This document shows positions 1-64,000 of a stretch of DNA of 64,000 nt, one piece after another. The stretch spans positions 64,580 to 128,579 of the forward strand of contig CAKKRC010000018.1 in assembly GCA_919902495.1 (NCBI GenBank), given 5' to 3'. Origin of the DNA: Nitrospiria bacterium (GTDB lineage Bacteria; Nitrospirota; UBA9217). Both the position numbers and the translations under genes were made by a program. Numbering within the stretch: position 1 is the stretch's first letter; the number at the start of each line of letters is the position of its first letter. A model generated the notes under the pieces. That model saw only the letters and a program-made list of their open reading frames with translations, did not search any database and had not been told where the DNA came from.

Positions 1-1
1 C

Positions 2-2383
2 ATGGGGAAGGACCATATCACCTCCACGAACCGCGACTGGTTCCATACCGCTGCAGCCGCCGTTCGGGCGCGGCTCATCGAGCGCTGGATGGAGACCATG
101 CGGAGCTACTACAAGGCCGACGCCAAGCGGGTCTATTACCTGTCCCTTGAGTTCCTGACCGGTAGGCTCTTTACCAACAGCCTTCTGAACCTCGAGTTCT
201 ACGATGCCTGCCGCGATGCCCTGGCCGAACTGGACCTGGACATCAACCGGCTGAAGGAGCTGGAGAACGATGCCGCCCTCGGGAACGGCGGGCTGGGCAG
301 GCTTGCCGCCTGCTTCCTCGACTCTATGGCCACGCTGGACCTCCCCGGCTACGGATACGGCATCCGGTACGAATACGGCATGTTCACCCAGCGCATCGAG
401 AACGGCTGCCAGGTGGAACACCCCGACAACTGGCTGCGGTACGGCAATCCCTGGGAGTTCCCGAGGCCCGAGGTGCTGTATCCCGTGAAGTTCGGCGGCC
501 GCGTCGTGGAGTACAAGTCCGACAAGGGAGAGTTGCGGCACCACTGGGTGGACACCGAGGACGTGATGGCCATGGCCTTCGATACGCCGGTGCCGGGCTT
601 CGGAACGGACACGGTGAACAACATGCGGCTGTGGTCCGCCAAGGCGTCGCGCGATTTCAACCTCAAGTATTTCAACGAGGGAAACTACATCCAGGCGGTC
701 GCCGAGAAGAACGAGTCGGAGAACCTTTCGAAGGTCCTGTACCCCGACGATACGACCATCATGGGCAGGGAGCTGCGGCTGAAACAGCAGTACTTCTTTG
801 TCTGCGCGACGCTCCAGGACATCCTGCGGCGGTTCACCAAGTACCATCCGAACCTCGACGAGCTGCCGGACGAGGTCGCCATCCAGCTGAACGACACCCA
901 TCCCTCCATCGCCATCCCGGAGCTCATGCGCATCCTCGTGGACATCCATCACCTGGACTGGGACCGCGCGTGGACCATTACGCGAAAGACGTTCTCCTAC
1001 ACCAATCACACACTCATGCCCGAGGCCCTCGAGACCTGGCCGGTGCAGTTGTTCGGCGAGATTCTGCCGCGCCATCTTCAGATCATCTACGAGATCAACC
1101 AGCGATTTCTCGATGAAGTGCGCCACCAGTTCCCAGGCGATGCCGAACTCGTGAAGCGCGTATCGCTCATCGACGAGACCGGGGGGAGGCGGGTGCGCAT
1201 GGCGAACCTCGCCACCGTGGGCAGCCACGCCGTGAACGGCGTGTCCCGCATCCACACCGAGCTCATGAAGGAGACCATCTTCGCAGACTTCGAACGCTTC
1301 TCCCCCGGCAAGATCATCAACATCACGAACGGCATAACGCCCCGCCGCTGGCTGCACCAGGCCAATCCGGACCTGTCGAAGCTCATCACGTCGCAGCTCG
1401 GTCCGTGCTGGCTCCGGGACCTTGATTGTCTACGTGACCTCCGGCCCCTGGCGGAGGTTGCCGCGTTCCGGAAGGAGTTCCGGGCGGTGAAACAGGAGAA
1501 CAAGAAGCGCCTTGCCGAGAACATCGAGGCCCGGACCAGAACGAAGGTGAATCCGGACTCGTTGTTCGACGTTCAGGCCAAGCGCATCCACGAGTATAAA
1601 CGGCAGCTCCTGAACGTGCTCCATGTCATAACGAGGTATAACCGGATCCGCGAGGGACTCGTGGCGGGCCTTGTGCCGCGCACGGTCATTATCGGCGGCA
1701 AGGCCGCGCCGGGGTATTATATGGCCAAGCTGGTCATCAGGCTCATCCACGGCGTGGCCGACGTGGTGAACCACGATCCCGCGGTTGGCGACCTCCTGAA
1801 GCTGGTGTTCCTGCCGAACTACAATGTCTCGAACGCCGAGAAGATCATCCCCGCCTGCGACCTGTCGGAACAGATCTCCACGGCCGGCACCGAGGCCTCC
1901 GGCACGGGCAATATGAAGTTCGCCCTGAACGGCGGCCTCACCATCGGCACCCTCGACGGCGCGAACATCGAGATGCGGGAGGAAGTGGGGCCGGAGAATT
2001 TCTTCATTTTTGGCCTCACGTCGGACGGCGTCGCGGAGATCCGGCAGGAAGGATACGACCCGTGGCATTACTACAATACGAATGAGGAGCTCAGAAGGGC
2101 GCTGGACATGATCGCTCTGGGCTTCTTCTCGCCCGATGACCCGCACCGCTTCCGGCCCATCTTCGAATCCCTCACGGGAGGAGGGGACCATTATCTGCTG
2201 CTTGCCGACTATGAGTCGTACATCAAGGCCCAGGAGCAGGTCGATGCCCTCTACCTCGACCAGGAGGCATGGTCGCGCCGCGCGATCCTGAACGTCGCGG
2301 GCATGGGGAAGTTCTCGAGCGACCGGAGCATTCACGAGTACGCCGAAAAGATTTGGAACGTGAAGCCGGTTACGCGGGGGTGA
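2..2383 (+). CDS. glgP: Glycogen/starch phosphorylase, 5'-truncated by window edge
   Basis: Cytoplasmic enzyme that releases glucose-1-phosphate from glycogen or other alpha-1,4-glucans using pyridoxal phosphate. The 793 visible residues cover nearly the whole family length of about 800-840. The first Met falls in the stretch that aligns with the internal 'LGKD...RDWF' region of E. coli phosphorylases, so about 30 N-terminal residues probably lie upstream of base 1. Visible signatures are RVYYLSLEFLTGR, the substrate-site region NGGLGRLAACFLDS, and the PLP-lysine motif EASGTGNMKFALNGG near residue 630. The gene ends with TGA and is followed by a gene-poor 275-bp spacer, so it is probably the last gene of its operon. 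Identification is firm; the choice between glycogen and maltodextrin as substrate is not visible. Confidence 0.95.
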   Translation: MGKDHITSTNRDWFHTAAAAVRARLIERWMETMRSYYKADAKRVYYLSLEFLTGRLFTNSLLNLEFYDACRDALAELDLDINRLKELENDAALGNGGLGRLAACFLDSMATLDLPGYGYGIRYEYGMFTQRIENGCQVEHPDNWLRYGNPWEFPRPEVLYPVKFGGRVVEYKSDKGELRHHWVDTEDVMAMAFDTPVPGFGTDTVNNMRLWSAKASRDFNLKYFNEGNYIQAVAEKNESENLSKVLYPDDTTIMGRELRLKQQYFFVCATLQDILRRFTKYHPNLDELPDEVAIQLNDTHPSIAIPELMRILVDIHHLDWDRAWTITRKTFSYTNHTLMPEALETWPVQLFGEILPRHLQIIYEINQRFLDEVRHQFPGDAELVKRVSLIDETGGRRVRMANLATVGSHAVNGVSRIHTELMKETIFADFERFSPGKIINITNGITPRRWLHQANPDLSKLITSQLGPCWLRDLDCLRDLRPLAEVAAFRKEFRAVKQENKKRLAENIEARTRTKVNPDSLFDVQAKRIHEYKRQLLNVLHVITRYNRIREGLVAGLVPRTVIIGGKAAPGYYMAKLVIRLIHGVADVVNHDPAVGDLLKLVFLPNYNVSNAEKIIPACDLSEQISTAGTEASGTGNMKFALNGGLTIGTLDGANIEMREEVGPENFFIFGLTSDGVAEIRQEGYDPWHYYNTNEELRRALDMIALGFFSPDDPHRFRPIFESLTGGGDHYLLLADYESYIKAQEQVDALYLDQEAWSRRAILNVAGMGKFSSDRSIHEYAEKIWNVKPVTRG

Positions 2384-2657
2384 TCAGCGTATCGCTGCGT
2401 TCGCCGGCGTCTGACCCCAGAGGGTATAGGCGACAGATCCTTCCTGTTGATGTGATAGCAGCAGGCGGGTCTAAATCTGTAATTTACAACCTGATGTAGT
2501 GAGCGTGAGATTCAATTGAAGGGTTAGGGCATAATTCTTGCTAAACTGGTAAAGACCGCAAATTCGTTCTTTCCTATCCATATATGGATAGATATACACT
2601 GGTTATCCTATTACGTCAGCGTGCTAGTGTATTAGTGTTGAGATCAGAGAGAAGCCT

Positions 2658-3236
2658 ATGTCGATAAGGAAGATAATAAAGGAATTTCTAATTGCGAATT
2701 TAATAATGGGACCACCAATTGGCATCGTTCTAGCCATAAAACATCCGGCAAGAGCAAACAATGCCTTTGTCCAAGGGATTGCAGTAGGCTTTTGCTTGTC
2801 CCTTTTTGGTTCGCTCTGGGTTTTAATTAGATTTCTTCTATTTCAAAAGAGATGGCTTCATTTCAGCAATATGAGCCGTGACTTGCGCCATCTTAAAGTG
2901 GAGAACATAACGCGTGAGAGTCTTGCTGTAGATGCATCATTTAGACATTTCGTTGTTGGTGGCCTATTCTTAGGAACTGACAGTCTTGTATTTATACCAC
3001 ACCGCTTCGCCTTCGGAAGGGCTCCACTGTCGATACCGCTATCAAATATCGCAAGCGCTGAAATTGAAGACGTCAATATACTTAAATTCGCTTCTGGGGG
3101 ATTACGAAAGCGCCTTGCTGTTTCGACCAGAGAAGGCTCGACACATGAACTCACTGTTTGGGACCCTGAGGGTTGGCGTGATCAAATCAATTCGAGTGTT
3201 AAGGGCAGTCGAAGTCAAATTATAAATAAGCAATAA
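2658..3236 (+). CDS. Orphan two-TM membrane protein with PH/GRAM-like C-terminal domain
   Basis: A 192-residue protein of unknown function. Two hydrophobic segments (about residues 12-28 and 40-62) come first. They are followed by a charged region and a beta-rich stretch of about 100 residues (VGGLFLGTDSLVFIPHRF ... LAVSTREGSTHELTV) ending in WDPEGWRDQI, which resembles a GRAM/PH-like fold. The codon use and the surrounding spacer are clearly more AT-rich than the neighbours, suggesting horizontal acquisition. There is no convincing ribosome binding site; a weak AGAGAAG lies just upstream of the ATG. No partner gene is obvious. The assignment of the fold is inference from pattern only. Confidence 0.6.
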   Translation: MSIRKIIKEFLIANLIMGPPIGIVLAIKHPARANNAFVQGIAVGFCLSLFGSLWVLIRFLLFQKRWLHFSNMSRDLRHLKVENITRESLAVDASFRHFVVGGLFLGTDSLVFIPHRFAFGRAPLSIPLSNIASAEIEDVNILKFASGGLRKRLAVSTREGSTHELTVWDPEGWRDQINSSVKGSRSQIINKQ

Positions 3237-3407
3237 TAATATAACCACGCCGTCGAGAGGGTCGAGAAAGCCTGCCCCTCACGGCGGCGTTCGTGTGCAA
3301 GTTAACCAGTATTTTGCACCTCTTGCACAGGGACTATGATTGCACTCTTGCAGGTGAATCAACAGTTCTCCATGAGGTTTTAATATGAATTTTGCACCGT
3401 TCAGCCG

Positions 3408-4376
3408 ATGCCTTTAATTCCACGCTCTTCCTATCAGGCTCCGCTTCTCTTCAGCAACGGATGCCTGCAGACCGTATATCCTTCCATTGCACGAAGGCTC
3501 GAAGCCGGATTATATCAGCGAGAGCGCATTGATACGCCTGACGATGACTTCCTCGACCTTGACTGGTCACGCATAGGAAGCAGGAAGCTCGTCGTCCTTT
3601 CCCACGGCCTTGAAGGCGATACGCATCGACCGTACATGGTCGGCATGGCGAGGAGGATGAACCGGACCAACTGGGACGTCCTCGCCTGGAACTACCGCGC
3701 CTGCTCCGGGGAGACCAACCGGCAGCTGCGCATGTACCATAACGGCTGCATCGACGACCTGGACTGCGTCGTTCAGCACGCGCTGAAGAGCGGGGCCTAT
3801 GATGCGGTCGTCCTGATCGGTTTCAGCCTCGGCGGAAACCTGACCCTTATGTATCTGGGAAGCAGGGGAAGCGATCTGGACAAGCGAATACAGCGGTCGG
3901 TGGTCTTTTCCGTGCCCTGCGATTTGAAGGCGGGCGCGCAGGAATTGGCAAAGCCGAAGAACCGCCTGTACATGAAGCAGTTCCTGGTGTCTCTCCACGA
4001 AAAGATCAAAAAGAAAAAGCAACAGATGCCTGACAGGATAAACGACGACAACTACGACCGCATAATGAACTTCAGGGAATTCGACGACCGGTACACCGCG
4101 CCGATCAACGGCTTCAAGGACGCCGAGGACTACTGGGCCAAATGCAGCAGCGACCAGTTCATCCCGCAGATAAGGATCCCCGCCCTGCTCGTCAACGCGC
4201 AGGACGATCCTTTTCTCGCAGGCGGCTGCTATCCGGTCCAAGAGGCGGAGAATAGCAGATACGTTCATCTGGAAATGCCGCGGTCGGGCGGCCATGTGGG
4301 GTTCATTCAGTTCAATGAGGACGGGAGCTACTGGTCGGAGAACCGGGCGGTTGAATTTCTCGGACAGGAGTGGTAG
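3408..4376 (+). CDS. YheT-family alpha/beta hydrolase
   Basis: A 322-residue cytoplasmic alpha/beta-hydrolase of the YheT/ABHD1-3 type, which are esterase-like enzymes of poorly defined substrate. The nucleophile elbow is GFSLGGN (Ser near residue 143), the acid is in NAQDDPF and the catalytic His is in GGHVGF near the C-terminus. The N-terminus (YQAPLLFSNGCLQTVYPS) and LSHGLEGDTHRPY match the family's start and oxyanion region. Length is typical. The start codon has no clear Shine-Dalgarno, so a slightly different start is possible. It stands alone between an orphan gene and a repeat element, so the context gives no function. Confidence 0.9.
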   Translation: MPLIPRSSYQAPLLFSNGCLQTVYPSIARRLEAGLYQRERIDTPDDDFLDLDWSRIGSRKLVVLSHGLEGDTHRPYMVGMARRMNRTNWDVLAWNYRACSGETNRQLRMYHNGCIDDLDCVVQHALKSGAYDAVVLIGFSLGGNLTLMYLGSRGSDLDKRIQRSVVFSVPCDLKAGAQELAKPKNRLYMKQFLVSLHEKIKKKKQQMPDRINDDNYDRIMNFREFDDRYTAPINGFKDAEDYWAKCSSDQFIPQIRIPALLVNAQDDPFLAGGCYPVQEAENSRYVHLEMPRSGGHVGFIQFNEDGSYWSENRAVEFLGQEW

Positions 4377-4401
4377 AGTGTCCGCGAAAAAAAAGTAGTC
4401 C

Positions 4402-4500
4402 TGCCACTAAGGCACTAAGTCACGAAGAAGAGCAAGTCACTAAGCGAATCCGAAGAAGAGGTTGAACCTGTTTTCTTAGTGACTTCGTGTCTTCGTGGCA
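4402..4500. repeat. Long intergenic hairpin with short-tandem-repeat arms
   Basis: The left arm (about 4402-4430) is built of CACTAAGGCACTAAGTCACGA-like units. The right arm (about 4473-4500) carries the complementary TTAGTGACTTCGTGTCTTCGTG-like units. The spacer is about 45 bp. It belongs to the class of hairpins described in the findings and could also weaken readthrough from the hydrolase gene. Confidence 0.7.
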
Positions 4501-4530
4501 ATAGATTCTATTTGTTCATGTTGGATAAAA

Positions 4531-4730
4531 GGAGGTTAAAGGAACACAAGCAACGCTCCCGTGAGCTGTAGCTGAAGATCAGGAAGCCAGGGAAGAGGAG
4601 TGAGATTCTCCCGCTGCCCCGCAGCCGTGAAGGGAACGAAAGCCCGATATCAAGCCACTGTCATGCGCCAGAGCATGATGGGAAGGCGGGCGAGTAGGTT
4701 GGTGCCCTAAGCCGGAAGACCTATCCAAGA
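4531..4730 (+). promoter_or_regulatory. Cobalamin (B12) riboswitch
   Basis: The leader contains the hallmark B12-box core GCTGCCCCGCAGCCGTGAAG preceded by GGAGTGAGATTCTCC, and it ends with the conserved 3' element AAGCCGGAAGACCTATCC. The order and spacing match adenosylcobalamin-type riboswitch aptamers. The aptamer ends about 35 nt before the ATG of the Cys-rich small protein, and the segment between (GAGGGAGGAGTTG) holds its ribosome binding site. Control by translation initiation therefore seems likelier than termination, as no poly-T hairpin is visible. Exact ends are approximate. Confidence 0.92.
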
Positions 4731-4765
4731 CCACGAAATAAATTCCCGAGGGAGGAGTTGTTAAG

Positions 4766-5014
4766 ATGAACTACAAGTATTTTATCCACCAGAACTGCGC
4801 TTTTTATCCCTGCCACGATCTCGAAGAATGGAAATCCTGCCTGTTCTGCTGGTGTCCGCTCTATCTGCTCGAATGCGATGGTTCGTTCGAGCTCAGGAAC
4901 GGCATCAAGGACTGCTCGAATTGCGTCATTCCGCATATGGAAGAAGGATACGATTATATTCTCAGCGTTATTCAGAGCAAAGTATATGGGGCGGAGAGAA
5001 TAGCAGCCGGTTAG
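4766..5014 (+). CDS. Cys-rich small zinc-finger-like protein under B12 control
   Basis: An 82-residue protein with eight cysteines, in the arrangement NCAFYPCH, CLFCWCPLYLLEC and DCSNCVIPH. This is the pattern of the cysteine-rich small domain (Pfam PF04071 type), presumed to bind metal and often found near cobalamin genes. A GGAGGAG ribosome binding site lies 8-9 nt before the ATG. It directly follows the cobalamin riboswitch, so its product is expected to be repressed by B12. This implies a role in corrinoid or cobalt handling (inference). The stop overlaps the stop of the convergent gene on the minus strand by a few bases. Confidence 0.85.
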   Translation: MNYKYFIHQNCAFYPCHDLEEWKSCLFCWCPLYLLECDGSFELRNGIKDCSNCVIPHMEEGYDYILSVIQSKVYGAERIAAG

Positions 5015-5379
5015 GGGACGCACGGCTTCTTTGCCCTTGCAAGATCGTTCCGCATTTCCTTTATGCGTCCCTCGATGTTCAGGTAACGTTCGACCAGTTC
5101 ACTGACGAGCGCGTCCTCCTGCGAAACATCACCGGATCCGCATCCAGAGGTCGCGATCGATGTCAGCAAGAATCGGATCTTTGCGAGCGGGACCACGATC
5201 CGGTGAATATCGCTTTCGGTGAGCCTTCTGTCGTTCATCATGGACGCGGTCTCCCGTGAAAGTATAATGACCAAGGGGAGCAGTTCATGAAGGCCCTTTG
5301 CCTGGTTAATCGCTTTCCTCAAATGGACCGTATCGACCCGAGCACGGGTACCGGTTCGTTGTAAGCGTTCGATATGCAT
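5011..5379 (-). CDS. Hypothetical small helical protein downstream of GGDEF/EAL gene
   Basis: A probable 122-residue protein, largely alpha-helical by composition, with no recognised domain. The start at 5379 is preferred because GAGGG lies 5 nt upstream. A longer frame starts at 5466, overlapping the end of the GGDEF/EAL gene by 11 bp and adding 29 residues. Its same-strand position directly behind the cyclic-di-GMP enzyme suggests co-transcription. Function unknown; coding status is moderately supported by frame length and context only. Confidence 0.5.
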   Translation of the reverse strand: MHIERLQRTGTRARVDTVHLRKAINQAKGLHELLPLVIILSRETASMMNDRRLTESDIHRIVVPLAKIRFLLTSIATSGCGSGDVSQEDALVSELVERYLNIEGRIKEMRNDLARAKKPCVP

Positions 5380-5455
5380 GGAAGCCCTCTTAGGGAGCTC
5401 TGAATGAGCATTCCGGGAGGTCCTCACCAGAACCGGCTGGTCTTCTTCGCAGGCA

Positions 5456-7552
5456 TCACCGGACATGGTTCTGCATGAACGCGGTCATGTCCGCGGCAGG
5501 CAGCGGCCTGCTGAACAGATAGCCCTGCACCTCATCACACCCCAGTCCGCGCAGGAACTCCAGCTGATCGGTCGTTTCCACGCCCTCGGCAGTGACGCGC
5601 AGATCCAGGTTATGCGACAGCGCGATGATGGCCCGGGATATCGCCGCGTTGCTCCGGTCCCGGGTGATGGCGTTCACGAATGACTGGTCCAGCTTCAGGG
5701 TGCTCAACGGGAGGTCCTTGAGACGGCTGAGCGATGAATATCCGGTCCCGAAGTCATCGAGGGAGAGATGGACGCCGATGGACTTCAGTTCACGGAGCGA
5801 CGCGATCGTCGATTCGGCATTGTTCATGACCATGCTTTCCGTGAGCTCGAGTTCGAGCAGCCCGGGATGGATCTGCGCCATGTTAATGGCCCTGAGCACC
5901 GTGTCCGTAATCGCGTTATGGGTGAATTGCCGCATTGACAGGTTCACCGATATGCGGAGCGGTGGAAAGTCTGATTCACGCCATTGACGCGCCTGCATGC
6001 AGGCCTTCTGCAGTATCCACTCTCCCAGGGGGATGATAAGTCCGGTCTCTTCGGCCAGGGGGATGAACTCCATGGGAAAAAGCAGGCCCAGCTCGGGATG
6101 CTGCCAGCGCACCAGCGCCTCGGCGCCTGTGGTCCTGCCGGTAACAAGGTCTATCAGCGGCTGGTAGTGGATCGTGAATTCCTCGCGATCGAGCGCTTTC
6201 CGCAGGTTGTGCTCGAGGAAAAGCTTTTTGTGCGCATCGGCATGCATTGCCGGGGCGTAGAATTGGAAATTGTTCCTGCCCTCGGCCTTTGCCCGGTACA
6301 TGGCCGCGTCGGCGTTCTTGATGAGCGTGTCCTCGTCTGCGCCATGGGCCGGGAACAGGCTTATGCCGATGCTGGTGGTGAGGAAGAATTCCTGGCCGGC
6401 GATCTGAAAGCCCTTGAGCAGCGACTCCTGGATCTTGCGAGCAACGAACGAGGCATCCTGCTCCCCGGCAAGGTCGGCGAAGAGGATGATGAACTCGTCT
6501 CCGCCGGGACGGGCCACGGTATCATCCTCCCGGACGCATCTAACGAGCCGCTCTGAAACGGCCCTGATGAGCTGGTTCCCCACGGTGTGCCCCAGGGTCT
6601 CGTTAATGTTCTTGAATCGGTCGAGGTCCAGGACCATGACCGCGAGCGCTCTTCCATGACGGAGCGCGCGGACCAAGGCCTGTCGAATGCGGTCGCACAG
6701 CAGCTCACGGTTGGGCAGGTCGGTCAGCCCGTCATAATGGGCGGCGTGCCGCACCTTCTGTTCCGCCTGCTTCCGGGCGGTGATCTCAGAGACCAGGCCG
6801 TCATACGCGACGACATTTCCGTCCCGGTCGCATTGAGGGACCGCCGTGTTCTTGATCCAGCGGATGCCCCCGTCCCGGTGGATGATGCGGTGTTCAAGCG
6901 GCGGCGGGGTCCTGCCCGCGATGATCTGTGACGACATCTCCAGGACCGCCGGACGGTCCGCCTCATGGACCATGCGGAACCACAGATACGGGTCTGCGGC
7001 GTACTCTTCGGTCGTGTAGCCGGTCACCGCGGCGCAACCAGGCCCGTGCCAGGAGGATACGACCTTGCCGTTCTGAATGATGACCGAGTAGGCATAGTCC
7101 GTGATGGAATCGAGCAATCGCTTGAACCGATCCTCGCTGAGGGCAACAGCGGACGCCAGGCACCGGCATTCGGTAAGATGACGGATGGTCCGCGAGATCA
7201 GTGCGGGTTCGAAGCGTCCCCTGACCAGATAGTCCTGCGCACCCTCCCGCACCAGGGCGGCTCCTGCAACGTCGCTGTCCACACCGGTCACGACCACTCC
7301 CGGCGCCTCTACGCCCTGATGCCGAATGCGGGCCATGAGGTCCCGGAATCCGCCGTTCGTGTGGGCCGCGTCCACGAAGAACAGGTCGTATCGTTCCGCA
7401 TCGATCCGCGCAAGCGCTTCATCCAGGTCGGGACTGCGCGTTATCGTTGCATGCGGAGCGCCGATCCGCAGAGCCTCCTCAAGTAACGGGAGGGCAGTAG
7501 ACGGCTTGCCGGAGATCAGAATATGCTGTCCCGCTCTGTTCATAGATCCCAC
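5456..7552 (-). CDS. Hybrid receiver-like/PAS/GGDEF/EAL cyclic-di-GMP protein
   Basis: A 698-residue cytoplasmic protein. Residues about 10-125 form a receiver-like domain: the phospho-acceptor position (LFFVDAA) holds Asp, but the usual Lys near the end is replaced (DYLVRG). Residues about 140-265 are a PAS domain with the PAC tail DGLVSEITARKQAEQ. Residues about 270-430 are a diguanylate cyclase domain with an intact GGDEF signature (RPGGDEFIILF). The EAL domain follows, with EALVRW, the Mg-binding NLS and DDFGTGYSSLS motifs, and the terminal EGVET. Both catalytic motifs look intact, so it could make or break cyclic-di-GMP. The next upstream gene encodes a receiver protein only 2 bp away, so the two are almost certainly co-expressed. 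Confidence 0.93.
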   Translation of the reverse strand: MGSMNRAGQHILISGKPSTALPLLEEALRIGAPHATITRSPDLDEALARIDAERYDLFFVDAAHTNGGFRDLMARIRHQGVEAPGVVVTGVDSDVAGAALVREGAQDYLVRGRFEPALISRTIRHLTECRCLASAVALSEDRFKRLLDSITDYAYSVIIQNGKVVSSWHGPGCAAVTGYTTEEYAADPYLWFRMVHEADRPAVLEMSSQIIAGRTPPPLEHRIIHRDGGIRWIKNTAVPQCDRDGNVVAYDGLVSEITARKQAEQKVRHAAHYDGLTDLPNRELLCDRIRQALVRALRHGRALAVMVLDLDRFKNINETLGHTVGNQLIRAVSERLVRCVREDDTVARPGGDEFIILFADLAGEQDASFVARKIQESLLKGFQIAGQEFFLTTSIGISLFPAHGADEDTLIKNADAAMYRAKAEGRNNFQFYAPAMHADAHKKLFLEHNLRKALDREEFTIHYQPLIDLVTGRTTGAEALVRWQHPELGLLFPMEFIPLAEETGLIIPLGEWILQKACMQARQWRESDFPPLRISVNLSMRQFTHNAITDTVLRAINMAQIHPGLLELELTESMVMNNAESTIASLRELKSIGVHLSLDDFGTGYSSLSRLKDLPLSTLKLDQSFVNAITRDRSNAAISRAIIALSHNLDLRVTAEGVETTDQLEFLRGLGCDEVQGYLFSRPLPAADMTAFMQNHVR

Positions 7553-7554
7553 CG

Positions 7555-8013
7555 CTATCGATCCGGGATTTCGGCGGCGCCGCCCCGGAGCAGCAATGCC
7601 GGATCGGTGATCGACTGACGGTTCTGGGCATCACGCATAGGCGGAACGGTCCATGGACCGGCCAGAGCAATGCTGGCTATACGGACCAGCTCCTTCGGAG
7701 GCACCGGCTTGTTGAGATACTCGTAAACGCCGAGATTCACCGCGTGCAGATAGCTTTCAATGGAACCACAGCTCGTGACGACGATGATCGGCACGCCCGG
7801 CGCGATGGCTCTGAGGTTGATCAGGAAATGGAGGCCATCCATGTCGGGAAACTGCATTTCCGTGACGACCAGGGCGATCGACGGGTCCTTCCGTATGATG
7901 GCCAGGGCTTCGAGGGCGTTCGACGCGGCGATCCCGCGAAAACCACGGCGTTGCAGGACTTCCTCGATGCCGGATGATCCTGAATCGGCATCAACAATCA
8001 GTACGGTCTTCAT
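7555..8013 (-). CDS. Single-domain response regulator receiver
   Basis: About 152 residues. It begins MKTVLIVDAD with the acidic pocket, has the phospho-acceptor Asp replaced in context VVTEMQFPDMDG (the first acidic residue is Glu in TEM, with Asp following further on), Thr in VVTSCG and Lys in LNKPVPPKE. The Glu at the usual Asp site is unusual and could lock the domain in an 'on' or non-phosphorylatable state. The ATG at 8013 has AGGAGG 8 nt upstream, better than the ATG further upstream. The 30-residue C-terminal tail has no recognised domain. It lies 2 bp before the GGDEF/EAL gene in the same operon. Confidence 0.85.
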   Translation of the reverse strand: MKTVLIVDADSGSSGIEEVLQRRGFRGIAASNALEALAIIRKDPSIALVVTEMQFPDMDGLHFLINLRAIAPGVPIIVVTSCGSIESYLHAVNLGVYEYLNKPVPPKELVRIASIALAGPWTVPPMRDAQNRQSITDPALLLRGGAAEIPDR

Positions 8014-8051
8014 CTCATGCTCCTCCTGTTGCTGACACATAGGCGTGCCGC

Positions 8052-8573
8052 CTAGCTGACCCCGGCAGTTGCCAAAGCAGCAACCCTCGGTGGTTCTGTC
8101 GTCTGGACAAGGGAGAGATCGTCCTGGGAGAATATCCTGTCGATATCCAGGATGATGACGAACCGGTCGTCCCGCTTCCCCATCCCCTTGATGAACTCCG
8201 TTCGGAGCTTCGTCCCGATCCTGGGCGCGGGCGCGATGCTTCCCGGGTCCAGGTCGAGCACTTCCTGCACCGAGTCCGCCAGGGCCCCCAGGACCGTCGT
8301 GTCGCCGTCCAGCGTTACTTCGGTGATGATGATGCAGGTGTTCACGCTGTTCTCGGTCCGCGTCATCCCGAACTTCAGCCGCAGGTCCACCACGGGAACC
8401 ACACTTCCACGGAGGTTGATCACGCCCCGCATGAAGTCCGGCGTGCGCGGCACCCCGGTCACGGTAGTAAAGTCCAGCACTTCCCGGACCTTGGAGATGT
8501 CGAGCGCGAACACCTCATCTCCCAGTTTGAAGGTCAGGTACTGCATCGTTTCGGTCATATTCGCTACTGTCAT
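8052..8573 (-). CDS. cheW: CheW chemotaxis coupling protein
   Basis: A 173-residue CheW that links chemoreceptors to CheA. It shows the family features YLTFKLGDEVFALDISKVRE, GVINLRGSVVPVVDLR and DRFVIILDIDRIF. The start at 8573 has a strong AAGGAGG at 5 nt. The open frame continues upstream, but that extension is the repeated DNA between 8588 and 8749 and not protein. The gene lies downstream of a chemoreceptor on the same strand, separated by that repeat. Three other CheA/CheW-type genes lie in the 18-34 kb region. Confidence 0.93.
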   Translation of the reverse strand: MTVANMTETMQYLTFKLGDEVFALDISKVREVLDFTTVTGVPRTPDFMRGVINLRGSVVPVVDLRLKFGMTRTENSVNTCIIITEVTLDGDTTVLGALADSVQEVLDLDPGSIAPAPRIGTKLRTEFIKGMGKRDDRFVIILDIDRIFSQDDLSLVQTTEPPRVAALATAGVS

Positions 8574-8587
8574 GGCAACCTCCTTGA

Positions 8588-8671
8588 AGAAGTTCGGAGT
8601 GCCGAGTGAGAACCGTGTAGACAGCACACCTCGGTTCCTGTACTTCTCACTCCGCATTCGCCACTCCGCGT
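8588..8671. repeat. GGAGTGC-type intergenic hairpin
   Basis: The left arm has GTTCGGAGTGCCGAGTGAGAA and the right arm has TTCTCACTCCGCATTCGCCA-like units, separated by about 20 bp. It is the same unit family as the elements at 18090-18191 and 56586-56631. It abuts the 88-bp inverted repeat copy. Confidence 0.6.
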
Positions 8672-8749
8672 TGAAAAAGCCCCCTCTCCCTTTTTCCCTC
8701 TCCCTCCAGGGGAGAGGGGCAGGGGTGAGGGTCATGTCTACCCGCACTC
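8662..8749 (-). repeat. 88-bp inverted repeat, copy 1
   Basis: The 88 bases here are the exact reverse complement of 14965-15052, compared base by base; the match breaks on both outer sides. The core is a CCCTCACCCC/GGGGAGAGG-type hairpin. This copy ends one base before the stop codon of the chemoreceptor gene. Confidence 0.95.
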
Positions 8750-8750
8750 G

Positions 8751-10421
8751 TTAGAATTTCTCGAACTCGCTGTCCCTGCCGTCGCCCCGGACCGCTCCGG
8801 GGTCTTGTGACAGGTCCAGCTGTACGCCGGTCAATGATTTCTTCGCCGCATGGTCTTTTCCATTCCCCCGGGACCGGCCAGCGGTGCCTGCGTACTGGAC
8901 TGTACCGATCGTCTTTCTGTTCATGCTGTTCAGCGCGGCGCGGTCGAGGCCGTCGACCTTGAAGTAGGAGATGGTCGATTGGAGCTGGTCGGCCTGCGAG
9001 GCGAGCTCTTCGGCGGTGGACGACAGCTCTTCGGCCGCACCGGCGTTCTGCTGCACCACCTGGTTCATCTGCTGGATCGAGGCGTTGATCTGGTCCGCGC
9101 CTCCCGACTGCTCGCGGGAAGACGCCGTTATCTCCTGCACCAGCTCGGCCGTCTTCTGGATGTCCGGCACCAGCTTCGCCAGCATCTTGCCCGCTAGCTC
9201 TGCCACGTCCACGCTGGACACGGACAGCTTGCTGATCTCGCCGGCTGCCGCCTGGCTCCGCTCGGCGAGCTTCCGGACCTCCGCGGCCACCACCGCGAAG
9301 CCCCTGCCGTGGTCGCCGGCGCGGGCGGCCTCGATGGCGGCGTTCAGGGCCAGGAGGTTCGTCTGGCGGGCGATCTCCTCGATGATCGATATTTTCTGTG
9401 CGATGTCCTTCATGGCGGACACGGCCTGGGAAACGGCCTTGCCGCTTTCCTGGGCGTCGTTCGCTGACTTGAGGGCGATCTTCTCGGTCTGCATGGCGTT
9501 GTCCGCGTTCTGTTTGATCGTTGCGTTCATCTGTTCGATGGACGATGAGGCCTCTTCCGTGGATGCCGCCTGCTCCGTCGTGCCCTGGGACATCTGCTGG
9601 GCGCCGGCGGAGAGCTGCTGGCTGCCCGCCGCCACGTTGTCCGACGCGGTCCTGACGTCGGCAACGACGCTCTTGAGCTTCTCCACCATGTTCTTCATGC
9701 CGGAAAGCAACTCTCCGATCTCATCCTTGCTCGTCGCCTTGATGGCGACCGTGAGGTCGCCCGCAGAGAGGTCCTTCAGCACGTCCGCGATAATGCTAAA
9801 GCCCCGTTTGATCGGCCGGGCCAGGAACAGGAGCGCACCCGCTGTTAATGCCGCCACAACCCCCATATACACGATCAGCGATGTGATCCCCATCCGCTCC
9901 TGGTGATGTCTAAGTGCCGCCGTCTTGCCGCCTACGAGGTCCTTGAACTCGTTCCGCAGAAGGATCAACCCTTCCTGCGTGGTGGTCAGATTCGCGGTTG
10001 TTTCCTCCTGATAGATCTTTTTCGCGAGGTCGTGGTCTCCCGCCTTCAGCGCAGCCAGGATCTTGGGAGCCGTCGCGTGCAGGCGTTTATGGGGTTCTTC
10101 GAGCCTGGCAAAGGTCGCCTCGAGCGCTTTCGGCGGCTTATAGGAATAATACCATTCGCCGAACTTGCATTTCGTATGGTCGATCTGGCCGGTGAACTCC
10201 TTGCCGAGGAGCATGGTGCCCACGGCGAGCGCCTCCGCCCATTTCATGTGGTCGATGATGCGAGGCGCGATCGTGGACTGGAGCTCGCGATAATGGTCGA
10301 TGTCCTCGATCTCCGACTTGGTGTTCCTGATGTTCACCTGGGAATAGACCGTCAATGCAGCCAGAACAAACGCCAAAATACCGATACCGATGTACATCTT
10401 GTTCGAGATCGTCATACGCAT
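8751..10421 (-). CDS. Methyl-accepting chemoreceptor with periplasmic CZB-like zinc-binding sensor
   Basis: A 556-residue transmembrane chemoreceptor. TM1 spans about residues 8-26, the periplasmic domain about 27-178 and TM2 about 180-202. HAMP follows, then a cytoplasmic signalling helix pair with the tip [21 protein letters not shown] and GRGFAVVA. The periplasmic part carries [16 protein letters not shown] and PHKRLH, which match the His-Cys-His-His zinc ligands of chemoreceptor zinc-binding (CZB) domains. CZB is usually cytoplasmic, so this placement is notable. No C-terminal CheR-tether pentapeptide is seen. Start at 10421 has GGAGG 6 nt upstream; the second ATG two codons later is also possible. 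CheW lies downstream on the same strand. Confidence 0.92.
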
Positions 10422-10553
10422 GGAGCACCTCCTTGAAAGTAATGTATTACCTTCCCGGCCGGATGATCGGCAGGTCACCGGTACGGCAAGGAAACATAGA
10501 TAAATTCATAGCAGGGGATATGATCGCTGTCTATCAGTAGCATTACGTAACCA

Positions 10554-10579
10554 TAAAATACCCCGGTCGCCGGCGACCG
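10554..10579 (-). terminator. Possible terminator for the LuxR-type gene
   Basis: A perfect 16-bp palindrome CGGTCGCCGGCGACCG (10564-10579), read on the minus strand, is followed by GGGTATTTTAT. It lies 235 bp past the stop of the LuxR-type gene. A protein-binding operator is an equally possible reading. The rest of 10422-10813 holds no gene I can support. Confidence 0.4.
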
Positions 10580-10813
10580 TTCCGGGTTGCATGCCGAATG
10601 CGTCGCATAAGCTGGAGTGTGCTGTCTATGACGGCAAGAGCGCTTTCTTGCGAAATAGTGCGTTCGCTTCGTAAATAGTAGATAATAGTGAAAAATCGTC
10701 CTGAAGGCGGTTCTGCGCGCGATCTTTATGACAGGGAGGAGAGGAAGGAGCTCAAATCAGGCAGCAACATGTTGCGGAGAATTACACAAATTACAATAGT
10801 GGAGAGCTCGTGA

Positions 10814-11119
10814 TCAGGGAACGTTGGTGATGTTCCAGCGCATCGCATAATAGATGAGGGCGGCGTGACTACGGAGGCCGAGCTTGCGCATGATCTTTGC
10901 GCGGTGGGTTTCCACCGTTCTGACGCTGATGGCTAGCTGTTCTGCGATCTCCTTGTTTGCCTTGCCCAGGGCGATCAAAGAGAGGATCTCCCGCTCGCGC
11001 GAGGTCAACGCATGCTGGCGCTCGGTATCCTCAAGCAGGGCAGGGTTTCCGGCATCACCCGGAACATATATTTTGGATCGGCCATTCATACAGTTATTCA
11101 TGCGTATATTGCCGCGCAT
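10814..11119 (-). CDS. Small LuxR/GerE-type DNA-binding regulator
   Basis: A protein of up to 101 residues consisting almost only of a LuxR-type helix-turn-helix: LTSREREILSLIALGKANKEIA and SVRTVETHRAKIMRKLGL are diagnostic. No receiver or sensor domain precedes it, so it is a stand-alone output domain. Several Met codons near the start (residues 1, 7 and 11) have no clear ribosome binding site, so the start is uncertain. It is upstream of the chemoreceptor/CheW genes on the same strand, but separated by about 390 bp. Confidence 0.85.
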   Translation of the reverse strand: MRGNIRMNNCMNGRSKIYVPGDAGNPALLEDTERQHALTSREREILSLIALGKANKEIAEQLAISVRTVETHRAKIMRKLGLRSHAALIYYAMRWNITNVP

Positions 11120-11451
11120 ATTCTAGCAATAAATAGCATAAACACACACGCTCCTTTCTCGCCATGATGAGCTCCGCTATGCAGCTAGTTTAATAATAGC
11201 ATAGAATCGCGGAAGCCAAGTTTTCACCGAGGTATTTTGCGGGCAGATAATTTTGCTGTATGCTGGAAAAAAAGTAACGTGATGCCGAAGCTCTCCCGTG
11301 GCCGAACCATGGAGGTCTTTCGGCGCACGCAATTCTGCATGACCATCTTGTGTGGCGTCACGGTCAGCGGGCGGTGTTAAAGAGCTTGAAATCCTGCGCA
11401 TAGTGTGAAATAATGCATCGTTCCTGAACGTTCTGTCGGCAGCGAGGCCCC
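11120..11451. other. Gene-free divergent spacer
   Basis: This stretch separates the divergent LuxR-type and CopD-like genes and probably holds both promoters. A GC-rich imperfect hairpin with CCGAA/TTCGG ends lies at about 11284-11323. No reading frame has a ribosome binding site or recognisable product. Confidence 0.5.
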
Positions 11452-11910
11452 ATGTTCCCGACCATTCTGCTCATCATCCATGTTGTCGGCGTGATCATCT
11501 GGATCGGCGGCGTCGCCTTCGTGACCATGGTGATATTTCCGATGATGTACCGGACCGAGGGGTCGCTCGAGAAGGCGCTCCTGTTCCAGGGCGTGGAGCA
11601 CCGCTTCTCCGCCATCGTGCGGTGGCTCATCGCCGTCGTGGGCGGGACGGGATTTTATCTGCTCTCCGCGAAGCACGGGCTCTCGATCCTGTCCGCTCAG
11701 CGCGGCCTCGGCATCGTCAGCATGCTCTTTGTTTGGACGTTCTATACGGCGGTGCTCCTTTTGGAGAAGAAGATCTTCGGGAAGCTCTTCGCGGACCCCG
11801 AGAAGACCGATATGGACAGGGCGCTCAAGATGATCAATGCAATGCACTGGGTGCTGCTGACGTTGAGCTTCACCGCCGTGGCAGGGGGCATATGGTTCGC
11901 ACACCGGTAA
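11452..11910 (+). CDS. CopD-like four-helix inner-membrane protein
   Basis: A 152-residue integral membrane protein with four hydrophobic segments (about residues 4-27, 56-72, 80-102 and 128-149). The first helix, IIHVVGVIIWIGGVAFVTMV, and His residues near helix ends (HVVG, VEHRF, MHWV) resemble the CopD/DUF2269-type family, some of which bind heme or copper. It sits 19 bp before uppP and may be co-transcribed. Function is inferred only at family level. Confidence 0.7.
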   Translation: MFPTILLIIHVVGVIIWIGGVAFVTMVIFPMMYRTEGSLEKALLFQGVEHRFSAIVRWLIAVVGGTGFYLLSAKHGLSILSAQRGLGIVSMLFVWTFYTAVLLLEKKIFGKLFADPEKTDMDRALKMINAMHWVLLTLSFTAVAGGIWFAHR

Positions 11911-11929
11911 TACGCGTCCCAGGAGATCA

Positions 11930-12739
11930 ATGACAACGATCATCGAAGCGATCATCCTCGGCGTCATCCAGGGACTGACGGAGTTCCTTCCGATCAGCAG
12001 TTCAGGCCATCTCATCCTTGCCCAGTGGGCCACGGGCTGGGAAGGCGAGCTTATCAACAACCTCACCTTCGACGTGGCGCTCCACGTCGGGACGCTCACG
12101 GCGGTGCTGTGGTATTTCTGGAGGGACTGGCTGAAGATCGGCAAGGCGACGCTCCGGGTCGTGCAGGGCAAAGCGATGGAATACGAGGCGAAGCTCGTCT
12201 GGTTCATCGCGCTCGGCACCATACCCGCCGTCGTCGTGGGCCTTACGCTCGAGCACGCCGTCGAAACGGCCTTTCGCAATCCGCTCCTGGTCGCAGGCGC
12301 GCTGGTCTTCGGCTCGCTCCTTATGTGGCTGGCGGACCGGTACTCATCCAGGCAGCGCCACCTCGGGAACATGACCCTGGGTCACGCGCTCTTTGTCGGC
12401 TGCGCCCAGGCCGTGGCGCTCATTCCCGGCATTTCGCGCTCCGGCATCACGATCTCCGCGGGCCTTGCCGCGGGATACCGGCGCGAGGATTCCGCGCGAT
12501 TTTCGTTCCTGCTCTCGACTCCGGTGATCGCGGGCGCCGCGCTGCACAAGGTAAACCACATCACGTTCCAGGGGCACGCGGCATGGGGATGCATCCTGGG
12601 AACGCTCAGCTCGGCGGTGGTGGGATATCTCGCGATCCGTTTTCTGATCCGCTATCTCGAGCGTCATTCGCTCAACATCTTCGTCTGGTACCGCCTGGCG
12701 CTCGCGGCCGTGGTGGTGCTTTACGCGTTGGTGAAATAA
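11930..12739 (+). CDS. uppP: Undecaprenyl-diphosphatase
   Basis: A 269-residue inner-membrane enzyme that dephosphorylates undecaprenyl diphosphate to recycle the lipid carrier for peptidoglycan and other envelope polymers. The two signature motifs are present: GVIQGLTEFLPISSSGH at the N-terminus and LIPGISRSGITISAGL about residue 165-180. Multiple TM helices and the length are typical of BacA/UppP. It is followed 9 bp later by ftsK. Confidence 0.96.
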   Translation: MTTIIEAIILGVIQGLTEFLPISSSGHLILAQWATGWEGELINNLTFDVALHVGTLTAVLWYFWRDWLKIGKATLRVVQGKAMEYEAKLVWFIALGTIPAVVVGLTLEHAVETAFRNPLLVAGALVFGSLLMWLADRYSSRQRHLGNMTLGHALFVGCAQAVALIPGISRSGITISAGLAAGYRREDSARFSFLLSTPVIAGAALHKVNHITFQGHAAWGCILGTLSSAVVGYLAIRFLIRYLERHSLNIFVWYRLALAAVVVLYALVK

Positions 12740-12748
12740 CAGGGGTCT

Positions 12749-14950
12749 ATGGCGGTCACCAAGGTAAAACAAAAGCACGGACACGCGGTCGTCGCCCTCA
12801 TTCTTTTTGCGGCAGGGCTTCTGGTCCTCATGGGCCTGGTCACCTACAGCGCGTCCGATCCCTGCTTCAGCGTGGCCGGAAAAGGCGTCGAGGTCAAGAA
12901 CGCCATCGGGATCATCGGCTCCTACCTGTCCGACGCGCTCCTGAAGCTCTTCGGGCTCTGCGCCTACCTCATCCCGGCATTCCTGTTCGCGTATGCGGCG
13001 TTCTTCTCGCTTCGTAGCGAGGCCGCGCATCCCCTCCTGAAGAAGGTCGGCGGCGTCCTGCTCTTCGTCTCGCTCGCAACGCTCCTGGGGCTTCAGAGCG
13101 AGACCCTGACGATCTTCAGCGAAGAGGTCCCGTCGGGCGGCATGCTGGGCCAGCTGTTCGTCATCCTCATGGTGAAGAGCATCTCGGTCACCGGCGCATA
13201 CATCATCACGGTGACCAGCCTGGTGATCTCACTGGTCCTGCTTGCCCCCGTTTCGCTCCTGAACGCTTTTGCCCTGGTCCGGCAGTTCTACGTCGGTCTC
13301 TCGGAGAAGGTCCTGCTCCTCGTTGCAATTCAGAAGGCGCGGGCCGAGAAGGCCCGCGAGGCCAGGGCGCGGCCGATCCAGCCGAAAGAACCGCCCAGGA
13401 TCGTCGCATCACCGCCGCCGAGAGAGCCTGGCCGGGAACGGGAGCCGAAGGAGAAGAAGGAAAAACCGCCCAAAGCAACGCAGGCCGCGTTCGAGTTCAT
13501 GGACGACGGCAAGGGCGCGTATAAGCTCCCGTCCACGGAGCTTCTTGACCCGGTGCCGTCCACGGTGAAGAAGATCTCCGAAAAGGAGATGATCGCCCAA
13601 TCCGAGCTTCTTGCGCAGAAACTGCTGGACTTCGACATTCAGGGCCGCATAACCCAGGTCCATCCCGGACCGGTCGTGACTATGTTCGAGTTCGAGCCCG
13701 CGCCGGGCGTGAAGGTGAGCAGGATCGTGGGCCTGTCGGACGATCTCGCGCTCTCGATGAAAGCGGCGTCGGTGCGCATCCAGTCGCCGCTGCCCGGCAA
13801 GGCCGCCGTGGGCATCGAAGTGCCGAACAACACCCGCGAGACCGTGTATTTCCGGCAGATCATCGAGTCCGGCGAATATCAGTCCCAAAGGTCCCGGCTC
13901 AAGGTGCCCATGGGCAAGGACATCTTCGGAGCGGCCGTCGTATCGAGCATCGAGAAGATGCCGCACCTCCTGGTCGCCGGTGCCACGGGGTCCGGCAAGA
14001 GCGTCGCCATCAACTCCATCATCCTGGCGCTCCTGTTCAATGCCCGTCCCAACGAGGTGAAGCTCGTCCTGGTGGACCCGAAGATGCTCGAGCTGTCGCT
14101 CTATAACGACATCCCGCACCTGCTGACGCCGGTCGTCACCCAGCCAAAACGCGCTGCCGAGACGCTCCGGGCGCTCGTGGCGGAGATGGAGCGGCGCTAC
14201 CGGACCCTTGCGGAAAAGGGCTCCAAGAACATCGATTCCTACAACAAGGCCGTGTCCGAGGCCGAACGGCTTCCCTTCATCGTGGTGATCATCGACGAAC
14301 TGGCGGACCTCATGATGACCGTGCAGCGCGAGGTGGAAGACTCCATCATGCGGCTCGCCCAGATGGCCCGGGCGGCGGGGATCCACCTCATCGTGGCGAC
14401 GCAGCGGCCGAGCGTGGACGTGATCACCGGCCTCATCAAGGCCAACCTCCCGACGCGGGTCTCCTTCCAGGTCTCGTCCAAGACCGATTCGCGCACCATC
14501 CTCGACGCCAACGGCGCCGAGAACCTCCTCGGCATGGGAGACATGCTGTTCCAGCCGCCCGGCACGGCGCACCTGATCCGTGTGCACGGGTGCTTCGTGT
14601 CCGAGGCGGAGATCAAGCGGGTCGTCGAATTCGTGAAGAAGCAGGGCAAGCCCAACTACGAGTTCCTGGCACAGCGCGTCAAAGAGGTCGCCGAGGCCGA
14701 GGTCGCCGCCGTGGAGGACAGCGAGCGCGACGAATTCTATCAGCGTGCCGTGGAGCTGGTCCAGATGAACGGCCAGGCGTCCACGTCGTTCCTCCAGCGA
14801 CGGCTCCGGGTGGGCTATAACCGCGCCGCGCGCATGATCGAGATGATGGAGGAGGACGGCATCGTGGGCCCGGCCGACGGCTCGAAGCCCCGGCAGGTGC
14901 TCGTCCGGAAGAACATGGACGGGACCGTGAGGGACCTCGATGACATCTAA
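12749..14950 (+). CDS. ftsK: FtsK/SpoIIIE DNA translocase
   Basis: A 733-residue septal DNA pump that helps resolve and segregate chromosome termini. The N-terminus has four membrane segments (about residues 15-185). A Pro/Lys-rich linker (about 190-245) follows, then the motor with Walker A GATGSGKSVAINS and Walker B VIIDELADLMM. The C-terminal winged-helix gamma domain (TSFLQRRLRVGYNRAARMIEMME) reads KOPS sites in known homologues. Length is typical of the short-linker forms. The stop lies 14 bp before the 88-bp repeat. Confidence 0.97.
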   Translation: MAVTKVKQKHGHAVVALILFAAGLLVLMGLVTYSASDPCFSVAGKGVEVKNAIGIIGSYLSDALLKLFGLCAYLIPAFLFAYAAFFSLRSEAAHPLLKKVGGVLLFVSLATLLGLQSETLTIFSEEVPSGGMLGQLFVILMVKSISVTGAYIITVTSLVISLVLLAPVSLLNAFALVRQFYVGLSEKVLLLVAIQKARAEKAREARARPIQPKEPPRIVASPPPREPGREREPKEKKEKPPKATQAAFEFMDDGKGAYKLPSTELLDPVPSTVKKISEKEMIAQSELLAQKLLDFDIQGRITQVHPGPVVTMFEFEPAPGVKVSRIVGLSDDLALSMKAASVRIQSPLPGKAAVGIEVPNNTRETVYFRQIIESGEYQSQRSRLKVPMGKDIFGAAVVSSIEKMPHLLVAGATGSGKSVAINSIILALLFNARPNEVKLVLVDPKMLELSLYNDIPHLLTPVVTQPKRAAETLRALVAEMERRYRTLAEKGSKNIDSYNKAVSEAERLPFIVVIIDELADLMMTVQREVEDSIMRLAQMARAAGIHLIVATQRPSVDVITGLIKANLPTRVSFQVSSKTDSRTILDANGAENLLGMGDMLFQPPGTAHLIRVHGCFVSEAEIKRVVEFVKKQGKPNYEFLAQRVKEVAEAEVAAVEDSERDEFYQRAVELVQMNGQASTSFLQRRLRVGYNRAARMIEMMEEDGIVGPADGSKPRQVLVRKNMDGTVRDLDDI

Positions 14951-14964
14951 GATAAGACAGTGCG

Positions 14965-15052
14965 GAGTGCGGGTAGACATGACCCTCACCCCTGCCCCTC
15001 TCCCCTGGAGGGAGAGGGAAAAAGGGAGAGGGGGCTTTTTCAACGCGGAGTG
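14965..15052 (+). repeat. 88-bp inverted repeat, copy 2
   Basis: It is identical over all 88 bases to the reverse complement of 8662-8749. It lies between ftsK and lolA, and its right end (GCGGAG) provides the apparent ribosome binding site for the TTG start of lolA. Confidence 0.95.
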
Positions 15053-15056
15053 CGGA

Positions 15057-15731
15057 TTGGAAAAAACTCGTCGAACCGTTGTTGCAATCGGTATCTTGCT
15101 GACCTTTACCGCGGCAACTGCCTCATACGCCCTCGATACCGCACCCGTCGTTACTGCGCCGGTAGTTGCAACCCCACCCGATGCTCTCGGTGCCATCGAG
15201 GCGCATTATCGCGATCTTGTCGACCTGACCGCGAAGGTCGTCCAGAAGAACTTCCTCAAGTCCGTGGACAAGACCCAGACGTTCGATGGGTCCCTGTCCA
15301 TCAAAAGACCCGGCAGGCTTCGTCTTGAATACACGAACGGCCAGACCATCGTGATCGACGGCAGGGAAGCGTGGTTCTATTCTCAAAAGAGCGCCCAGGC
15401 GATCCGCCGCACGTTCAAGGACTTCGAGCAGGCCAATATTCCTGTCGCATTCCTGCTCGGCGCCGGCGCCATCCGGCAGGACTTCGAGGTATCCCTGCCC
15501 GAGGCGGGCGAGCCTCTGACGCTGGACCTGGTCCCGAAGCGGAAGGGGGCGGCCATGAAAAAACTGCGGCTCCTGTCTGACAAGTCCGGCAGGATACTCC
15601 AGATGATCATCTTCGACCGGTCGGGCAACACGTCGGACATCCGGTTCTCCGACGTAAAAGAAGGCGCGGGCATCGACGACCAGCAGTTCCGCTTCAAGGT
15701 CCCGAAGGGGACGGAAGTGATCGAGCAGTAG
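15057..15731 (+). CDS. lolA: Outer-membrane lipoprotein carrier LolA
   Basis: A periplasmic chaperone that carries lipoproteins from the inner membrane to LolB or the outer membrane. The TTG at 15057 is chosen because it begins a classic signal peptide (MEKTRRTVVAIGILLTFTAA, cleavage near ASYALD) and has GGAG 6 nt upstream. The open frame extends into the repeat, which would give an implausible N-terminus. The mature part shows the LolA pattern: GSLSIKRPGRLRLEYTNG, IVIDGREAWFYSQ and VPKGTEVIEQ. It follows ftsK as in many bacteria. Confidence 0.9.
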   Translation: MEKTRRTVVAIGILLTFTAATASYALDTAPVVTAPVVATPPDALGAIEAHYRDLVDLTAKVVQKNFLKSVDKTQTFDGSLSIKRPGRLRLEYTNGQTIVIDGREAWFYSQKSAQAIRRTFKDFEQANIPVAFLLGAGAIRQDFEVSLPEAGEPLTLDLVPKRKGAAMKKLRLLSDKSGRILQMIIFDRSGNTSDIRFSDVKEGAGIDDQQFRFKVPKGTEVIEQ

Positions 15732-15739
15732 CTCAAACT

Positions 15740-15832
15740 CAGAGGACAGATGACAGACGGTCAGAGCACAGACTGGATCCAAGTCTTCGGTCTGTTGTCT
15801 GATAGTCTGATGTCTGTAATCTGCATTTCTGG
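15740..15832. repeat. CAGAC-type intergenic hairpin
   Basis: The left arm has GACAGATGACAGACGGTCAG-like units and the right arm GTCTGTTGTCTGATAGTCTG-like units. It is the same unit family as 20184-20259. It separates lolA from yajQ. Confidence 0.65.
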
Positions 15833-15840
15833 AGGTTTCC

Positions 15841-16338
15841 ATGGCCGCTGAAAACTCATTCGACGTTGTGTCCAAGATAGACATGGCAGAGGTTACGAAC
15901 GCGGTCACCCAGACGATGAAGGAGATCTCCCAGCGGTTCGACTTCAAGGGGAGCAAATCCGCCATCACCCAGGAAAAGGACGCGCTCGTCATCGTCTCCG
16001 ACGACGACTACAAGCTGAAAAGCGTGATCGACATCCTCCAGGGAAAGCTGGTGAAGCGCGGCGTGCCGACGAGGAACCTGGACTACGGCAAGGTAGAGCC
16101 GGCCCTGGGCGGCACGGTCCGCCAGAAGGTGACGATCCAGCAGGGGATTCCCACGGAAAAGGCCAAGGAGGTCGTCAAGGCCATCAAGGACGCGAAGATG
16201 AAGGTCCAGGCATCCATTCAGGCCGACCAGGTCCGGGTTTCGGGGAAGAACCGCGACGACCTCCAGGCGGTCATTCAGCTCCTGAAAGGGAAGGATTTCG
16301 GCATTGAGCTCCAGTTCACGAACTACCGGAACACCTGA
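15841..16338 (+). CDS. yajQ: YajQ-family cyclic-di-GMP/nucleotide-binding protein
   Basis: A 165-residue cytoplasmic protein of the YajQ family (two ferredoxin-like folds). Family marks are [24 protein letters not shown] and [12 protein letters not shown]. Homologues bind nucleotides; in Xanthomonas the protein is a cyclic-di-GMP effector, a role not shown here. The ATG has GGAGG 5 nt upstream, directly after the repeat. The presence of a GGDEF/EAL gene in the window makes a second-messenger role plausible but unproven. Confidence 0.95.
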
Positions 16339-16401
16339 TCGCATAGTCACGGACCGCCCTTCTCATAAGCCCCTCCACCCATCCTAACTGATGAATTAAC
16401 C

Positions 16402-16429
16402 TTGCGTTTCTTGTCTAAACTGCTATAAT
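16402..16429 (+). promoter_or_regulatory. Candidate sigma-70 promoter of chemosensory operon
   Basis: A perfect TATAAT (16424-16429) is preceded at 16 bp by a weak TTGCGT. It lies 38 bp before the ATG of the PATAN-GAF gene that opens the chemosensory locus. Confidence 0.5.
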
Positions 16430-16467
16430 TTGCCAATGTTCCGTAGTATGCCTATACAGGAGCACGC

Positions 16468-17718
16468 ATGAGCCTTGTCGGCAGGTTGGAAGACCTCGCG
16501 TTGCCTGATATCTTCCAGATCATCAGCCTCAGCAAGAAAACGGGCACCCTCGTTGTTCGGAGCCGCAAGGGGACGGGGATGGTCGTCTTCAAAAGCGGCC
16601 AGGTGATCCAGGCCGGCAGCGACAGCATCCGCGATTCGCTCGGGAACATCCTCGTTTCGCAGGGGATGGTCGAGCAGGAGGACCTTGCCGCGGCCCTTGC
16701 CAAACAGAAGTCGGCGCCCGACAAGCCACTCGGCATGATCCTTGTGGAAACGGGGGCGACGACCTCCAAGATCATCGAGGATGTCGTGCGCCAGCAGATC
16801 GAGGAGATCATCTACGACCTCCTTGCCTGGGAGGAAGGGTTCTTCAATTTCGAACTTGGCGAGATCGCGCCGAAGGACAAGATCGAGATCGACACGCATG
16901 ACCTGCTGTTGAAGTCCGGTCTAAGCGCCGAATACCTGCTGATGGAGGGGACGCGGATCCTTGACGAACGGCGCAAGGGCCAGACGAAGAAAGCGCCTTC
17001 CGCCCAACCGTTTCCCAAGGCATCCTCTGCCCCCAAGGCCGCCCCGGCCGCAAAACGCGCAGCTCCCGAAGCTCCCCCGGCGCCGCAGCCCGCGCCGGTC
17101 CAGCCTCCCCGCCCCGCCCCGGTCGTGCGCACGAGCTACGAGCCTGCCAAGGAAGAGTTCCGCGCCAGGATCGAGACGGAAGATTCGTCGAAGCAGCTCA
17201 TGACCCTCAAGTCGATGTTCGACGAACTGCGGTTCCCCACGGCCACGGCCGAAGTTACGCTTCTCATCCTCCGGTATGCAAGTGAAGTGGTGAACCGCGC
17301 CATTCTTTTCATGGCGAAAAAGGACGAGGTGCGCGGCCTCGGCCAGTTCGGGATCGAATTGGCGAGCGGCGTGTCGCCCGACAAGGTCGTCAGGAACATC
17401 CGGATCCCGCTGAGCGAACCATCGCTCTTCCGGAACGTCATCGAGAGCAAACGCACGTACCTGGGGCCCCTCGAGGCAAGCCAGCAGAACAACTACTTTA
17501 TGAACGAGGCGGGAGGCCTGAAGCCCGACGCGGTGCTCGCCATCCCGTTGATCGTGGACGGAAAGATCGCCCTCATCGTGTACGGGGACAATCTCCCCGA
17601 CCAGAAGCCCATCAGGGGTGTGGAGACCCTCGAGATCTTCATGAACCAGGCCGGCATGGCCCTGGAAAAGGCTCTGCTCGAACGGAAGCTGGCAGAGCTC
17701 CAGAAGGAGCGCAAATGA
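16468..17718 (+). CDS. DUF4388 (PATAN)-GAF-like protein at head of chemosensory locus
   Basis: A 416-residue cytoplasmic protein. Residues 1-165 match the DUF4388/PATAN domain: MSLVGRLEDLALPDIFQIIS, TGTLVVRSRKGTG, and the repeated LLAWEEGFFNFELGE helix region. Residues about 170-225 form a Pro/Ala-rich linker. Residues about 235-405 look like a GAF sensor (FNGDE-less; VLAIPLIVDGKIALIVYGDN). PATAN domains in other bacteria act as adaptors in signalling and polarity systems. The stop overlaps the CheY start by 4 bp (ATGA), so the two are translationally coupled. Function within the array is inference. Confidence 0.85.
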   Translation: MSLVGRLEDLALPDIFQIISLSKKTGTLVVRSRKGTGMVVFKSGQVIQAGSDSIRDSLGNILVSQGMVEQEDLAAALAKQKSAPDKPLGMILVETGATTSKIIEDVVRQQIEEIIYDLLAWEEGFFNFELGEIAPKDKIEIDTHDLLLKSGLSAEYLLMEGTRILDERRKGQTKKAPSAQPFPKASSAPKAAPAAKRAAPEAPPAPQPAPVQPPRPAPVVRTSYEPAKEEFRARIETEDSSKQLMTLKSMFDELRFPTATAEVTLLILRYASEVVNRAILFMAKKDEVRGLGQFGIELASGVSPDKVVRNIRIPLSEPSLFRNVIESKRTYLGPLEASQQNNYFMNEAGGLKPDAVLAIPLIVDGKIALIVYGDNLPDQKPIRGVETLEIFMNQAGMALEKALLERKLAELQKERK

Positions 17719-18089
17719 AGAACGTGCTGATCGTTGAGGATTCCAAGGCTATCCGCTCGCTGATCCGCATAGCCCTGGAAGAGGCGGGCGGGTTCTTGAC
17801 CTCCGAAGCGAACAACGGGTTCGAGGCGCTCAAGACGCTTCCGAGCAGAAAATTCGACCTCATCATCACGGACATCAACATGCCGGACATCAACGGACTG
17901 GAGCTCATCGGGTTCGTAAAGGCCAATCAGTCGTACCGGGACATCCCGCTCATCATCGTCAGCACCGAGAAGAGCGAGGAGGACAAGAAGCGCGGCATGG
18001 CGCTGGGGGCCATGGGCTATATCGTGAAACCGTTCCGGAAGGAAGATCTCATGGCGCTGGTAACGAAGGCGCTAGAGCGGAAAAAATAG
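17715..18089 (+). CDS. cheY: CheY-type receiver
   Basis: A 124-residue single receiver domain. It has the acidic pair in VEDSKAIR, phospho-acceptor Asp in LIITDINMPD, Ser/Thr in IIVSTEKSEE and Lys in IVKPFRKED. It overlaps the preceding gene by 4 bp and is followed by a repeat hairpin and cheA, so it is a likely target of that kinase. Confidence 0.93.
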   Translation: MKNVLIVEDSKAIRSLIRIALEEAGGFLTSEANNGFEALKTLPSRKFDLIITDINMPDINGLELIGFVKANQSYRDIPLIIVSTEKSEEDKKRGMALGAMGYIVKPFRKEDLMALVTKALERKK

Positions 18090-18191
18090 TGCGGAGTGCG
18101 GAGTGTGGAGTGCGGATAAGATCCAATGCACATCTGAATAGCCTGCTGTTCAGTTCTTCACTCCGAATTCCGCACTCCGCACTCCGCACTC
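18090..18191. repeat. GTGCGGA-tandem hairpin before cheA
   Basis: The left arm is four near-perfect 7-mers (GTGCGGA, GTGCGGA, GTGTGGA, GTGCGGA). The right arm has the complementary TTCCGCACTCCGCACTCCGC ending 8 bp before the cheA ATG. The loop is about 50 bp. No Shine-Dalgarno is visible between it and cheA. Confidence 0.8.
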
Positions 18192-18198
18192 AAAACAT

Positions 18199-20181
18199 AT
18201 GAAGACCGATCGTCCCATACAGGAGTTCCTCGCGGAAGCGGAAGACATTCTGGAGTCCGCAAGCAGGAGCCTCCTTACCCTGGAAGACCAGCAGGCGGCC
18301 GGGCAGGTCAATCCCGACCTTGTCAACGGCCTCTTCCGGGCGATCCACTCGTTCAAGGGCCTCGCCGGGATGTTCGGGCTCAAGGCGCCTGCCGACCTGT
18401 CGCACAAGCTCGAGTTCCTTCTGGACGAGATACGGCTCGGCAAGGTGGGTCTGGGCAGCGAGACCCTGAGCGCCCTGTCGGATGTGCTGGGGCTTCTGGC
18501 GCGGCTCGTGCAGCAGAGCGGCACGGGGCAGCCCTTCGAGGACATTACCGGTGCGACAGACCTCATTGACCGCATCCTTGCCGCGAAGTCTTCAGACGAA
18601 GGACCGTCGCTTCTCTCGCGGGTCAACATCGACCTGTCCGTGCTCCAGGTGCTCACGGAGTACGAGGAACACCGGTTGAAAGAGAACATCCGGGAGCGGA
18701 AGAACCTCTTCCTGGTCAAGGTGTCGTTCTCCTTCGCCGAGTTCGAGAGCGGCATCCGGGCGCTCACGGAGACCCTGAAACACCACGGCGAGATCATCTG
18801 CACCCTGCCGACGGCGTCCACCGGCGGAGAGGGTATCGGCTTTACCATTATGGTCGGTACCGCCAAGGGGCTTGATGTCCTGTCGTCATCGATCACCGTG
18901 CCGAACGTCACCCTCGAGCTGGTGCCGCGCACCGACGAGGCCGGCGTCCCGGAGGCGCGAGCGGAGATAACCACCCTCAAGAGCGTCAGCAACACGGTGC
19001 GCGTGGACATACACAAGCTGGACAACCTCATGAGCACCGTGGGCGAACTGCATATCATCAAGGGTGAGATCGGCCGCATCGCCGCCGATCTGCGCGGCCT
19101 GCAGGGCTTCACCGGCGACGCGGTCAACCTGTACAAGGCCCACAAGAACCTGGAGCGGCGGCTCAATGAGATCCAGGAGGGCATCCTCGACGTCCGGATG
19201 GTCCCGATCGGCCAGATCTTCACGCGCCTTGCCCAGGTGGTCCGGAACTACGCGCGGGAGGCGGGCAAGGAGATCGACCTCGAGATCCAGGGAGAAGAGA
19301 CCGAGCTCGACAAGCTCATGGTGGAGGACATTGCCGATCCGCTCATGCACCTCATCCGGAACGCCATTGACCATGGGATCGACCTGCCGGAGGTGCGGAA
19401 GGCGAAGGGCAAATCCGAACGCGGTCTCGTGCGGCTCACCGCCTTCCCCAAGGGGAACCATGTGATGATCACCGTGGAGGACGACGGCCGGGGGATCGAT
19501 CTGCCGGCCGTCCTGTCCAAGGCCCGGGAAAAAGGCCTGGTGGAAGGCGAGCTCGACATCGAACACAACCGGAAGGAGATCCTGGACCTCATCTTCCTGC
19601 CGGGGTTCACCACCAGCGAGACGGTGACGGAGATCTCGGGCCGCGGCGTCGGCATGGACGTGGTGAAGAGGAATGTGTCCCGGCTTTCAGGCATGATCGA
19701 CATCGAGACCGAAGCAGGCGCGGGCACGCTCTTCACCCTCACGCTTCCCATCACGCTGGCCATATTCAAGGCGCTGATCATCGAGACCAGCGGGCGACGG
19801 TTCGCGGTGCCGCTGGGTTCGGTCCTCGAGATCCTGCGGGTGACCCCGGACCAGATCGAGACCATCGAGACGCGCGAGGTGATGGCCATTCGCGACGATA
19901 CGGTGCCGCTCCTCAGGCTCACCGACGCCTTCGATCTGCCGAAGGGGGAGCAGCAGGAAAAGCTGTTCGTCATTCTCGTGGGGCTCGCCGAACGGAGGCT
20001 CGGCCTCATCGTGGACAGGCTTCGCGGCCAGCAGGAGATCGTCATCAAACCGCTCGGCAGCCGTCTTGCCGATACGCCGGGGATCTCCGGCGCGACGGAG
20101 CTGGGCGATAAGATCGTCGTGCTCGTGCTGGATGTGGAGTCGCTCATAGAAGGGGCGATGAGGAAAACAATTACCAGATGA
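18199..20181 (+). CDS. cheA: CheA chemotaxis histidine kinase
   Basis: A 660-residue cytoplasmic kinase. P1/Hpt has the phospho-His in FRAIHSFKGLAGMFG (His50). A domain of about residues 140-255 sits in the P2 position. The P3 dimerisation helix starts VRVDIHKLDNLMSTVGEL. The P4 ATPase has LMHLIRNAIDHGID, EDDGRGID and GRGVGMDVVKRNV. The P5 CheW-like domain closes it. All catalytic motifs appear intact and there is no fused receiver. There is no obvious ribosome binding site, because the bases before the ATG belong to the repeat arm. It is the only CheA in the window, so it should serve the MCPs and CheWs of this locus. Confidence 0.96.
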   Translation: MKTDRPIQEFLAEAEDILESASRSLLTLEDQQAAGQVNPDLVNGLFRAIHSFKGLAGMFGLKAPADLSHKLEFLLDEIRLGKVGLGSETLSALSDVLGLLARLVQQSGTGQPFEDITGATDLIDRILAAKSSDEGPSLLSRVNIDLSVLQVLTEYEEHRLKENIRERKNLFLVKVSFSFAEFESGIRALTETLKHHGEIICTLPTASTGGEGIGFTIMVGTAKGLDVLSSSITVPNVTLELVPRTDEAGVPEARAEITTLKSVSNTVRVDIHKLDNLMSTVGELHIIKGEIGRIAADLRGLQGFTGDAVNLYKAHKNLERRLNEIQEGILDVRMVPIGQIFTRLAQVVRNYAREAGKEIDLEIQGEETELDKLMVEDIADPLMHLIRNAIDHGIDLPEVRKAKGKSERGLVRLTAFPKGNHVMITVEDDGRGIDLPAVLSKAREKGLVEGELDIEHNRKEILDLIFLPGFTTSETVTEISGRGVGMDVVKRNVSRLSGMIDIETEAGAGTLFTLTLPITLAIFKALIIETSGRRFAVPLGSVLEILRVTPDQIETIETREVMAIRDDTVPLLRLTDAFDLPKGEQQEKLFVILVGLAERRLGLIVDRLRGQQEIVIKPLGSRLADTPGISGATELGDKIVVLVLDVESLIEGAMRKTITR

Positions 20182-20183
20182 AA

Positions 20184-20259
20184 GAGGACAGACAACAGAC
20201 ATCAGACAAAGGCTGCTGCTTCAGTCTGACTCCTGACCGTCTGTCATCTGCGGTCCGAT
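20184..20259. repeat. CAGAC-type hairpin between cheA and the ATPase gene
   Basis: The left arm has GGACAGACAACAGACATCAG and the right arm CTGACCGTCTGTCATCTGCGG-like units. It is related in sequence to 15740-15832. Confidence 0.65.
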
Positions 20260-20262
20260 CCT

Positions 20263-21057
20263 ATGTATGAGGAATTCTACGGGCTGAGGGAAAAGCCGTT
20301 CACCAAGACGCCGGACCCGCGGTTCCTGTATCAGGGCCGGAAGCATGCCGAGGCGCTTGCGCGGCTCCAGCTCGCGGTGGAGGAGCAGGACATCGTGCTC
20401 CTGACCGGGGATATCGGCTGCGGGAAGACGACGCTGTCCCGCGCGCTGATCGACGGGTTCGACGGCCGGTACCACCCGGCGCTGATCATCAACCCGAGGC
20501 TGTCGCCGATCCAGCTGCTCCAGACCGTGGCGCTCCGCCTCGGCATCGATGAGGAGCATACCCGGCACGGGATCCTCGAGGGGATCAACAAGAAGCTCTA
20601 CGAGCTGTACGAGGAAGGCAAGCGGACGGTGCTCATCATCGACGAGGCCCAGCTGATCCCGGGCAAGGAGACCTTTGAGGAGATCCGGCTGCTTACGAAC
20701 TTCCAGCTCGACGACCGGAACCTCCTGGCCGTCGTGCTGATCGGCCAGACCGAGCTGAAGGCACGCCTGGCGAAGCGGCCCTATCGCGCGCTCAGGCAGC
20801 GCATCGGGATGCAGTACCATCTCGGCCCGCTGGACGAGCAGGAGACGGCCGAGTATGTGGCGCACCGGCTGGCCGTGGCAGGGAGGGAAGCGCCGCTGTT
20901 CGACGATGAGGCACACGCTGCCCTCTATTATTACAGCGACGGCATTCCGCGGCTCATCAATGTGCTGGCCGGCAATGCCCTCCTCGAGGGCTTCGGACGG
21001 GGCGCGGCGACCATCACCGGCGAGATCGTCGAGAACGTGGCGGAAGAATTCAGATAG
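20263..21057 (+). CDS. ExeA/GspA-like AAA ATPase inside chemosensory operon
   Basis: A 264-residue AAA+ ATPase. It starts MYEEFYGLREKPFTKTPDPRF, typical of ExeA/GspA-type ATPases of secretion and transposition systems. Walker A is GDIGCGKTTLSR, Walker B is VLIIDEAQLIPG, and a sensor region follows (LIGQTELKARL). It lacks the TM helix and C-terminal peptidoglycan-binding domain of true ExeA, so it should be soluble. It lies between cheA and cheW on the same strand, which suggests a role in building or placing the array (inference). The ATG has no clear ribosome binding site. Confidence 0.88.
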   Translation: MYEEFYGLREKPFTKTPDPRFLYQGRKHAEALARLQLAVEEQDIVLLTGDIGCGKTTLSRALIDGFDGRYHPALIINPRLSPIQLLQTVALRLGIDEEHTRHGILEGINKKLYELYEEGKRTVLIIDEAQLIPGKETFEEIRLLTNFQLDDRNLLAVVLIGQTELKARLAKRPYRALRQRIGMQYHLGPLDEQETAEYVAHRLAVAGREAPLFDDEAHAALYYYSDGIPRLINVLAGNALLEGFGRGAATITGEIVENVAEEFR

Positions 21058-21071
21058 ACAACGTTCCCTGA

Positions 21072-21127
21072 ACGTTGGATTGGAAATTGGAAGTTGTAAA
21101 TTTGAAATTTACAATCTGCAATTTTCA
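21072..21127. repeat. AT-rich palindromic hairpin
   Basis: GGAAATTGGAAGTTGTAAATT and its complement fold around a central TGTAAATTTGAAATTTACA palindrome. It spans the gap between the ATPase gene and cheW and takes the place of a ribosome binding site. Confidence 0.7.
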
Positions 21128-21898
21128 ATGGAGCGTAGCGACGTGGACATCCTGGCGGCACGAAAAAAAGCGGCAGAGCGGGCCAAGGCGGCAAAGCAGG
21201 AACAACCGGTTCCTGTCGAGCAGACCCCGGCGGAGTCGGTACCGGCCGGGCCGGCAGCGGATTTTCCTCCGATCCCGGACACCAGCTTCGTGCCCGACGA
21301 GCCGGTGCCTGCTCCGCTGCAGGCGTCTGAAGCGGTCCATGAGGCCGGACCACGGTCGGCGCAGCCCCTTGTTCCGAGCGTGGCCGCCGCCGATGCTCCG
21401 CCTGCGGGGGAACAGCGGAAAGAACCGGCACCGGAATCCGGGTCCGAACCTGGAGCCGAGACGGCGCAGGAGCAGGACCTCGAGATGCTTTCGTTCCTTC
21501 TCGGCAGTGAAGAATATGTCGTGGCGGTGGACCGGGTCCGGGAGGTATTGACGCCCCGGGAGATCACCCCGGTGCCGAACACGCCGAATTACCTCCTGGG
21601 CGTCTGTTCGCTCCGGGGGACCGTGATGCCGATCATCGACCTGAACCTTCGCCTGGGCCTCTCCGCGAGCGTCCGGGACGAAAAGTCCCGCATCATCGTG
21701 GTGAGCCTGGACAAGGACGACCAGGTGGGGCTGTTCGTTGACCGCGTCCGGGGGGTCGTGCGGTTCGCGCCGTCCTCGGTCCAGCCCGCGCCGGAGAACA
21801 TTGAGCAGGGCGCCGGAGCGGAATTCCTGAAGGGCATCGCCCGGAAGAACGACCGGCTCTATATCCTGCTGGACGTGGAAAAAGCGGCCGGCGCCTGA
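21128..21898 (+). CDS. cheW: CheW with long Pro/Ala-rich N-terminal extension
   Basis: About 256 residues. The first 115 are a low-complexity Pro/Ala/Glu-rich segment of unknown role; the rest is a standard CheW domain (EMLSFLLGSEEYVVAVDRVREVL, LLGVCSLRGTVMPIIDL, NDRLYILLDVEKA). The GTG at 21143 has GGAG 9 nt upstream and could be the true start; the ATG at 21128 has no ribosome binding site. It follows cheA and the ATPase gene and likely links CheA to the MCPs encoded at 28.5-32.7 kb. Confidence 0.9.
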   Translation: MERSDVDILAARKKAAERAKAAKQEQPVPVEQTPAESVPAGPAADFPPIPDTSFVPDEPVPAPLQASEAVHEAGPRSAQPLVPSVAAADAPPAGEQRKEPAPESGSEPGAETAQEQDLEMLSFLLGSEEYVVAVDRVREVLTPREITPVPNTPNYLLGVCSLRGTVMPIIDLNLRLGLSASVRDEKSRIIVVSLDKDDQVGLFVDRVRGVVRFAPSSVQPAPENIEQGAGAEFLKGIARKNDRLYILLDVEKAAGA

Positions 21899-22196
21899 CA
21901 GGGCCCGGCAGATAAGCTACAATGAACGATAGTATGCACAGCGCGGCCTCCGCCGCAACCAAAGGTTGCGTCAAATGGTTACGATGCCTGTATCGTCAAT
22001 CGTCGAACGGTAACGTAAAGGATTCGGCCGAACGACGTAACCTGTATGGACGAAACGGGCCTCGTGACCGTAACCGAACGAAGAGGAACGCTGACATTCC
22101 CGCGGCCATGTCATGATAAAGAAATAACATAGGGGCATGCGGAATCATAGATAACGAGCGATCACGAACAGAATTCGAATTGACAGGAGGTAGAGC

Positions 22197-24650
22197 ATGA
22201 AAGCGCAGAAGATGAGACAGTGGATAACCATGGTGATGGCACTCCTCGTGCTGGGTGCCGTGCTCGGCGCCTGCGGAGCCGAGCAGCCGACGGGGAAGAC
22301 GGCGAACACCGTGAGCAGCGTGCTCACCGTGGGGACACCGACCGCAGGGCTGAACACCTGCATGACGTGCCATCCGGTTACGACGGCAGACTGGTTGACA
22401 ACCAGACACGCGAATCTGGACAGCAATCCGTCCGTCACGACGAACTCGGCCTGCACGGCGTGCCACGACAAGCTCGGTGACAGCCAGTTCCTCTCACCAG
22501 CGCGCATGGTGGTGAGCTGCGAGGCCTGCCACGGCGGCGGCAGTCTCCATGTGGCAGCCGGAGGCGCCGGTCCGATCGGCTTCGCATATTATACGGCCGG
22601 CACGATAAGCACGGTGCAGGTCTCGGCACAGTTCGCCACCTGCACCGGGTGTCACGAGCTTTTGAGCCCCACGAATCCTGCCACCGCAGCCACGACCACG
22701 GCGGTGCATGACTCGGGCGGGAGCGATCCCCGGGTGGTTGCACAGGGGGCCAACACCAATATCAACAGCATCACGGATTCGCATTTTGGGGTGCCCAACT
22801 CCTGGAGCAACTCGAACGGCAATAATACCGGCACCGGCACTTTCGCTATCAAAGGTTATTCCCTAGATTATGCGAGTGAATCGGTCTGTACCGATTGCCA
22901 TAATCCCCATGGAGTCAACAATATAAATCAGGAATGGGCAGTTTCTGCTCATGCCGCTCGCACCAACGTCGGCAAGGATCCGCAAGGATACTTCAGTGAT
23001 GCCTGGTCCCATTACAACTGGAGTTGTGATAAGACCTCTACCGTGGGTTGCGGCTCCTTCGGTGTCCCCAGCGATCGAAGAACCTGTCAGCGTTGCCATA
23101 CGACATCGGGATTCAAGGCCTATGCCGTTGCCCTCGGAACTGGGAACAGCAGCTTTGCGTCCCAGATCCGCAATGGCGAACTGTCGACCATCGTGACCTA
23201 TACGGCCGGATGGAAGCCCGAAATGCTCAAGTGTAATGGTTGTCACACGGATTTCAACGGAACGCTCCGGAATCCCGGACCCATCACGGCAGTGTACAGC
23301 TATACCGCAACAACGAACAATGTTGCATACCAGGTGTCCGATGCCTCATTCGCTTACCCTGATGTGAACAAATCGAACGTCTGCTTGGCGTGCCATACCG
23401 GGATCGAAAGCGGCGAGACGATCAGGAACCTTTCGCTGTCAACAGCACCATCGATCACGTCCATGGATAATGTGGGCTTTATAAACTCCCACTACCTGAC
23501 CGGCGGCGGCACTGTCTTCACCGCTACAGGGTACGAGTTCGATGAGCGGTCCTATGTTAACCCGACGAGCTATCAGCATAGCCAGATCGGTATGAGCGAT
23601 TTCCGTTCGACGGGAACGGCCGGTCCTTGCGTCGGGTGCCATATGTCGCGGCCGAACGGGAACGGCGATCATCTCTATCTGCCGGTGAGCAGATTCAACC
23701 GGGTACGGTATAACGACGGGACGGTCAGCGTCACGCAGAACATCGCGGTGGTGACCGGCGCTACGACAACGTGGACCACGGCTGGCATCGATACTGCCAC
23801 TGATCAGTTCCTGGGTCCTGATGGCCGGACCTATCTCATTGCGTCTGTGGACAGCGATGCGCAGATCACGCTTACGTCACTCTATCGCGGCAGCACCACG
23901 GTCGGACAGGTTTACGTGGTCGCCCGGGAGGGCGAGCGCATCACCGGCATCGCGAGCGAAGCTTGCTTCAACTGCCACGCAGGAGGGACGAGCGCCCTGA
24001 TGGAGCAGCTCAACGTGGAACGCGAGCAGTTCGAAGCTTCTCTCACCGCGCTTGAACGGCTGCTTGACACTCGCGGCATCTGCTTTGTCGAGGCCTATCC
24101 GTATTTCCATAAGGCACGGACCAGTGCGGGAACGGTCAGTGTGAACGTGGGCGGCACGGTTGTCACCGGCACGCTCACTACCTTCCAGACCGCGTCCGTT
24201 ACCGCGTCGGCAGACCAGATACGGACTGCTGACGGACATAATTATGAGATCCAGAGCGTGGACAGCGAAACGCAGATCACGCTCAAGACACCCTATCTGG
24301 GGCCGACTGTATCCGGCGCTCCCTACACGATCATGCTGACCGGAAGCGCGAATGCCGTGAAGGACTGGGATGTCACAAACATGGGTGAAACGTACGGAAA
24401 GCACTTCATGGGTTCGGCGTTCAATTTCAACCTGTTCGAGCATGATCCAGGCGCCTATGTCCACAACCGCACCTACGTAAAACGCCTGATTTACGATTCG
24501 ATCGACTGGCTTGACGATACCATGATGAACAATTCGGTCGGTACGACGCTCAATGCGATGAGCGGGACGGTTTATGCTTGGAAAGCAAATGCCATGACCT
24601 ATCTGCTGCCGAATGGCATCTTGAACGGCATCCCGGCCGAGCGCCCCTAA
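22197..24650 (+). CDS. Ten-heme c-type cytochrome lipoprotein with two beta-domain repeats
   Basis: An 817-residue exported lipoprotein (lipobox LGAC near residue 26). Ten CxxCH heme sites are visible: CMTCH, CTACH, CEACH, CTGCH, CTDCH, CQRCH, CNGCH, CLACH, CVGCH and CFNCH. Between and after the last heme sites are two copies of a beta-rich unit (about residues 508-582 and 645-720) sharing GTVSV, VVTG, SVDS-x-x-QITL and YLG/YRG-x-T. The product probably sits on the outside of the outer membrane, as the terminal electron carrier of the porin-cytochrome set encoded next to it. ATG has AGGAGG 7 nt upstream. The 298-bp leader (21899-22196) holds several short inverted repeats but no gene. I cannot name its closest family; the heme count and setting are secure. 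Confidence 0.9.
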   Translation: MKAQKMRQWITMVMALLVLGAVLGACGAEQPTGKTANTVSSVLTVGTPTAGLNTCMTCHPVTTADWLTTRHANLDSNPSVTTNSACTACHDKLGDSQFLSPARMVVSCEACHGGGSLHVAAGGAGPIGFAYYTAGTISTVQVSAQFATCTGCHELLSPTNPATAATTTAVHDSGGSDPRVVAQGANTNINSITDSHFGVPNSWSNSNGNNTGTGTFAIKGYSLDYASESVCTDCHNPHGVNNINQEWAVSAHAARTNVGKDPQGYFSDAWSHYNWSCDKTSTVGCGSFGVPSDRRTCQRCHTTSGFKAYAVALGTGNSSFASQIRNGELSTIVTYTAGWKPEMLKCNGCHTDFNGTLRNPGPITAVYSYTATTNNVAYQVSDASFAYPDVNKSNVCLACHTGIESGETIRNLSLSTAPSITSMDNVGFINSHYLTGGGTVFTATGYEFDERSYVNPTSYQHSQIGMSDFRSTGTAGPCVGCHMSRPNGNGDHLYLPVSRFNRVRYNDGTVSVTQNIAVVTGATTTWTTAGIDTATDQFLGPDGRTYLIASVDSDAQITLTSLYRGSTTVGQVYVVAREGERITGIASEACFNCHAGGTSALMEQLNVEREQFEASLTALERLLDTRGICFVEAYPYFHKARTSAGTVSVNVGGTVVTGTLTTFQTASVTASADQIRTADGHNYEIQSVDSETQITLKTPYLGPTVSGAPYTIMLTGSANAVKDWDVTNMGETYGKHFMGSAFNFNLFEHDPGAYVHNRTYVKRLIYDSIDWLDDTMMNNSVGTTLNAMSGTVYAWKANAMTYLLPNGILNGIPAERP

Positions 24651-24683
24651 CCCACACTCAGAACGAAGGAGGATTTACCTATC

Positions 24684-25691
24684 ATGGAACGAATGACGAA
24701 ATGGAAAACCTGGATCCTGGCCGGCATGCTCGGCGCCTTCTTTCTCGCTGGGTGCGCGGCGCTGAAGGAGGCCAAGCCCATCATCCTGAACAAGGAGTTC
24801 GAGAAGATGATCGCCGGCCGACTCGACGCGGACTACGTGGGAACGGACAACTGCCTGCGGTCGTGCCACTTCCACGACACGCGGCGGCGCGATTTCGACC
24901 TGTCCACCATGGGCAGCCAGCTGTCGCGCGAATCGGGCATGCCCATTGTGAACTGCGAGTCCTGCCACGGGCCGGGGAGCCTGGCCATCGACGGCATCAC
25001 CCCGGAGAAGGTGGCCAAGGACGCCAAGGCCGGGAAGCAGACGGTCTGCGACTACAAGACGCTGGTGGACATGAAAAAGATCCCGGCGCAGGCCAAGTCG
25101 CTCATCTGCCTCAAGTGCCACACGGCGAACGCGACCTTCAACCTGCATAACTGGAACGTCAGCTCGCACAACATGTCCGACGTCTCCTGTTCGGACTGCC
25201 ACAACATCCACGCCGGCCACAACCTGAAGGTGAAGCCCCGCGAGATGACGGAGCTGTGCTACAAGTGCCACCAGGACGTGAAGGCGGCCTTCAGCCTCCC
25301 GAACCACCACCCGGTGCCGGAGAAGAAGATCTTCTGCACGGACTGCCACGACACCCATGGCGGCATGTCGGCGAAGAACCTCCGGAAGGACACGGTGAAG
25401 GAGACCTGCACCCAGTGTCACCCTGAGAAGGAAGGGCCCTTCCTCTTTGAGCACGCGGACATGAACGAGGACTGCCGGGCCTGCCATACGCCCCACGGAT
25501 CGGTGAACCAGCACCTGCTGCCGGTGCGTCAGCCGTTCCTCTGCCTGCAGTGCCATCCGACCCATCCTCTTTCCGGTTCCACCACGGCGGAGTCGAAGCA
25601 GGCTGTCTATACACGGTGCACCGACTGCCATTCGCAGATCCACGGCACCGATCTCCCCTCGCCCAGCGGCAAGGGCACGTTCGTCCGATAG
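24684..25691 (+). CDS. DmsE/MtrA-like decaheme cytochrome c
   Basis: A 335-residue periplasmic decaheme cytochrome of the DmsE/MtrA family, which threads through an MtrB-type barrel to carry electrons across the outer membrane. Nine CxxCH sites are seen (CESCH, CLKCH, CSDCH, CYKCH, CTDCH, CTQCH, CRACH, CLQCH, CTDCH). The first site is atypical, CLRSCH (three residues between the cysteines). The family pattern of NCESCHGPG and CSDCHNIHAGH is clear. A lipobox (FLAGC, residue 24) suggests lipid anchoring. ATG has GGAGG 9 nt upstream. It lies between the ten-heme lipoprotein and the barrel, in the expected order. Confidence 0.95.
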   Translation: MERMTKWKTWILAGMLGAFFLAGCAALKEAKPIILNKEFEKMIAGRLDADYVGTDNCLRSCHFHDTRRRDFDLSTMGSQLSRESGMPIVNCESCHGPGSLAIDGITPEKVAKDAKAGKQTVCDYKTLVDMKKIPAQAKSLICLKCHTANATFNLHNWNVSSHNMSDVSCSDCHNIHAGHNLKVKPREMTELCYKCHQDVKAAFSLPNHHPVPEKKIFCTDCHDTHGGMSAKNLRKDTVKETCTQCHPEKEGPFLFEHADMNEDCRACHTPHGSVNQHLLPVRQPFLCLQCHPTHPLSGSTTAESKQAVYTRCTDCHSQIHGTDLPSPSGKGTFVR

Positions 25692-25700
25692 GAGGCTGAC

Positions 25701-27596
25701 ATGAAGAAGATCATATACCTGATCGCAATGATAGTGCTCCTGGCGCCGCCGCTCCGGGCACAGGAAAAGACCCCCGCAGGCGGGCAGTACCAGCTCGGCA
25801 CGCCCTTCGAGGGCGACGTCAATCTGGGATACCGGTTGAACATGACCAGCGGGAACCCGATGGCGGGAGAGTATGAATACCAGCATTCGTCCGTGGCCGG
25901 CTCGGCCGTCATCGAGTATGATCCGCTGCCGCACCGCATGCTTTTCGAGACGCATATCCAGAACTCGAGGGACTACTTTGGTGAACTCGACTACTCCTAC
26001 AAGGACATCGTCATGCTGAACATGGCGTCGCGGTCGCTGTTCCATAACCTGGACCACTATTCCATCGGCCGGAACGATCCGGCCCCCGGCGGGAGGACCG
26101 TAACGGACCTGGACCCCGGGGACATCTATGGAACGTCGAACGCCATGAACCGGTTCCAGGTCCGCGTCAAGGCCCCGGACTTCCCCTTTCATATCTTCCT
26201 CGAGGCCAGGAACCAGGAGAAGCACGGGACGATCCAGCAGCGGTTCATGAGCTCCTTCACCGCGGGGGACAAACTGTCCCGCTCCCGCGACATCGATTAC
26301 GAGACCCAGGAGGCGAAGGCCACCGTCAACAGCCACCTGGGACCCGTGGAGGTCGAGTACAGCCATGCTGCGAAGAAATTCTCGGATACCCATGGCAAGG
26401 TCATGACCGACACGAGCCTGGCCGTCGGGACGTACACGCACAACCTGGTGCCTGATCTCGAGTCCTCGGTCGACACGGTCAAGATCCATACGTCCCATAC
26501 CGGCCGCATCTCTGCCGCCGCCACCTATTCCTCGGGCGACCGGAAGAACACGGACAGCAACGTGAAAGCTGCGTTCGTGAACGCCGCCGGCGACTTCGGC
26601 TGGATCCCGACCAAGGACCTCACCGTTGCGGTAAAGTATCGTCATCACAGCGTGGACCAGGACAACCCCGACACGATCTCTTCGCTTATCACCCTGACCA
26701 CCGCGACGACCGTCCGGAAGGCCATCAACTACCAGAGGGACATCATGAGCGGCATGGTCCGGTACCGCGCCACGGAAAGGCTCACCGTGCGCGCCGAGTA
26801 TGCCTTTGAATCTCTTAACCGCGACGTATGGACGGGAGACGCTGCCGGAAGCTGGAAGCTCGACGACAAGGTCACGCGGAACACCGCACGGCTGGGCGCC
26901 ACGTACCGGTTCACGAACAAGCTCATGCTGCGCGGCGACGTCAGCCATCGGACCGCCGCGGTGCCGGCGAACAGCGTGGACACCACCTATCCCGCGACAA
27001 GCGACGAAGCGCGCGGCGTGCTCACCTGGACGCCGAAGTCGTGGTTCAACTGGCTGCTTTCGGGCGGGACCGTGCGGGAAGAGCGCAGCGACCTGCAGGC
27101 GCCGTTCACGGACAAGTGGACAGCGGAACGGAACCGGGTCTTGAGCTCGATCACCTTCATCCTGGGAAAGAAGACCTCGATCACGCCGAGCTATGCGTTC
27201 TTCCAGAACAAGCAGAACGGGCCCGTCGCCTATAGCGACAGCCTCGGCGGTATTACGACGGAGAGCGGCGTGCCCTACGCCGACACGGCCCATGTGGCCT
27301 CGCTTTCCGCGAGCTATGCCCTGGCCGACGCCATGCTGTTCACCGCGGAAGCCGGCAGGAGCTGGTCGCGGGGCAACTGGCAGAACGCCGGCGCGCTGGC
27401 CGGGAGCACCGGGATCGCAGAGCTGACCAGCATCAAGCTGGTCGAGACCACGGCAGGGGCAAACCTTGATGTTCGTTATTCGAAGAGCCTCGGCACCGAG
27501 TTCCGCTATCAGGTCCGCAAGCTTGACGATATTCTTGACAGCGCACAGGATGGCACGAACCAGATCGCTCTTGCCACCCTGTCGTACCGATGGTAA
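25701..27596 (+). CDS. MtrB/PioB-like outer-membrane beta-barrel
   Basis: A 631-residue outer-membrane porin with signal peptide (MKKIIYLIAMIVLLAPPLRA) and dense alternating beta-strand pattern, ending in the aromatic residues SYRW expected by the BAM machinery. Features such as YSIGRNDPAP, DYETQEAKATVNSHLGPVEVEY and repeated RYRATERLTVRAEYAF strands match the MtrB/PioB/DmsF family that sheathes MtrA-type cytochromes. The N-terminal Cys pair of Shewanella MtrB is absent. The start is 9 bp after the cytochrome stop, with AGGAGG upstream. Together the three genes form a complete conduit for extracellular electron transfer. Confidence 0.9.
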   Translation: MKKIIYLIAMIVLLAPPLRAQEKTPAGGQYQLGTPFEGDVNLGYRLNMTSGNPMAGEYEYQHSSVAGSAVIEYDPLPHRMLFETHIQNSRDYFGELDYSYKDIVMLNMASRSLFHNLDHYSIGRNDPAPGGRTVTDLDPGDIYGTSNAMNRFQVRVKAPDFPFHIFLEARNQEKHGTIQQRFMSSFTAGDKLSRSRDIDYETQEAKATVNSHLGPVEVEYSHAAKKFSDTHGKVMTDTSLAVGTYTHNLVPDLESSVDTVKIHTSHTGRISAAATYSSGDRKNTDSNVKAAFVNAAGDFGWIPTKDLTVAVKYRHHSVDQDNPDTISSLITLTTATTVRKAINYQRDIMSGMVRYRATERLTVRAEYAFESLNRDVWTGDAAGSWKLDDKVTRNTARLGATYRFTNKLMLRGDVSHRTAAVPANSVDTTYPATSDEARGVLTWTPKSWFNWLLSGGTVREERSDLQAPFTDKWTAERNRVLSSITFILGKKTSITPSYAFFQNKQNGPVAYSDSLGGITTESGVPYADTAHVASLSASYALADAMLFTAEAGRSWSRGNWQNAGALAGSTGIAELTSIKLVETTAGANLDVRYSKSLGTEFRYQVRKLDDILDSAQDGTNQIALATLSYRW

Positions 27597-27607
27597 GGGG
27601 AGGGAGT

Positions 27608-28534
27608 ATGAGAACGACAACCTGGCTGCTTTGTGCCGCACTCCTTATCTGCGCGGCGCCCGCTCGGGCGGGCGACAAGACCATCGGCGTGGTGATGGCC
27701 GGGAACATAGGTTATTACCAGGACCTGCACCGCGCCTTCGCCAACGGCCTCGTGAAGGAGGGTTTCGACCGCCGCAAGGTGGACACCCTGCTCCAGATGC
27801 CGGCGCCGGACCCCCTCTCCTGGACCAACGCGGTCCGGAAGCTGGTCGTTGCCGACGTGAACGTGCTTATCACGTACGGCGGCGCCCCGTCGCTTCTGGC
27901 CATCAGGGAAACAAAGTCCATTCCCATCGTCTACGCCGGCGTGTATGACCCTGCGGGCATCGGGGTGGTGGCCCGCAACATGACCGGCATCAGTTCCAAG
28001 GTGCCGCTCACGAGTCTCCTGAAGTATGCAAAAAAGCTGGTTTCCTTCACCAAGCTGGCGGTGGTCTACAACGAGCTGGAGCCCGACTCGGTGCAGCAGG
28101 TCGAGGAGCTTACGGCCCTTGAGGGCCAGTACGGCTTCAAGACCGTGAAGATGGCCGTCAGGCGTGTCGATGACGCCCGGGCGCTCACCTTCGCCGGCAA
28201 GGCCGATATCGTGCTCATCTCGGTGAGCGCGACGATCAATGAAGCGCTGGCCGATATCGTGAAGAACGCCCACGGCAGCAAGGTCCCGACCCTGAGCCAG
28301 ATGGGCGGCTCGGGCGACAAGGGGGTCATCCTGACCCTTGCCCCGAGCGCCGTGGAACAGGGCGAGGCAGCGGCGCGCATCACGGCAAAACTGCTGAACG
28401 GCGAGAGCCCCGCCAGCATCGCGCCGGAAATGCCCAAGCTGATCGAACTGGTCCTTAATCTGAAGGAGGCCGCGAACCTGGGGCTGAAGCCGTCCATGGA
28501 CCTGATCTCTGATGCGACGAAGGTGATAAAATGA
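27608..28534 (+). CDS. Periplasmic ABC-type substrate-binding protein (PF04392 type)
   Basis: About 308 residues with a signal peptide ([15 protein letters not shown]). It matches the ABC_sub_bind (TrpX-like) family: [48 protein letters not shown] and [16 protein letters not shown]. No permease or ATPase genes are nearby. Its stop overlaps the chemoreceptor start (ATGA), so it is probably a ligand-binding partner for that receptor rather than part of a transporter (inference). Start at 27608 has AGGGGAGGG just upstream. Confidence 0.88.
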
Positions 28535-30624
28535 AGCTGTGGGATGGAATGACGCTGAAAACAAGAGCGGTCGTCGCCACCGGCGGCATCCTGCTCGCGG
28601 CCCTGGCCCTGAACACGGGCCTCACTATCTATAGCGCGGCGGGGAAATACCGGGACGCGGTGATCGGGCAGACCACGGCGCTGGCCGAAGGCGTCAGAAA
28701 GGACATTGAGAAGGTCACCGGGTTCGGTCTGCCGCTGAGCGCGCTGGACGGCATGAGCGACAAGCTCCGCGGGCTCATGGAAAGCGACCGCGAGATCTCC
28801 CGCGCCCTTATCGTCGACAGGGACGGCAAGATCCTCTACGCGACCGACAAGGCCCGCGAGGGCACGCAGGCGACCGATCCCGGCAGCCGCAAGGCCATGG
28901 ACGCCACAGAGACGCTACAGCATGAATACTCCGACGAAACGGGGGACCAGTATGAGAGGGCCATCCCCCTCATGGGCCCTGACGGCAAGAAAATGGGGGT
29001 GTTCCGTATTGCGCTCAATGCAAGCGCGGTGAACCGCCCGATCCGGGGCCTGCTCGTCTGGTCGCTCGTGGTGAGTTTTGTGACGTTCGTGCTGGCCACC
29101 TATCTGGTGACCCTTTTTATGAAACGCATGATCACCGACCCCCTGGGTCACATGGCCAGGAACGCGACCCTGATGGCGGGGGGCGACCTCGTCCGCCAGG
29201 TCGAGGTGAGCGGAAAGACCGAGATCACCGAGCTGGGCATCGCGATCAATACCCTCTCCTCAAGCCTCCGGGAGATGCTCGGCCGGATCAACCAGATGAC
29301 CGGCGGGCTGGGCGAGGCCATGAAGATCATGAACACGGCGACACAGAAGATGAGCCAGGGCGCCCGTGTCCAGCATGAGGCCGGAGAGCAGACGGCCATG
29401 ACGGTCGGCGAGATGATCGCCTCGATCAAGGGCGTCGCCGAGAACGCGGCGGAGATGTCCCAGGCCGCTACGAACGCCTCGTCGTCGGTTGCGGAGATGG
29501 CGGCTTCCATCGAGGAGGCGGCCGAGAATGCCGGCGGGCTGTCCTCGGCGGCCGAGGACACCGCGTCCTCCATCGTGCAGACCCTGGCATCGATCCGCCA
29601 GGTGACCGAGAATACCGAGGCCCTTTCCTCCGCGGCCGAGCAGACGTCCTCCTCCATTACGGAGATGAGCGCCACCGTGAAAGCGGTGGAGCAGAAGGCG
29701 CAGGAATCGGCGCGGCTTGCCGAGCGGGTCGCGAAGAGCGCATCAGAGCAGGGGATGGCGGCGGCCCGGGAAGCGATGACCGGCATGCAGAACATCCGCT
29801 CGACGGTGGAGTCCACGGCGGAGGTGATCAACCGGCTCGGGAAGCGGTCGCAGGAGATCGGGCAGATCCTGAAGGTGATCGACGAGGTGACGGACCAGAC
29901 CAGCCTGCTCGCCCTGAACGCGGCCATTCTTGCGGCGCAGGCGGGAGAGCACGGGAAGGGATTCTCCGTTGTTGCCGAGGAGATCCGCGAACTGGCGGAG
30001 CGCACGGCGGCCTCCACCAAGGAGATCGCCAATGTCATCGCCGCCGTCCAGCAGGAGACCGCGGCCAGCGTGCAGGCCATGGGTAAAGGCCTGAAGGCCG
30101 TGGAGAGCGGCGCGGAGCTCGTGAAAATGACGAGTGACGTCTTTCAGGATGTGGCGGAGAGCTCCAAACAGTCGGCGGAAATGGCGCGTGCCATCGAACT
30201 GACCACGGCCGAGCAGGCCAAAGGGGTGGCGCAGATCACCGATGCGTCCGTGAACATCGCGGAACAGATCGAGCAGATCGCCCATGCCATGCAGGAGCAG
30301 CAAAAGGGCAGCGAGCGCATCGCCCAGGCGGCGGAGAAGATGCGTGACATCACCCGGCAGATGAAGACGGCGACGCAGGAGCAGACGGTCGGGAGCAAGC
30401 AGATCGCCCGGGCCATGGAGGCGGTCACTGTCCAGGCCGCCCAGGTGGCAAGGTCCACGTCGGAGCAGGGCCTCGGCGCGCAGCACATCAGCGAGGCCAT
30501 CACCCGCATCCAGAAGATCACGGAAGAGAACGTGAACGTGTCCGTGGAGATGGACATGGCGGAGATGGCCCTCCGGGAAAAGGGAGCAGCCCTCCAATCG
30601 GAACTGCAGAAGTTCAAACTCTAG
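28531..30624 (+). CDS. Methyl-accepting chemoreceptor
   Basis: A 697-residue receptor. TM1 is about residues 12-33. The periplasmic part (about 34-165) is a small Cache/PAS-like sensor ([31 protein letters not shown]). TM2 is about 170-195, followed by HAMP and a long helical bundle. The hairpin tip is [22 protein letters not shown] with [18 protein letters not shown]. Several heptad-rich blocks repeat before the tip. It is coupled by a 4-bp overlap to the substrate-binding protein gene and followed by a paralogous receptor. No CheR-tether pentapeptide is visible. Confidence 0.95.
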
Positions 30625-30642
30625 CCGGCGCACAGGAACGAC

Positions 30643-32745
30643 ATGGAAAAAACATTCAACGAACGGCTCAAGGATGCGATCAGGTCGAGCATGGGGCTCA
30701 AGCTCGTGATCACCCTGTCCGGATGGATCACCGTCCTGATGCTGCTGGGCTCGCTCTTTGTGGGCCGCATGCTGCTCGATTCTCAATACCGCACCATGGA
30801 ACAACGGGGGCGGGACATCGGCATCGTGCTCGGAAAGGCCTCCGTCGACCGGCTGATAGCCAAGGACCTGATAGGTCTGAACATGCTCGTTGAGGACGTG
30901 GTAAAGTCCCAGGACATCATCGCCGTCGTCTTTACGAACATCGACGGGACGCCGCTCACCAGCGCACGGGCCAGTTTCAACGTACGGAACGAAGACGTGA
31001 AGGCGGTGAGGGATGCGGAAAATACCGATGACGTCGCCAAACTGTCCGCGGCCATCCGCCGGGAACTATCGCCGGTCGAGGTGTCGGTCGACGTCATGCT
31101 CGCGGGGGCCAAGCTGGCAGAGGTCAGGATGGGCTTCTCCCGCGCCGAAGCGCGGACGAACACCGCGAAGGTGGTGGCGCTGCTGCTGGCGACAAGTCTG
31201 GTGATCGTCCTGTCGATCGCGGTCATTGTGTATTTCATGACGCGCCGGATGATCGCTGCGCCGACCAGCGCGGCGGAGGCCGTGGCGTCGGCCATTGCGG
31301 CCGGCGACCTGACGCAGAACGTGCGGGTGAGCACGATCGACGAGATCGGCAACCTCGGACGGGGGCTTAACCGCATGGTCATCGGCCTCAAGGGGATGAT
31401 CGGGAACATACGGGGGTCCTCCGAACAGCTGGTGCTGGTGTCGGGAGAGGTCACGGACGTCGCGGTGAACGTCTCGGCCGCGAGCAAGGTGCAGAACGAG
31501 GCCCTGGAAGAGGCCGCATCGTCGGTGAACGAGATGCATTTCTCCCTGAAGGAGATCAGCGGGAGCATGGATGATCTCAGCGAGACCGCGGAACAGACAT
31601 CGTCGGCCGTGATCGAGACCGCGGCCTCCATTGACGAGGTCGCCCGCCTCATGACCGACCTTTCCTCCTCCATCGAAGAGACCTCTTCGGCCATTACCCA
31701 GATGTCGGCCTCGATCCGTCAGAACGCCGAGAGCGTCGGGGTCCTTTCGGTGCTGGCCGGCGAGACCGCGTCAACGACCACCGAGATCAGCGCGGCGGTC
31801 CGGGAAGTGGAGTCCGGCGCGAAGCAGTCGGTCGCCCTCGCCGAGGCGGTCACCGCGGACGCCCAGAACCTCGGGATGCGGTCCATCGAGAAGACGATCG
31901 AGGGGATGCGCCGCATCGAGGAAGAGTCGCAGCGGACCGCCGATGTCATCAATCGGCTCGGTGAGCGCGCCGAGAACATCGGCGGCATCCTGACGGTCAT
32001 CGAGGACGTCACGGACCAGACCAGCCTGCTTGCCCTGAACGCCGCCATTCTGGCTGCCCAGGCCGGTGAGCACGGAAAGGGATTCGCCGTGGTCGCCGCC
32101 GAGATCCGGGAGCTGGCAAACCGCACCGCATCGTCGACCTCGGAGATCGGGAAGCTCATCGTGTCCGTGCAGGAGGAGTCCCGGGAGGCGGTGGAGGTCA
32201 TGCGGAAGGGGGTCCAGCTCGCGGCGGAGGGAACGCTCCTTGCGCGGGAGGCCGGGGACGCCCTCCGGAAGATCCTGGAACGCGCCGACCAGTCGCGCGA
32301 GATGAGCCGAAACATCAGCAGGGCCACAGCCGAACAGGTCACGGGCATCCGTCAGGTGAGCGAGGCCGTGGACGGTATCAATAATATGGCCCACCAGATC
32401 GAACGGGCCACATCGGAGCAGAAGACCGGCAGCGAACAGATCATGCGCGCGTCCGAGCGGATGCGGGAGATCACCCATTTCGTCAAGTCGGCGACGGCCG
32501 AGCAGGTAAAGGCCAGCCGGAACATCACGAATGTCATGGAGACCATGGGCTCCAAGGTGAACATGGTGAAACGGGCGTCGGGAGAGGTACGGACGGGCAG
32601 CGACCTCATCGTGAAGGCCATTGAACGGATCAAGATGACGGCCCGGGAGAACGCCGAACTGGCCGACAATCTGAACAGTGCCGTGGAAGTGCTGACGGTC
32701 CAGACGGGCACACTGAAGAAAGAGCTCGGCCGGTTCACGATATAA
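30643..32745 (+). CDS. Methyl-accepting chemoreceptor, paralogue
   Basis: A 700-residue receptor closely related in layout to the previous gene: TM1 about residues 24-45, a periplasmic sensor with [20 protein letters not shown]2 about 175-203, then HAMP and the signalling bundle with [22 protein letters not shown] and [18 protein letters not shown]. Both receptors end in a similar RFTI/KFKL helix. The pair probably arose by tandem duplication and now has different sensor domains. It is followed by two intergenic hairpins and the second cheW of the locus. Confidence 0.95.
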
Positions 32746-32782
32746 ACGCGGGACAATACAAGCGCATAAAGTTTTGTTGCGT

Positions 32783-32866
32783 TGTCTTTGCGAGCGACTG
32801 AAGGGAGCGCGGCAATCTCGTTGTAAAGTATAAGATTGCTTTGTCGCTTCGCTCCTCGCAATGACA
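32783..32866. repeat. GCGAGCGA...AATCTC hairpin
   Basis: The left arm TGTCTTTGCGAGCGACTGAA ... GCAATCTC pairs with the right arm AGATTGCTTTGTCGCTTCGC ... GCAATGACA. This resembles a dispersed intergenic repeat known from many bacterial genomes. Confidence 0.7.
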
Positions 32867-32893
32867 CCATAGTGACAAAGTCGTAAAAAGCCC

Positions 32894-32982
32894 TTTTCAC
32901 ACAAAGATCACGAAGTCCACAGAGAAAAACCTGAATGATTTCAATTTATCTTTCTTCGTGTCTTTGTGCCTTCGTGTGAAAA
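32894..32982. repeat. CACAAAG/CTTTGTG hairpin
   Basis: The left arm TTTTCACACAAAGATCACGA pairs with the right arm CTTCGTGTCTTTGTG ... GTGTGAAAA. With the neighbouring hairpin it fills the 325-bp gap before cheW; no gene is seen there. Confidence 0.7.
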
Positions 32983-33070
32983 TTTTACTTCTTACGAGTT
33001 CATCAATAATAAGTGCGTTTGTATTAGTTACGAGCAACGAGAGGATGTGACGGGCCACTCCGGAATTATC

Positions 33071-33598
33071 ATGCTACGGGACACCAACAAAAAGAAGACT
33101 GCCGTTGCCGAGGAAATAGCGCAGATCGTCACCTTTCATGTGGGGCAGGAAGAGTTCGGCCTCGACATCGGGGTGATCACGGAGGCCATCCGGCCGCTGC
33201 CGATCACGCCGCTTCCCCGCATGCCGCAGTTCGTCGAAGGGGTGATCAATCTGCGCGGCATCATCATCCCGGTCGTTGACCTTCGCAAGCGGTTCGGTCT
33301 CACGGAGGTACGGAACAATCCGCGGAAGATGCGCATGATCATCATCCGGGGCGCTCTGGTGGGGACGGGCGGCGCGCAGAAGCTGCTCGCGCTGGTGGTG
33401 GATTCCGTGCGCGAGGTACTGCACGTCCCCCTTCGCCAGATCGAGCCCGCGCCCGCGGCGGCGACCGGTGAGCAGGCCGGATTCATCGGGGGCGTTGCCA
33501 AGGCCATGGACCGGCTCATCATCATTATCGATATCACCCGGATCCTGAGCGGCGAAGAACGGACGGCATTGGCGGAGGCGGGCAATGTCCACCCTTGA
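33071..33598 (+). CDS. cheW: CheW coupling protein
   Basis: About 175 residues from the ATG at 33071 (MLRDTNKKK); the open frame reaches further upstream but that part has no protein-like pattern. CheW signatures are QIVTFHVGQEEFGLDIGVITE, GVINLRGIIIPVVDLRKRFG and DRLIIIIDITRIL. It overlaps the HEAT-repeat gene by 14 bp and heads a tight CheW-HEAT-CheR-CheB block. Confidence 0.92.
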   Translation: MLRDTNKKKTAVAEEIAQIVTFHVGQEEFGLDIGVITEAIRPLPITPLPRMPQFVEGVINLRGIIIPVVDLRKRFGLTEVRNNPRKMRMIIIRGALVGTGGAQKLLALVVDSVREVLHVPLRQIEPAPAAATGEQAGFIGGVAKAMDRLIIIIDITRILSGEERTALAEAGNVHP

Positions 33599-35576
33599 GC
33601 ATTTGAGCAGAAAGCTCGGTAGCAGCGATGCCGAGGAGCGTCGTGAAGCCGTGATCGATCTCGGGCGCACCGGCAAGGGGGCGGCCCCGCTGCTGCTCCG
33701 CGCTTTGGGAGACGCGGACTGGCGGGTGAGGAAGACGGCGGTGGAAGGGCTGGTCTCCTTCGCTGACGATGAGGTCACCAACGGTCTGGTCCAGCGCCTG
33801 AGCGCCGAGGACAACGCCGGCGCCCGGAACTCCGCCATCGAGGCGCTGGTCCAGATCGGGGCCGCCGCGGTGGGTCCGATCCTGCCGCTCCTGGAGACCC
33901 GCGATCCTGATGTGCGGAAGTTCGCCATCGATGTCCTGGGAGACATCCGGGATGCCCGCGCGGTCCCGGGGCTCATGGAAAAGCTGAAAGATCCGGATGA
34001 GAACGTCCGGGTGGCGGCAGCGGAGGCCCTGGGAAAGATCCGGGACCGCCGAGCCGTTGACGTCCTCATCGGCTGCCTGACCGCGAACGATCAGAGCTGG
34101 CTGGACTACGCCGCCGCCGAGGCCCTGGGCGAGATCGGCGACGAGCGCGCCCTTGGCCCGCTGCTGGCCGCGTTGGGGCGGAGCAGTCTCCGGGAACCGG
34201 TCCTGGAGTCCCTCGGCAAGATCGGCAACGTGCAGACGCTTCCGCCGCTTGTCAAGGGACTGGTCGACCCGCTTCGCATCGTGCGCGAAGTGTCCGTTGT
34301 CGCCCTAGCCGCCGTTTACCGAAAGAGCCTGCCTGCCGACCACAATAAGATCAGCGATGCGGTCCGTTCCGGGATCGCGGCCCAGGCGTTCCCGCTGCTC
34401 GAGGAGCTTATCGATTCGAGCGGCGGCGAACTGCAAAAAGCGGCTATTGCCGTCCTCGGATGGACCGGCAGGCCGTCCGCGGTCCCGAAGCTTCTTTCTT
34501 TGCTGCGCGACGAAGAGATGGAAGACGTCGTGGTCCAGGCGCTTCGTCACCTGGGAACGGAGGGGGTTTCGCTGTTGCTCGGCCGCCTCGGGGACGACAA
34601 CGTTCTGGTCCGCCGCGTCGTTGCCATGGTGCTGGGAGAGCTCGGAAGGAGTGAAGCCGAGGACGCGCTCCTCTCCCTGCTCGACGATGAGAACGGACAC
34701 GTTCGCGGCGCGGCGGCGGAGTCCCTCGGACGGATCAGGAGCGCGAAAGCGGTCCCGTCCCTGCTGCGGCTTCTGGAAGATGAGTACGAGAACGTACAGG
34801 AATGTTCGATCCGCGCCCTCGCCGCCATCGGGAACGAGTCGGTCCTGGACGGCCTGCTGAGGGATTTTACGGCGCAGGAAGCCGGCATGCGCAGGAACAT
34901 CGTCCGTCTCCTGGGGCGGTTCGGCACGGAACGGGCCATGGACGCGCTGGCCTTTGCCCTGAAAGACGAGGAGCCGGCAGTGCGGAAGGCCGTCGTCATC
35001 GCCCTGGACACCATCCGCAGCAGCCAGGCTTCGCGTCCCCTTCTGCTGGCCATCACCGACGATGATCCGGAAGTCCGGATGCTGGCGGCCGAGGCCATGG
35101 GAAAGTCCGGCATACCAGAGGCCGCCGAAGCGCTTATTCCGCTGCTGGACGACGAGGACCTCTGGGTCCGTGCCGCGGCGGCACGGGCACTGGGGAGGAT
35201 CGGCGCGGACCGGTTCGGCGCGGTCCTGGCCGGCCACCTGACCGGGGCCAGCGACATCTTCCTGCTTGCGCTCGTTGATGTGGTGGGCAGCGCGGCTGTC
35301 CGCGAGGCGCTGGACCCCCTCCTTGCCCTGGAAGGCCATCCCGACCCCGAAGTACGCAAGACCGTCCTGCATGCCCTTTCGTCCTATGACTGGGTCCGCG
35401 TCCGCCCCGTTGTCCTGTCGCGCCTTTCCGATCCCCACTGGAGCGTTCGGAAATCGGCAACGGAGATCCTGAAGCAGCGGAGAGACCCGGCCACCGACCT
35501 CCTGCTCGAGCAGCTGGCCGCGGCGGATCCGGATCTGACCGTCCGGCAGGCGGCCCGTGACGCCCTGGGGAGATAA
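33585..35576 (+). CDS. HEAT-repeat (PBS-lyase-like) scaffold protein in chemosensory operon
   Basis: A 663-residue protein made almost entirely of about 20 HEAT-like repeats of roughly 31 residues, with repeated DxDxxVRxxAxxALGxI-type cores (for example PDPEVRKTVLHALSSYDW, DPHWSVRKSATEILKQ). It has no signal peptide, so it is cytoplasmic. It overlaps cheW by 14 bp and directly abuts cheR, so translation is coupled. The role is probably a protein-binding scaffold within the array (inference). Confidence 0.9.
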   Translation: MSTLEHLSRKLGSSDAEERREAVIDLGRTGKGAAPLLLRALGDADWRVRKTAVEGLVSFADDEVTNGLVQRLSAEDNAGARNSAIEALVQIGAAAVGPILPLLETRDPDVRKFAIDVLGDIRDARAVPGLMEKLKDPDENVRVAAAEALGKIRDRRAVDVLIGCLTANDQSWLDYAAAEALGEIGDERALGPLLAALGRSSLREPVLESLGKIGNVQTLPPLVKGLVDPLRIVREVSVVALAAVYRKSLPADHNKISDAVRSGIAAQAFPLLEELIDSSGGELQKAAIAVLGWTGRPSAVPKLLSLLRDEEMEDVVVQALRHLGTEGVSLLLGRLGDDNVLVRRVVAMVLGELGRSEAEDALLSLLDDENGHVRGAAAESLGRIRSAKAVPSLLRLLEDEYENVQECSIRALAAIGNESVLDGLLRDFTAQEAGMRRNIVRLLGRFGTERAMDALAFALKDEEPAVRKAVVIALDTIRSSQASRPLLLAITDDDPEVRMLAAEAMGKSGIPEAAEALIPLLDDEDLWVRAAAARALGRIGADRFGAVLAGHLTGASDIFLLALVDVVGSAAVREALDPLLALEGHPDPEVRKTVLHALSSYDWVRVRPVVLSRLSDPHWSVRKSATEILKQRRDPATDLLLEQLAAADPDLTVRQAARDALGR

Positions 35577-36440
35577 ATGTTCAACGACCAGCTCATCCCG
35601 CTTCCTGAGGACGTCTTCCGGCTTCTGCGGGACTTCATCCACGACTATTGCGGCATCTTCTTTGATGACGGCTCCAAGTTCCTGCTGGAGCGGCGGCTCA
35701 ACCGGAGGCTCGAGCAGCATCAACTGAAGAGCTTTGAGGAGTACTATCACTTTCTCCGGTATGACCGGAGACGCGAGGATGAGATCGTCGTCCTCGTGGA
35801 CAATCTCACGACCAATGAGACCTATTTTTTCCGGGAAGTCGCCCAGCTCAAGGCGTTCTCCGACGAGATCCTCCCCGAGCTTCGCAGCAGGAACTCCGGG
35901 AAAAAGAGCCTGCGCATCTGGAGCGCCGGGTGCTCGACCGGCGAGGAAGCGTATACGATCGCGATCCTCCTGCTGGAGTCCGGCAACTGGTGGCGCGACT
36001 GGCAGGTGGAGATCATGGGGAGCGACATCAACCAGCGCGTACTGCACACGGCGCGCAAGGGGATGTACAAGAAAGGTTCCCACCGGGCGACGCCGCCCGA
36101 CATGCTGAAAAAGTATTTTGTCGAAGAAGGCAAAGGCGACTATCGGATCATCGATGCCGTTCGGCAGCTCGTTTCCTTCAGTTACGTCAATCTTCTGGAC
36201 CCCTATAAGACCAGCCTGATCCGGGACCTGGACATCATCTTCTGCAGGAATGTCATCATCTATTTCGATCGCAATGCCAAGAAGAAGGTGATCGAGACCT
36301 TCTACGACAAACTGCAGGAGGGCGGCTACCTCCTGCTCGGACACTCGGAATCCCTCATCAACATTTCCACCGCGTTCACCCTGCGCACCTTGCAGCATGA
36401 CATGGTCTATCAAAAGCCGGTCCGCGTGAGGACCGGGTGA
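35577..36440 (+). CDS. cheR: CheR receptor methyltransferase
   Basis: A 287-residue SAM-dependent enzyme that methylates Glu residues of chemoreceptors. The N-terminal helical domain (ERRLNRRLEQH) is followed by NETYFFRE, the SAM motif SAGCSTGEEAYTIA, and FCRNVIIYFDR near the C-terminus. No TPR or other extension is present. It starts at the base after the HEAT gene stop. It pairs with cheB downstream for adaptation. Confidence 0.96.
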   Translation: MFNDQLIPLPEDVFRLLRDFIHDYCGIFFDDGSKFLLERRLNRRLEQHQLKSFEEYYHFLRYDRRREDEIVVLVDNLTTNETYFFREVAQLKAFSDEILPELRSRNSGKKSLRIWSAGCSTGEEAYTIAILLLESGNWWRDWQVEIMGSDINQRVLHTARKGMYKKGSHRATPPDMLKKYFVEEGKGDYRIIDAVRQLVSFSYVNLLDPYKTSLIRDLDIIFCRNVIIYFDRNAKKKVIETFYDKLQEGGYLLLGHSESLINISTAFTLRTLQHDMVYQKPVRVRTG

Positions 36441-36460
36441 ACCCCCACGGGAACCCAGCA

Positions 36461-36662
36461 GCGAGCGCATTCCCCGTAACCGGGGTTAGCGAGCGATTAG
36501 AACAATCAGTTCAACCTTGAGGATCGAAGCTCCATGCAATTTGTTTTTGGGAGCTTAAATCCAGGAGCGAGCGCATTCCCCGTAACCGGGGTTAGCGAGC
36601 GATTAGAACAATCAGTTCAACCTTGAGGATCGAAGCTCCATGCAGTTTGCAGTAGGGAGCTT
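36461..36662 (+). repeat. Tandem duplication of a 96-bp unit at the cheB start
   Basis: Two copies (36461-36556 and 36567-36662; period 106 bp). The first 78 bases of the copies are identical and the rest differ by a few substitutions. Each copy contains the palindrome CCCCGTAACCGGGG and the string GAGGATCGAAGCTCCATGCA, so each carries an ATG in the same context. The ATG of copy 2 is the candidate cheB start; the ATG of copy 1 opens a 30-codon frame ending within copy 2. Confidence 0.9.
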
Positions 36663-37761
36663 CAACGACATCCCTATGAACAGTGCAAAAAAAATAAAGG
36701 CCCTGGTCGTCGACGATTCTGCATTCAACCGGGGGGCCCTGTCGCAGATGCTGGCAGGAGACAGCGGCATCGAAGTGGTCGGGACCGCCACCGACGGCGT
36801 GGATGCCATCGGGAAGACGCTACGGCTGACGCCGGATGTGATCACCCTGGACCTCGAAATGCCGAACATGGACGGCTTTACGTTCCTGCGGTGGCTGATG
36901 AAGGAGCGGCCGACGCCTGTCCTGGTCATCTCCTCCCGTTCCGACAGCAGGAGCGTGATACGCGCCCTTGAGCTGGGTGCGGTGGATTTTCTTGCCAAGC
37001 CCGAGGCGCGGATATCCAAGAGCATCGAGGGCATACAAGAAGAGCTCCTTGCCAAGGTGCGCTCCATCCTTTCCCTTGAGATGGGAAAAGTGAAGTCAAC
37101 CATCGCCCTGCTTGCGCGGGAGCGGGACGCCCCGGTCGTCCACAAGGACATGGAAGCGGTCCCGCGGAAGAGCGATATCGAGATCGTGGCGATCGCTTCC
37201 TCCACGGGAGGCCCTCCCGCCATCCAGGCGATCCTCACCGGGCTTCCCGGCGATTTTGGAGCGAGCATCGTGATCTCCCAGCACATGCCGCCGGGATTCA
37301 CCCGGAGCTTTGCCGAACGGCTGAACAAGATCTCCCCGCTCGTCGTGAGCGAAGCAACCGCGGGGGACCGCATCAAGGCGGGCATGGCGTTTGTCGCGCC
37401 CGGCGGTTACCACCTCCTGGTCAGGCGTGACCGGGATGGCCTGTTCGCGGAGCTCATTCCCCGGGCCCCTGCCGATAAATATGTGCCGTCCGCAGACCGG
37501 ATGATGAGCTCTGTTGCCGATGCCTGCGGGGCTGCCGCCCTGGGGGTGGTGCTTACGGGGATGGGAAACGACGGCGCGCAGGGCGCGCTGGCCATAAAGA
37601 ACCAGAAGGGACAATGCCTTGCCGAGAGCGAGGAGAGCGCTGTGATCTTCGGGATGCCCCAGGAAGCGATCCGCGCCGGTGCTGTCGATAAGGTCCTGCC
37701 CCTGGTGAAAATGGCCGAAGAGATCTCGACCCGTTGCACAGGAAAGGGCGGCCGCTCGTAG
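36640..37761 (+). CDS. cheB: CheB receptor methylesterase
   Basis: A protein of up to 373 residues. The receiver (about 12-130) has VVDDSAFNR, ITLDLEMPNMDG and the Lys in FLAKPEA. The C-terminal amidohydrolase/methylesterase has catalytic Ser in ASSTGGPPA, His in QHMPPGF and Asp in GMGNDGA. The start is uncertain: the ATG at 36640 lies inside the tandem repeat with GAGG 11 nt upstream, while the ATG at 36676 (MNSAKKIKALVVDD) gives the typical family N-terminus but has a poor ribosome binding site. Confidence 0.95.
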   Translation: MQFAVGSFNDIPMNSAKKIKALVVDDSAFNRGALSQMLAGDSGIEVVGTATDGVDAIGKTLRLTPDVITLDLEMPNMDGFTFLRWLMKERPTPVLVISSRSDSRSVIRALELGAVDFLAKPEARISKSIEGIQEELLAKVRSILSLEMGKVKSTIALLARERDAPVVHKDMEAVPRKSDIEIVAIASSTGGPPAIQAILTGLPGDFGASIVISQHMPPGFTRSFAERLNKISPLVVSEATAGDRIKAGMAFVAPGGYHLLVRRDRDGLFAELIPRAPADKYVPSADRMMSSVADACGAAALGVVLTGMGNDGAQGALAIKNQKGQCLAESEESAVIFGMPQEAIRAGAVDKVLPLVKMAEEISTRCTGKGGRS

Positions 37762-37787
37762 GCTGTGCCCGGTAACAGGAAATACGC

Positions 37788-37816
37788 TTGATAATTTACG
37801 ACATCTCGTCTATAAT
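37788..37816 (+). promoter_or_regulatory. Strong sigma-70 promoter
   Basis: TTGATA (37788-37793), 17-bp spacer and perfect TATAAT (37811-37816). It would drive the coiled-coil GAF gene and cheY with a leader of about 120 nt. Confidence 0.75.
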
Positions 37817-37856
37817 TACGTACGATTTGCCACGGCAAATACCGTGCAGATCAGCC

Positions 37857-37885
37857 GCGGGAACGGGACCACGCCCCGCTTTTTT
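37857..37885 (+). terminator. Terminator or attenuator hairpin in leader
   Basis: A GCGGG arm pairs with CCCGC across a 12-nt loop and is followed by TTTTTT. It lies downstream of the promoter at 37788-37816 and upstream of the ATG at 37942, so it may act as an attenuator. Two other hairpins flank it: CACGG/CCGTG at about 37831-37847 and GCAGCC/GGCTGC at about 37906-37926. No known riboswitch class could be assigned. Confidence 0.5.
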
Positions 37886-37941
37886 GCCGTACTGCCGCTG
37901 GATGTGCAGCCGGGATAAAGGGCTGCTCCGAGGAGGACTGG

Positions 37942-38766
37942 ATGGATAAGGACGCCGGCTCCCTGAACAAGAAGGTTGAGGATTTTCTCCAGGTCTTCAG
38001 AAAAGGGGAAGAATTCACCCAGGAACTGCTCAGAGAGAACGAGAAGCTCAGATACCGTCTTGCCCAGCATGAAGAGGTGTCGAAATTCTCTGGTCGCGAG
38101 GGTGATTTCAAGCTGCACACCATGGAAGAACGGCTCCGGTTTCTGGAGGATGAGAACAAGAACCTTCTTGACCGGTACCGACAGGTAGAGGAGGAGAACA
38201 AGGATTTTGCCAGCCGCTATATTGAAGTGGAGGCGGAGAACAATAATCTGGCGAACCTCTACGTGGCGAGCTACCAGCTGCATTCTACCCTGGACTTCAA
38301 CGAGTCCCTGAAGATCATCCTCGAGATCGTCATGAACCTGATCGGCGCCGAGGAATTTTCCATCATGATGCTCGATGAGAGCACGAACGAGCTGTCGATC
38401 GTCGCCCAGGAGGGCATGGGTCCGGAAGCGCATGAGAACATCAAGATCGGAGAAGGGGTCATCGGGGACGTGGTGAAGAACGGCGAAGCCTTTTACCGCG
38501 AAGGGGACCCCACGGACCTCAGCGGCGTCGATTACAGCCACCCGCTGGTCTGCATCCCGCTCAAGATCAAGGAGCACGTGATCGGCGCCATTGTCATCTA
38601 CAAGCTCCTCATACAGAAGACACAGTTCTCCAACATGGACTTCGAGCTGTTCTCCATGCTGGCCGGCCATGCCGCGACGGCGCTCTTTTCTTCGAAGCTC
38701 TATTCTCAATCGGAGCGCAAGCTCTCCACGATCCAGAGCTTCCTCGATCTGCTGAAAGAGAAATAA
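37942..38766 (+). CDS. Coiled-coil GAF-domain protein
   Basis: A 274-residue soluble protein. Residues about 5-105 are a long coiled coil (ELLRENEKLRYRLAQHEE, LEDENKNLLDRYRQVEEEN). Residues about 110-255 are a GAF domain (EEFSIMMLDESTNELSIVAQ, GEGVIGDVVKNGEAFY, IPLKIKEHVIGAIVIYKL). A GAGGAGG ribosome binding site precedes the ATG. It is followed 12 bp later by a CheY gene. A signal-relay or scaffold role with that receiver is inference; similar coiled-coil GAF plus CheY pairs occur in other chemosensory loci. Confidence 0.85.
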   Translation: MDKDAGSLNKKVEDFLQVFRKGEEFTQELLRENEKLRYRLAQHEEVSKFSGREGDFKLHTMEERLRFLEDENKNLLDRYRQVEEENKDFASRYIEVEAENNNLANLYVASYQLHSTLDFNESLKIILEIVMNLIGAEEFSIMMLDESTNELSIVAQEGMGPEAHENIKIGEGVIGDVVKNGEAFYREGDPTDLSGVDYSHPLVCIPLKIKEHVIGAIVIYKLLIQKTQFSNMDFELFSMLAGHAATALFSSKLYSQSERKLSTIQSFLDLLKEK

Positions 38767-38778
38767 CGGAGGTTTTAC

Positions 38779-39162
38779 ATGCCGGAATATAATTTTCTGG
38801 TCGTTGAAGACTCCCCTACCATGCGGCAGCTCATTACCTTTGCCCTGAAGCGCATTCCCGGGAGCAAGGTCATCGAAGCGAATGACGGCATTGATGCGCT
38901 AAAGAAACTATCGACCCAGAAGTTCGATATTATCCTTACCGACATCAATATGCCCATCATGGATGGCCTCAAGCTCGTCTCCATGGTCCGCAATGACCCC
39001 GTACACAAGGCAATCCCCATCATCATCATCACCACCGAGGGCGCCGATGAGGACCGGAAGCGCGGCCTTGCCTTGGGTGCCAATGCCTACATCGCCAAAC
39101 CCATCCAGACAGCCGACCTCCTGAGCGTCGTGAACCAGATCATCAGCGGTAGGAGCGCGTAG
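38779..39162 (+). CDS. cheY: CheY-type receiver
   Basis: A 127-residue single receiver: VVEDSPTMRQ (acidic pair), phospho-Asp in IILTDINMPIMDG, Thr in IITTEGADED and Lys in IAKPIQTAD. GGAGG precedes the ATG by 7 nt. It closes the long chemosensory locus. Confidence 0.94.
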   Translation: MPEYNFLVVEDSPTMRQLITFALKRIPGSKVIEANDGIDALKKLSTQKFDIILTDINMPIMDGLKLVSMVRNDPVHKAIPIIIITTEGADEDRKRGLALGANAYIAKPIQTADLLSVVNQIISGRSA

Positions 39163-39489
39163 CAGTATACTCCGCATGACGTACATCCACGAGGCCGCAG
39201 CAGCAGCGGTTTTCCCTTCCCTCCCGAGACGCCGCCCGGATCAAAATCATCCACGACAGCTTTTGCGCCGCCTAGTCCCAGGCCCCGTTTGGTATCTCAA
39301 CGGCCAGAAACGATCATTGGGTCCCGAAGGCCGCTGCCGCTTCTGCAGTGCCCGGGACACTTGGTTCGAAAAAAACAGGCTTGCATTTCCCGAAAAAAAC
39401 AGTAATATCCAGCTTGTCAATAATATGCGGAGCGCCCATCACCTTGTGCTGATCGGGCGCTTCGTTACCTACGAACAAGGAGACCGATG
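39163..39489. other. Gene-free spacer after cheY
   Basis: Open frames here lack ribosome binding sites and protein-like composition. A hairpin GAGCGCCC/GGGCGCTTC lies at about 39430-39465 just upstream of the lipoprotein gene, and a short direct repeat with CGAAAAAAACAG occurs twice near 39367 and 39390. No further function is assigned. Confidence 0.45.
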
Positions 39490-39846
39490 ATGAAATTGTC
39501 CAATCTGGTAGTTGCAGCAGCTGTTGTGGTGTTGATCGGCGCAGCCGGTTGTAAATCAGCCAAGCAGGAAGCCCCGGCACCTGTGTCCCAGTCGCAGCCC
39601 GCGGGACATGCGGTTCCGGCCGGCGATTCCCTTTCGGGGAAAGTGGTGGAAACGATGAATTCCGGCGGGTATACCTATGTTTCTATAGAGAATGGCGGGA
39701 AGAGGACGTGGGTTGCCTTGCCGGACACGAAGGTCAAGGTCGGACAGCAGATCACCTGTCAGCCCGGCATGCCGATGCAGAATTTCACGAGCAAGACATT
39801 GAATCGCACGTTCGACAGCATCATCTTCTCCGGCGGCATCCTGTAA
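39490..39846 (+). CDS. Small lipoprotein with NrfJ/OB-fold-like domain
   Basis: About 118 residues. The N-terminus is a lipoprotein signal with lipobox IGAAGC. The mature part has LSGKVVETMNSGGYTYVSIENGG and RTWVALPDTKVKVGQQI, a pattern common in small periplasmic OB-fold proteins related to NrfJ and often seen beside cytochromes. Two ATGs occur in tandem (39487, 39490); the second has AAGGAG at 7 nt. It is followed by a clear terminator, so it is a single-gene unit. Exact function unknown. Confidence 0.8.
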   Translation: MKLSNLVVAAAVVVLIGAAGCKSAKQEAPAPVSQSQPAGHAVPAGDSLSGKVVETMNSGGYTYVSIENGGKRTWVALPDTKVKVGQQITCQPGMPMQNFTSKTLNRTFDSIIFSGGIL

Positions 39847-39872
39847 TACCGAGGTATCGTGATGTTTCATGC

Positions 39873-39908
39873 AAAGGCCGCTGGGTCTGAGCTCAGCGGC
39901 CTTTTCTT
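39873..39908 (+). terminator. Rho-independent terminator
   Basis: AAGGCCGCTG pairs with CAGCGGCCTT over a 10-nt loop, followed by TTCTTTC. It lies 27 bp after the lipoprotein stop. Confidence 0.85.
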
Positions 39909-40080
39909 TCTAACTGCCCCGATTTTTTCTGCTGATCCTTTCTGGCTACTGGCTACTTGTTCTTCCCTGCCGGCTTCCATGGTTTACGGCAGTTCCCTTT
40001 TAAAAATCCAGGCCGGCGACTGCGTCAGAGGGTGAAGTATTTCTGATGTCTGAGCCCGAAGGGCGAGTTTCCGGTCATGA

Positions 40081-40165
40081 CTGCCCCTCACCCCCGCCCG
40101 TTGATGAAAACTCACCCTCTCCTTCCTTCCTCTCCCCTCTGAGGGAGAGGATGCGAGGTGAGGGG
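40081..40165. repeat. CCCTCACCCC/GTGAGGGGG-type hairpin
   Basis: The left arm has CTGCCCCTCACCCCCGCCCG and CTCACCCTCTCC; the right arm has GAGGGAGAGGATGCGAGGTG and AGGGGGCC. It is the same broad family as the 88-bp repeats and the element at 59270-59335. Between 39909 and 40331 no intact gene is seen. Confidence 0.65.
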
Positions 40166-40263
40166 GCCTTAATCTTCGGAGAGGGAAAAAGGGAGAGAGT
40201 GCTTAGCTATCGACGACCGAGCATGCCGTAACGGATTTTCGCCGGATGCCCTTAGAACGAAGT

Positions 40264-40293
40264 AAGGCCGGCAGAGTCGCTTCTGCCGGCCTT
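40264..40293. terminator. Strong hairpin, possible bidirectional terminator
   Basis: AAGGCCGGCAGA and TCTGCCGGCCTT form a 12-bp stem with a 6-nt loop. It lies just past the 3' end of the decayed cytochrome gene on the minus strand. The poly-T run is weak on both sides. Confidence 0.55.
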
Positions 40294-40331
40294 GCTATTT
40301 CTGAGCAGCTGTCGTGAGGAGAGCGAACTTC

Positions 40332-40539
40332 TTACGGCTCGAGCACGTGGATCTTGTCAAATCCGAATACGCCACTGCCTTGTGGCATACCGCGCAACTT
40401 TCAACCCCTGTACCTGTCGTGTTCACCTGGGCATGGGCGGCGCTTTAAGGTAAGTATTCCGACCTGCCTGCCCGTCGCTGCCTGTGCAGGAGAAGAGGAG
40501 CGCTGCTGTACAGAGGACCACGACGAAGGATGCGAACAT
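40332..40539 (-). pseudogene. Decayed small c-type cytochrome lipoprotein
   Basis: Read on the minus strand, an ATG at 40539 opens a lipoprotein signal (MFASFVVVLCTAALLFSCTG). After about 38 codons the frame stops, but the next frame continues with NTTGTGVESCAVCHK, a CxxCH heme site at 40382-40396. A second frame change right after this gives GSGVFGFDKIHVLEP and a stop at 40332, which looks like a natural C-terminus. Two single-base frame changes in an otherwise coherent monoheme cytochrome indicate a pseudogene, or sequencing errors. The 270 bp upstream of it (40540-40811) hold no gene I can support. Confidence 0.6.
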
Positions 40540-40811
40540 TTTTTCATTTTTTTCATAACCGATTCCCCCATTCTCTGGAATTCACAATGGTGAACGAGAG
40601 AGTTCTCCCGTACAACAAAAGTACGCATTAGGCAAGCAACTTCCCGGGGGGTCGGGGCCGCGCATTGCCGAGGCCGCTCGCAGGCTGGCCCAATTCCTCC
40701 ATCCGCCTGCGAAGCCCCAGGCCGACCTGAACACAAAGTTCCTGTAGCAACATCCTCCATTTTTTGGTAAAGTCCTGTCTCGGAACTTCGCATCTTTCAT
40801 CCCGTTCAGAA

Positions 40812-41795
40812 ATGAGCACTATGCCGAATACATACCGGTCCAAGAGCATCGTCTTTATCGCCGGTGTCGCGGTCATCGCCTTGGCAGTTCTGCTGTTCGT
40901 GAACGCCATGACCATCAACGACTTCAGCCGGCCTGACCAGGGCGTCCTGTCCGGCAGGTCGAACATGCGGCTGAGCCTCGCTTTCCTGCTGGTGACCGTG
41001 CTTGCCTTTGTCCTGCTTGTTGCCCTGTTCAGGACAGGCAGGCCGCACAGCGTAAGCCGTGCACCGGTGAGGACGGTCATGGCCGGGAAGGCTGAAGTAA
41101 TGATCGGCCAGAGCCTGGAAGATGCCGGCGGGCCTGGCACGCACACGTCCGGCGCGATCCTGTCCGAAACAGCCGGAGAGCTCAGGATGTCCGTTGAGGT
41201 CATCGAGGAGGAGCTGGAGGATATCCTGGAGGACGAAGCGCCTGCGGACAAGGAGCGCCTGCATGTGCTCTATGAGGAGACTGACAGGCTCAAGAAGATC
41301 ATTGCCGGCCTGGAGCAGCTGTCCCAGGCCAAAGAGATCGCCCGTGCCTCCAGGAAGGAACTCCTGCAGATAGAGCCGCTGCTTGAGGGCATCATCGAGG
41401 AGACGCGGCAGGCAGTGCGTGACAAGGACATCACGTATGCCATCGAATGCGAACCAGGGCTTAGTATGCAGGCCGACCGCGAGTGCCTCGGCCGCATCAT
41501 CGGGAACATCACGGACAACGCAGCCCGTTTCATCAGGGATTCCGGCAGCGTGACGCTGACCGCAGGCCGCAGGGAGGGGTTGGTGGTCTTCTCGGTCAAA
41601 GACACCGGAACCGGCATCCGGCGCGCCCATCTCTCGCACATCTACGAGCACTTTTTCCGCGGAGCCGGCTCGGGCATCGGCATGGGTCTTTCGATCGTGA
41701 AGGAACTGGTCGATGCCTTCGGGGGGAAGATCAACGTGCAGACTACGGCGGGCAAGGGCACGACCGTTACCGTTGAACTGCCGGTTAACAGCTGA
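40812..41795 (+). CDS. Membrane histidine-kinase-like protein lacking the phospho-acceptor His
   Basis: About 327 residues. Two TM segments lie at about residues 10-32 and 54-76 with a short periplasmic loop. The ATPase domain is complete: N-box NITDNAARF, G1 DTGTGI, and G2 GIGMGLSIVKELV. In the dimerisation helix the usual SHELR is AGELR (SETAGELRMSVEVIEEELED), so the His is replaced by Gly. It may be a pseudokinase or act only on a partner. No cognate regulator is adjacent; two receivers lie 2.4-3.2 kb downstream. The start has no clear ribosome binding site; ATG at 40821 is an alternative. Confidence 0.85.
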   Translation: MSTMPNTYRSKSIVFIAGVAVIALAVLLFVNAMTINDFSRPDQGVLSGRSNMRLSLAFLLVTVLAFVLLVALFRTGRPHSVSRAPVRTVMAGKAEVMIGQSLEDAGGPGTHTSGAILSETAGELRMSVEVIEEELEDILEDEAPADKERLHVLYEETDRLKKIIAGLEQLSQAKEIARASRKELLQIEPLLEGIIEETRQAVRDKDITYAIECEPGLSMQADRECLGRIIGNITDNAARFIRDSGSVTLTAGRREGLVVFSVKDTGTGIRRAHLSHIYEHFFRGAGSGIGMGLSIVKELVDAFGGKINVQTTAGKGTTVTVELPVNS

Positions 41796-42068
41796 CACGG
41801 GGACGCGGCGACGGGGAGACACGGGGACAAGAGAACGGCTCACGACTAAGCCTCTGACTTACCCCAGCGCCGGGCTGCTCTGATGCGATAGCCGCGATAA
41901 AGCATGCACTTGAAATGGCTCGTACAAGGGAAAAAGCAGGCCTGCACGTGCGCAGCGAAAGTGCGCTTGGAAAGCTGAATATCGTTATAAGACCACGTCG
42001 CTTGCCGGCATGCTGTGCGGCAGAGCGATGAGCTGCCCAAAAAATGATTTTACCGAGAGGTTTTTGCC
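41796..42068. other. Spacer with GACACGGGGA-type short repeat
   Basis: The first 40 bp have direct GACACGGGGACGCGGCGACG-like units, one arm of the tandem-repeat hairpin class without a clear partner arm. The rest has no recognisable gene, but ends with the ribosome binding site of the propeller gene. Confidence 0.4.
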
Positions 42069-42923
42069 ATGGACCACGCGCGAATCGTATTTACCCGTTT
42101 CAACGGGGACGGCAAGGAGATGTTCAACGACCTCTTTGCCATCGACCGGGACGGGAAGAACGAGACCCGGCTCACGATGAATCCGGGGACCGACGGGAAA
42201 TACGCCGACCATGCAGCGCCCCGATATAACAGGGACAGGACCCTGATCGCCTTCGTGAGCACGAAGAACCACGAGAGGAGATTGTACAATATCTTCCTCA
42301 TGGACCTTGCAACCCGGAAAACGGCCCAGGTCACGACCGGAGACCTCAACATCAGCAGCGTTGACTGGTCCGCCGACGACAGTCGGCTGGTGTTCGCCGG
42401 CGCCGACGAGAAGGGGCTCCAGCAGGTCCACGTGGTCAAGATGGACGGGACGGGATTCACCCGGCTTACCACCGGGCCTTCGGAGCACATGAACCCGATG
42501 TGGTCGCCCCGGGGCGATCTGATCGCTTTTGTCCGGTTCGCGCCGGGATCCAAGTCCTCCCATATCCTGGTCATGGACCCGGGAGGCAGGGAACAGCGGC
42601 AGCTCACCACGGACGATACGCTCCATGCGAACCCTTCCTGGTCTCCCGACGGGTCCTGGCTCATCTTTCGCTGCGACCTGGATACGCCCCACCTCCGCAG
42701 GCTGCATGTGGACACCGGGGAGATCGTTCTGTACGAACCTCCTGCGCGCGGAGCTGATTCGTCCCCTGTCTGGTCGGGTCATGAGGTCGTTTTTTCCAGC
42801 AGCTGCGACCGGGACGAGGCTGAGGCTGACGCGCTTGCAAACCTCTACCGGATGTCCGACACCGGGGAAAATATACAAAGGCTCACCAACGTGCAGGCGT
42901 TCGATTATTGCGGGGATTGGTGA
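42069..42923 (+). CDS. TolB-like six-bladed beta-propeller protein, cytoplasmic
   Basis: A 284-residue protein made of WD40-like/TolB blades, each with a W/RS-P/A-DG core: DWSADDSRLVFAG, MWSPRGDLIAFVR, SWSPDGSWLIFRC, and the LxTxD-type ends RLTMNPG, QVTTGD, RLTTGP, QLTTDD. There is no signal peptide, unlike true TolB, so it should stay in the cytoplasm. GAGAGG lies 8 nt before the ATG. Its partner is unknown. Confidence 0.85.
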   Translation: MDHARIVFTRFNGDGKEMFNDLFAIDRDGKNETRLTMNPGTDGKYADHAAPRYNRDRTLIAFVSTKNHERRLYNIFLMDLATRKTAQVTTGDLNISSVDWSADDSRLVFAGADEKGLQQVHVVKMDGTGFTRLTTGPSEHMNPMWSPRGDLIAFVRFAPGSKSSHILVMDPGGREQRQLTTDDTLHANPSWSPDGSWLIFRCDLDTPHLRRLHVDTGEIVLYEPPARGADSSPVWSGHEVVFSSSCDRDEAEADALANLYRMSDTGENIQRLTNVQAFDYCGDW

Positions 42924-42955
42924 GGAAGCGGGTATCTGGAATTCACGAATGATAC

Positions 42956-44014
42956 CTAATCGCTTCCCGCTGCCGCCGCGCGCTCCCTGAGTTGGCCGCA
43001 GGCGGCGGAGATGTCCCGGCCGCGTGATTCGCGCACCAGGGCCGTGTAGTGGTGGTCCTGCAGGATCTTCTGAAAACGTTTTACGGCGGCGTCATCGGGC
43101 CGTTTGAACTCGCTCCCGGGAAATGGATTGAACGGGATGAGGTTCACCTTGCACTTGATGCCCTTGAGCAGCCGGGCGAGCCGGAGCGCGTCGTCCCCGG
43201 AATCGTTCACCCCCCGGAGCAGAACATATTCGAAGGTGATGCGCCGCCTCGGCTCGAGCGGGAACCTCCTGCAGGCGGCCAGCAATTCCTTGAGAGGATA
43301 GCGCCGGTTCACGGGCATGATCCGGTCACGCGTTTCGTCGGTCGTGGCATTGAGCGAGACGGCGAGATTCACCTTTGCTCCCGCGCGTCCCAAGGCATCC
43401 ATTTCAGGAACGAGGCCATCGGTCGACAGGGTCAGCCGGCGGCCGGAAATACCCAGCGCCCGGTCAGAAGTAATGATCCGGATCGCCTTGAGCACTTCTT
43501 CGAAATTCGCCAGCGGCTCCCCCATTCCCATGAGCACGATATTGGTGATCCCCCGCGACCCTTCGTTCTTCAGAATGCGCGATACCTCCAGGACCTGGCC
43601 GGCTATCTCGAAAAAAGCCAGGTTCCTCGTGAACCCCCCCTGTCCGGTCAGACAGAAGCGGCAGGCCTGCTGACACCCGACCTGAGAAGATATGCAGAGC
43701 GTCTGCCGGTCGTCATCCGGGATGAGAACGCTTTCGATGGTGTGGCCGTCCTCGAGGCCGAACAGAAATTTGCGTGTGCCGTCCGATGATCGTTCCGTTT
43801 GCAGCAGCGAGGGAACGGTCAGGGAGAACACCGCTGCAAGCCGGTCGCGCTCGACCTTTGCGATGTTCGTCATCTCCTCGAACGAGACCGCATACTGCTG
43901 ATAGATCCACGAGATGATCTGGCCGGCCCGGTATCCCTTGAGGCCCATGGTGTCCAGTTTTGCCTTGAGCTCATCAAGGGTCAGGTGCTTTATGGAGATT
44001 CTTTCGCTTGTCAT
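42956..44014 (-). CDS. rlmN: Dual-specificity RNA methyltransferase RlmN
   Basis: A 352-residue radical-SAM enzyme that methylates C2 of A2503 in 23S rRNA and A37 in some tRNAs. The radical-SAM cluster motif is CQQACRFC. SAM-site GMGEPLAN, STDGLVPEM and the C-terminal Cys in DISAACGQL that forms the methyl-Cys intermediate partner are present. Start at 44014 (MTSERISIKH) is preferred to the upstream ATG because of the family N-terminus. It is convergent with the propeller gene, separated by 32 bp. Confidence 0.97.
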   Translation of the reverse strand: MTSERISIKHLTLDELKAKLDTMGLKGYRAGQIISWIYQQYAVSFEEMTNIAKVERDRLAAVFSLTVPSLLQTERSSDGTRKFLFGLEDGHTIESVLIPDDDRQTLCISSQVGCQQACRFCLTGQGGFTRNLAFFEIAGQVLEVSRILKNEGSRGITNIVLMGMGEPLANFEEVLKAIRIITSDRALGISGRRLTLSTDGLVPEMDALGRAGAKVNLAVSLNATTDETRDRIMPVNRRYPLKELLAACRRFPLEPRRRITFEYVLLRGVNDSGDDALRLARLLKGIKCKVNLIPFNPFPGSEFKRPDDAAVKRFQKILQDHHYTALVRESRGRDISAACGQLRERAAAAGSD

Positions 44015-44229
44015 GATTTTCCCAGCAGGCCAGACTATCATTATTCCTTTTCAAAATCAAGGCTGACGATTCCCGGCAGGATTACCGCGTTCGCTGTCGT
44101 ATTATCGGTCACTTAAAGGGCCTGTAATTAATGCAATTAATTGTTTTTATGGTATAATTCAAAAAGCATGAATGTTGCACTATGTTCCCTGTTCCGATCG
44201 AAATAACCGTTGGAGATGCTATAATACAC

Positions 44230-44625
44230 ATGAACGAAGCAACGGCACTGAAGCGGATACTCATCGTAGATGATGAACCGACCATCCTTCTGACTCTTTC
44301 CTACGCGTTGCGGACGAAGAATGTGGAAGTTATCACGGCAAGCCGTCTTGAGCCGGCCGAAGAGGCTTTGAAGCGCTATAACTTTGACCTCGTGATCGCC
44401 GATATCCGGATGTCAGGGATGTTGGGTGTGGAGGGATTGGAACTTCTCACGTATATAAAGCGGTACTGGCCCGGGACCAAGGTCATCATCATGACCGCCC
44501 ACGGCTCCGAGGAGATCCAGCAGGACGCCTACGAGCGGGGTGCCACCTATTATTACCAGAAGCCGGTCGATATTCGGGAGCTGATGCGAAAGATCGAGGA
44601 ATTGGGGATACCGCTCAAGACATAG
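44230..44625 (+). CDS. Response regulator receiver
   Basis: About 131 residues: a receiver with ILIVDDEPTILLTL, phospho-Asp in LVIADIRMSGM, Thr in IIMTAHGSEE and Lys in YYQKPVDIRE. The start at 44230 is favoured because the upstream extension lacks a ribosome binding site; the ATG at 44182 is possible. A TATAAT-like box occurs about 75 bp upstream of it (44153-44158). No output domain. It is followed by a second receiver. Confidence 0.88.
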   Translation: MNEATALKRILIVDDEPTILLTLSYALRTKNVEVITASRLEPAEEALKRYNFDLVIADIRMSGMLGVEGLELLTYIKRYWPGTKVIIMTAHGSEEIQQDAYERGATYYYQKPVDIRELMRKIEELGIPLKT

Positions 44626-44674
44626 GCCGACGGTCGGAAGACCTGGACATTCAGATACGCAGGAGGGAGAAACA

Positions 44675-45055
44675 ATGCTCAAGAAAGTACTGGTGGTTGA
44701 TGATTCAGCCTTGATACACCAGATGTATAAAATGGTGCTCATGCGCTACCGGTGCGAGATCGTCCAGGCGCTGAACGGTCAGGACGGCCTTGACAAGCTG
44801 GATAAGAACCCTGATGTGGGAATGATGCTGGTGGACATCAATATGCCATTGATGAACGGACTTGAATTCATCCAGAAAGTGAAGGCGCTCGAAAAGTACA
44901 ACACTATCCCCATCATCATAGTGAGCACCGAAGGCAAGGAGGAGGACACCAAGCGGGGGCTCGCCTTGGGGGCGCAGGGATATGTGAAAAAGCCTTTCCA
45001 GCCCAGTGATCTCCACTCGCTGATAGGCAAGCTGTTCGATGCCGCACCCGCTTAG
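44675..45055 (+). CDS. cheY: CheY-type receiver
   Basis: A 126-residue receiver: VVDDSALIHQ, phospho-position in MMLVDINMPLMNG, Ser in IIVSTEGKEE and Lys in VKKPFQPSD. GGAGGG precedes the ATG by 7 nt. It resembles the receivers at 17715 and 38779 and may serve the same chemosensory system. A terminator follows. Confidence 0.93.
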   Translation: MLKKVLVVDDSALIHQMYKMVLMRYRCEIVQALNGQDGLDKLDKNPDVGMMLVDINMPLMNGLEFIQKVKALEKYNTIPIIIVSTEGKEEDTKRGLALGAQGYVKKPFQPSDLHSLIGKLFDAAPA

Positions 45056-45152
45056 CCTGCCGATGAGGCGCTGATCGTTCGGTCGCAGGGAGTTTATTAC
45101 ATCAGACGGTAATCTGCGTCAAGATCACATAGGCAGTACGCGATGAACTTAT

Positions 45153-45182
45153 GGCCTTTCGGTATACCGGAAGGCCTTTTTG
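45153..45182 (+). terminator. Rho-independent terminator
   Basis: GGCCTT pairs with AAGGCC, with inner CGG/CCG extending the stem, followed by TTTTTG. It lies about 100 bp after the receiver gene and separates it from the Wood-Ljungdahl cluster. Confidence 0.85.
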
Positions 45183-45240
45183 TTGGTGATGGAGTTTCTA
45201 ACTTCCGTTACCATTTGTAACCATCGGTAACAAAAAATCC

Positions 45241-45270
45241 TTGACACACCCTCTTACGTGATGCTATTTT
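45241..45270 (+). promoter_or_regulatory. Candidate sigma-70 promoter of cooC
   Basis: TTGACA (45241-45246), 18-bp spacer, then TATTTT (45265-45270). It lies 28 bp before the GTG start of cooC and after the preceding terminator. Confidence 0.65.
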
Positions 45271-45298
45271 GTTGAGTCGTTCTTCAGGAGATTATCAC

Positions 45299-46078
45299 GT
45301 GAAAATTGCGATCACCGGCAAGGGCGGTGTTGGAAAGACCACGCTTTCCGGTCTGCTTGCAAGGCTCTATGCATCTGAGGGACGGAAGGTCCTTGCTGTT
45401 GATGCTGATCCCGATGCTAACCTCGCTTCCGCGCTCGGCATCTCACCGGAGGCCGCGAAAAAGGCGGTACCGCTGGCCGAACAGGCGGACATGATCGAGG
45501 AGCGCACCGGCGCGCGGCCGGGCTCATCGGCCAAGGTGTTCAGCATCAATCCCAAGGTCGACGATATTCCCGAAACCTACAGTGTGCAGCATGAGGGCGT
45601 CAGGCTCCTCGTGGTCGGGAAGTCCCGCGAGGCGGGCTCGGGGTGCTTCTGTCCGGAGAACACGCTGCTCCGGAGACTCATCAGTCATCTCATCCTCCGC
45701 CGCGACGAAGTGGTGATCCTTGACATGGAGGCGGGAATCGAGCACCTGACGCGCGGTACTGCCGGGAGCGTCGATGCCTTCATCGTGGTAGTGGAGCCGG
45801 GGCAGCGGAGCCTGCAGACTGCGCGGCAGATCGAGTCCCTGGCAAAGGGGCTCGGCGTGAAGCAGGTCTTCGTCGTGGGCAACAAGATCCAGCGCGAGAC
45901 GGACAAGGATTTCGTGCGGAAGAACCTCCCGGGGATGAAGGTCCTGGGTTTCATGAACTATACGCCCGACACGGTCAGGTCCGACCTCGACGGCAGGTCT
46001 CCCTTTGACGCGTCTCCCGGGGCCGTGGAAGAAGCAAGGAAGATCAAGGACGCGCTGGATCAGTTGATACAGAAATAA
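45299..46078 (+). CDS. cooC: CooC-type CO dehydrogenase maturation ATPase
   Basis: About 259 residues. A MinD/CooC-family ATPase that helps insert nickel into CO dehydrogenase or acetyl-CoA synthase. It has the deviant Walker A GKGGVGKTTL, switch VDADPDANLAS and the family Cys pair in GSGCFCPENT. The GTG at 45299 is chosen: AGGAG lies 8 nt upstream and the protein then starts MKIAITGKGG. It heads the folate/Wood-Ljungdahl run. A paralogue is at 58480. Confidence 0.93.
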   Translation: MKIAITGKGGVGKTTLSGLLARLYASEGRKVLAVDADPDANLASALGISPEAAKKAVPLAEQADMIEERTGARPGSSAKVFSINPKVDDIPETYSVQHEGVRLLVVGKSREAGSGCFCPENTLLRRLISHLILRRDEVVILDMEAGIEHLTRGTAGSVDAFIVVVEPGQRSLQTARQIESLAKGLGVKQVFVVGNKIQRETDKDFVRKNLPGMKVLGFMNYTPDTVRSDLDGRSPFDASPGAVEEARKIKDALDQLIQK

Positions 46079-46091
46079 ATACAGGTCATCG

Positions 46092-46697
46092 TTGGATGAT
46101 AGCCTCTCTCGATCTGCATGGCCTCGTTCACCATTGAAAGACAAACTCAGAAAACAGGTCCTGAATACGCGGTTCAACCTTACGCCGGAACAACGGCGGA
46201 ACGCCAGCGCCGAGATCGAAGCGAGGTTGTTCGGCCTCCCTGAGTTCCGCGCCGCGTCCACGGTGATGTTCTACGCGTCCTTTCAGAGCGAGGTCGAGAC
46301 GCACCATATGATCCGCCGGGCCCTTGCCGAAGGCAAGCGGGTCGTGCTTCCCCGGGTAAAGGGGAAGGAACTGGAACTCCTGGAGATCGGGATCTTCGAC
46401 CGGGACGTTGCACCCGGAGCGTGGGGCATCCTGGAACCTGAGAGCGGCAGGCCCGCGCAGCTCAAGGACATCGAACTTATTGTCCTGCCGGGCGCGGTCT
46501 TCGACGAACAGGGAAACCGGATCGGATACGGGGCGGGTTTTTATGACAAACTGCTTCCTCTCTATAAAGGAAGGACCGTGGCACTCGCGTTCGAACTCCA
46601 GCTTGTGTCGACAGTTCCCGCCGCATCCCATGATATCCCGGTCCATAAGATCGTAACGGAAAAAAGAGTCATAGACGCAAAGACCCATAAGAGTTAA
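46092..46697 (+). CDS. 5-formyltetrahydrofolate cyclo-ligase
   Basis: Up to 201 residues. It converts 5-formyl-THF to 5,10-methenyl-THF with ATP, feeding stored folate back into C1 metabolism. Family motifs are [20 protein letters not shown], the region [21 protein letters not shown] and the C-terminal [15 protein letters not shown]. The start is uncertain: the frame opens with TTG at 46092, but TTG at 46134 gives the usual short N-terminus (MKDKLRK); neither has a good ribosome binding site. Confidence 0.93.
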
Positions 46698-46710
46698 AAA
46701 TAAGGTTGGG

Positions 46711-47274
46711 ATGGATACAAAAAAAATAGAAAAAGGCGTGCGGCTCATCATCGAGGGCATCGGGGAAGACCCCGAGCGTCCGGGGCTCAGGAACACGCCC
46801 CAGCGCGTGGCCGAGATGTACCAGGAGATCTTTTCCGGCATCGCTGCCGATATGAGCGAGCTGCTCAGGCCCATGGCGGGAGAGACCCACGACGAGATGG
46901 TGATGATCCGCGACATCCCGTTCTACTCGGTCTGCGAGCACCATCTTCAGCCTTTCTTCGGGAAGGCGCACATCGCCTACATTCCGGGCGCCGGAAAGAT
47001 CGTGGGCATCAGCGCCCTTGCCCGGGCGCTCGAGGTATTCGCCAAGCGGCCGCAGGTGCAGGAGCGGCTCACGACGCAGTTCGCAGATTTTATCGTGAGC
47101 AGCCTGAAACCCAAAGGCGCCATGGTCGTGATCGACGCCGAGCATCTCTGCATGAGCATGCGCGGCGTAAAGAAGCCCGGCTCCCGCGTGGTGACCTCGG
47201 CGGTGCGGGGGATCTTCCGCACCAAGGAGTCCACCCGCATGGAAATGCTGGAGCTCCTGAAGGAACGTTCCTAG
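46711..47274 (+). CDS. folE: GTP cyclohydrolase I
   Basis: A 187-residue enzyme that makes dihydroneopterin triphosphate from GTP, the first step of folate synthesis. The zinc site is seen in [11 protein letters not shown] and [13 protein letters not shown], and the N-terminus has the usual [17 protein letters not shown]. It sits 13 bp after the formyl-THF cyclo-ligase gene, in line with the folate demand of the Wood-Ljungdahl methyl branch. Confidence 0.97.
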
Positions 47275-47301
47275 CGAAATAGTCCGACCAAGGGAGAGAA
47301 C

Positions 47302-47901
47302 ATGCCATCGCCGGTTTTAAAATACGAGCCAGCAACCTCGACGCTCCTGGCCGAGGTCACCAAACGCTCGGGTCAGAACCTTCAGGCCTGCTATCAGTGC
47401 CGCCGCTGCGCGGCCGGTTGTCCTGTCGGCGAAGAAACGGGCGTCACGCCGGACCGGCTGATCCGGATGATCGTGGTCGGCGATCGCGAGGAAGCCCTCA
47501 ACAACCTTCTGGTCTGGAAGTGCGTGGCCTGCTACACCTGCGGCACGCGCTGCCCGAACAACATCCAGACCGCGCGGATCACCGAGACGCTGAAGCAGAT
47601 GGCCAAGAAGGCCCACGCCAGGCCGCTCACCCCCCGCATCGCCGACTTCCATAGCGCGTTCATGACCTCGACCAGGCATCTGGGCCGGTTCAACGAGATC
47701 GAGGCACTGACCATCTACGAGACAAAGACGGCGATCAAGGAACTGTCCCAGGGGAAGGTGAAGGCGGTCATCGACGAAATGATCGGCCAGGCCCGTCTCG
47801 CCCTGTCCATGATGAGGAAGAAGCGGCTGCATATCGGCGTGGACAGGGTGAAGGCGCGATCGGAAGTACAAGCCCTCTTTGAAAAAGCAAAGGGCCGCTA
47901 A
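47302..47901 (+). CDS. hdrC: HdrC-type iron-sulfur subunit
   Basis: A 199-residue protein with two [4Fe-4S] sites: CYQCRRCAAGCPV (about residues 33-45) and CVACYTCGTRCPNNIQ (about 74-89). This is the layout of heterodisulfide reductase subunit C, which relays electrons between HdrA and HdrB. GGGAGAG precedes the ATG. It begins the hdrC-hdrB-hdrA-mvhD run. Confidence 0.93.
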   Translation: MPSPVLKYEPATSTLLAEVTKRSGQNLQACYQCRRCAAGCPVGEETGVTPDRLIRMIVVGDREEALNNLLVWKCVACYTCGTRCPNNIQTARITETLKQMAKKAHARPLTPRIADFHSAFMTSTRHLGRFNEIEALTIYETKTAIKELSQGKVKAVIDEMIGQARLALSMMRKKRLHIGVDRVKARSEVQALFEKAKGR

Positions 47902-47919
47902 GGGTCCCCGGAGAATTTC

Positions 47920-48798
47920 ATGACACAACTTGCGTATTATCCCGGCTGTTCGCTGCACTCCTCGTCAGAGCTCTATGACGTCCAGTGCAAGATGGTGTTC
48001 AAGAACCTGGGCATCGAGCTCAAGGAGATCGACGATTGGAACTGCTGCGGCGCTACCGCCGCGAGCAAGACCGACGAGTTCCTCGCCGTGGCCCTGCCCG
48101 CGCGGAACCTCGGCCTTGCAACCGCCACCGGCCTGTCCGAGATCGTGATCCCCTGCTCGTCGTGCTACAGCAGGACGCTGGTCTCGCAGAAGACCCTGGC
48201 CGCGGACCCTGGCCTCAAGGACTCCATCAACGCGGAACTCTCCCAGAAGATCAAGGGCGACATCAAGGTATCGAGCATCCTCGAAGTGCTCGTACCCAGG
48301 GCGCGATCTGGCGAACTCGCCGCAAAGGCGGTGAAGAAGCTCGAAGGGCTTAAGCCGGCCTGCTACTACGGCTGCCTGCTCACGCGCTTCCCCATCGATG
48401 TGAACGTGCCCGACGACGTGGAGAACCCCCAGGGCATGGAGACGGTGTTGAAGGCGTTGGGTGCCACGCCGGTGGACTGGGGCTACAAGACGGACTGCTG
48501 CGGGGCCTCGGCCTCGGTGAACGACGCGGACCAGTCGCAGCTCCTCATGTCCCGCATCTTCACAGATGCGGTCGGGCGCGGAGCGAACTGCCTCGTCACC
48601 ACCTGCCCGCTTTGCCAGTTCAATGTAGACGCCTATCAGGACGCGGTAGGGAAAAAGTACGGCATCGAAAAGCGGCTTCCGGTCTATTTCATCACCGAGC
48701 TCATCGGCATGTCCATGGGGTTTGATCCCATCGAGATGCAGGTGGACCGGCATTTCGTGGACGCCATGGGACTGTTAAAGGAGTTGAACCTGTTATGA
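47920..48798 (+). CDS. hdrB: HdrB-type subunit with two CCG domains
   Basis: A 292-residue protein with two Cys-rich CCG motifs, around DDWNCCGATAA (with upstream YYPGCSLHSS) and YKTDCCGASASVND (with ACYYGCLLTR). In methanogen HdrB these bind two non-cubane [4Fe-4S] clusters at the disulfide site. Here the acceptor is not known and may be the MetVF module. It overlaps hdrA by 4 bp (ATGA). Confidence 0.94.
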   Translation: MTQLAYYPGCSLHSSSELYDVQCKMVFKNLGIELKEIDDWNCCGATAASKTDEFLAVALPARNLGLATATGLSEIVIPCSSCYSRTLVSQKTLAADPGLKDSINAELSQKIKGDIKVSSILEVLVPRARSGELAAKAVKKLEGLKPACYYGCLLTRFPIDVNVPDDVENPQGMETVLKALGATPVDWGYKTDCCGASASVNDADQSQLLMSRIFTDAVGRGANCLVTTCPLCQFNVDAYQDAVGKKYGIEKRLPVYFITELIGMSMGFDPIEMQVDRHFVDAMGLLKELNLL

Positions 48799-51700
48799 GC
48801 GCATCGAAGACCAGCAAAAGCGGCTCGGTCCTGATCGTCGGCGGCGGCATTGGCGGCATGCAGGCGGCGCTCGACCTTGCGGACAGCGGATTCAAGGTGC
48901 ACATGGTCCAGCGGGACACGTCGGTCGGCGGCACCATGGTGATGCTCGACAAGACCTTCCCCACGGGCGACTGCGCCATGTGCATGATCTCGCCCAAGAT
49001 GGTCGAGGTCGGGCGTCATCTCAACATCGACATCCATACGCTGTCCGCGGTCACATCGGTCTCGGGCCGGGCCGGCGATTTCACGGTCAAGGTCAAGAAG
49101 GCCGCGCGGTACGTGGATCCGTCGAAATGCACGGGCTGCGGCGACTGCGAAGCGAAATGCCCCAAGAAGGTGCCGAGCGAGTTCGACCAGAAGCTGGGCC
49201 CGCGCAAGGCGGTCTTCTCGCTCTTTCCGCAGGCCGTTCCGAACACCCGCGCGATCGACGCGAGCATCTGCCTCTGCCTCACCGACCCCCAGCGGAAACG
49301 CTGCCGCCTCTGCGAGAAGGTCTGCAAGGCAAATGCGATAAAATTCGATGATACCGAATTAGAGATCGAGCTGAAGGTCGGCTCCATCATCCTCGGCCCC
49401 GGCCTTTCCCTCTACGATGCCCGGGTGCGGCCGGAGCTGGGCCTCGGCCGCTGGCCGAACGTGGTGTCGTCCATCCAGTTCGAACGCATCCTCTCCGCAT
49501 CGGGCCCGTATAAAGGAGTTGTCCAGCGCCCCTCGGACCAGAAGCACCCTGTCAAGGTCGCTTGGATCCAGTGCGTCGGCTCCCGCGATAACCACAACGC
49601 CAATCCCTGGTGCTCGTCGGTCTGCTGCATGTACGCCACGAAGCAGTCGATCATCGCCAAGGAGCATGACAAGAACATCGAGCCCACGGTCTTCTACATG
49701 GAGATGCGGGCCTTCGGCAAGGACTTCGACAAGTACGTGGAGCGCGCCAAGAACGATTACGGCGTGAAGTACCGCCGCGCCATGGTCTCCGCTGTCCGTG
49801 AGGAGCCGGGGACGGGCAACCTCATCCTTCGCACAGCCGGTGAGGACGGCAAGCTCACGAACGAGACCTTTGACATGGTCGTCCTGTCGGTGGGCTTCGA
49901 GCCCCACAAGGACGCCGCCGAGTTCGCCAAGACCTTCGGCATCGAGATGAACGATTACCGTTTCGCGAAGACGTCGCATTTCACTCCGGTCAAGACATCG
50001 CGTGAGGGTGTGTTCGTCACGGGCATCTATCAGGGCCCCAAGGACATTCCCGACACGGTCATGCAGGGGAGCGGTGTGGCCGGAAGCGTCATGGCACTGC
50101 TGTCCGAGGCGCGCGGCACCGAAACGGTCAAGAAGGAGCTGCCGCCCGAGAAGGACGTGACCGGCGAGGCGCCGCGCATCGGCGTGTTCGTCTGCCACTG
50201 CGGCACGAACATCTCCTCCACCGTCGAGATCGACCAGGTCGTGGATTCCATCAAAAAAGAAAAGGGTGTCACCTACGTCACGAACACCATTTATGCCTGC
50301 GCGCAGGACAACCAGGACATGATCAAGCAGACGATCAAGGACCAGAACCTGAACCGCGTTGTGATCGCGTCCTGCACGCCCCGGACCCATGAGAAGCTGT
50401 TCCAGGAGACCATCCGCGAGGCCGGTCTGAACAAGTATCTCTTCGACCTTGCCGACATCCGCGAGCAGTGCTCGTGGTGCCACAAGGGCCAGAACGAGGT
50501 GGCCACGAAGAAGGCCATCAAGATCGTCAAGATGGCGGTCGCCAAGTCCCGCCTCCAGGAGCCGCTCAAGAGCGAGACCGTGGGCGTGACCCCGGCCGCT
50601 CTCATTATCGGCGGCGGCGTCGCCGGCATGACCTCGGCGCTTGCGCTCGCGGACCAGGGCTATCCCGTTCATATCATCGAGAAGGACCCGGAGCTGGGCG
50701 GACTGGCGAAGAACCTCTACCGGAGCCTCGACGGCTCCGATGTCCAGCAATTCCTTGCCGCGAAGATCGCCGAAGTAAAGGCCCATCCGAAGATCACGGT
50801 CCACACCGGCGCCGAAGTGAAGAAGACCGACGGGTTCGTGGGCAATTTCGATACTATCTTAACCACGGGCAGCACCATCAAGCACGGAGCGATCGTTCTC
50901 GCGACGGGCGGCGTGGAATACCAGCCGACGGAATATCTTGCCGGTACGAGCTCGAATGTCATCACCCAGCGCGACCTCGAAAAGAAGCTTTTCGGCGAGA
51001 AGCTCGTCCCGGGGTCCGGCGAGAGGTATGTGATGATCCAGTGCGTGGGTTCGCGCGAAGAACCGGCCCAGTACTGCTCCCGCGTCTGCTGCCAGGACGC
51101 CATCAAGAACGCCATTGCCATCAAAGAGAAGAATCCAGCCGCCGAGGTGGTGATCATCTACCGGGATATCCGGACCTACGGACTTCGCGAAGACTATTAC
51201 AAGAAGGCCCGCGACCTGGGCGTGCTCTTCGTCCGGTACGATGTTGACAGGAAACCGGTCGTCGAGCAGGCGGGCAGCAAGGTCCAGGTCAAGGCCTGGG
51301 ACTTCATGCTGGACCGGGAGCTCCAGTTCGACGCGGACTGGCTCGTGTTGTCCGTCGGTCTCCGGCCGCATCCCACGACCGACAGCGTCGGCGCCATGTA
51401 CAAGGTGACGCGGAATCCCGACGGCTATTATCTGGAAGCGCACGTCAAGCTCCGGCCGGTCGATTTTCCGAGCGAAGGGCTCTTCGTGGCGGGGCTCGGC
51501 CACGCACCCAAGAACCTCGATGAGACCATCACCCAGGCGCTGGCTGCCGCAGGCCGCGCGGGTGTGATCCTGTCCCATGAGAAGCTCGCGGTCTCGGGCA
51601 TCATCGCCAAGCATAAGCGGGAGCTTTGCATGTCCTGCCTCTCCTGCCTCCGGGTCTGCCCCTTCGGGTCGCCCTTCATCGATAAGGACGGCAAGATATC

Positions 51701-51851
51701 ACACAACGAGGTCAAGTGCATGGGCTGCGGCATCTGCGCCGGCATTTGCCCTGCCAAGGCCTTCCAGGTGAACAACTTCCGCGACGACCAGATCGTGGCC
51801 ATGATCGACGCGGCGTGTGAGTCCGAAGAGGCGGGGGTCATCGGTTCGTAA
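48795..51851 (+). CDS. hdrA: Extended HdrA-type flavin/iron-sulfur subunit (double FAD module)
   Basis: A 1018-residue protein, much longer than the usual HdrA of about 650 residues. The N-terminal 440 residues form an extra HdrA-like unit: VLIVGGGIGGMQAA (FAD), CTGCGDCEAKCPKKV (about 112-126) and CRLCEKVCKANAI (about 168-180). From about 460 on is a standard HdrA: IGVFVCHCGTNIS, IIGGGVAGMTSAL (about 605), then two C-terminal [4Fe-4S] sites, CMSCLSCLRVCPFG (about 945) and CMGCGICAGICPAKAF (about 976). HdrA is the bifurcating flavoprotein in known complexes. It lies between hdrB and the Sec-type mvhD. Confidence 0.93.
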   Translation: MSASKTSKSGSVLIVGGGIGGMQAALDLADSGFKVHMVQRDTSVGGTMVMLDKTFPTGDCAMCMISPKMVEVGRHLNIDIHTLSAVTSVSGRAGDFTVKVKKAARYVDPSKCTGCGDCEAKCPKKVPSEFDQKLGPRKAVFSLFPQAVPNTRAIDASICLCLTDPQRKRCRLCEKVCKANAIKFDDTELEIELKVGSIILGPGLSLYDARVRPELGLGRWPNVVSSIQFERILSASGPYKGVVQRPSDQKHPVKVAWIQCVGSRDNHNANPWCSSVCCMYATKQSIIAKEHDKNIEPTVFYMEMRAFGKDFDKYVERAKNDYGVKYRRAMVSAVREEPGTGNLILRTAGEDGKLTNETFDMVVLSVGFEPHKDAAEFAKTFGIEMNDYRFAKTSHFTPVKTSREGVFVTGIYQGPKDIPDTVMQGSGVAGSVMALLSEARGTETVKKELPPEKDVTGEAPRIGVFVCHCGTNISSTVEIDQVVDSIKKEKGVTYVTNTIYACAQDNQDMIKQTIKDQNLNRVVIASCTPRTHEKLFQETIREAGLNKYLFDLADIREQCSWCHKGQNEVATKKAIKIVKMAVAKSRLQEPLKSETVGVTPAALIIGGGVAGMTSALALADQGYPVHIIEKDPELGGLAKNLYRSLDGSDVQQFLAAKIAEVKAHPKITVHTGAEVKKTDGFVGNFDTILTTGSTIKHGAIVLATGGVEYQPTEYLAGTSSNVITQRDLEKKLFGEKLVPGSGERYVMIQCVGSREEPAQYCSRVCCQDAIKNAIAIKEKNPAAEVVIIYRDIRTYGLREDYYKKARDLGVLFVRYDVDRKPVVEQAGSKVQVKAWDFMLDRELQFDADWLVLSVGLRPHPTTDSVGAMYKVTRNPDGYYLEAHVKLRPVDFPSEGLFVAGLGHAPKNLDETITQALAAAGRAGVILSHEKLAVSGIIAKHKRELCMSCLSCLRVCPFGSPFIDKDGKISHNEVKCMGCGICAGICPAKAFQVNNFRDDQIVAMIDAACESEEAGVIGS

Positions 51852-51869
51852 CAGACAATACCAAAACCG

Positions 51870-52037
51870 TCGTAACCACGGATCCCGACTTCGTCGGGAC
51901 ACACAGATAACGGCGGAGTGAAATTCTCAAGCTTGTTTTGTTGTTAACCGTGTGCGGCGAAGCCGCCAGTGGTTCATAAGCTGTTGCCGTTCGGATTTGC
52001 AAGTTGTTTTTCTCCGTGTCTCCATGTCTCCGTGGTA
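51870..52037. repeat. CCACGG/CCGTGG-ended intergenic hairpin, imperfect
   Basis: The left end AACCACGGATCCCGACTTCG has its own small TCCCGA/TCGGGA hairpin. The right end has CTCCGTGTCTCCATGTCTCC and CCGTGG. It separates hdrA from mvhD. Confidence 0.45.
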
Positions 52038-52073
52038 GATTATGTTTATAGTTCTTTTGAGAGGAGCGTATCC

Positions 52074-52571
52074 ATGGCTGTAGCAGCAGAAACTCCAGCA
52101 CAGGCCGCGGCACCGTCCATCGAGAAGCCGCACGAGACGCCTGCCGGATGGGAGCCGAACGTCCTGGCCTTCGCATGCCACTACTGCGCCTTCGCGGCGG
52201 CGGACCTTGCCGGCGTGATGCGGCTGTCCTATCCGCCGAACGTAAAGATCATCCGCCTGCCCTGCACCGGCAAGCTCGACCACATCCACATCCTCCGGGC
52301 CTTCGAGCGGGGCGTGGACGGCATCTTCGTGGCCGGCTGACTGAAAGGCCAATGCCATTACCTGGAAGGTAATAAGTTCGCAGCACGAAGGATCGAATAC
52401 GCACAGAAACTACTGACGAGCGTCGGCATCGACCCCGCGCGCCTGGAGATGTTCAATCTCTCGGCAGCCATGGGGCCGCGGTGGGCCGAGATCTGCACCG
52501 AGTTCACCGAGAAAGTCCGGAAGCTCGGGCCCTCTCCGGTGGCGGCGGCCCTCAAGAATCAGAAGAGTTGA
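52074..52571 (+). CDS. mvhD: MvhD selenoprotein (Sec at in-frame TGA)
   Basis: MvhD (methyl-viologen-reducing hydrogenase delta subunit) carries a [2Fe-2S] cluster and passes electrons to HdrA. The frame from the ATG at 52074 (GAGGAG 7 nt upstream) meets TGA at 52338-52340, codon 89, and continues without break to TGA at 52569, giving 165 residues. The residues around the TGA read FVAG-U-LKGQCHYLEGN, where MvhD proteins have GC-x-x-G-x-CHY. The downstream half also matches the family (RRIEYAQKLLTSVGIDPARLE). Selenocysteine at this position is known in methanogen VhuD. A 7-bp hairpin starts 16 nt after the TGA. Other cluster ligands are Cys (FACHYCAF, LPCTGK). A frameshift or true stop is much less likely because both halves align in one frame. 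Confidence 0.9.
52338..52373 (+). promoter_or_regulatory. UGA codon plus putative bacterial SECIS hairpin (mvhD)
   Basis: TGA at 52338-52340. After 16 nt, ATTACCT (52357-52363) and AGGTAAT (52367-52373) form a perfect 7-bp stem with a GGA loop. Bacterial SECIS elements lie at this distance just after the UGA. Confidence 0.7.
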
Positions 52572-52910
52572 ATGGTAAACAGCGACGATACTATGCTCGA
52601 GAACATCCAGCGATGTTTTGCAGCAGAAAAAGTTCTCTACTCAAAACATGCGCGCGATGAAATGGAGCATGATGAGTTCGGCGAAATACGGCAGCAAGAA
52701 GTAGAACATGCAATAGCCGGTGGAAAGGTCATTGAGTCCTATCCGGACGATGCACCGTATCCGAGCTGTCTCATATACGGGAGAACATCAAACAATAGGC
52801 CATTGCATGTTGTTTGCGCCTATGCCGGGGATAGTGATGTTACCGTGATCGTAACCGTATATCAGCCCGACCCGGAAAAGTGGCTGGATTTCCAGCGGAG
52901 GAAACCATGA
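52572..52910 (+). CDS. DUF4258 protein, probable toxin of a toxin-antitoxin pair
   Basis: A 112-residue protein with the DUF4258 pattern (YSKHARDEMEHDEFG, VIESYPDDAPYPSCLIYGRT, RPLHVVCAY), related to RelE/BrnT-like folds. It begins at the base after the mvhD stop and overlaps the YgiT-type gene by 4 bp. Such DUF4258 plus YgiT-type pairs are widespread and behave as candidate toxin-antitoxin modules, not proven here. The base composition is more AT-rich than its neighbours. Confidence 0.85.
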   Translation: MVNSDDTMLENIQRCFAAEKVLYSKHARDEMEHDEFGEIRQQEVEHAIAGGKVIESYPDDAPYPSCLIYGRTSNNRPLHVVCAYAGDSDVTVIVTVYQPDPEKWLDFQRRKP

Positions 52911-53143
52911 AGTGCATTATTTGCAAAGGGACCGATATTCGAATAAAGCCTGTTGAGGAAGAGATCAAGGTGGAACACGACATCGTGCTTATCCCAATGG
53001 ATGTGATGGTCTGCCAGAGTTGCGGGGAGCGCTATTACGACACGAAGGCCATGCGAAAACTTGAGGATACAAGGGAACAGCTAAAAAGAAGAGATTTAGC
53101 CGTCGAGAATGTCGGGAAAGTGCTTCGAGCAAAGGTTGCATGA
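52907..53143 (+). CDS. YgiT-type zinc-finger protein, probable antitoxin
   Basis: A 78-residue protein with CIICKG and CQSCGE zinc ligands and a YYDTKAMRKLED helix, as in the MqsA/YgiT N-terminal domain, but without the usual DNA-binding HTH. Start at 52907 (ATGA overlap with the DUF4258 stop) and its own stop overlaps the next start in the same way, so three genes are coupled. Confidence 0.85.
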   Translation: MKCIICKGTDIRIKPVEEEIKVEHDIVLIPMDVMVCQSCGERYYDTKAMRKLEDTREQLKRRDLAVENVGKVLRAKVA

Positions 53144-53391
53144 ACAAATCAACGACTATTACTTCGTGTCTGAAGAAACATTACATGATATGCGTCGAAA
53201 ATTGCAGTTACGAGGCGTCATTAGAATTAATGAATGTGTACGAGGTGTTGACTGATCGGGATGCGGAAAAGCATTGTCAGGTTCGGGTCATCGATGAATC
53301 AGGTGAGGATTATCTGTATCCGGAAAAATATTTTGCCCCGGTGAGGTTGCCGGCGGAGACGAAAGAGAAGCTGGAGCTGATAACGGCATAA
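53140..53391 (+). CDS. Conserved hypothetical protein of the toxin-antitoxin-like trio
   Basis: An 83-residue protein overlapping the YgiT-type gene by 4 bp. The pattern ELMNVYEVLTDRDAEKH and RVIDESGEDYLYPEKYFAPVRLP is one I recognise as typical of small conserved hypothetical proteins, but no function is known to me. Coding is supported by the coupled start and the protein-like sequence. Confidence 0.7.
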   Translation: MNKSTTITSCLKKHYMICVENCSYEASLELMNVYEVLTDRDAEKHCQVRVIDESGEDYLYPEKYFAPVRLPAETKEKLELITA

Positions 53392-53554
53392 TATCTTTGT
53401 CCATGCAACGTGGAACAAACTTTATCCTCAGTAAGTGCCCTGCCAGGGAACGTTAAGATTAAATGACCCTGAGAGATTGCTGAGAGGTTGTGCCTCACCA
53501 GGGAAGGCTAAGATTTAAGGCCGGACTCTAAGGGATGATTATAAGGCGGTTGAC

Positions 53555-54283
53555 GTGTCGAGAATAACGATCATATTGTTTGCCCTTGCGATGGTAGTGA
53601 CGGCATCTATTTCGCACGGACAAACAAAAATGAAAAAAGCGGTTCGCCGCGGTGAAACAACATCGACATCTATAGCAATCTATGATGCTTATAAAATCAA
53701 CCGCGTAGATAAAGGGTTTGGAGAGGGACCTTTCATTACAATTAATGAATTGGAGCCGGTTGGGGAACAAAAGATTGTTTCTAAGCTAAAATCAACTGCT
53801 GCCGCTATAGAGTGTAAAGCTCATTGGGCAGATGAAATCATGAGCAAGATAAAAAGCGGATTTAAACCCGCCGACAATTTCGAAGCCGATTTTTGGAAGA
53901 GCATAAAACAAATTAGCAATTTACAATCGCTTTCCTGCGCCACAGTGGATTATAGTAATTTTTCCATTGGTATCGTATATGCCAGCATTGAAGCAGAGCC
54001 AACGGATAAAAAGAGCGTACCCAATAAATTACTTTGGCTTTCTAAAATCAGCAAGAATGATGGTAGGCTAGAAGATCCACTCTATGCCGGTGTTTCAATA
54101 GAAAGCAATTACAGTACAATAAGAAGCCTATCAGTAAAGGCTATCGCTGATACCAATGGTGATGGACTTCATGAGGTCATTCTGAAAGATACGAGATGGG
54201 CAGGATTCTCATACGAGATCCTTGGATTCACTGATACGGGTTTGTTGGAAAAGAAAGCAATAGAAGGGACAAGCTGGGACTAA
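53555..54283 (+). CDS. Orphan secreted protein, AT-rich
   Basis: A 242-residue protein from a GTG start (AAGGCGG 5 nt upstream) with a signal peptide (IILFALAMVVTASISHG). No family recognised. Near the C-terminus, DTNGDGLHEVILKD is a calcium-binding-like or FG-GAP-like motif. Its AT-rich codon use contrasts with the surrounding Wood-Ljungdahl genes and matches the orphan gene at 2658, suggesting acquisition. The 165-bp spacer before it has two direct GCCAGGGAA...TAAGATT-like units (about 53440 and 53498). Confidence 0.65.
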   Translation: MSRITIILFALAMVVTASISHGQTKMKKAVRRGETTSTSIAIYDAYKINRVDKGFGEGPFITINELEPVGEQKIVSKLKSTAAAIECKAHWADEIMSKIKSGFKPADNFEADFWKSIKQISNLQSLSCATVDYSNFSIGIVYASIEAEPTDKKSVPNKLLWLSKISKNDGRLEDPLYAGVSIESNYSTIRSLSVKAIADTNGDGLHEVILKDTRWAGFSYEILGFTDTGLLEKKAIEGTSWD

Positions 54284-54354
54284 TTTTCGAACACCGAATG
54301 TTATCGCTACGCGGCCCATCACGAAACGAACTCGATGCAAAGGAGCAATGAATC

Positions 54355-55053
54355 ATGATCGTCGGTCAACAGAAACCATTTGATGAGATCTGGGGCATGG
54401 TCAAGGGCTTCAAGAAGGTCCTGGTCTTCGGCTGCAACACCTGCGTGGCCATCAGCCATGCCGGCGGCAGCAAGGAGGCCGAGATCCTCGCGTCCTTGAT
54501 CCGCATGAAGGCGACACAGGAAGGCATTGACATGCTGGTGGACAACGCAGCCATCGAGCGTCACTGTGAGCCCGAGTTCTTCGAGCCGCTCATGGAGAAG
54601 GTCAGGACCTATGACCTGGTGCTCTCCACAGCCTGCGGCGTGGGGGTCAACTTCCTGTCCGACAGAATCGGCAACATCCCGGTCTATCCCGGCGTGAACA
54701 CCTCCTTCTACGGCGCCGTGCCCAAGGCGGGCTTCTTCGTGGAGCTTTGCGGCGGATGCGGCAACTGCATCCTCCACCTGACCGGCGGCATCTGCCCGGT
54801 GGTGCGCTGCTCCAAGTCCCTCATGAACGGGCCCTGCGGCGGCACCGACAAGGGCAAGTGCGAAGTGGGCAAGGACATCGACTGCGCCTGGTACCTGATC
54901 GTGGAGCGGATGAAGCAGCTCGGCAAGCTCGAGGAGCTGTTTGCCATCCAGCCGCCGCGCAACTGGGCGACGGGCACGCATGGCGGTCCGCGCAGACTTG
55001 TGTACGAGCATATCATGGACCTGGAAGAAGAGAAGAAGACGGCAAAGTCATAA
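54355..55053 (+). CDS. metV: Methylenetetrahydrofolate reductase partner subunit MetV
   Basis: A 232-residue protein of the MetV/zinc-binding MTHFR C-terminal family (PF12225 type), the small partner of MetF in acetogens. Cys-rich segments are FGCNTCVAI, FVELCGGCGNCILHLTGGICP, and SLMNGPCGGTDKGKCE; these likely bind Zn and Fe-S. GGAG lies 9 nt before the ATG. It directly precedes metF and follows hdrCBA-mvhD, the set known from the Moorella MetFV-HdrABC-MvhD complex. Confidence 0.92.
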   Translation: MIVGQQKPFDEIWGMVKGFKKVLVFGCNTCVAISHAGGSKEAEILASLIRMKATQEGIDMLVDNAAIERHCEPEFFEPLMEKVRTYDLVLSTACGVGVNFLSDRIGNIPVYPGVNTSFYGAVPKAGFFVELCGGCGNCILHLTGGICPVVRCSKSLMNGPCGGTDKGKCEVGKDIDCAWYLIVERMKQLGKLEELFAIQPPRNWATGTHGGPRRLVYEHIMDLEEEKKTAKS

Positions 55054-55060
55054 CAGCAAC

Positions 55061-55132
55061 CACAGAGACACAGAGGCACAGAGGAAGTCTTTTTTCAGTG
55101 AATCTCTCTGTGTTCTCTGTGCCTCTGTGGTG
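55061..55132. repeat. CACAGAGG-tandem hairpin
   Basis: The left arm CCACAGAGACACAGAGGCAC plus AGAGG pairs with the right arm CTCTGTGTTCTCTGTGCCTC plus TGTGG across about 25 bp. The same unit family recurs at 63643-63716. Confidence 0.8.
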
Positions 55133-55167
55133 ATATCTGTCTTGGACGTTATCTTTTGGAGGTTTCG

Positions 55168-56139
55168 ATGAAGAGCGGAAGCAATCTGGAAAAGGTCATC
55201 GCAAGCGGCAAGCCCGCGGTAACGGCGGAGCTCGGGCCGCCCATGAGCGCCGATCCCCATGAGGTCGTCGAGAAGGCCCACAAGCTGAAAGGGTTCTGCG
55301 ACGCGGCGAACATCACGGACTGCCAGACCGCCGTGGTGCGCATCTCGAGCATCGCCGCGGCATACATTGCCCTGCGGGAAGGGCTTGAACCGGTCATGCA
55401 GATGACCTGCCGGGACCGGAACCGCATCGCCATGCAGGCGGACCTTCTGGGCGCCGCTGCCCTGGGCCTCAAGAACTGCCTCTGCATCGCCGGCGACCAC
55501 CAGAAGTTCAGTGCGGCGGGCAAGCTCAAGGGACACCCGGGCGCGAAGAACGTCTACGATGTGGACACGACCCAGCTTGTCGGGATCATGAAGAAGATGC
55601 GCGATGAAAGCCTGCAGGAGGGCGGCGACAAGATCGACGTGCCGCCGAAGTTCTTCATCGGCGCTTCCTGGACGCCGATGGGAGACCCCATGGATTTCCG
55701 CCCCTACAACCTCAAGAAAAAGGTGGACGCAGGTGCAGACTTCATCCAGACCCAGGGGATCTATGATGTTGAGCTTTTTAGATCTCAGATGGAAAAGGCC
55801 CGGAACCTGGGGCTGCACGAACGGACGGCGATCCTCGGCGGCATCATCGTGCCCAGGAGCGCCATGATGCTCAAATACATGGATGCTTCGGTTGCCGGCG
55901 TCACGGTCCCGAAGGCGTTGATCGACCGCATGAACAAGGCGAAGGAAGCCGCGGGCGACGACAAGAAGAAGATGCGCGAGCTGCAGGAGGCGGAGGGCCT
56001 CAAGATCACCGTGGAGCTCATCCACCAGATCCTCGAGATCCCGGGCGTCAAGGGCGTGCATATCCAGGCGATCGAGTGGGAGAGCGCCATGGAGGGCATC
56101 GTCAAGGCTGCCGGTCTGTATCCGCGGCCGCAGGTCTGA
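55168..56139 (+). CDS. metF: Methylenetetrahydrofolate reductase
   Basis: About 323 residues. A flavoenzyme that reduces 5,10-methylene-THF to 5-methyl-THF, the last step of the methyl branch before the corrinoid protein. It shows the MetF TIM-barrel pattern: AVTAELGPPMSADPHEV, QMTCRDRNRIAMQADLLGA, LCIAGDHQ and FIQTQGIYDVELFRS. GGAGG precedes the ATG at 55168 by 5 nt. It lacks the large eukaryotic extension. It pairs with MetV and probably with the Hdr-Mvh module. Confidence 0.95.
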   Translation: MKSGSNLEKVIASGKPAVTAELGPPMSADPHEVVEKAHKLKGFCDAANITDCQTAVVRISSIAAAYIALREGLEPVMQMTCRDRNRIAMQADLLGAAALGLKNCLCIAGDHQKFSAAGKLKGHPGAKNVYDVDTTQLVGIMKKMRDESLQEGGDKIDVPPKFFIGASWTPMGDPMDFRPYNLKKKVDAGADFIQTQGIYDVELFRSQMEKARNLGLHERTAILGGIIVPRSAMMLKYMDASVAGVTVPKALIDRMNKAKEAAGDDKKKMRELQEAEGLKITVELIHQILEIPGVKGVHIQAIEWESAMEGIVKAAGLYPRPQV

Positions 56140-56140
56140 G

Positions 56141-56187
56141 AATCCGTTAGGCGTAAGGGGTAAGGGGTAAGGCGCAAGGGGGCGATC
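56141..56187. repeat. TAAGGGG tandem repeat
   Basis: A run of TAAGGGG/TAAGGCG/CAAGGGGG 7-mers. No full opposite arm is seen. Its last unit (AAGGGGG) forms the apparent ribosome binding site of the selenoglutaredoxin gene. Confidence 0.6.
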
Positions 56188-56190
56188 GAA

Positions 56191-56568
56191 ATGCCGAGGA
56201 GTAGAGGAATCATTCGTAACGTTGTATCGACGCTTCTGCTCAGCATCGTGCTGAGCTGGTCGTTGGTTGCCGTTGCCGCGCCGCGCGGGGCGATCGCGGG
56301 TGAGCCGAAGCGGTCGTACGGCTCCATCGACGTCATCATGTACCAGACCAGCTGGTGACCATACTGCAACAAGGCGCGGGAGTTCCTGCGCGGGATGGGA
56401 GTCAGTCTGGTAGAACACGATATCGAGAAGGACCGCCAGAAGGGCGAGGAAATGATGGCGAAGAGCGGCTCACGGGGCGTGCCGGTCGTCGACATCGAGG
56501 GTGTCATCATCCGGGGCTTTTCTCCCGACGCGATGCGTGACGCGATCGAGCGGAAAAGACGGGAATAG
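56191..56568 (+). CDS. Exported glutaredoxin-like selenoprotein (UxxC, Sec at in-frame TGA)
   Basis: A 125-residue secreted thiol-redox protein. From the ATG at 56191 (AAGGGGG 8 nt upstream) a signal peptide (VVSTLLLSIVLSWSLVAVAA) is followed by a glutaredoxin fold. Codon 56 is TGA (56356-56358) in YQTSW-U-PYCNKAREFL, exactly where glutaredoxins have the first redox Cys of CPYC. The frame continues to TAG at 56566 with the typical SRGVPVVDIEGVIIRGF cis-Pro and C-terminal region. A 7-bp hairpin begins 15 nt after the TGA. Selenoglutaredoxins are known as a class. It stands in the Wood-Ljungdahl region, after metF. A true stop is unlikely because the catalytic Cys codon itself is replaced and homology resumes in frame. 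Confidence 0.88.
56356..56391 (+). promoter_or_regulatory. UGA codon plus putative bacterial SECIS hairpin (glutaredoxin)
   Basis: TGA at 56356-56358, 15-nt spacer, then GCGCGGG (56374-56380) pairs with CCTGCGC (56385-56391, one G-U pair) over the loop AGTT. The GU in the loop matches the conserved apical GU of bacterial SECIS hairpins. Confidence 0.72.
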
Positions 56569-56585
56569 CGGCCGCGGGCCCGGGA

Positions 56586-56631
56586 AGTGCGGAGTGCCGA
56601 GTTCGGTGTGCGGAGTGAAGTCCGCAACACC
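56586..56631. repeat. GTGCGGA-type short hairpin
   Basis: GTGCGGAGTGCCGAGTTCGG units, with GGTGTGCGGA pairing TCCGCAACACC. Same unit family as 18090-18191. It lies between the selenoglutaredoxin and panB. Confidence 0.6.
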
Positions 56632-56659
56632 GTAAACCGAAGGTTAGCGGAAATACATC

Positions 56660-57460
56660 ATGCCGAAGATCACCATACCTGATATCTCTACGAAGAAGGC
56701 CGAAGGCAGGAAGATCACCGTCCTCACGGCCTACGACTTTCCCACGGCTCAGATCGTGGATGAGGCGGGGATCGACATCGTGCTCGTCGGCGATTCCCTC
56801 GGCATGGTGGTGCAGGGCATCGACAGCACCCTGCCCGTGACCATGGACGAGATGATCTACCACACGCGGATGGTCTCACGCGCCGTAAAGACCAGCCTTG
56901 TTGTGGGAGATATGCCGTTCCTGTCCTATCAGGCTGACAGAGCTGAAGCGGTGCGGAACGCGGGCAGGTTCCTGAAAGAGGCCGGTGCCGAGGCGGTGAA
57001 GCTCGAAGGCGGCGTTGCCGTGGTGGAGACCATCAGGGCGATCGTCGCCGCGGGCATCCCGGTGATGGGACATGTCGGGCTTACCCCCCAGCATGTTCAC
57101 GCGCTCGGCGGCTATAAAGTGCAGGGCAGGGACGAGGCCGCACGGGAGAAGATCCTCGCAGACGCGCGGGCCGTCCAGGAGGCCGGGGTCTTTGCGGTCG
57201 TGCTCGAAGCGATCCCCTCAGCACTTGCCAGGGAGATCGGCGGCATGCTCTCCATACCTACCATCGGCATCGGCGCAGGGCCTCACTGCGACGGACAGGT
57301 GCTCGTGCTCCATGATCTGCTCGGACTGTTTGACCGGTTCACTCCAAAATTCGTAAAACGGTATGCCAGCCTCAAGGACGAGGCGCTCCGCGCGGTGAAA
57401 GAATATAAGAAGGAAGTGGAGAGCGGAGCGTTCCCAACGGACGAGCAGAGTTTCAAATGA
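56660..57460 (+). CDS. panB: Ketopantoate hydroxymethyltransferase
   Basis: A 266-residue enzyme using 5,10-methylene-THF to make ketopantoate for coenzyme A. Clear family marks: [52 protein letters not shown] and [23 protein letters not shown]. The ribosome binding site is weak. It uses the same C1-folate pool as the surrounding genes and provides CoA precursor for the acetyl-CoA pathway. Confidence 0.97.
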
Positions 57461-57502
57461 TCCGAACCGCTATATATAGTAGCAATTTCATGTTAAATTT
57501 AC

Positions 57503-57532
57503 TTGACGGAGTAAAACGGCTCTCTATATAAT
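57503..57532 (+). promoter_or_regulatory. Sigma-70 promoter upstream of thyX
   Basis: TTGACG (57503-57508), 18-bp spacer, perfect TATAAT (57527-57532). It lies about 120 bp before the thyX start and marks a new transcription unit after panB. Confidence 0.7.
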
Positions 57533-57653
57533 AGACCTTCCCGTCGCTGGCAAATCGTTCTTTTCGTTCTTTCATTTACCGTGAGAAGAGCAGAGCGTCA
57601 AAGGATAATGGCTTTTCGGACCTTCGTCGGGGAGCCCATAGGAGGTCGTGCCG

Positions 57654-58382
57654 GTGCCTGAAGCAGCATTGAACGTTGTGCTCCTCCGGCACACGCCGGA
57701 ACCGGAAGAGGTCGTGGCCATGGCCGCGAAGCTCTGCTACAGCCCGTCGAGCGTGGAGGAGTTAAAGGAAAAGATCGAGGCCAAGGACCAGGCGGCCTTT
57801 GTGGAGAAGCTGGCCTCCATCGGCCATCTATCCCCGATCGAGCATATCTCGTTCACCTTCGGTATCGAAGGGATATCGCGGGCCTGCTCACACCAGCTCG
57901 TCAGGCACCGACTCGCGTCCTATTCGCAGCAAAGCCAGCGGTACGTAAAGGCGGAGCAGTTCGATTACGTCATACCGCCCAGCATCAAGAAGGACCCCGC
58001 GCTCGTCCGTGAGTTCGAGCAGTGCATGGCCGAGGCCCAGGCGAACTATACCAAGGTGCTGAAGCGGCTTGAGGAACTGGGCTACAAGGGCGAAGCAGGA
58101 CAGCAGGACGCCCGGTATCTGCTGCCGAACGCGGCGGAGACCAGGATCGTCATGACCATGAATGCCCGTGAGCTTCTGCATTTTTTCCGGGTGCGCTGCT
58201 GCAACCGGGCGCAGTGGGAGATCCGGGAGATGGCGGAACGGATGCTCGACCTCGTCAAAGGCATCGCTCCGACGATCTTCGGAAAGGCCGGGCCCGGGTG
58301 CCTTTACACCGCGTGCCCGGAAGGCAAGATGACCTGCGGCAAGATCGAAGACGTCCGGAAGAAGTACGGGATCAAGAAATAA
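57654..58382 (+). CDS. thyX: Flavin-dependent thymidylate synthase
   Basis: About 242 residues. FAD-dependent enzyme making dTMP from dUMP with methylene-THF, and releasing THF rather than DHF. The ThyX signature RHRxxSxxxxSxR is exact (RHRLASYSQQSQR). Of two GTG candidates, 57654 has GGAGG at 8 nt and is preferred; 57648 is only 2 nt from it. Folate context fits the neighbourhood. Confidence 0.96.
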   Translation: MPEAALNVVLLRHTPEPEEVVAMAAKLCYSPSSVEELKEKIEAKDQAAFVEKLASIGHLSPIEHISFTFGIEGISRACSHQLVRHRLASYSQQSQRYVKAEQFDYVIPPSIKKDPALVREFEQCMAEAQANYTKVLKRLEELGYKGEAGQQDARYLLPNAAETRIVMTMNARELLHFFRVRCCNRAQWEIREMAERMLDLVKGIAPTIFGKAGPGCLYTACPEGKMTCGKIEDVRKKYGIKK

Positions 58383-58387
58383 GATCA

Positions 58388-58463
58388 TTTACCGCAGAGG
58401 ACGCGGAGAAGGTTCCTCGATAAGCAGTCTTTCTCAGCGCTCTCTGCGATCTCCGCGGTGAGA
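58388..58463. repeat. CGCAGAGGACGCGGAG-type hairpin
   Basis: The left arm ACCGCAGAGGACGCGGAGAA and the right arm TTCTCAGCGCTCTCTGCGAT plus CTCCGCGGT are complementary with a spacer of about 20 bp. Confidence 0.7.
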
Positions 58464-58479
58464 CGGTTTTGAGGTAGTA

Positions 58480-59250
58480 ATGGGTTTTTCCATCGCAGTA
58501 GCAGGCAAGGGCGGCACCGGCAAGACCAGCCTTTGTGGTCTCACGATCCGGTATCTGACCGAAAAGAAGAGCGGTGCCGTACTCGCTGTTGATGCCGACG
58601 CTAACTCGAATCTGAACGATGTGCTGGGCGTGAAGGTCCATGCCACCGTGGGGAAGCTGCGGGAGACCTCGCTCGAAGCGGTCAAGTCCACGGCCCCGCG
58701 GCCGGGCGGCATGAGCATGGAGCAGCTCTTTGACTACCAGATCCAGCAGGCGCTCATCGAGGCAAAGGGATTCGATCTCCTGGTGATGGGAAGGCCCGAA
58801 GGGGCCGGCTGTTATTGCGCGGCGAACAACATCATCCGCAAGTACATGGACAAACTGGCCGACAACTATCCCTACACGGTCATGGACAACGAGGCCGGCC
58901 TCGAGCATCTTTCCCGCCGGACCACGCAGGACACGGACCTTCTGCTTATCATCAGCGACTCGTCGGTGCGGGGCGTGATGACCGCGGGCCGCATCGGCGA
59001 TCTGGTCGAGGAGTTGAAACTGAATGTGAAGCGCGTTGTGCTGATCGTGAACCGGGTGCAGAACGGGACGAGCCAGGACCCGTCGCTCCTCCATGCCATC
59101 GAACAGCAGGGCGTCGAGTTCGCGGGCTTTGTTCCCGCCGATGAGCTGATCTTTGAATATGACCTGAACGGCAAGCCGCTTGTCCAGCTTCCGGCAGATT
59201 CAAAGGCGCTGACGAGTTATTACTCGATCCTGGACAAGCTGATCATATGA
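58480..59250 (+). CDS. cooC: CooC/AcsF-type nickel-insertion ATPase
   Basis: A 256-residue MinD-family ATPase, second CooC-type protein in the window. Walker A is GKGGTGKTSL, the switch region is VDADANSNLND, and the Cys pair is EGAGCYCAANN as in CooC/AcsF. It lies 1 kb before acsE and is likelier than the copy at 45299 to serve the acetyl-CoA synthase/CODH encoded downstream (inference). Ribosome binding site GAGG lies 6-7 nt before the ATG. Confidence 0.92.
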   Translation: MGFSIAVAGKGGTGKTSLCGLTIRYLTEKKSGAVLAVDADANSNLNDVLGVKVHATVGKLRETSLEAVKSTAPRPGGMSMEQLFDYQIQQALIEAKGFDLLVMGRPEGAGCYCAANNIIRKYMDKLADNYPYTVMDNEAGLEHLSRRTTQDTDLLLIISDSSVRGVMTAGRIGDLVEELKLNVKRVVLIVNRVQNGTSQDPSLLHAIEQQGVEFAGFVPADELIFEYDLNGKPLVQLPADSKALTSYYSILDKLII

Positions 59251-59269
59251 AGTGAAAAGCATCACCCTC

Positions 59270-59335
59270 CCTTAATCCCTCCCATCAAGGGAGGGAAAAC
59301 GCCCTCGCCCCTTGCGGGAGAGGGTCGGGGTGAGG
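59270..59335. repeat. CCCTC/GAGGG-type hairpins
   Basis: An inner CCTCCC/GGGAGG hairpin is followed by CCCTCGCCCC/GGGGTGAGGG arms. It is related to 40081-40165 and the 88-bp repeat. Its right end GAGGGGG acts as the apparent ribosome binding site of the next gene. Confidence 0.7.
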
Positions 59336-59342
59336 GGGCAAG

Positions 59343-60233
59343 GTGAACAAGAGAACCGTTGCCATTATCGGTGCGGGCAGGGTCGGCGGCGCGGTGGGCC
59401 GCCTTCTTGCGCAGGCCGGTTATGCCGTGACCGCGGTCGCTACCCGGAACAAGGAGACCGCGGAACAGGCGAGGGCCTTCATCGGGGCGGGTGATCCTCT
59501 GACCGACGTGGTCAAGGCAGCCGCTTCAGCGGACATCGTTCTTCTCACAACGCCGGACGGTGCTATTAAGAGCGTCTGCGATTCGATCGCGGCAGGGAAG
59601 GGCTTCAGGCCGGGCGCGGTCGTCGTGCATATGTCCGGCGCGCAGACGCTGGACCCGCTGGATGCAGCAAAAGGCTCCGGGGCATACCGGGCGGTGATCC
59701 ACCCGCTCCAATCGGTCCCGAGCATGGAGCTGGGCGAGCGGAACATCGCCGGCTCGTATTTCCGGATCGAAGCCGACCCGGAGGCCGCGCAAACGGCACG
59801 CGAACTGGTACATACCCTGGGCGGCATCGAACTGGTAATGCCGAAGTGGGGTTCCGACAAGGGTTCGGCCGCGCTGTACCACGCCGGCGCCGTCGTCGTA
59901 TCCAATTTCTTCGTTGCCCTGGTGGACTTCGGGCTCCGGTACTATCAGGCCCTGGGCGCGAACAAAGAGGACGCGCTCAAGGCGGTGCTTCCGCTCATCA
60001 AGGGGACGCTGGCGAACATCGAGAGCGCCGGCATTCCCGCCGCCCTCACGGGCCCGATCATGCGGGGAGATGTCGAGACGGTAAAAGGCCACCTGCAGGC
60101 CATGGCGGTGCGCGCACCGGAACTGCTTCCCCTATACCGGGAACTTGCCCGGCATACGGTCATGGTGGCTCGAGACAAGAACAGCATTGACCCGCAGACG
60201 GCTGCGGATATCCAAAAACTGATGGAACTTTAG
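59343..60233 (+). CDS. DUF2520 Rossmann-fold reductase, candidate ketopantoate reductase (PanG-like)
   Basis: A 296-residue NAD(P)-binding protein. The N-terminal Rossmann fold is clear (VAIIGAGRVGGAVGRLLAQAG). The middle has IVLLTTPDGAI and VVVHMSGAQTLDPL, and the C-terminal helical domain (GSAALYHAGAVVVSNFFVAL) fits DUF2520. The PanG class of ketopantoate reductases has a similar make-up, and panB lies 1.9 kb upstream, so a role in pantothenate synthesis is a reasonable guess only. GTG start with GAGGGGG from the repeat 5 nt upstream. Confidence 0.85.
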   Translation: MNKRTVAIIGAGRVGGAVGRLLAQAGYAVTAVATRNKETAEQARAFIGAGDPLTDVVKAAASADIVLLTTPDGAIKSVCDSIAAGKGFRPGAVVVHMSGAQTLDPLDAAKGSGAYRAVIHPLQSVPSMELGERNIAGSYFRIEADPEAAQTARELVHTLGGIELVMPKWGSDKGSAALYHAGAVVVSNFFVALVDFGLRYYQALGANKEDALKAVLPLIKGTLANIESAGIPAALTGPIMRGDVETVKGHLQAMAVRAPELLPLYRELARHTVMVARDKNSIDPQTAADIQKLMEL

Positions 60234-60271
60234 AGTGATCGTCAGATCGACGTGAAAGGAGATTTGAGAGA

Positions 60272-61060
60272 ATGATAGTTATCGGAGAGAAGATCAGTGT
60301 AATGGCGAAGAAGGTGCGCGAGGCGCTCATGAACCGTGATGCCAAGCCGATCCAGGAGCTTGCCGTGGCGCAGGCCAACGCGGGCGCGCATTATATCGAC
60401 GTGTCCATCGGCCCCGCCGAGGATGACGGCCCCCAGCTCATGGACTGGGCCGTAAAGATCGTGCACGAAGTGGTGCAGAAGCCCATCTGCCTTGACACGA
60501 CCAACGTGAAGGCCATGGAGGCGGGGATCAAGGCGCATAACAACGCCTGGGGTCTTCCGATCATAAACTCCACATCGAACGAGCCTGAGCGGTTTCCCAT
60601 GATGGAGCTGGCCGGCAAGTACGGCACGAAGGTCGTTGCGCTCACCCTGGGCAAGGGCGGCCTTCCGGCCGACGCAGAGGACCGCTGTGTCATCGCTTCT
60701 GAGATCATGGCGCGCGGCATGGAGTTCGGCGTCCCCATGGAGAACATCCTGCTCGATCCCCTGATCCTGCAGATCGCCACCATGCAGAACCAGGCACTCC
60801 AGTCCGCCCGGGCCATCAGGATGTTCAAGGACCTGAACGATCCGCCGATGCAGACGGTCGTCGGTCTCTCGAACATATCGAACGGCGCCCCCAAGCTTGT
60901 GCGCCACATCATCAACCGGAACTACATGACCATGCTCCTGATGGAAGGGCTGACGCACGCAATCATTGATCCGCTCGACAAGGACATGATGGATACGGTC
61001 AAGACCGCCGAGATGATCATGGGCAAGACCATGTACGCCCATTCCTATCTTGAGATGTAG
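60272..61060 (+). CDS. acsE: Methyl-THF:corrinoid iron-sulfur protein methyltransferase
   Basis: A 262-residue TIM-barrel pterin-binding enzyme, the exact usual length. It moves the methyl group from 5-methyl-THF to the cobalt of AcsCD. Pterin-binding features IDVSIGPAEDDG, ICLDTTN, INSTSNEPER and LLDPLILQI are present. AAAGGAG precedes the ATG. It joins the methyl branch (MetVF) to the acs genes. Confidence 0.96.
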   Translation: MIVIGEKISVMAKKVREALMNRDAKPIQELAVAQANAGAHYIDVSIGPAEDDGPQLMDWAVKIVHEVVQKPICLDTTNVKAMEAGIKAHNNAWGLPIINSTSNEPERFPMMELAGKYGTKVVALTLGKGGLPADAEDRCVIASEIMARGMEFGVPMENILLDPLILQIATMQNQALQSARAIRMFKDLNDPPMQTVVGLSNISNGAPKLVRHIINRNYMTMLLMEGLTHAIIDPLDKDMMDTVKTAEMIMGKTMYAHSYLEM

Positions 61061-61130
61061 TTTTTTCGGAGCGGAGCCATTTGCAAGGCAGAACTATACA
61101 TAAGCTCAAACTGCAGATTTATGCAATTCC

Positions 61131-61158
61131 TTGACAATGTTACAAATTGTGATATTTC
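61131..61158 (+). promoter_or_regulatory. Candidate promoter of acsDCB
   Basis: TTGACA (61131-61136), 16-bp spacer, TATTTC (61153-61158) in an AT-rich 157-bp gap between acsE and acsD. A second TTGACC occurs at 61169 without a good -10. Confidence 0.45.
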
Positions 61159-61217
61159 TCTGTTGTTCTTGACCGTCAAATCTGTTAGTATATGCGAAAT
61201 TTTTCGAGGAGGCTTTC

Positions 61218-62159
61218 ATGGCACTGGTGATTCCGAAAGAGTCTTACAGCGGAAAGATCTATAATGTGACGCTCGGGACCGGCGCAAAGGCCGTGACCAT
61301 CGGCGGTGCGAGCGCGCTCCCTTATCTGACCTTCGAAGGCACGTTTCCGAATAGACCCGCCGTTGCGCTCGAAGTGACGGATATTGCTCCCGATGACTGG
61401 CCTGAAACGGTAAAGAAGGCTGTCAGCGGCGCGGCATCGAACCCCGTCCAGTGGGCCAAGTTCTGTCAGCAGAGCGGCGCCGACGTGGTGGCGCTCCGGC
61501 TCATCGGGACCCATCCCGACCAGCAGAACAAGAGCGCCGACGAGGCTGCCAAGATCGCGGCGGAGGTAGCGGCGGCCATCGACATCCCGCTCATCATCCT
61601 CGGCAGCGGACATGTGGAAAAGGACACCCAGGTGCTTCAGGCCGCGGCCGCAGCCACGCGCGGGAAGAACTGCACGATCGGCAAGGCTGTGGAGGAGAAC
61701 TACAAGACCATCGCGGCGGCGGCCATGGCGAACGATCACAAGCTCATCGCCATGAGTCAGCTCGACGTGAACCTGGCGAAGCAGCTCAACATCCTGCTCA
61801 GTCAGATGGGCTTCGACAAGGAACGGATCATCATGGACCCCATGTCGTCGGCCCTGGGCTATGGTCTCGAATATACCTACAGCGTCATGGAGCGCATCCG
61901 TCAGGCAGCGCTCCTCCAGAACGACCCCATGATGCAGACGCCGGTCGTATGCGACATCGGCGCGAACGTCTGGAAGGTCAAGGAGACCATGGCGGCTGAT
62001 GCAGAAGTGCCCGAGTGGGGCGGCCTGGAGGACCGGGCCCTTGCCTGGGAGGCCATCACCGCTTCGGCCATGATCACGGCGGGCGCGGACATGCTGATCA
62101 TGCGGCACCCCGGCGCCGCGGCAAAGACGAAAGAGCTCATCGCCGAACTGATGGGGTAA
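61218..62159 (+). CDS. acsD: Corrinoid iron-sulfur protein small subunit
   Basis: A 313-residue TIM-barrel subunit that partners AcsC and helps bind the corrinoid. Family sequence marks: LTFEGTFPNRPAVALEVTDIAPDDWPE, VALRLIGTHPDQQNKS and IIMDPMSSALGYGLEYTYSVMERIR. GAGGAGG lies 7-8 nt before the ATG. It is followed by acsC after a hairpin repeat. Confidence 0.96.
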   Translation: MALVIPKESYSGKIYNVTLGTGAKAVTIGGASALPYLTFEGTFPNRPAVALEVTDIAPDDWPETVKKAVSGAASNPVQWAKFCQQSGADVVALRLIGTHPDQQNKSADEAAKIAAEVAAAIDIPLIILGSGHVEKDTQVLQAAAAATRGKNCTIGKAVEENYKTIAAAAMANDHKLIAMSQLDVNLAKQLNILLSQMGFDKERIIMDPMSSALGYGLEYTYSVMERIRQAALLQNDPMMQTPVVCDIGANVWKVKETMAADAEVPEWGGLEDRALAWEAITASAMITAGADMLIMRHPGAAAKTKELIAELMG

Positions 62160-62177
62160 AATAACAAATAACGAAGT

Positions 62178-62268
62178 TAAGAAGGTGGGAAGGTGGGAAG
62201 GTAGGCAAAGGGCGGCAAACCAACCGTTCTCGTATTTTCCCAACCTCTCAACTTCCCAACCTCCGATG
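62178..62268. repeat. GGTGGGAA-tandem hairpin
   Basis: The left arm AAGAAGGTGGGAAGGTGGGA plus AGGT is a 8-mer tandem. The right arm TTCCCAACCTCTCAACTTCC plus CAACCTCC is its complement. The spacer is about 40 bp. It lies between acsD and acsC. Confidence 0.8.
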
Positions 62269-62288
62269 TGATTGAAAGGAGTTCAGAA

Positions 62289-63629
62289 ATGGCACTTTCC
62301 GGTGTTGAAATATTCAAGCATCTGCCGAAGACCAATTGCAAGAAATGCGGCCATCCGACCTGTCTTGCCTTTGCCATGAAGCTGGCGGCGAAGCAGGCGA
62401 GCCTTGACGCCTGTCCGGACGCGTCGGAGGACGCCAAGAAGATCCTGGGCGAGTCCGCGGCGCCGCCGATCCGCGGCATCACGCTCGGGTTGGGCGACAA
62501 GGCCGTGAAGGTTGGAGAAGAGATCTGCCTCTTCCGCCACGATAAAAAGTTCTTCAATCCTAACGTCTTCGCGGTCGCGATCAAGGCCTCCGAGGCGGGC
62601 GACGCCGCGGCCAAGAAGATCGACGCCGTGAAGCATTCCGAGATCGACCGCGTGGGACAAAAGCTTCGCGTCGACGCCATTGCCGTGACCGATGAGGGCG
62701 GCGATGCCGCGAAGTTCGCCTCCGTGGTGAAGCAGGTCGTGGACGGCGCCCCGGGCGTTCCGATCATTCTGGTCAGCAAGATCCCCGCGACGATCGAGGC
62801 CGGAATCGCGCACTGCGCCGACAAGCGGCCGCTCATCTACGCCGCGACCGCCGAAAATGCCGAGGCCATGGCGAAGATCGCCAAGGAAAAGAAAGCCTCC
62901 CTGGCCATCGCGGCCGACGGGCTCGATGCGCTTACCGCGCTCTCCGAGAAGGTGAAGGCGCTGGGCGTGGACGATCTGGTCCTCGATTCCGGCGCTCGCA
63001 AGGTCAAGGACATGATCGAGCACTATACCATCATCCGCCGCGCCGCCATCAAGAAGAACTTCAAGCCGCTCGGCTACCCCATCATCGCCTTTGCGGGACG
63101 CGACAATGCTGTCTCCGAGACCATGGCAGCTGCCATCGGGACCATGAAGTACGCGTCCATCATCATTCTGAACAACGTGGAAAAGTGGAAAATGCTGGCG
63201 CTCCTGTCGCTGCGCCAGAACATCTACACCGACCCGCAGGTGCCGATGCAGGTGGCACAGAACGTATACAAGGTCGGCGATGCCAAGGACACCTCGCCGC
63301 TCATGATCACGACCAACTTCTCGCTCTCCTACTTCATCGTACGGGGCGAGGTCGAGAACAGCAAGGTCCCCGCGTGGCTCGCGGTCATGGACAACGAAGG
63401 GCTTTCCGTGCTCACGGCCTGGGCCGCCGGCAAGTTCACGGCCGGCAAGATCGCCGCGTTCATCACCGAAAGCGGCGTGGAAAAGACCATCAAGCACAAG
63501 GAGCTCATCATCCCCGGATATGTCGCCATTCTCTCAGGCGCGCTGGAAGAGAAGCTTCCGGGCTGGAAGATCACCGTGGGGCCGCGCGAGGCGAACGGCC
63601 TGCCGAGCTTCCTGAAGGGCCGGGCGTAA
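62289..63629 (+). CDS. acsC: Corrinoid iron-sulfur protein large subunit
   Basis: A 446-residue subunit, the usual length. The N-terminal [4Fe-4S] site for cobalt reduction is NCKKCGHPTC ... LDACPD (Cys-x2-Cys-x4-Cys-x16-Cys). A TIM barrel and C-terminal corrinoid-binding domain follow. The ATG at 62289 is chosen because AAAGGAG lies 8 nt upstream; the frame extends 7 codons further. It carries the methyl group to acetyl-CoA synthase. Confidence 0.96.
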   Translation: MALSGVEIFKHLPKTNCKKCGHPTCLAFAMKLAAKQASLDACPDASEDAKKILGESAAPPIRGITLGLGDKAVKVGEEICLFRHDKKFFNPNVFAVAIKASEAGDAAAKKIDAVKHSEIDRVGQKLRVDAIAVTDEGGDAAKFASVVKQVVDGAPGVPIILVSKIPATIEAGIAHCADKRPLIYAATAENAEAMAKIAKEKKASLAIAADGLDALTALSEKVKALGVDDLVLDSGARKVKDMIEHYTIIRRAAIKKNFKPLGYPIIAFAGRDNAVSETMAAAIGTMKYASIIILNNVEKWKMLALLSLRQNIYTDPQVPMQVAQNVYKVGDAKDTSPLMITTNFSLSYFIVRGEVENSKVPAWLAVMDNEGLSVLTAWAAGKFTAGKIAAFITESGVEKTIKHKELIIPGYVAILSGALEEKLPGWKITVGPREANGLPSFLKGRA

Positions 63630-63642
63630 GCATACGAACATC

Positions 63643-63716
63643 CACCACGGAGACACAGAGACACTAGAGAAGGACAAAAAATTGATCTCTCTGTGACCTC
63701 AGTGCCTCTGTGGTAA
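63643..63716. repeat. CACAGAG-type hairpin before acsB
   Basis: The left arm CCACCACGGAGACACAGAGA pairs with the right arm TCTCTGTGACCTCAGTGCCTC plus TGTGG. Same unit family as 55061-55132. Confidence 0.75.
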
Positions 63717-63743
63717 AACAATGCTTTTCAAAGGAGCGGAACA

Positions 63744-64000
63744 ATGTCAAAAGTCATTGCCACTGGTGCCATTCTGGGTTCACATTATTATGTGAAACAG
63801 GCAGAAGCGCTCGTCGAGAAGGCCATTTCCGAAAAGGGCGCGGATTTCAAGTTCGAGTTCCCCGACACGGGATACTTCCTGCCGCAGATGTTTGCCATGA
63901 CGGGTTTCGAGGTCAAGACCGTCGGCGACATGAAGACCGCCCTCGAGAAGCATGTGAGGCCGCTCGTCACCGCCGCTCCGGTGGAAAAGCTTTACGTGCC
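63744..64000 (+). CDS. acsB: Acetyl-CoA synthase catalytic subunit, N-terminal fragment
   Basis: The first 85 residues before the window ends. The start MSKVIATGAILGSHYYVKQA and FPDTGYFLPQMFAMTG match the N-terminal domain of AcsB/CdhC, the enzyme that joins CO, the methyl group and CoA. AAAGGAG lies 7 nt before the ATG. The gene order acsE-acsD-acsC-acsB supports the call. The nickel-site residues lie beyond the window. Confidence 0.9.
   Translation, partial: MSKVIATGAILGSHYYVKQAEALVEKAISEKGADFKFEFPDTGYFLPQMFAMTGFEVKTVGDMKTALEKHVRPLVTAAPVEKLYV

Follow-up and report, generated by a model that had tools for sequence, protein, structure and literature searches.

The window analysed here, a stretch of 64,000 nucleotides, carries a small glutaredoxin-like gene between metF and panB (Table 1). 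Close to it are mvhD, a gene resembling HdrA and one for a pterin-binding methyltransferase like those encoded in acetyl-CoA pathway clusters. Throughout, G and g handles are codes for genomes and genera, not names, and G000 is the genome of the window.

A glutaredoxin-like frame containing TGA

The frame runs from ATG to TAG and its translation of 125 residues contains a single in-frame TGA, at codon 56; the nearest in-frame stop 5' of the ATG lies at 56161. PF00462 (Glutaredoxin) matches the product across the TGA, over residues 48–106 (E=3.2e-17; 62.9 bits against a gathering cut-off of 22.9), and relatives align through the same position with either Cys or Sec there. Third-position G+C is 0.80 before the TGA and 0.78 after it. 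The original prediction had described this frame, with a signal peptide at its start, TGA in place of the first Cys of a CPYC site and homology resuming behind it, and had asked for an alignment with U at codon 56; translation and alignment agree with it on each point. Its warning that standard gene calling would lose the gene was equally well founded, as mechanical ORF calling leaves only a remnant at 56355–56540 in another frame.

Table 1. Features of the metF–panB interval (window positions) and loci of the Sec-rhodanese discussed in the text
Feature	Position	Strand	Basis or remark
metF	55156..56139	+	PF02219; ordinary TGA stop
Possible ribosome-binding site, AAGGGGG	56176..56182	+	8 nt 5' of ATG; read from sequence
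Sec-glutaredoxin-like gene	56191..56568	+	ATG to TAG, 125 residues, U56; translation, PF00462, homologues
Putative signal peptide, residues 1–29, likely cut AVA/A, not lipoprotein type	56191..56277	+	Hydropathy and AxA check
TGA, predicted Sec56 codon, start of U-P-Y-C active site	56356..56358	+	TGA in 11 species, TGC/TGT in others
Resolving Cys59 codon	56365..56367	+	Invariant in alignment
SECIS-like hairpin, GCGCGGG-AGUU-CCUGCGC	56374..56391	+	bSECIS rules; synonymous silence, three species
Pro98 codon, expected cis-Pro of thioredoxin fold	56482..56484	+	Pro invariant in alignment
panB	56660..57460	+	PF02548
Sec-rhodanese, L044	1074-1463		Loci of this and the next row: seven g49 species and G397
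Sec-rhodanese, L047, L049, L052, L084, L085, L086, L087

Several other features of the window were observed. The MvhD/FlpD gene (52074–52571, + strand; PF02662, E=4e-48) has an in-frame TGA of its own at 52338–52340 (VAGU-LKGQCHY) and is a second selenoprotein of the window, from a family already known. Beside it, at 52572–53143 (+), a DUF4258 gene is followed by one for a small CxxC protein that by eye resembles YgiT-type antitoxins, a possible toxin–antitoxin pair. A palindromic intergenic repeat, CCACAGAGACACAGAGGCACAGAG...CTCTGTGCCTCTGTGG, occurs at 55055–55134 and 63685–63714, with a further partial copy.

Reading of the TGA as selenocysteine

The genome contains selA and selB, a tRNA-Sec gene (selC) that scores above the Rfam cut-off and has a UCA anticodon, and a selD that contains one TGA itself, so that all four genes named as a check in the original prediction are present. 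Genome-wide reassignment of TGA is ruled out, since neighbouring metF and panB stop at ordinary TGA codons, as does a CooC-like gene named by reading. The genus has three species, G000, G001 (76% identity) and G002 (65%), and the TGA occupies the same codon in each of them; it can therefore not be attributed to chance, while a dN/dS of 0.08–0.12 between congeners in the region behind it indicates that this region is translated. The UGA stands, moreover, at a redox position where homologues carry Cys, the pattern by which bacterial selenoproteins are recognized.

Free-energy z-scores for the region after the TGA (-1.4 to -1.6) were not significant, and explicit bSECIS rules and a test of synonymous sites were therefore used. 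Published rules specify a loop of 3–9 nt with G in the first two loop positions, a stem of 4–16 bp, a distance of 16–37 nt from the UGA and an energy of -7.5 kcal/mol or lower (PMC13188914). The predicted 7-bp hairpin with a GU-containing loop was located starting 15 nt after the TGA, and on folding it lies within all of these limits (spacing 22 nt, 7 bp, loop AGUU, -11.9 kcal/mol); none of 19 relatives with Cys passed the same rules. On its own the hairpin is weak evidence because about 2–11% of the TGAs in the window do as well, 10.6% passing the -7.5 limit and about 2% reaching -12. The corresponding hairpins in genus g49 and in G295, introduced below, fall short of the stability that the published rules demand, and an Rfam search returned nothing relevant. 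Across codons +2 to +12, within which the hairpin lies, 0 of 11 sites are synonymously variable, compared with 25 of 44 in the rest of the gene. The hypergeometric P is 4.6e-4, and a scan statistic that lets the silent run fall at any place gives P=0.012.

Taken alone, the hairpin thus gives modest support for a reading as Sec, and the combination of these lines is strong. Codon 56 is accordingly the predicted site of selenium incorporation, and we put the probability that the gene encodes a genuine exported selenoprotein, acting as a thiol/selenol-disulfide redoxin of the envelope, at roughly 0.8.

Export, fold and proposed mechanism

Signal peptides were judged by their n/h/c build, by hydropathy over 13 residues and by the presence of an AxA site. 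The N-terminus of the window protein has this build, with a mean hydropathy of 2.4 and an AVA/A site. The N-termini examined across the family, whether of Sec or Cys forms, have a positive start, a hydrophobic core of 2.0–3.3 and mostly an AxA-type site, as against 0.9–1.5 for cytosolic controls; in G295 the helix may be kept as an anchor. Many Cys relatives combine a signal peptide, DUF4124 and glutaredoxin (PF13511 and PF00462 were found in the one relative tested, the others being assigned by reading translations). Because the relatives examined share signal peptides, export appears to be the rule of the family and not a peculiarity of the Sec forms. A periplasmic location is thus predicted from sequence, and the proposal of an exported Sec protein of glutaredoxin fold gains from the Sec machinery, the alignment through the TGA and these family-wide N-termini.

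An AlphaFold model of the protein has pLDDT 97–98 over the domain and a low-confidence N-terminus with one helix. It resembles the solved structures of cGrx1 (PDB 7c10; TMt 0.91), BC3987 (0.91) and NrdH (1h75; 0.84); cGrx1, of Clostridium/Alkaliphilus oremlandii, derives from a clostridial Sec-glutaredoxin. The thioredoxin fold, C/UPYC centre and invariant Pro at the cis-Pro position are those of a glutaredoxin. Glutathione is bound by glutaredoxins through TVP and GG-D motifs, and the TVP and GGYD of E. coli Grx3 read RGVP and RGFS in the aligned window protein. A search with TIGR01380 found no gshB in any of ten genomes, all three congeners included, though GshF-type synthesis or uptake may supply glutathione; proteins of the DsbD_TM/CcdA type are encoded in all ten.

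These observations bear on whether the protein could be a true, Sec-containing glutaredoxin working with glutathione exported or imported into the periplasm. Grx3-type proteins are its best sequence matches among solved structures, and E. coli GrxC functions in the periplasm once exported, according to its citation in PMC12453122 and PMC7726332. Against this stand the ten genomes lacking a detected gshB and the replaced motifs, with which glutathione binding may be lost, and we regard such a role as unlikely. Since gshB was not found and the contact motifs are replaced, the protein is probably not glutathione-dependent; the fit of the fold and the DsbD_TM proteins in all ten genomes, taken with these two points, favour an NrdH-like envelope reductase.

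As such a reductase, the protein would be made by decoding of the UGA at codon 56 by SelA, SelB, tRNA-Sec and SelD, directed by the downstream hairpin, and would then be exported, its mature domain adopting a thioredoxin fold of the glutaredoxin/NrdH type around a U-P-Y-C centre. Sec56 would attack a disulfide (or persulfide) of a periplasmic partner, and Cys59 would resolve the resulting selenenyl-sulfide. Electrons would probably come from a membrane carrier of the CcdA/DsbD type rather than from glutathione, CcdA being a possible donor suggested by its presence in the genomes; the direction of electron flow, the partner and the substrates are likewise putative.

Distribution, neighbours and comparison with known systems

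Sampling covered 396 genomes of the phylum together with searches of two families, the relatives being Nitrospirae MAGs. Sec forms were found in 11 species from three families of the phylum, and about 27 relatives have Cys at the codon. The Sec forms comprise three species of g1, the genus of G000 (W-U-P-Y-C), seven species of g49 (W-U-P/T-Y-C) and G295 (W-U-P-H-C). A search of a plasmid collection gave only ordinary GrxC-type matches of under 60% identity.

The original prediction had linked the protein to the metF/hdr/mvhD pathway beside it, and the order metF–grx–panB does recur in four genomes, those of the three-species genus and G011, a member of another genus with a Cys form. It is confined to these four: relatives elsewhere have neither metF nor panB within the flanks examined. 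The adjoining MetF and PanB, furthermore, have no signal-peptide-like N-termini, whereas the protein between them is predicted to be exported, and the Sec forms of g49 adjoin exported rhodanese and TlpA-like genes instead. A role as redox partner of the adjoining Wood–Ljungdahl/Hdr–Mvh enzymes is for these reasons very improbable, and this part of the prediction is not upheld.

In all seven g49 species an exported rhodanese lies directly upstream of the Sec-glutaredoxin gene. It has an in-frame TGA of its own (FYCRGxGUGLSKQAA) and a conserved 6-bp hairpin, GGCTGC-GGTC-GCAGCC, with a GGUC loop, and it scored below the cut-offs of TsoB and rhodanese_LYCAU, two models of selenoproteins already known. 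An exported TlpA/ResA-like gene lies downstream in three of the seven (G112, G216 and G389), and G397, whose glutaredoxin is a Cys form, has both the Sec-rhodanese and a TlpA-like gene. Given these neighbours, an envelope function in redox or sulfur chemistry is a closer fit than one tied to MetF or Hdr. It is conceivable, as a tentative extension, that several Nitrospirota run a dedicated exported selenol relay of Sec-glutaredoxin, Sec-rhodanese and a TlpA/ResA-like protein, in which selenium chemistry would serve to pass reducing equivalents or sulfane sulfur through the envelope.

In a tree built with the catalytic column masked, at least 3–4 changes between Cys and Sec are required, and constraining the Sec forms to one clade, as a single origin would have it, was rejected (AU test, p=0.0125). 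The domain spans only about 84 columns and the tree has several long branches, which qualifies this rejection and leaves the exact number of changes unsure. The exported form has switched between sulfur and selenium several times within the phylum. Both selA and selB were found in every Sec-glutaredoxin genome in which both were sought, except G216; G400 and G401 were searched for selB and have it. In G216, a 96%-complete MAG, no selA and no above-cutoff selB were detected, and the neighbouring selAB pair may be missing from the assembly. Least probable of all the readings is a pseudogene or a sequencing or assembly error, in which the TGA would stand for a miscalled TGC or have arisen by nonsense mutation and the gene would be dead or truly a Cys form, for although every genome is a draft assembly and the G002 copy (L011/L058) may be decaying or misassembled, given an additional in-frame TAG and a frameshift near its end, the TGA recurs at the identical codon in three congeners and two more families, the region behind it has low dN/dS with synonymous silence across the hairpin, and the Sec machinery is present.

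At the metF–panB locus of G011 the orthologous gene carries Cys in a genome that has selA and selB. Nature has here exchanged Cys and Sec at a single orthologous locus of two genomes that both retain Sec decoding, a setting in which to ask directly what an envelope redoxin gains from selenium in anaerobes. More generally, small exported selenoproteins of uncultured Nitrospirota are split at their TGA by mechanical ORF calling.

Among known protein families, YruB (TIGR02196) is the NCBIfam model that the window protein matches best, and all 20 members tested match it; membership was rejected, since its 79.5 bits fall under the cut-off of 88.55. The UXX-star proteins (NF041212, NF041114) resemble glutaredoxins and carry Sec at the corresponding position, but a score of 42.1 bits, where the cut-off is 66, excludes membership in NF041212, and UXX-star family 1 has UxxT (PMC13188914) where the window protein has UxxC, with Cys59 kept. 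Exported Cys glutaredoxins, the build of most relatives in the phylum, share the domain and export and differ in having Cys for Sec and often DUF4124, which the window protein lacks; GSU2812 of Geobacter, likened here by its description, is a periplasmic glutaredoxin with a signal peptide (PMC7726332).

Work on the Sargasso Sea (PMC1088965) and on genomes (PMC1794560) reported Sec-glutaredoxins (UxxC), which have been catalogued since 2005–2006 and appear in a 2026 catalogue beside several exported-type Trx-fold selenoproteins, e.g., DsbA-like and DsbG-like (PMC13188914). WP_010943784.1 of Geobacter and cGrx1 (7c10) share with the window protein PF00462 and Sec as first active-site residue; the window protein has a signal peptide and lies outside the catalogued examples, some of which may be exported too. 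The original view of an exported Sec-glutaredoxin as unusual survives in weakened form: no description of one from bacteria was found in the open-licence literature, while export is the norm among the relatives, a periplasmic glutaredoxin exists in GSU2812 and Sec-glutaredoxins are an established family. Sec-glutaredoxins and periplasmic Cys-glutaredoxins are thus already known, and the novelty, a modest one measured against the catalogued Sec-glutaredoxins by description, lies in the export of a Sec form, in the repeated change of this form between Cys and Sec and in its pairing with a rhodanese.
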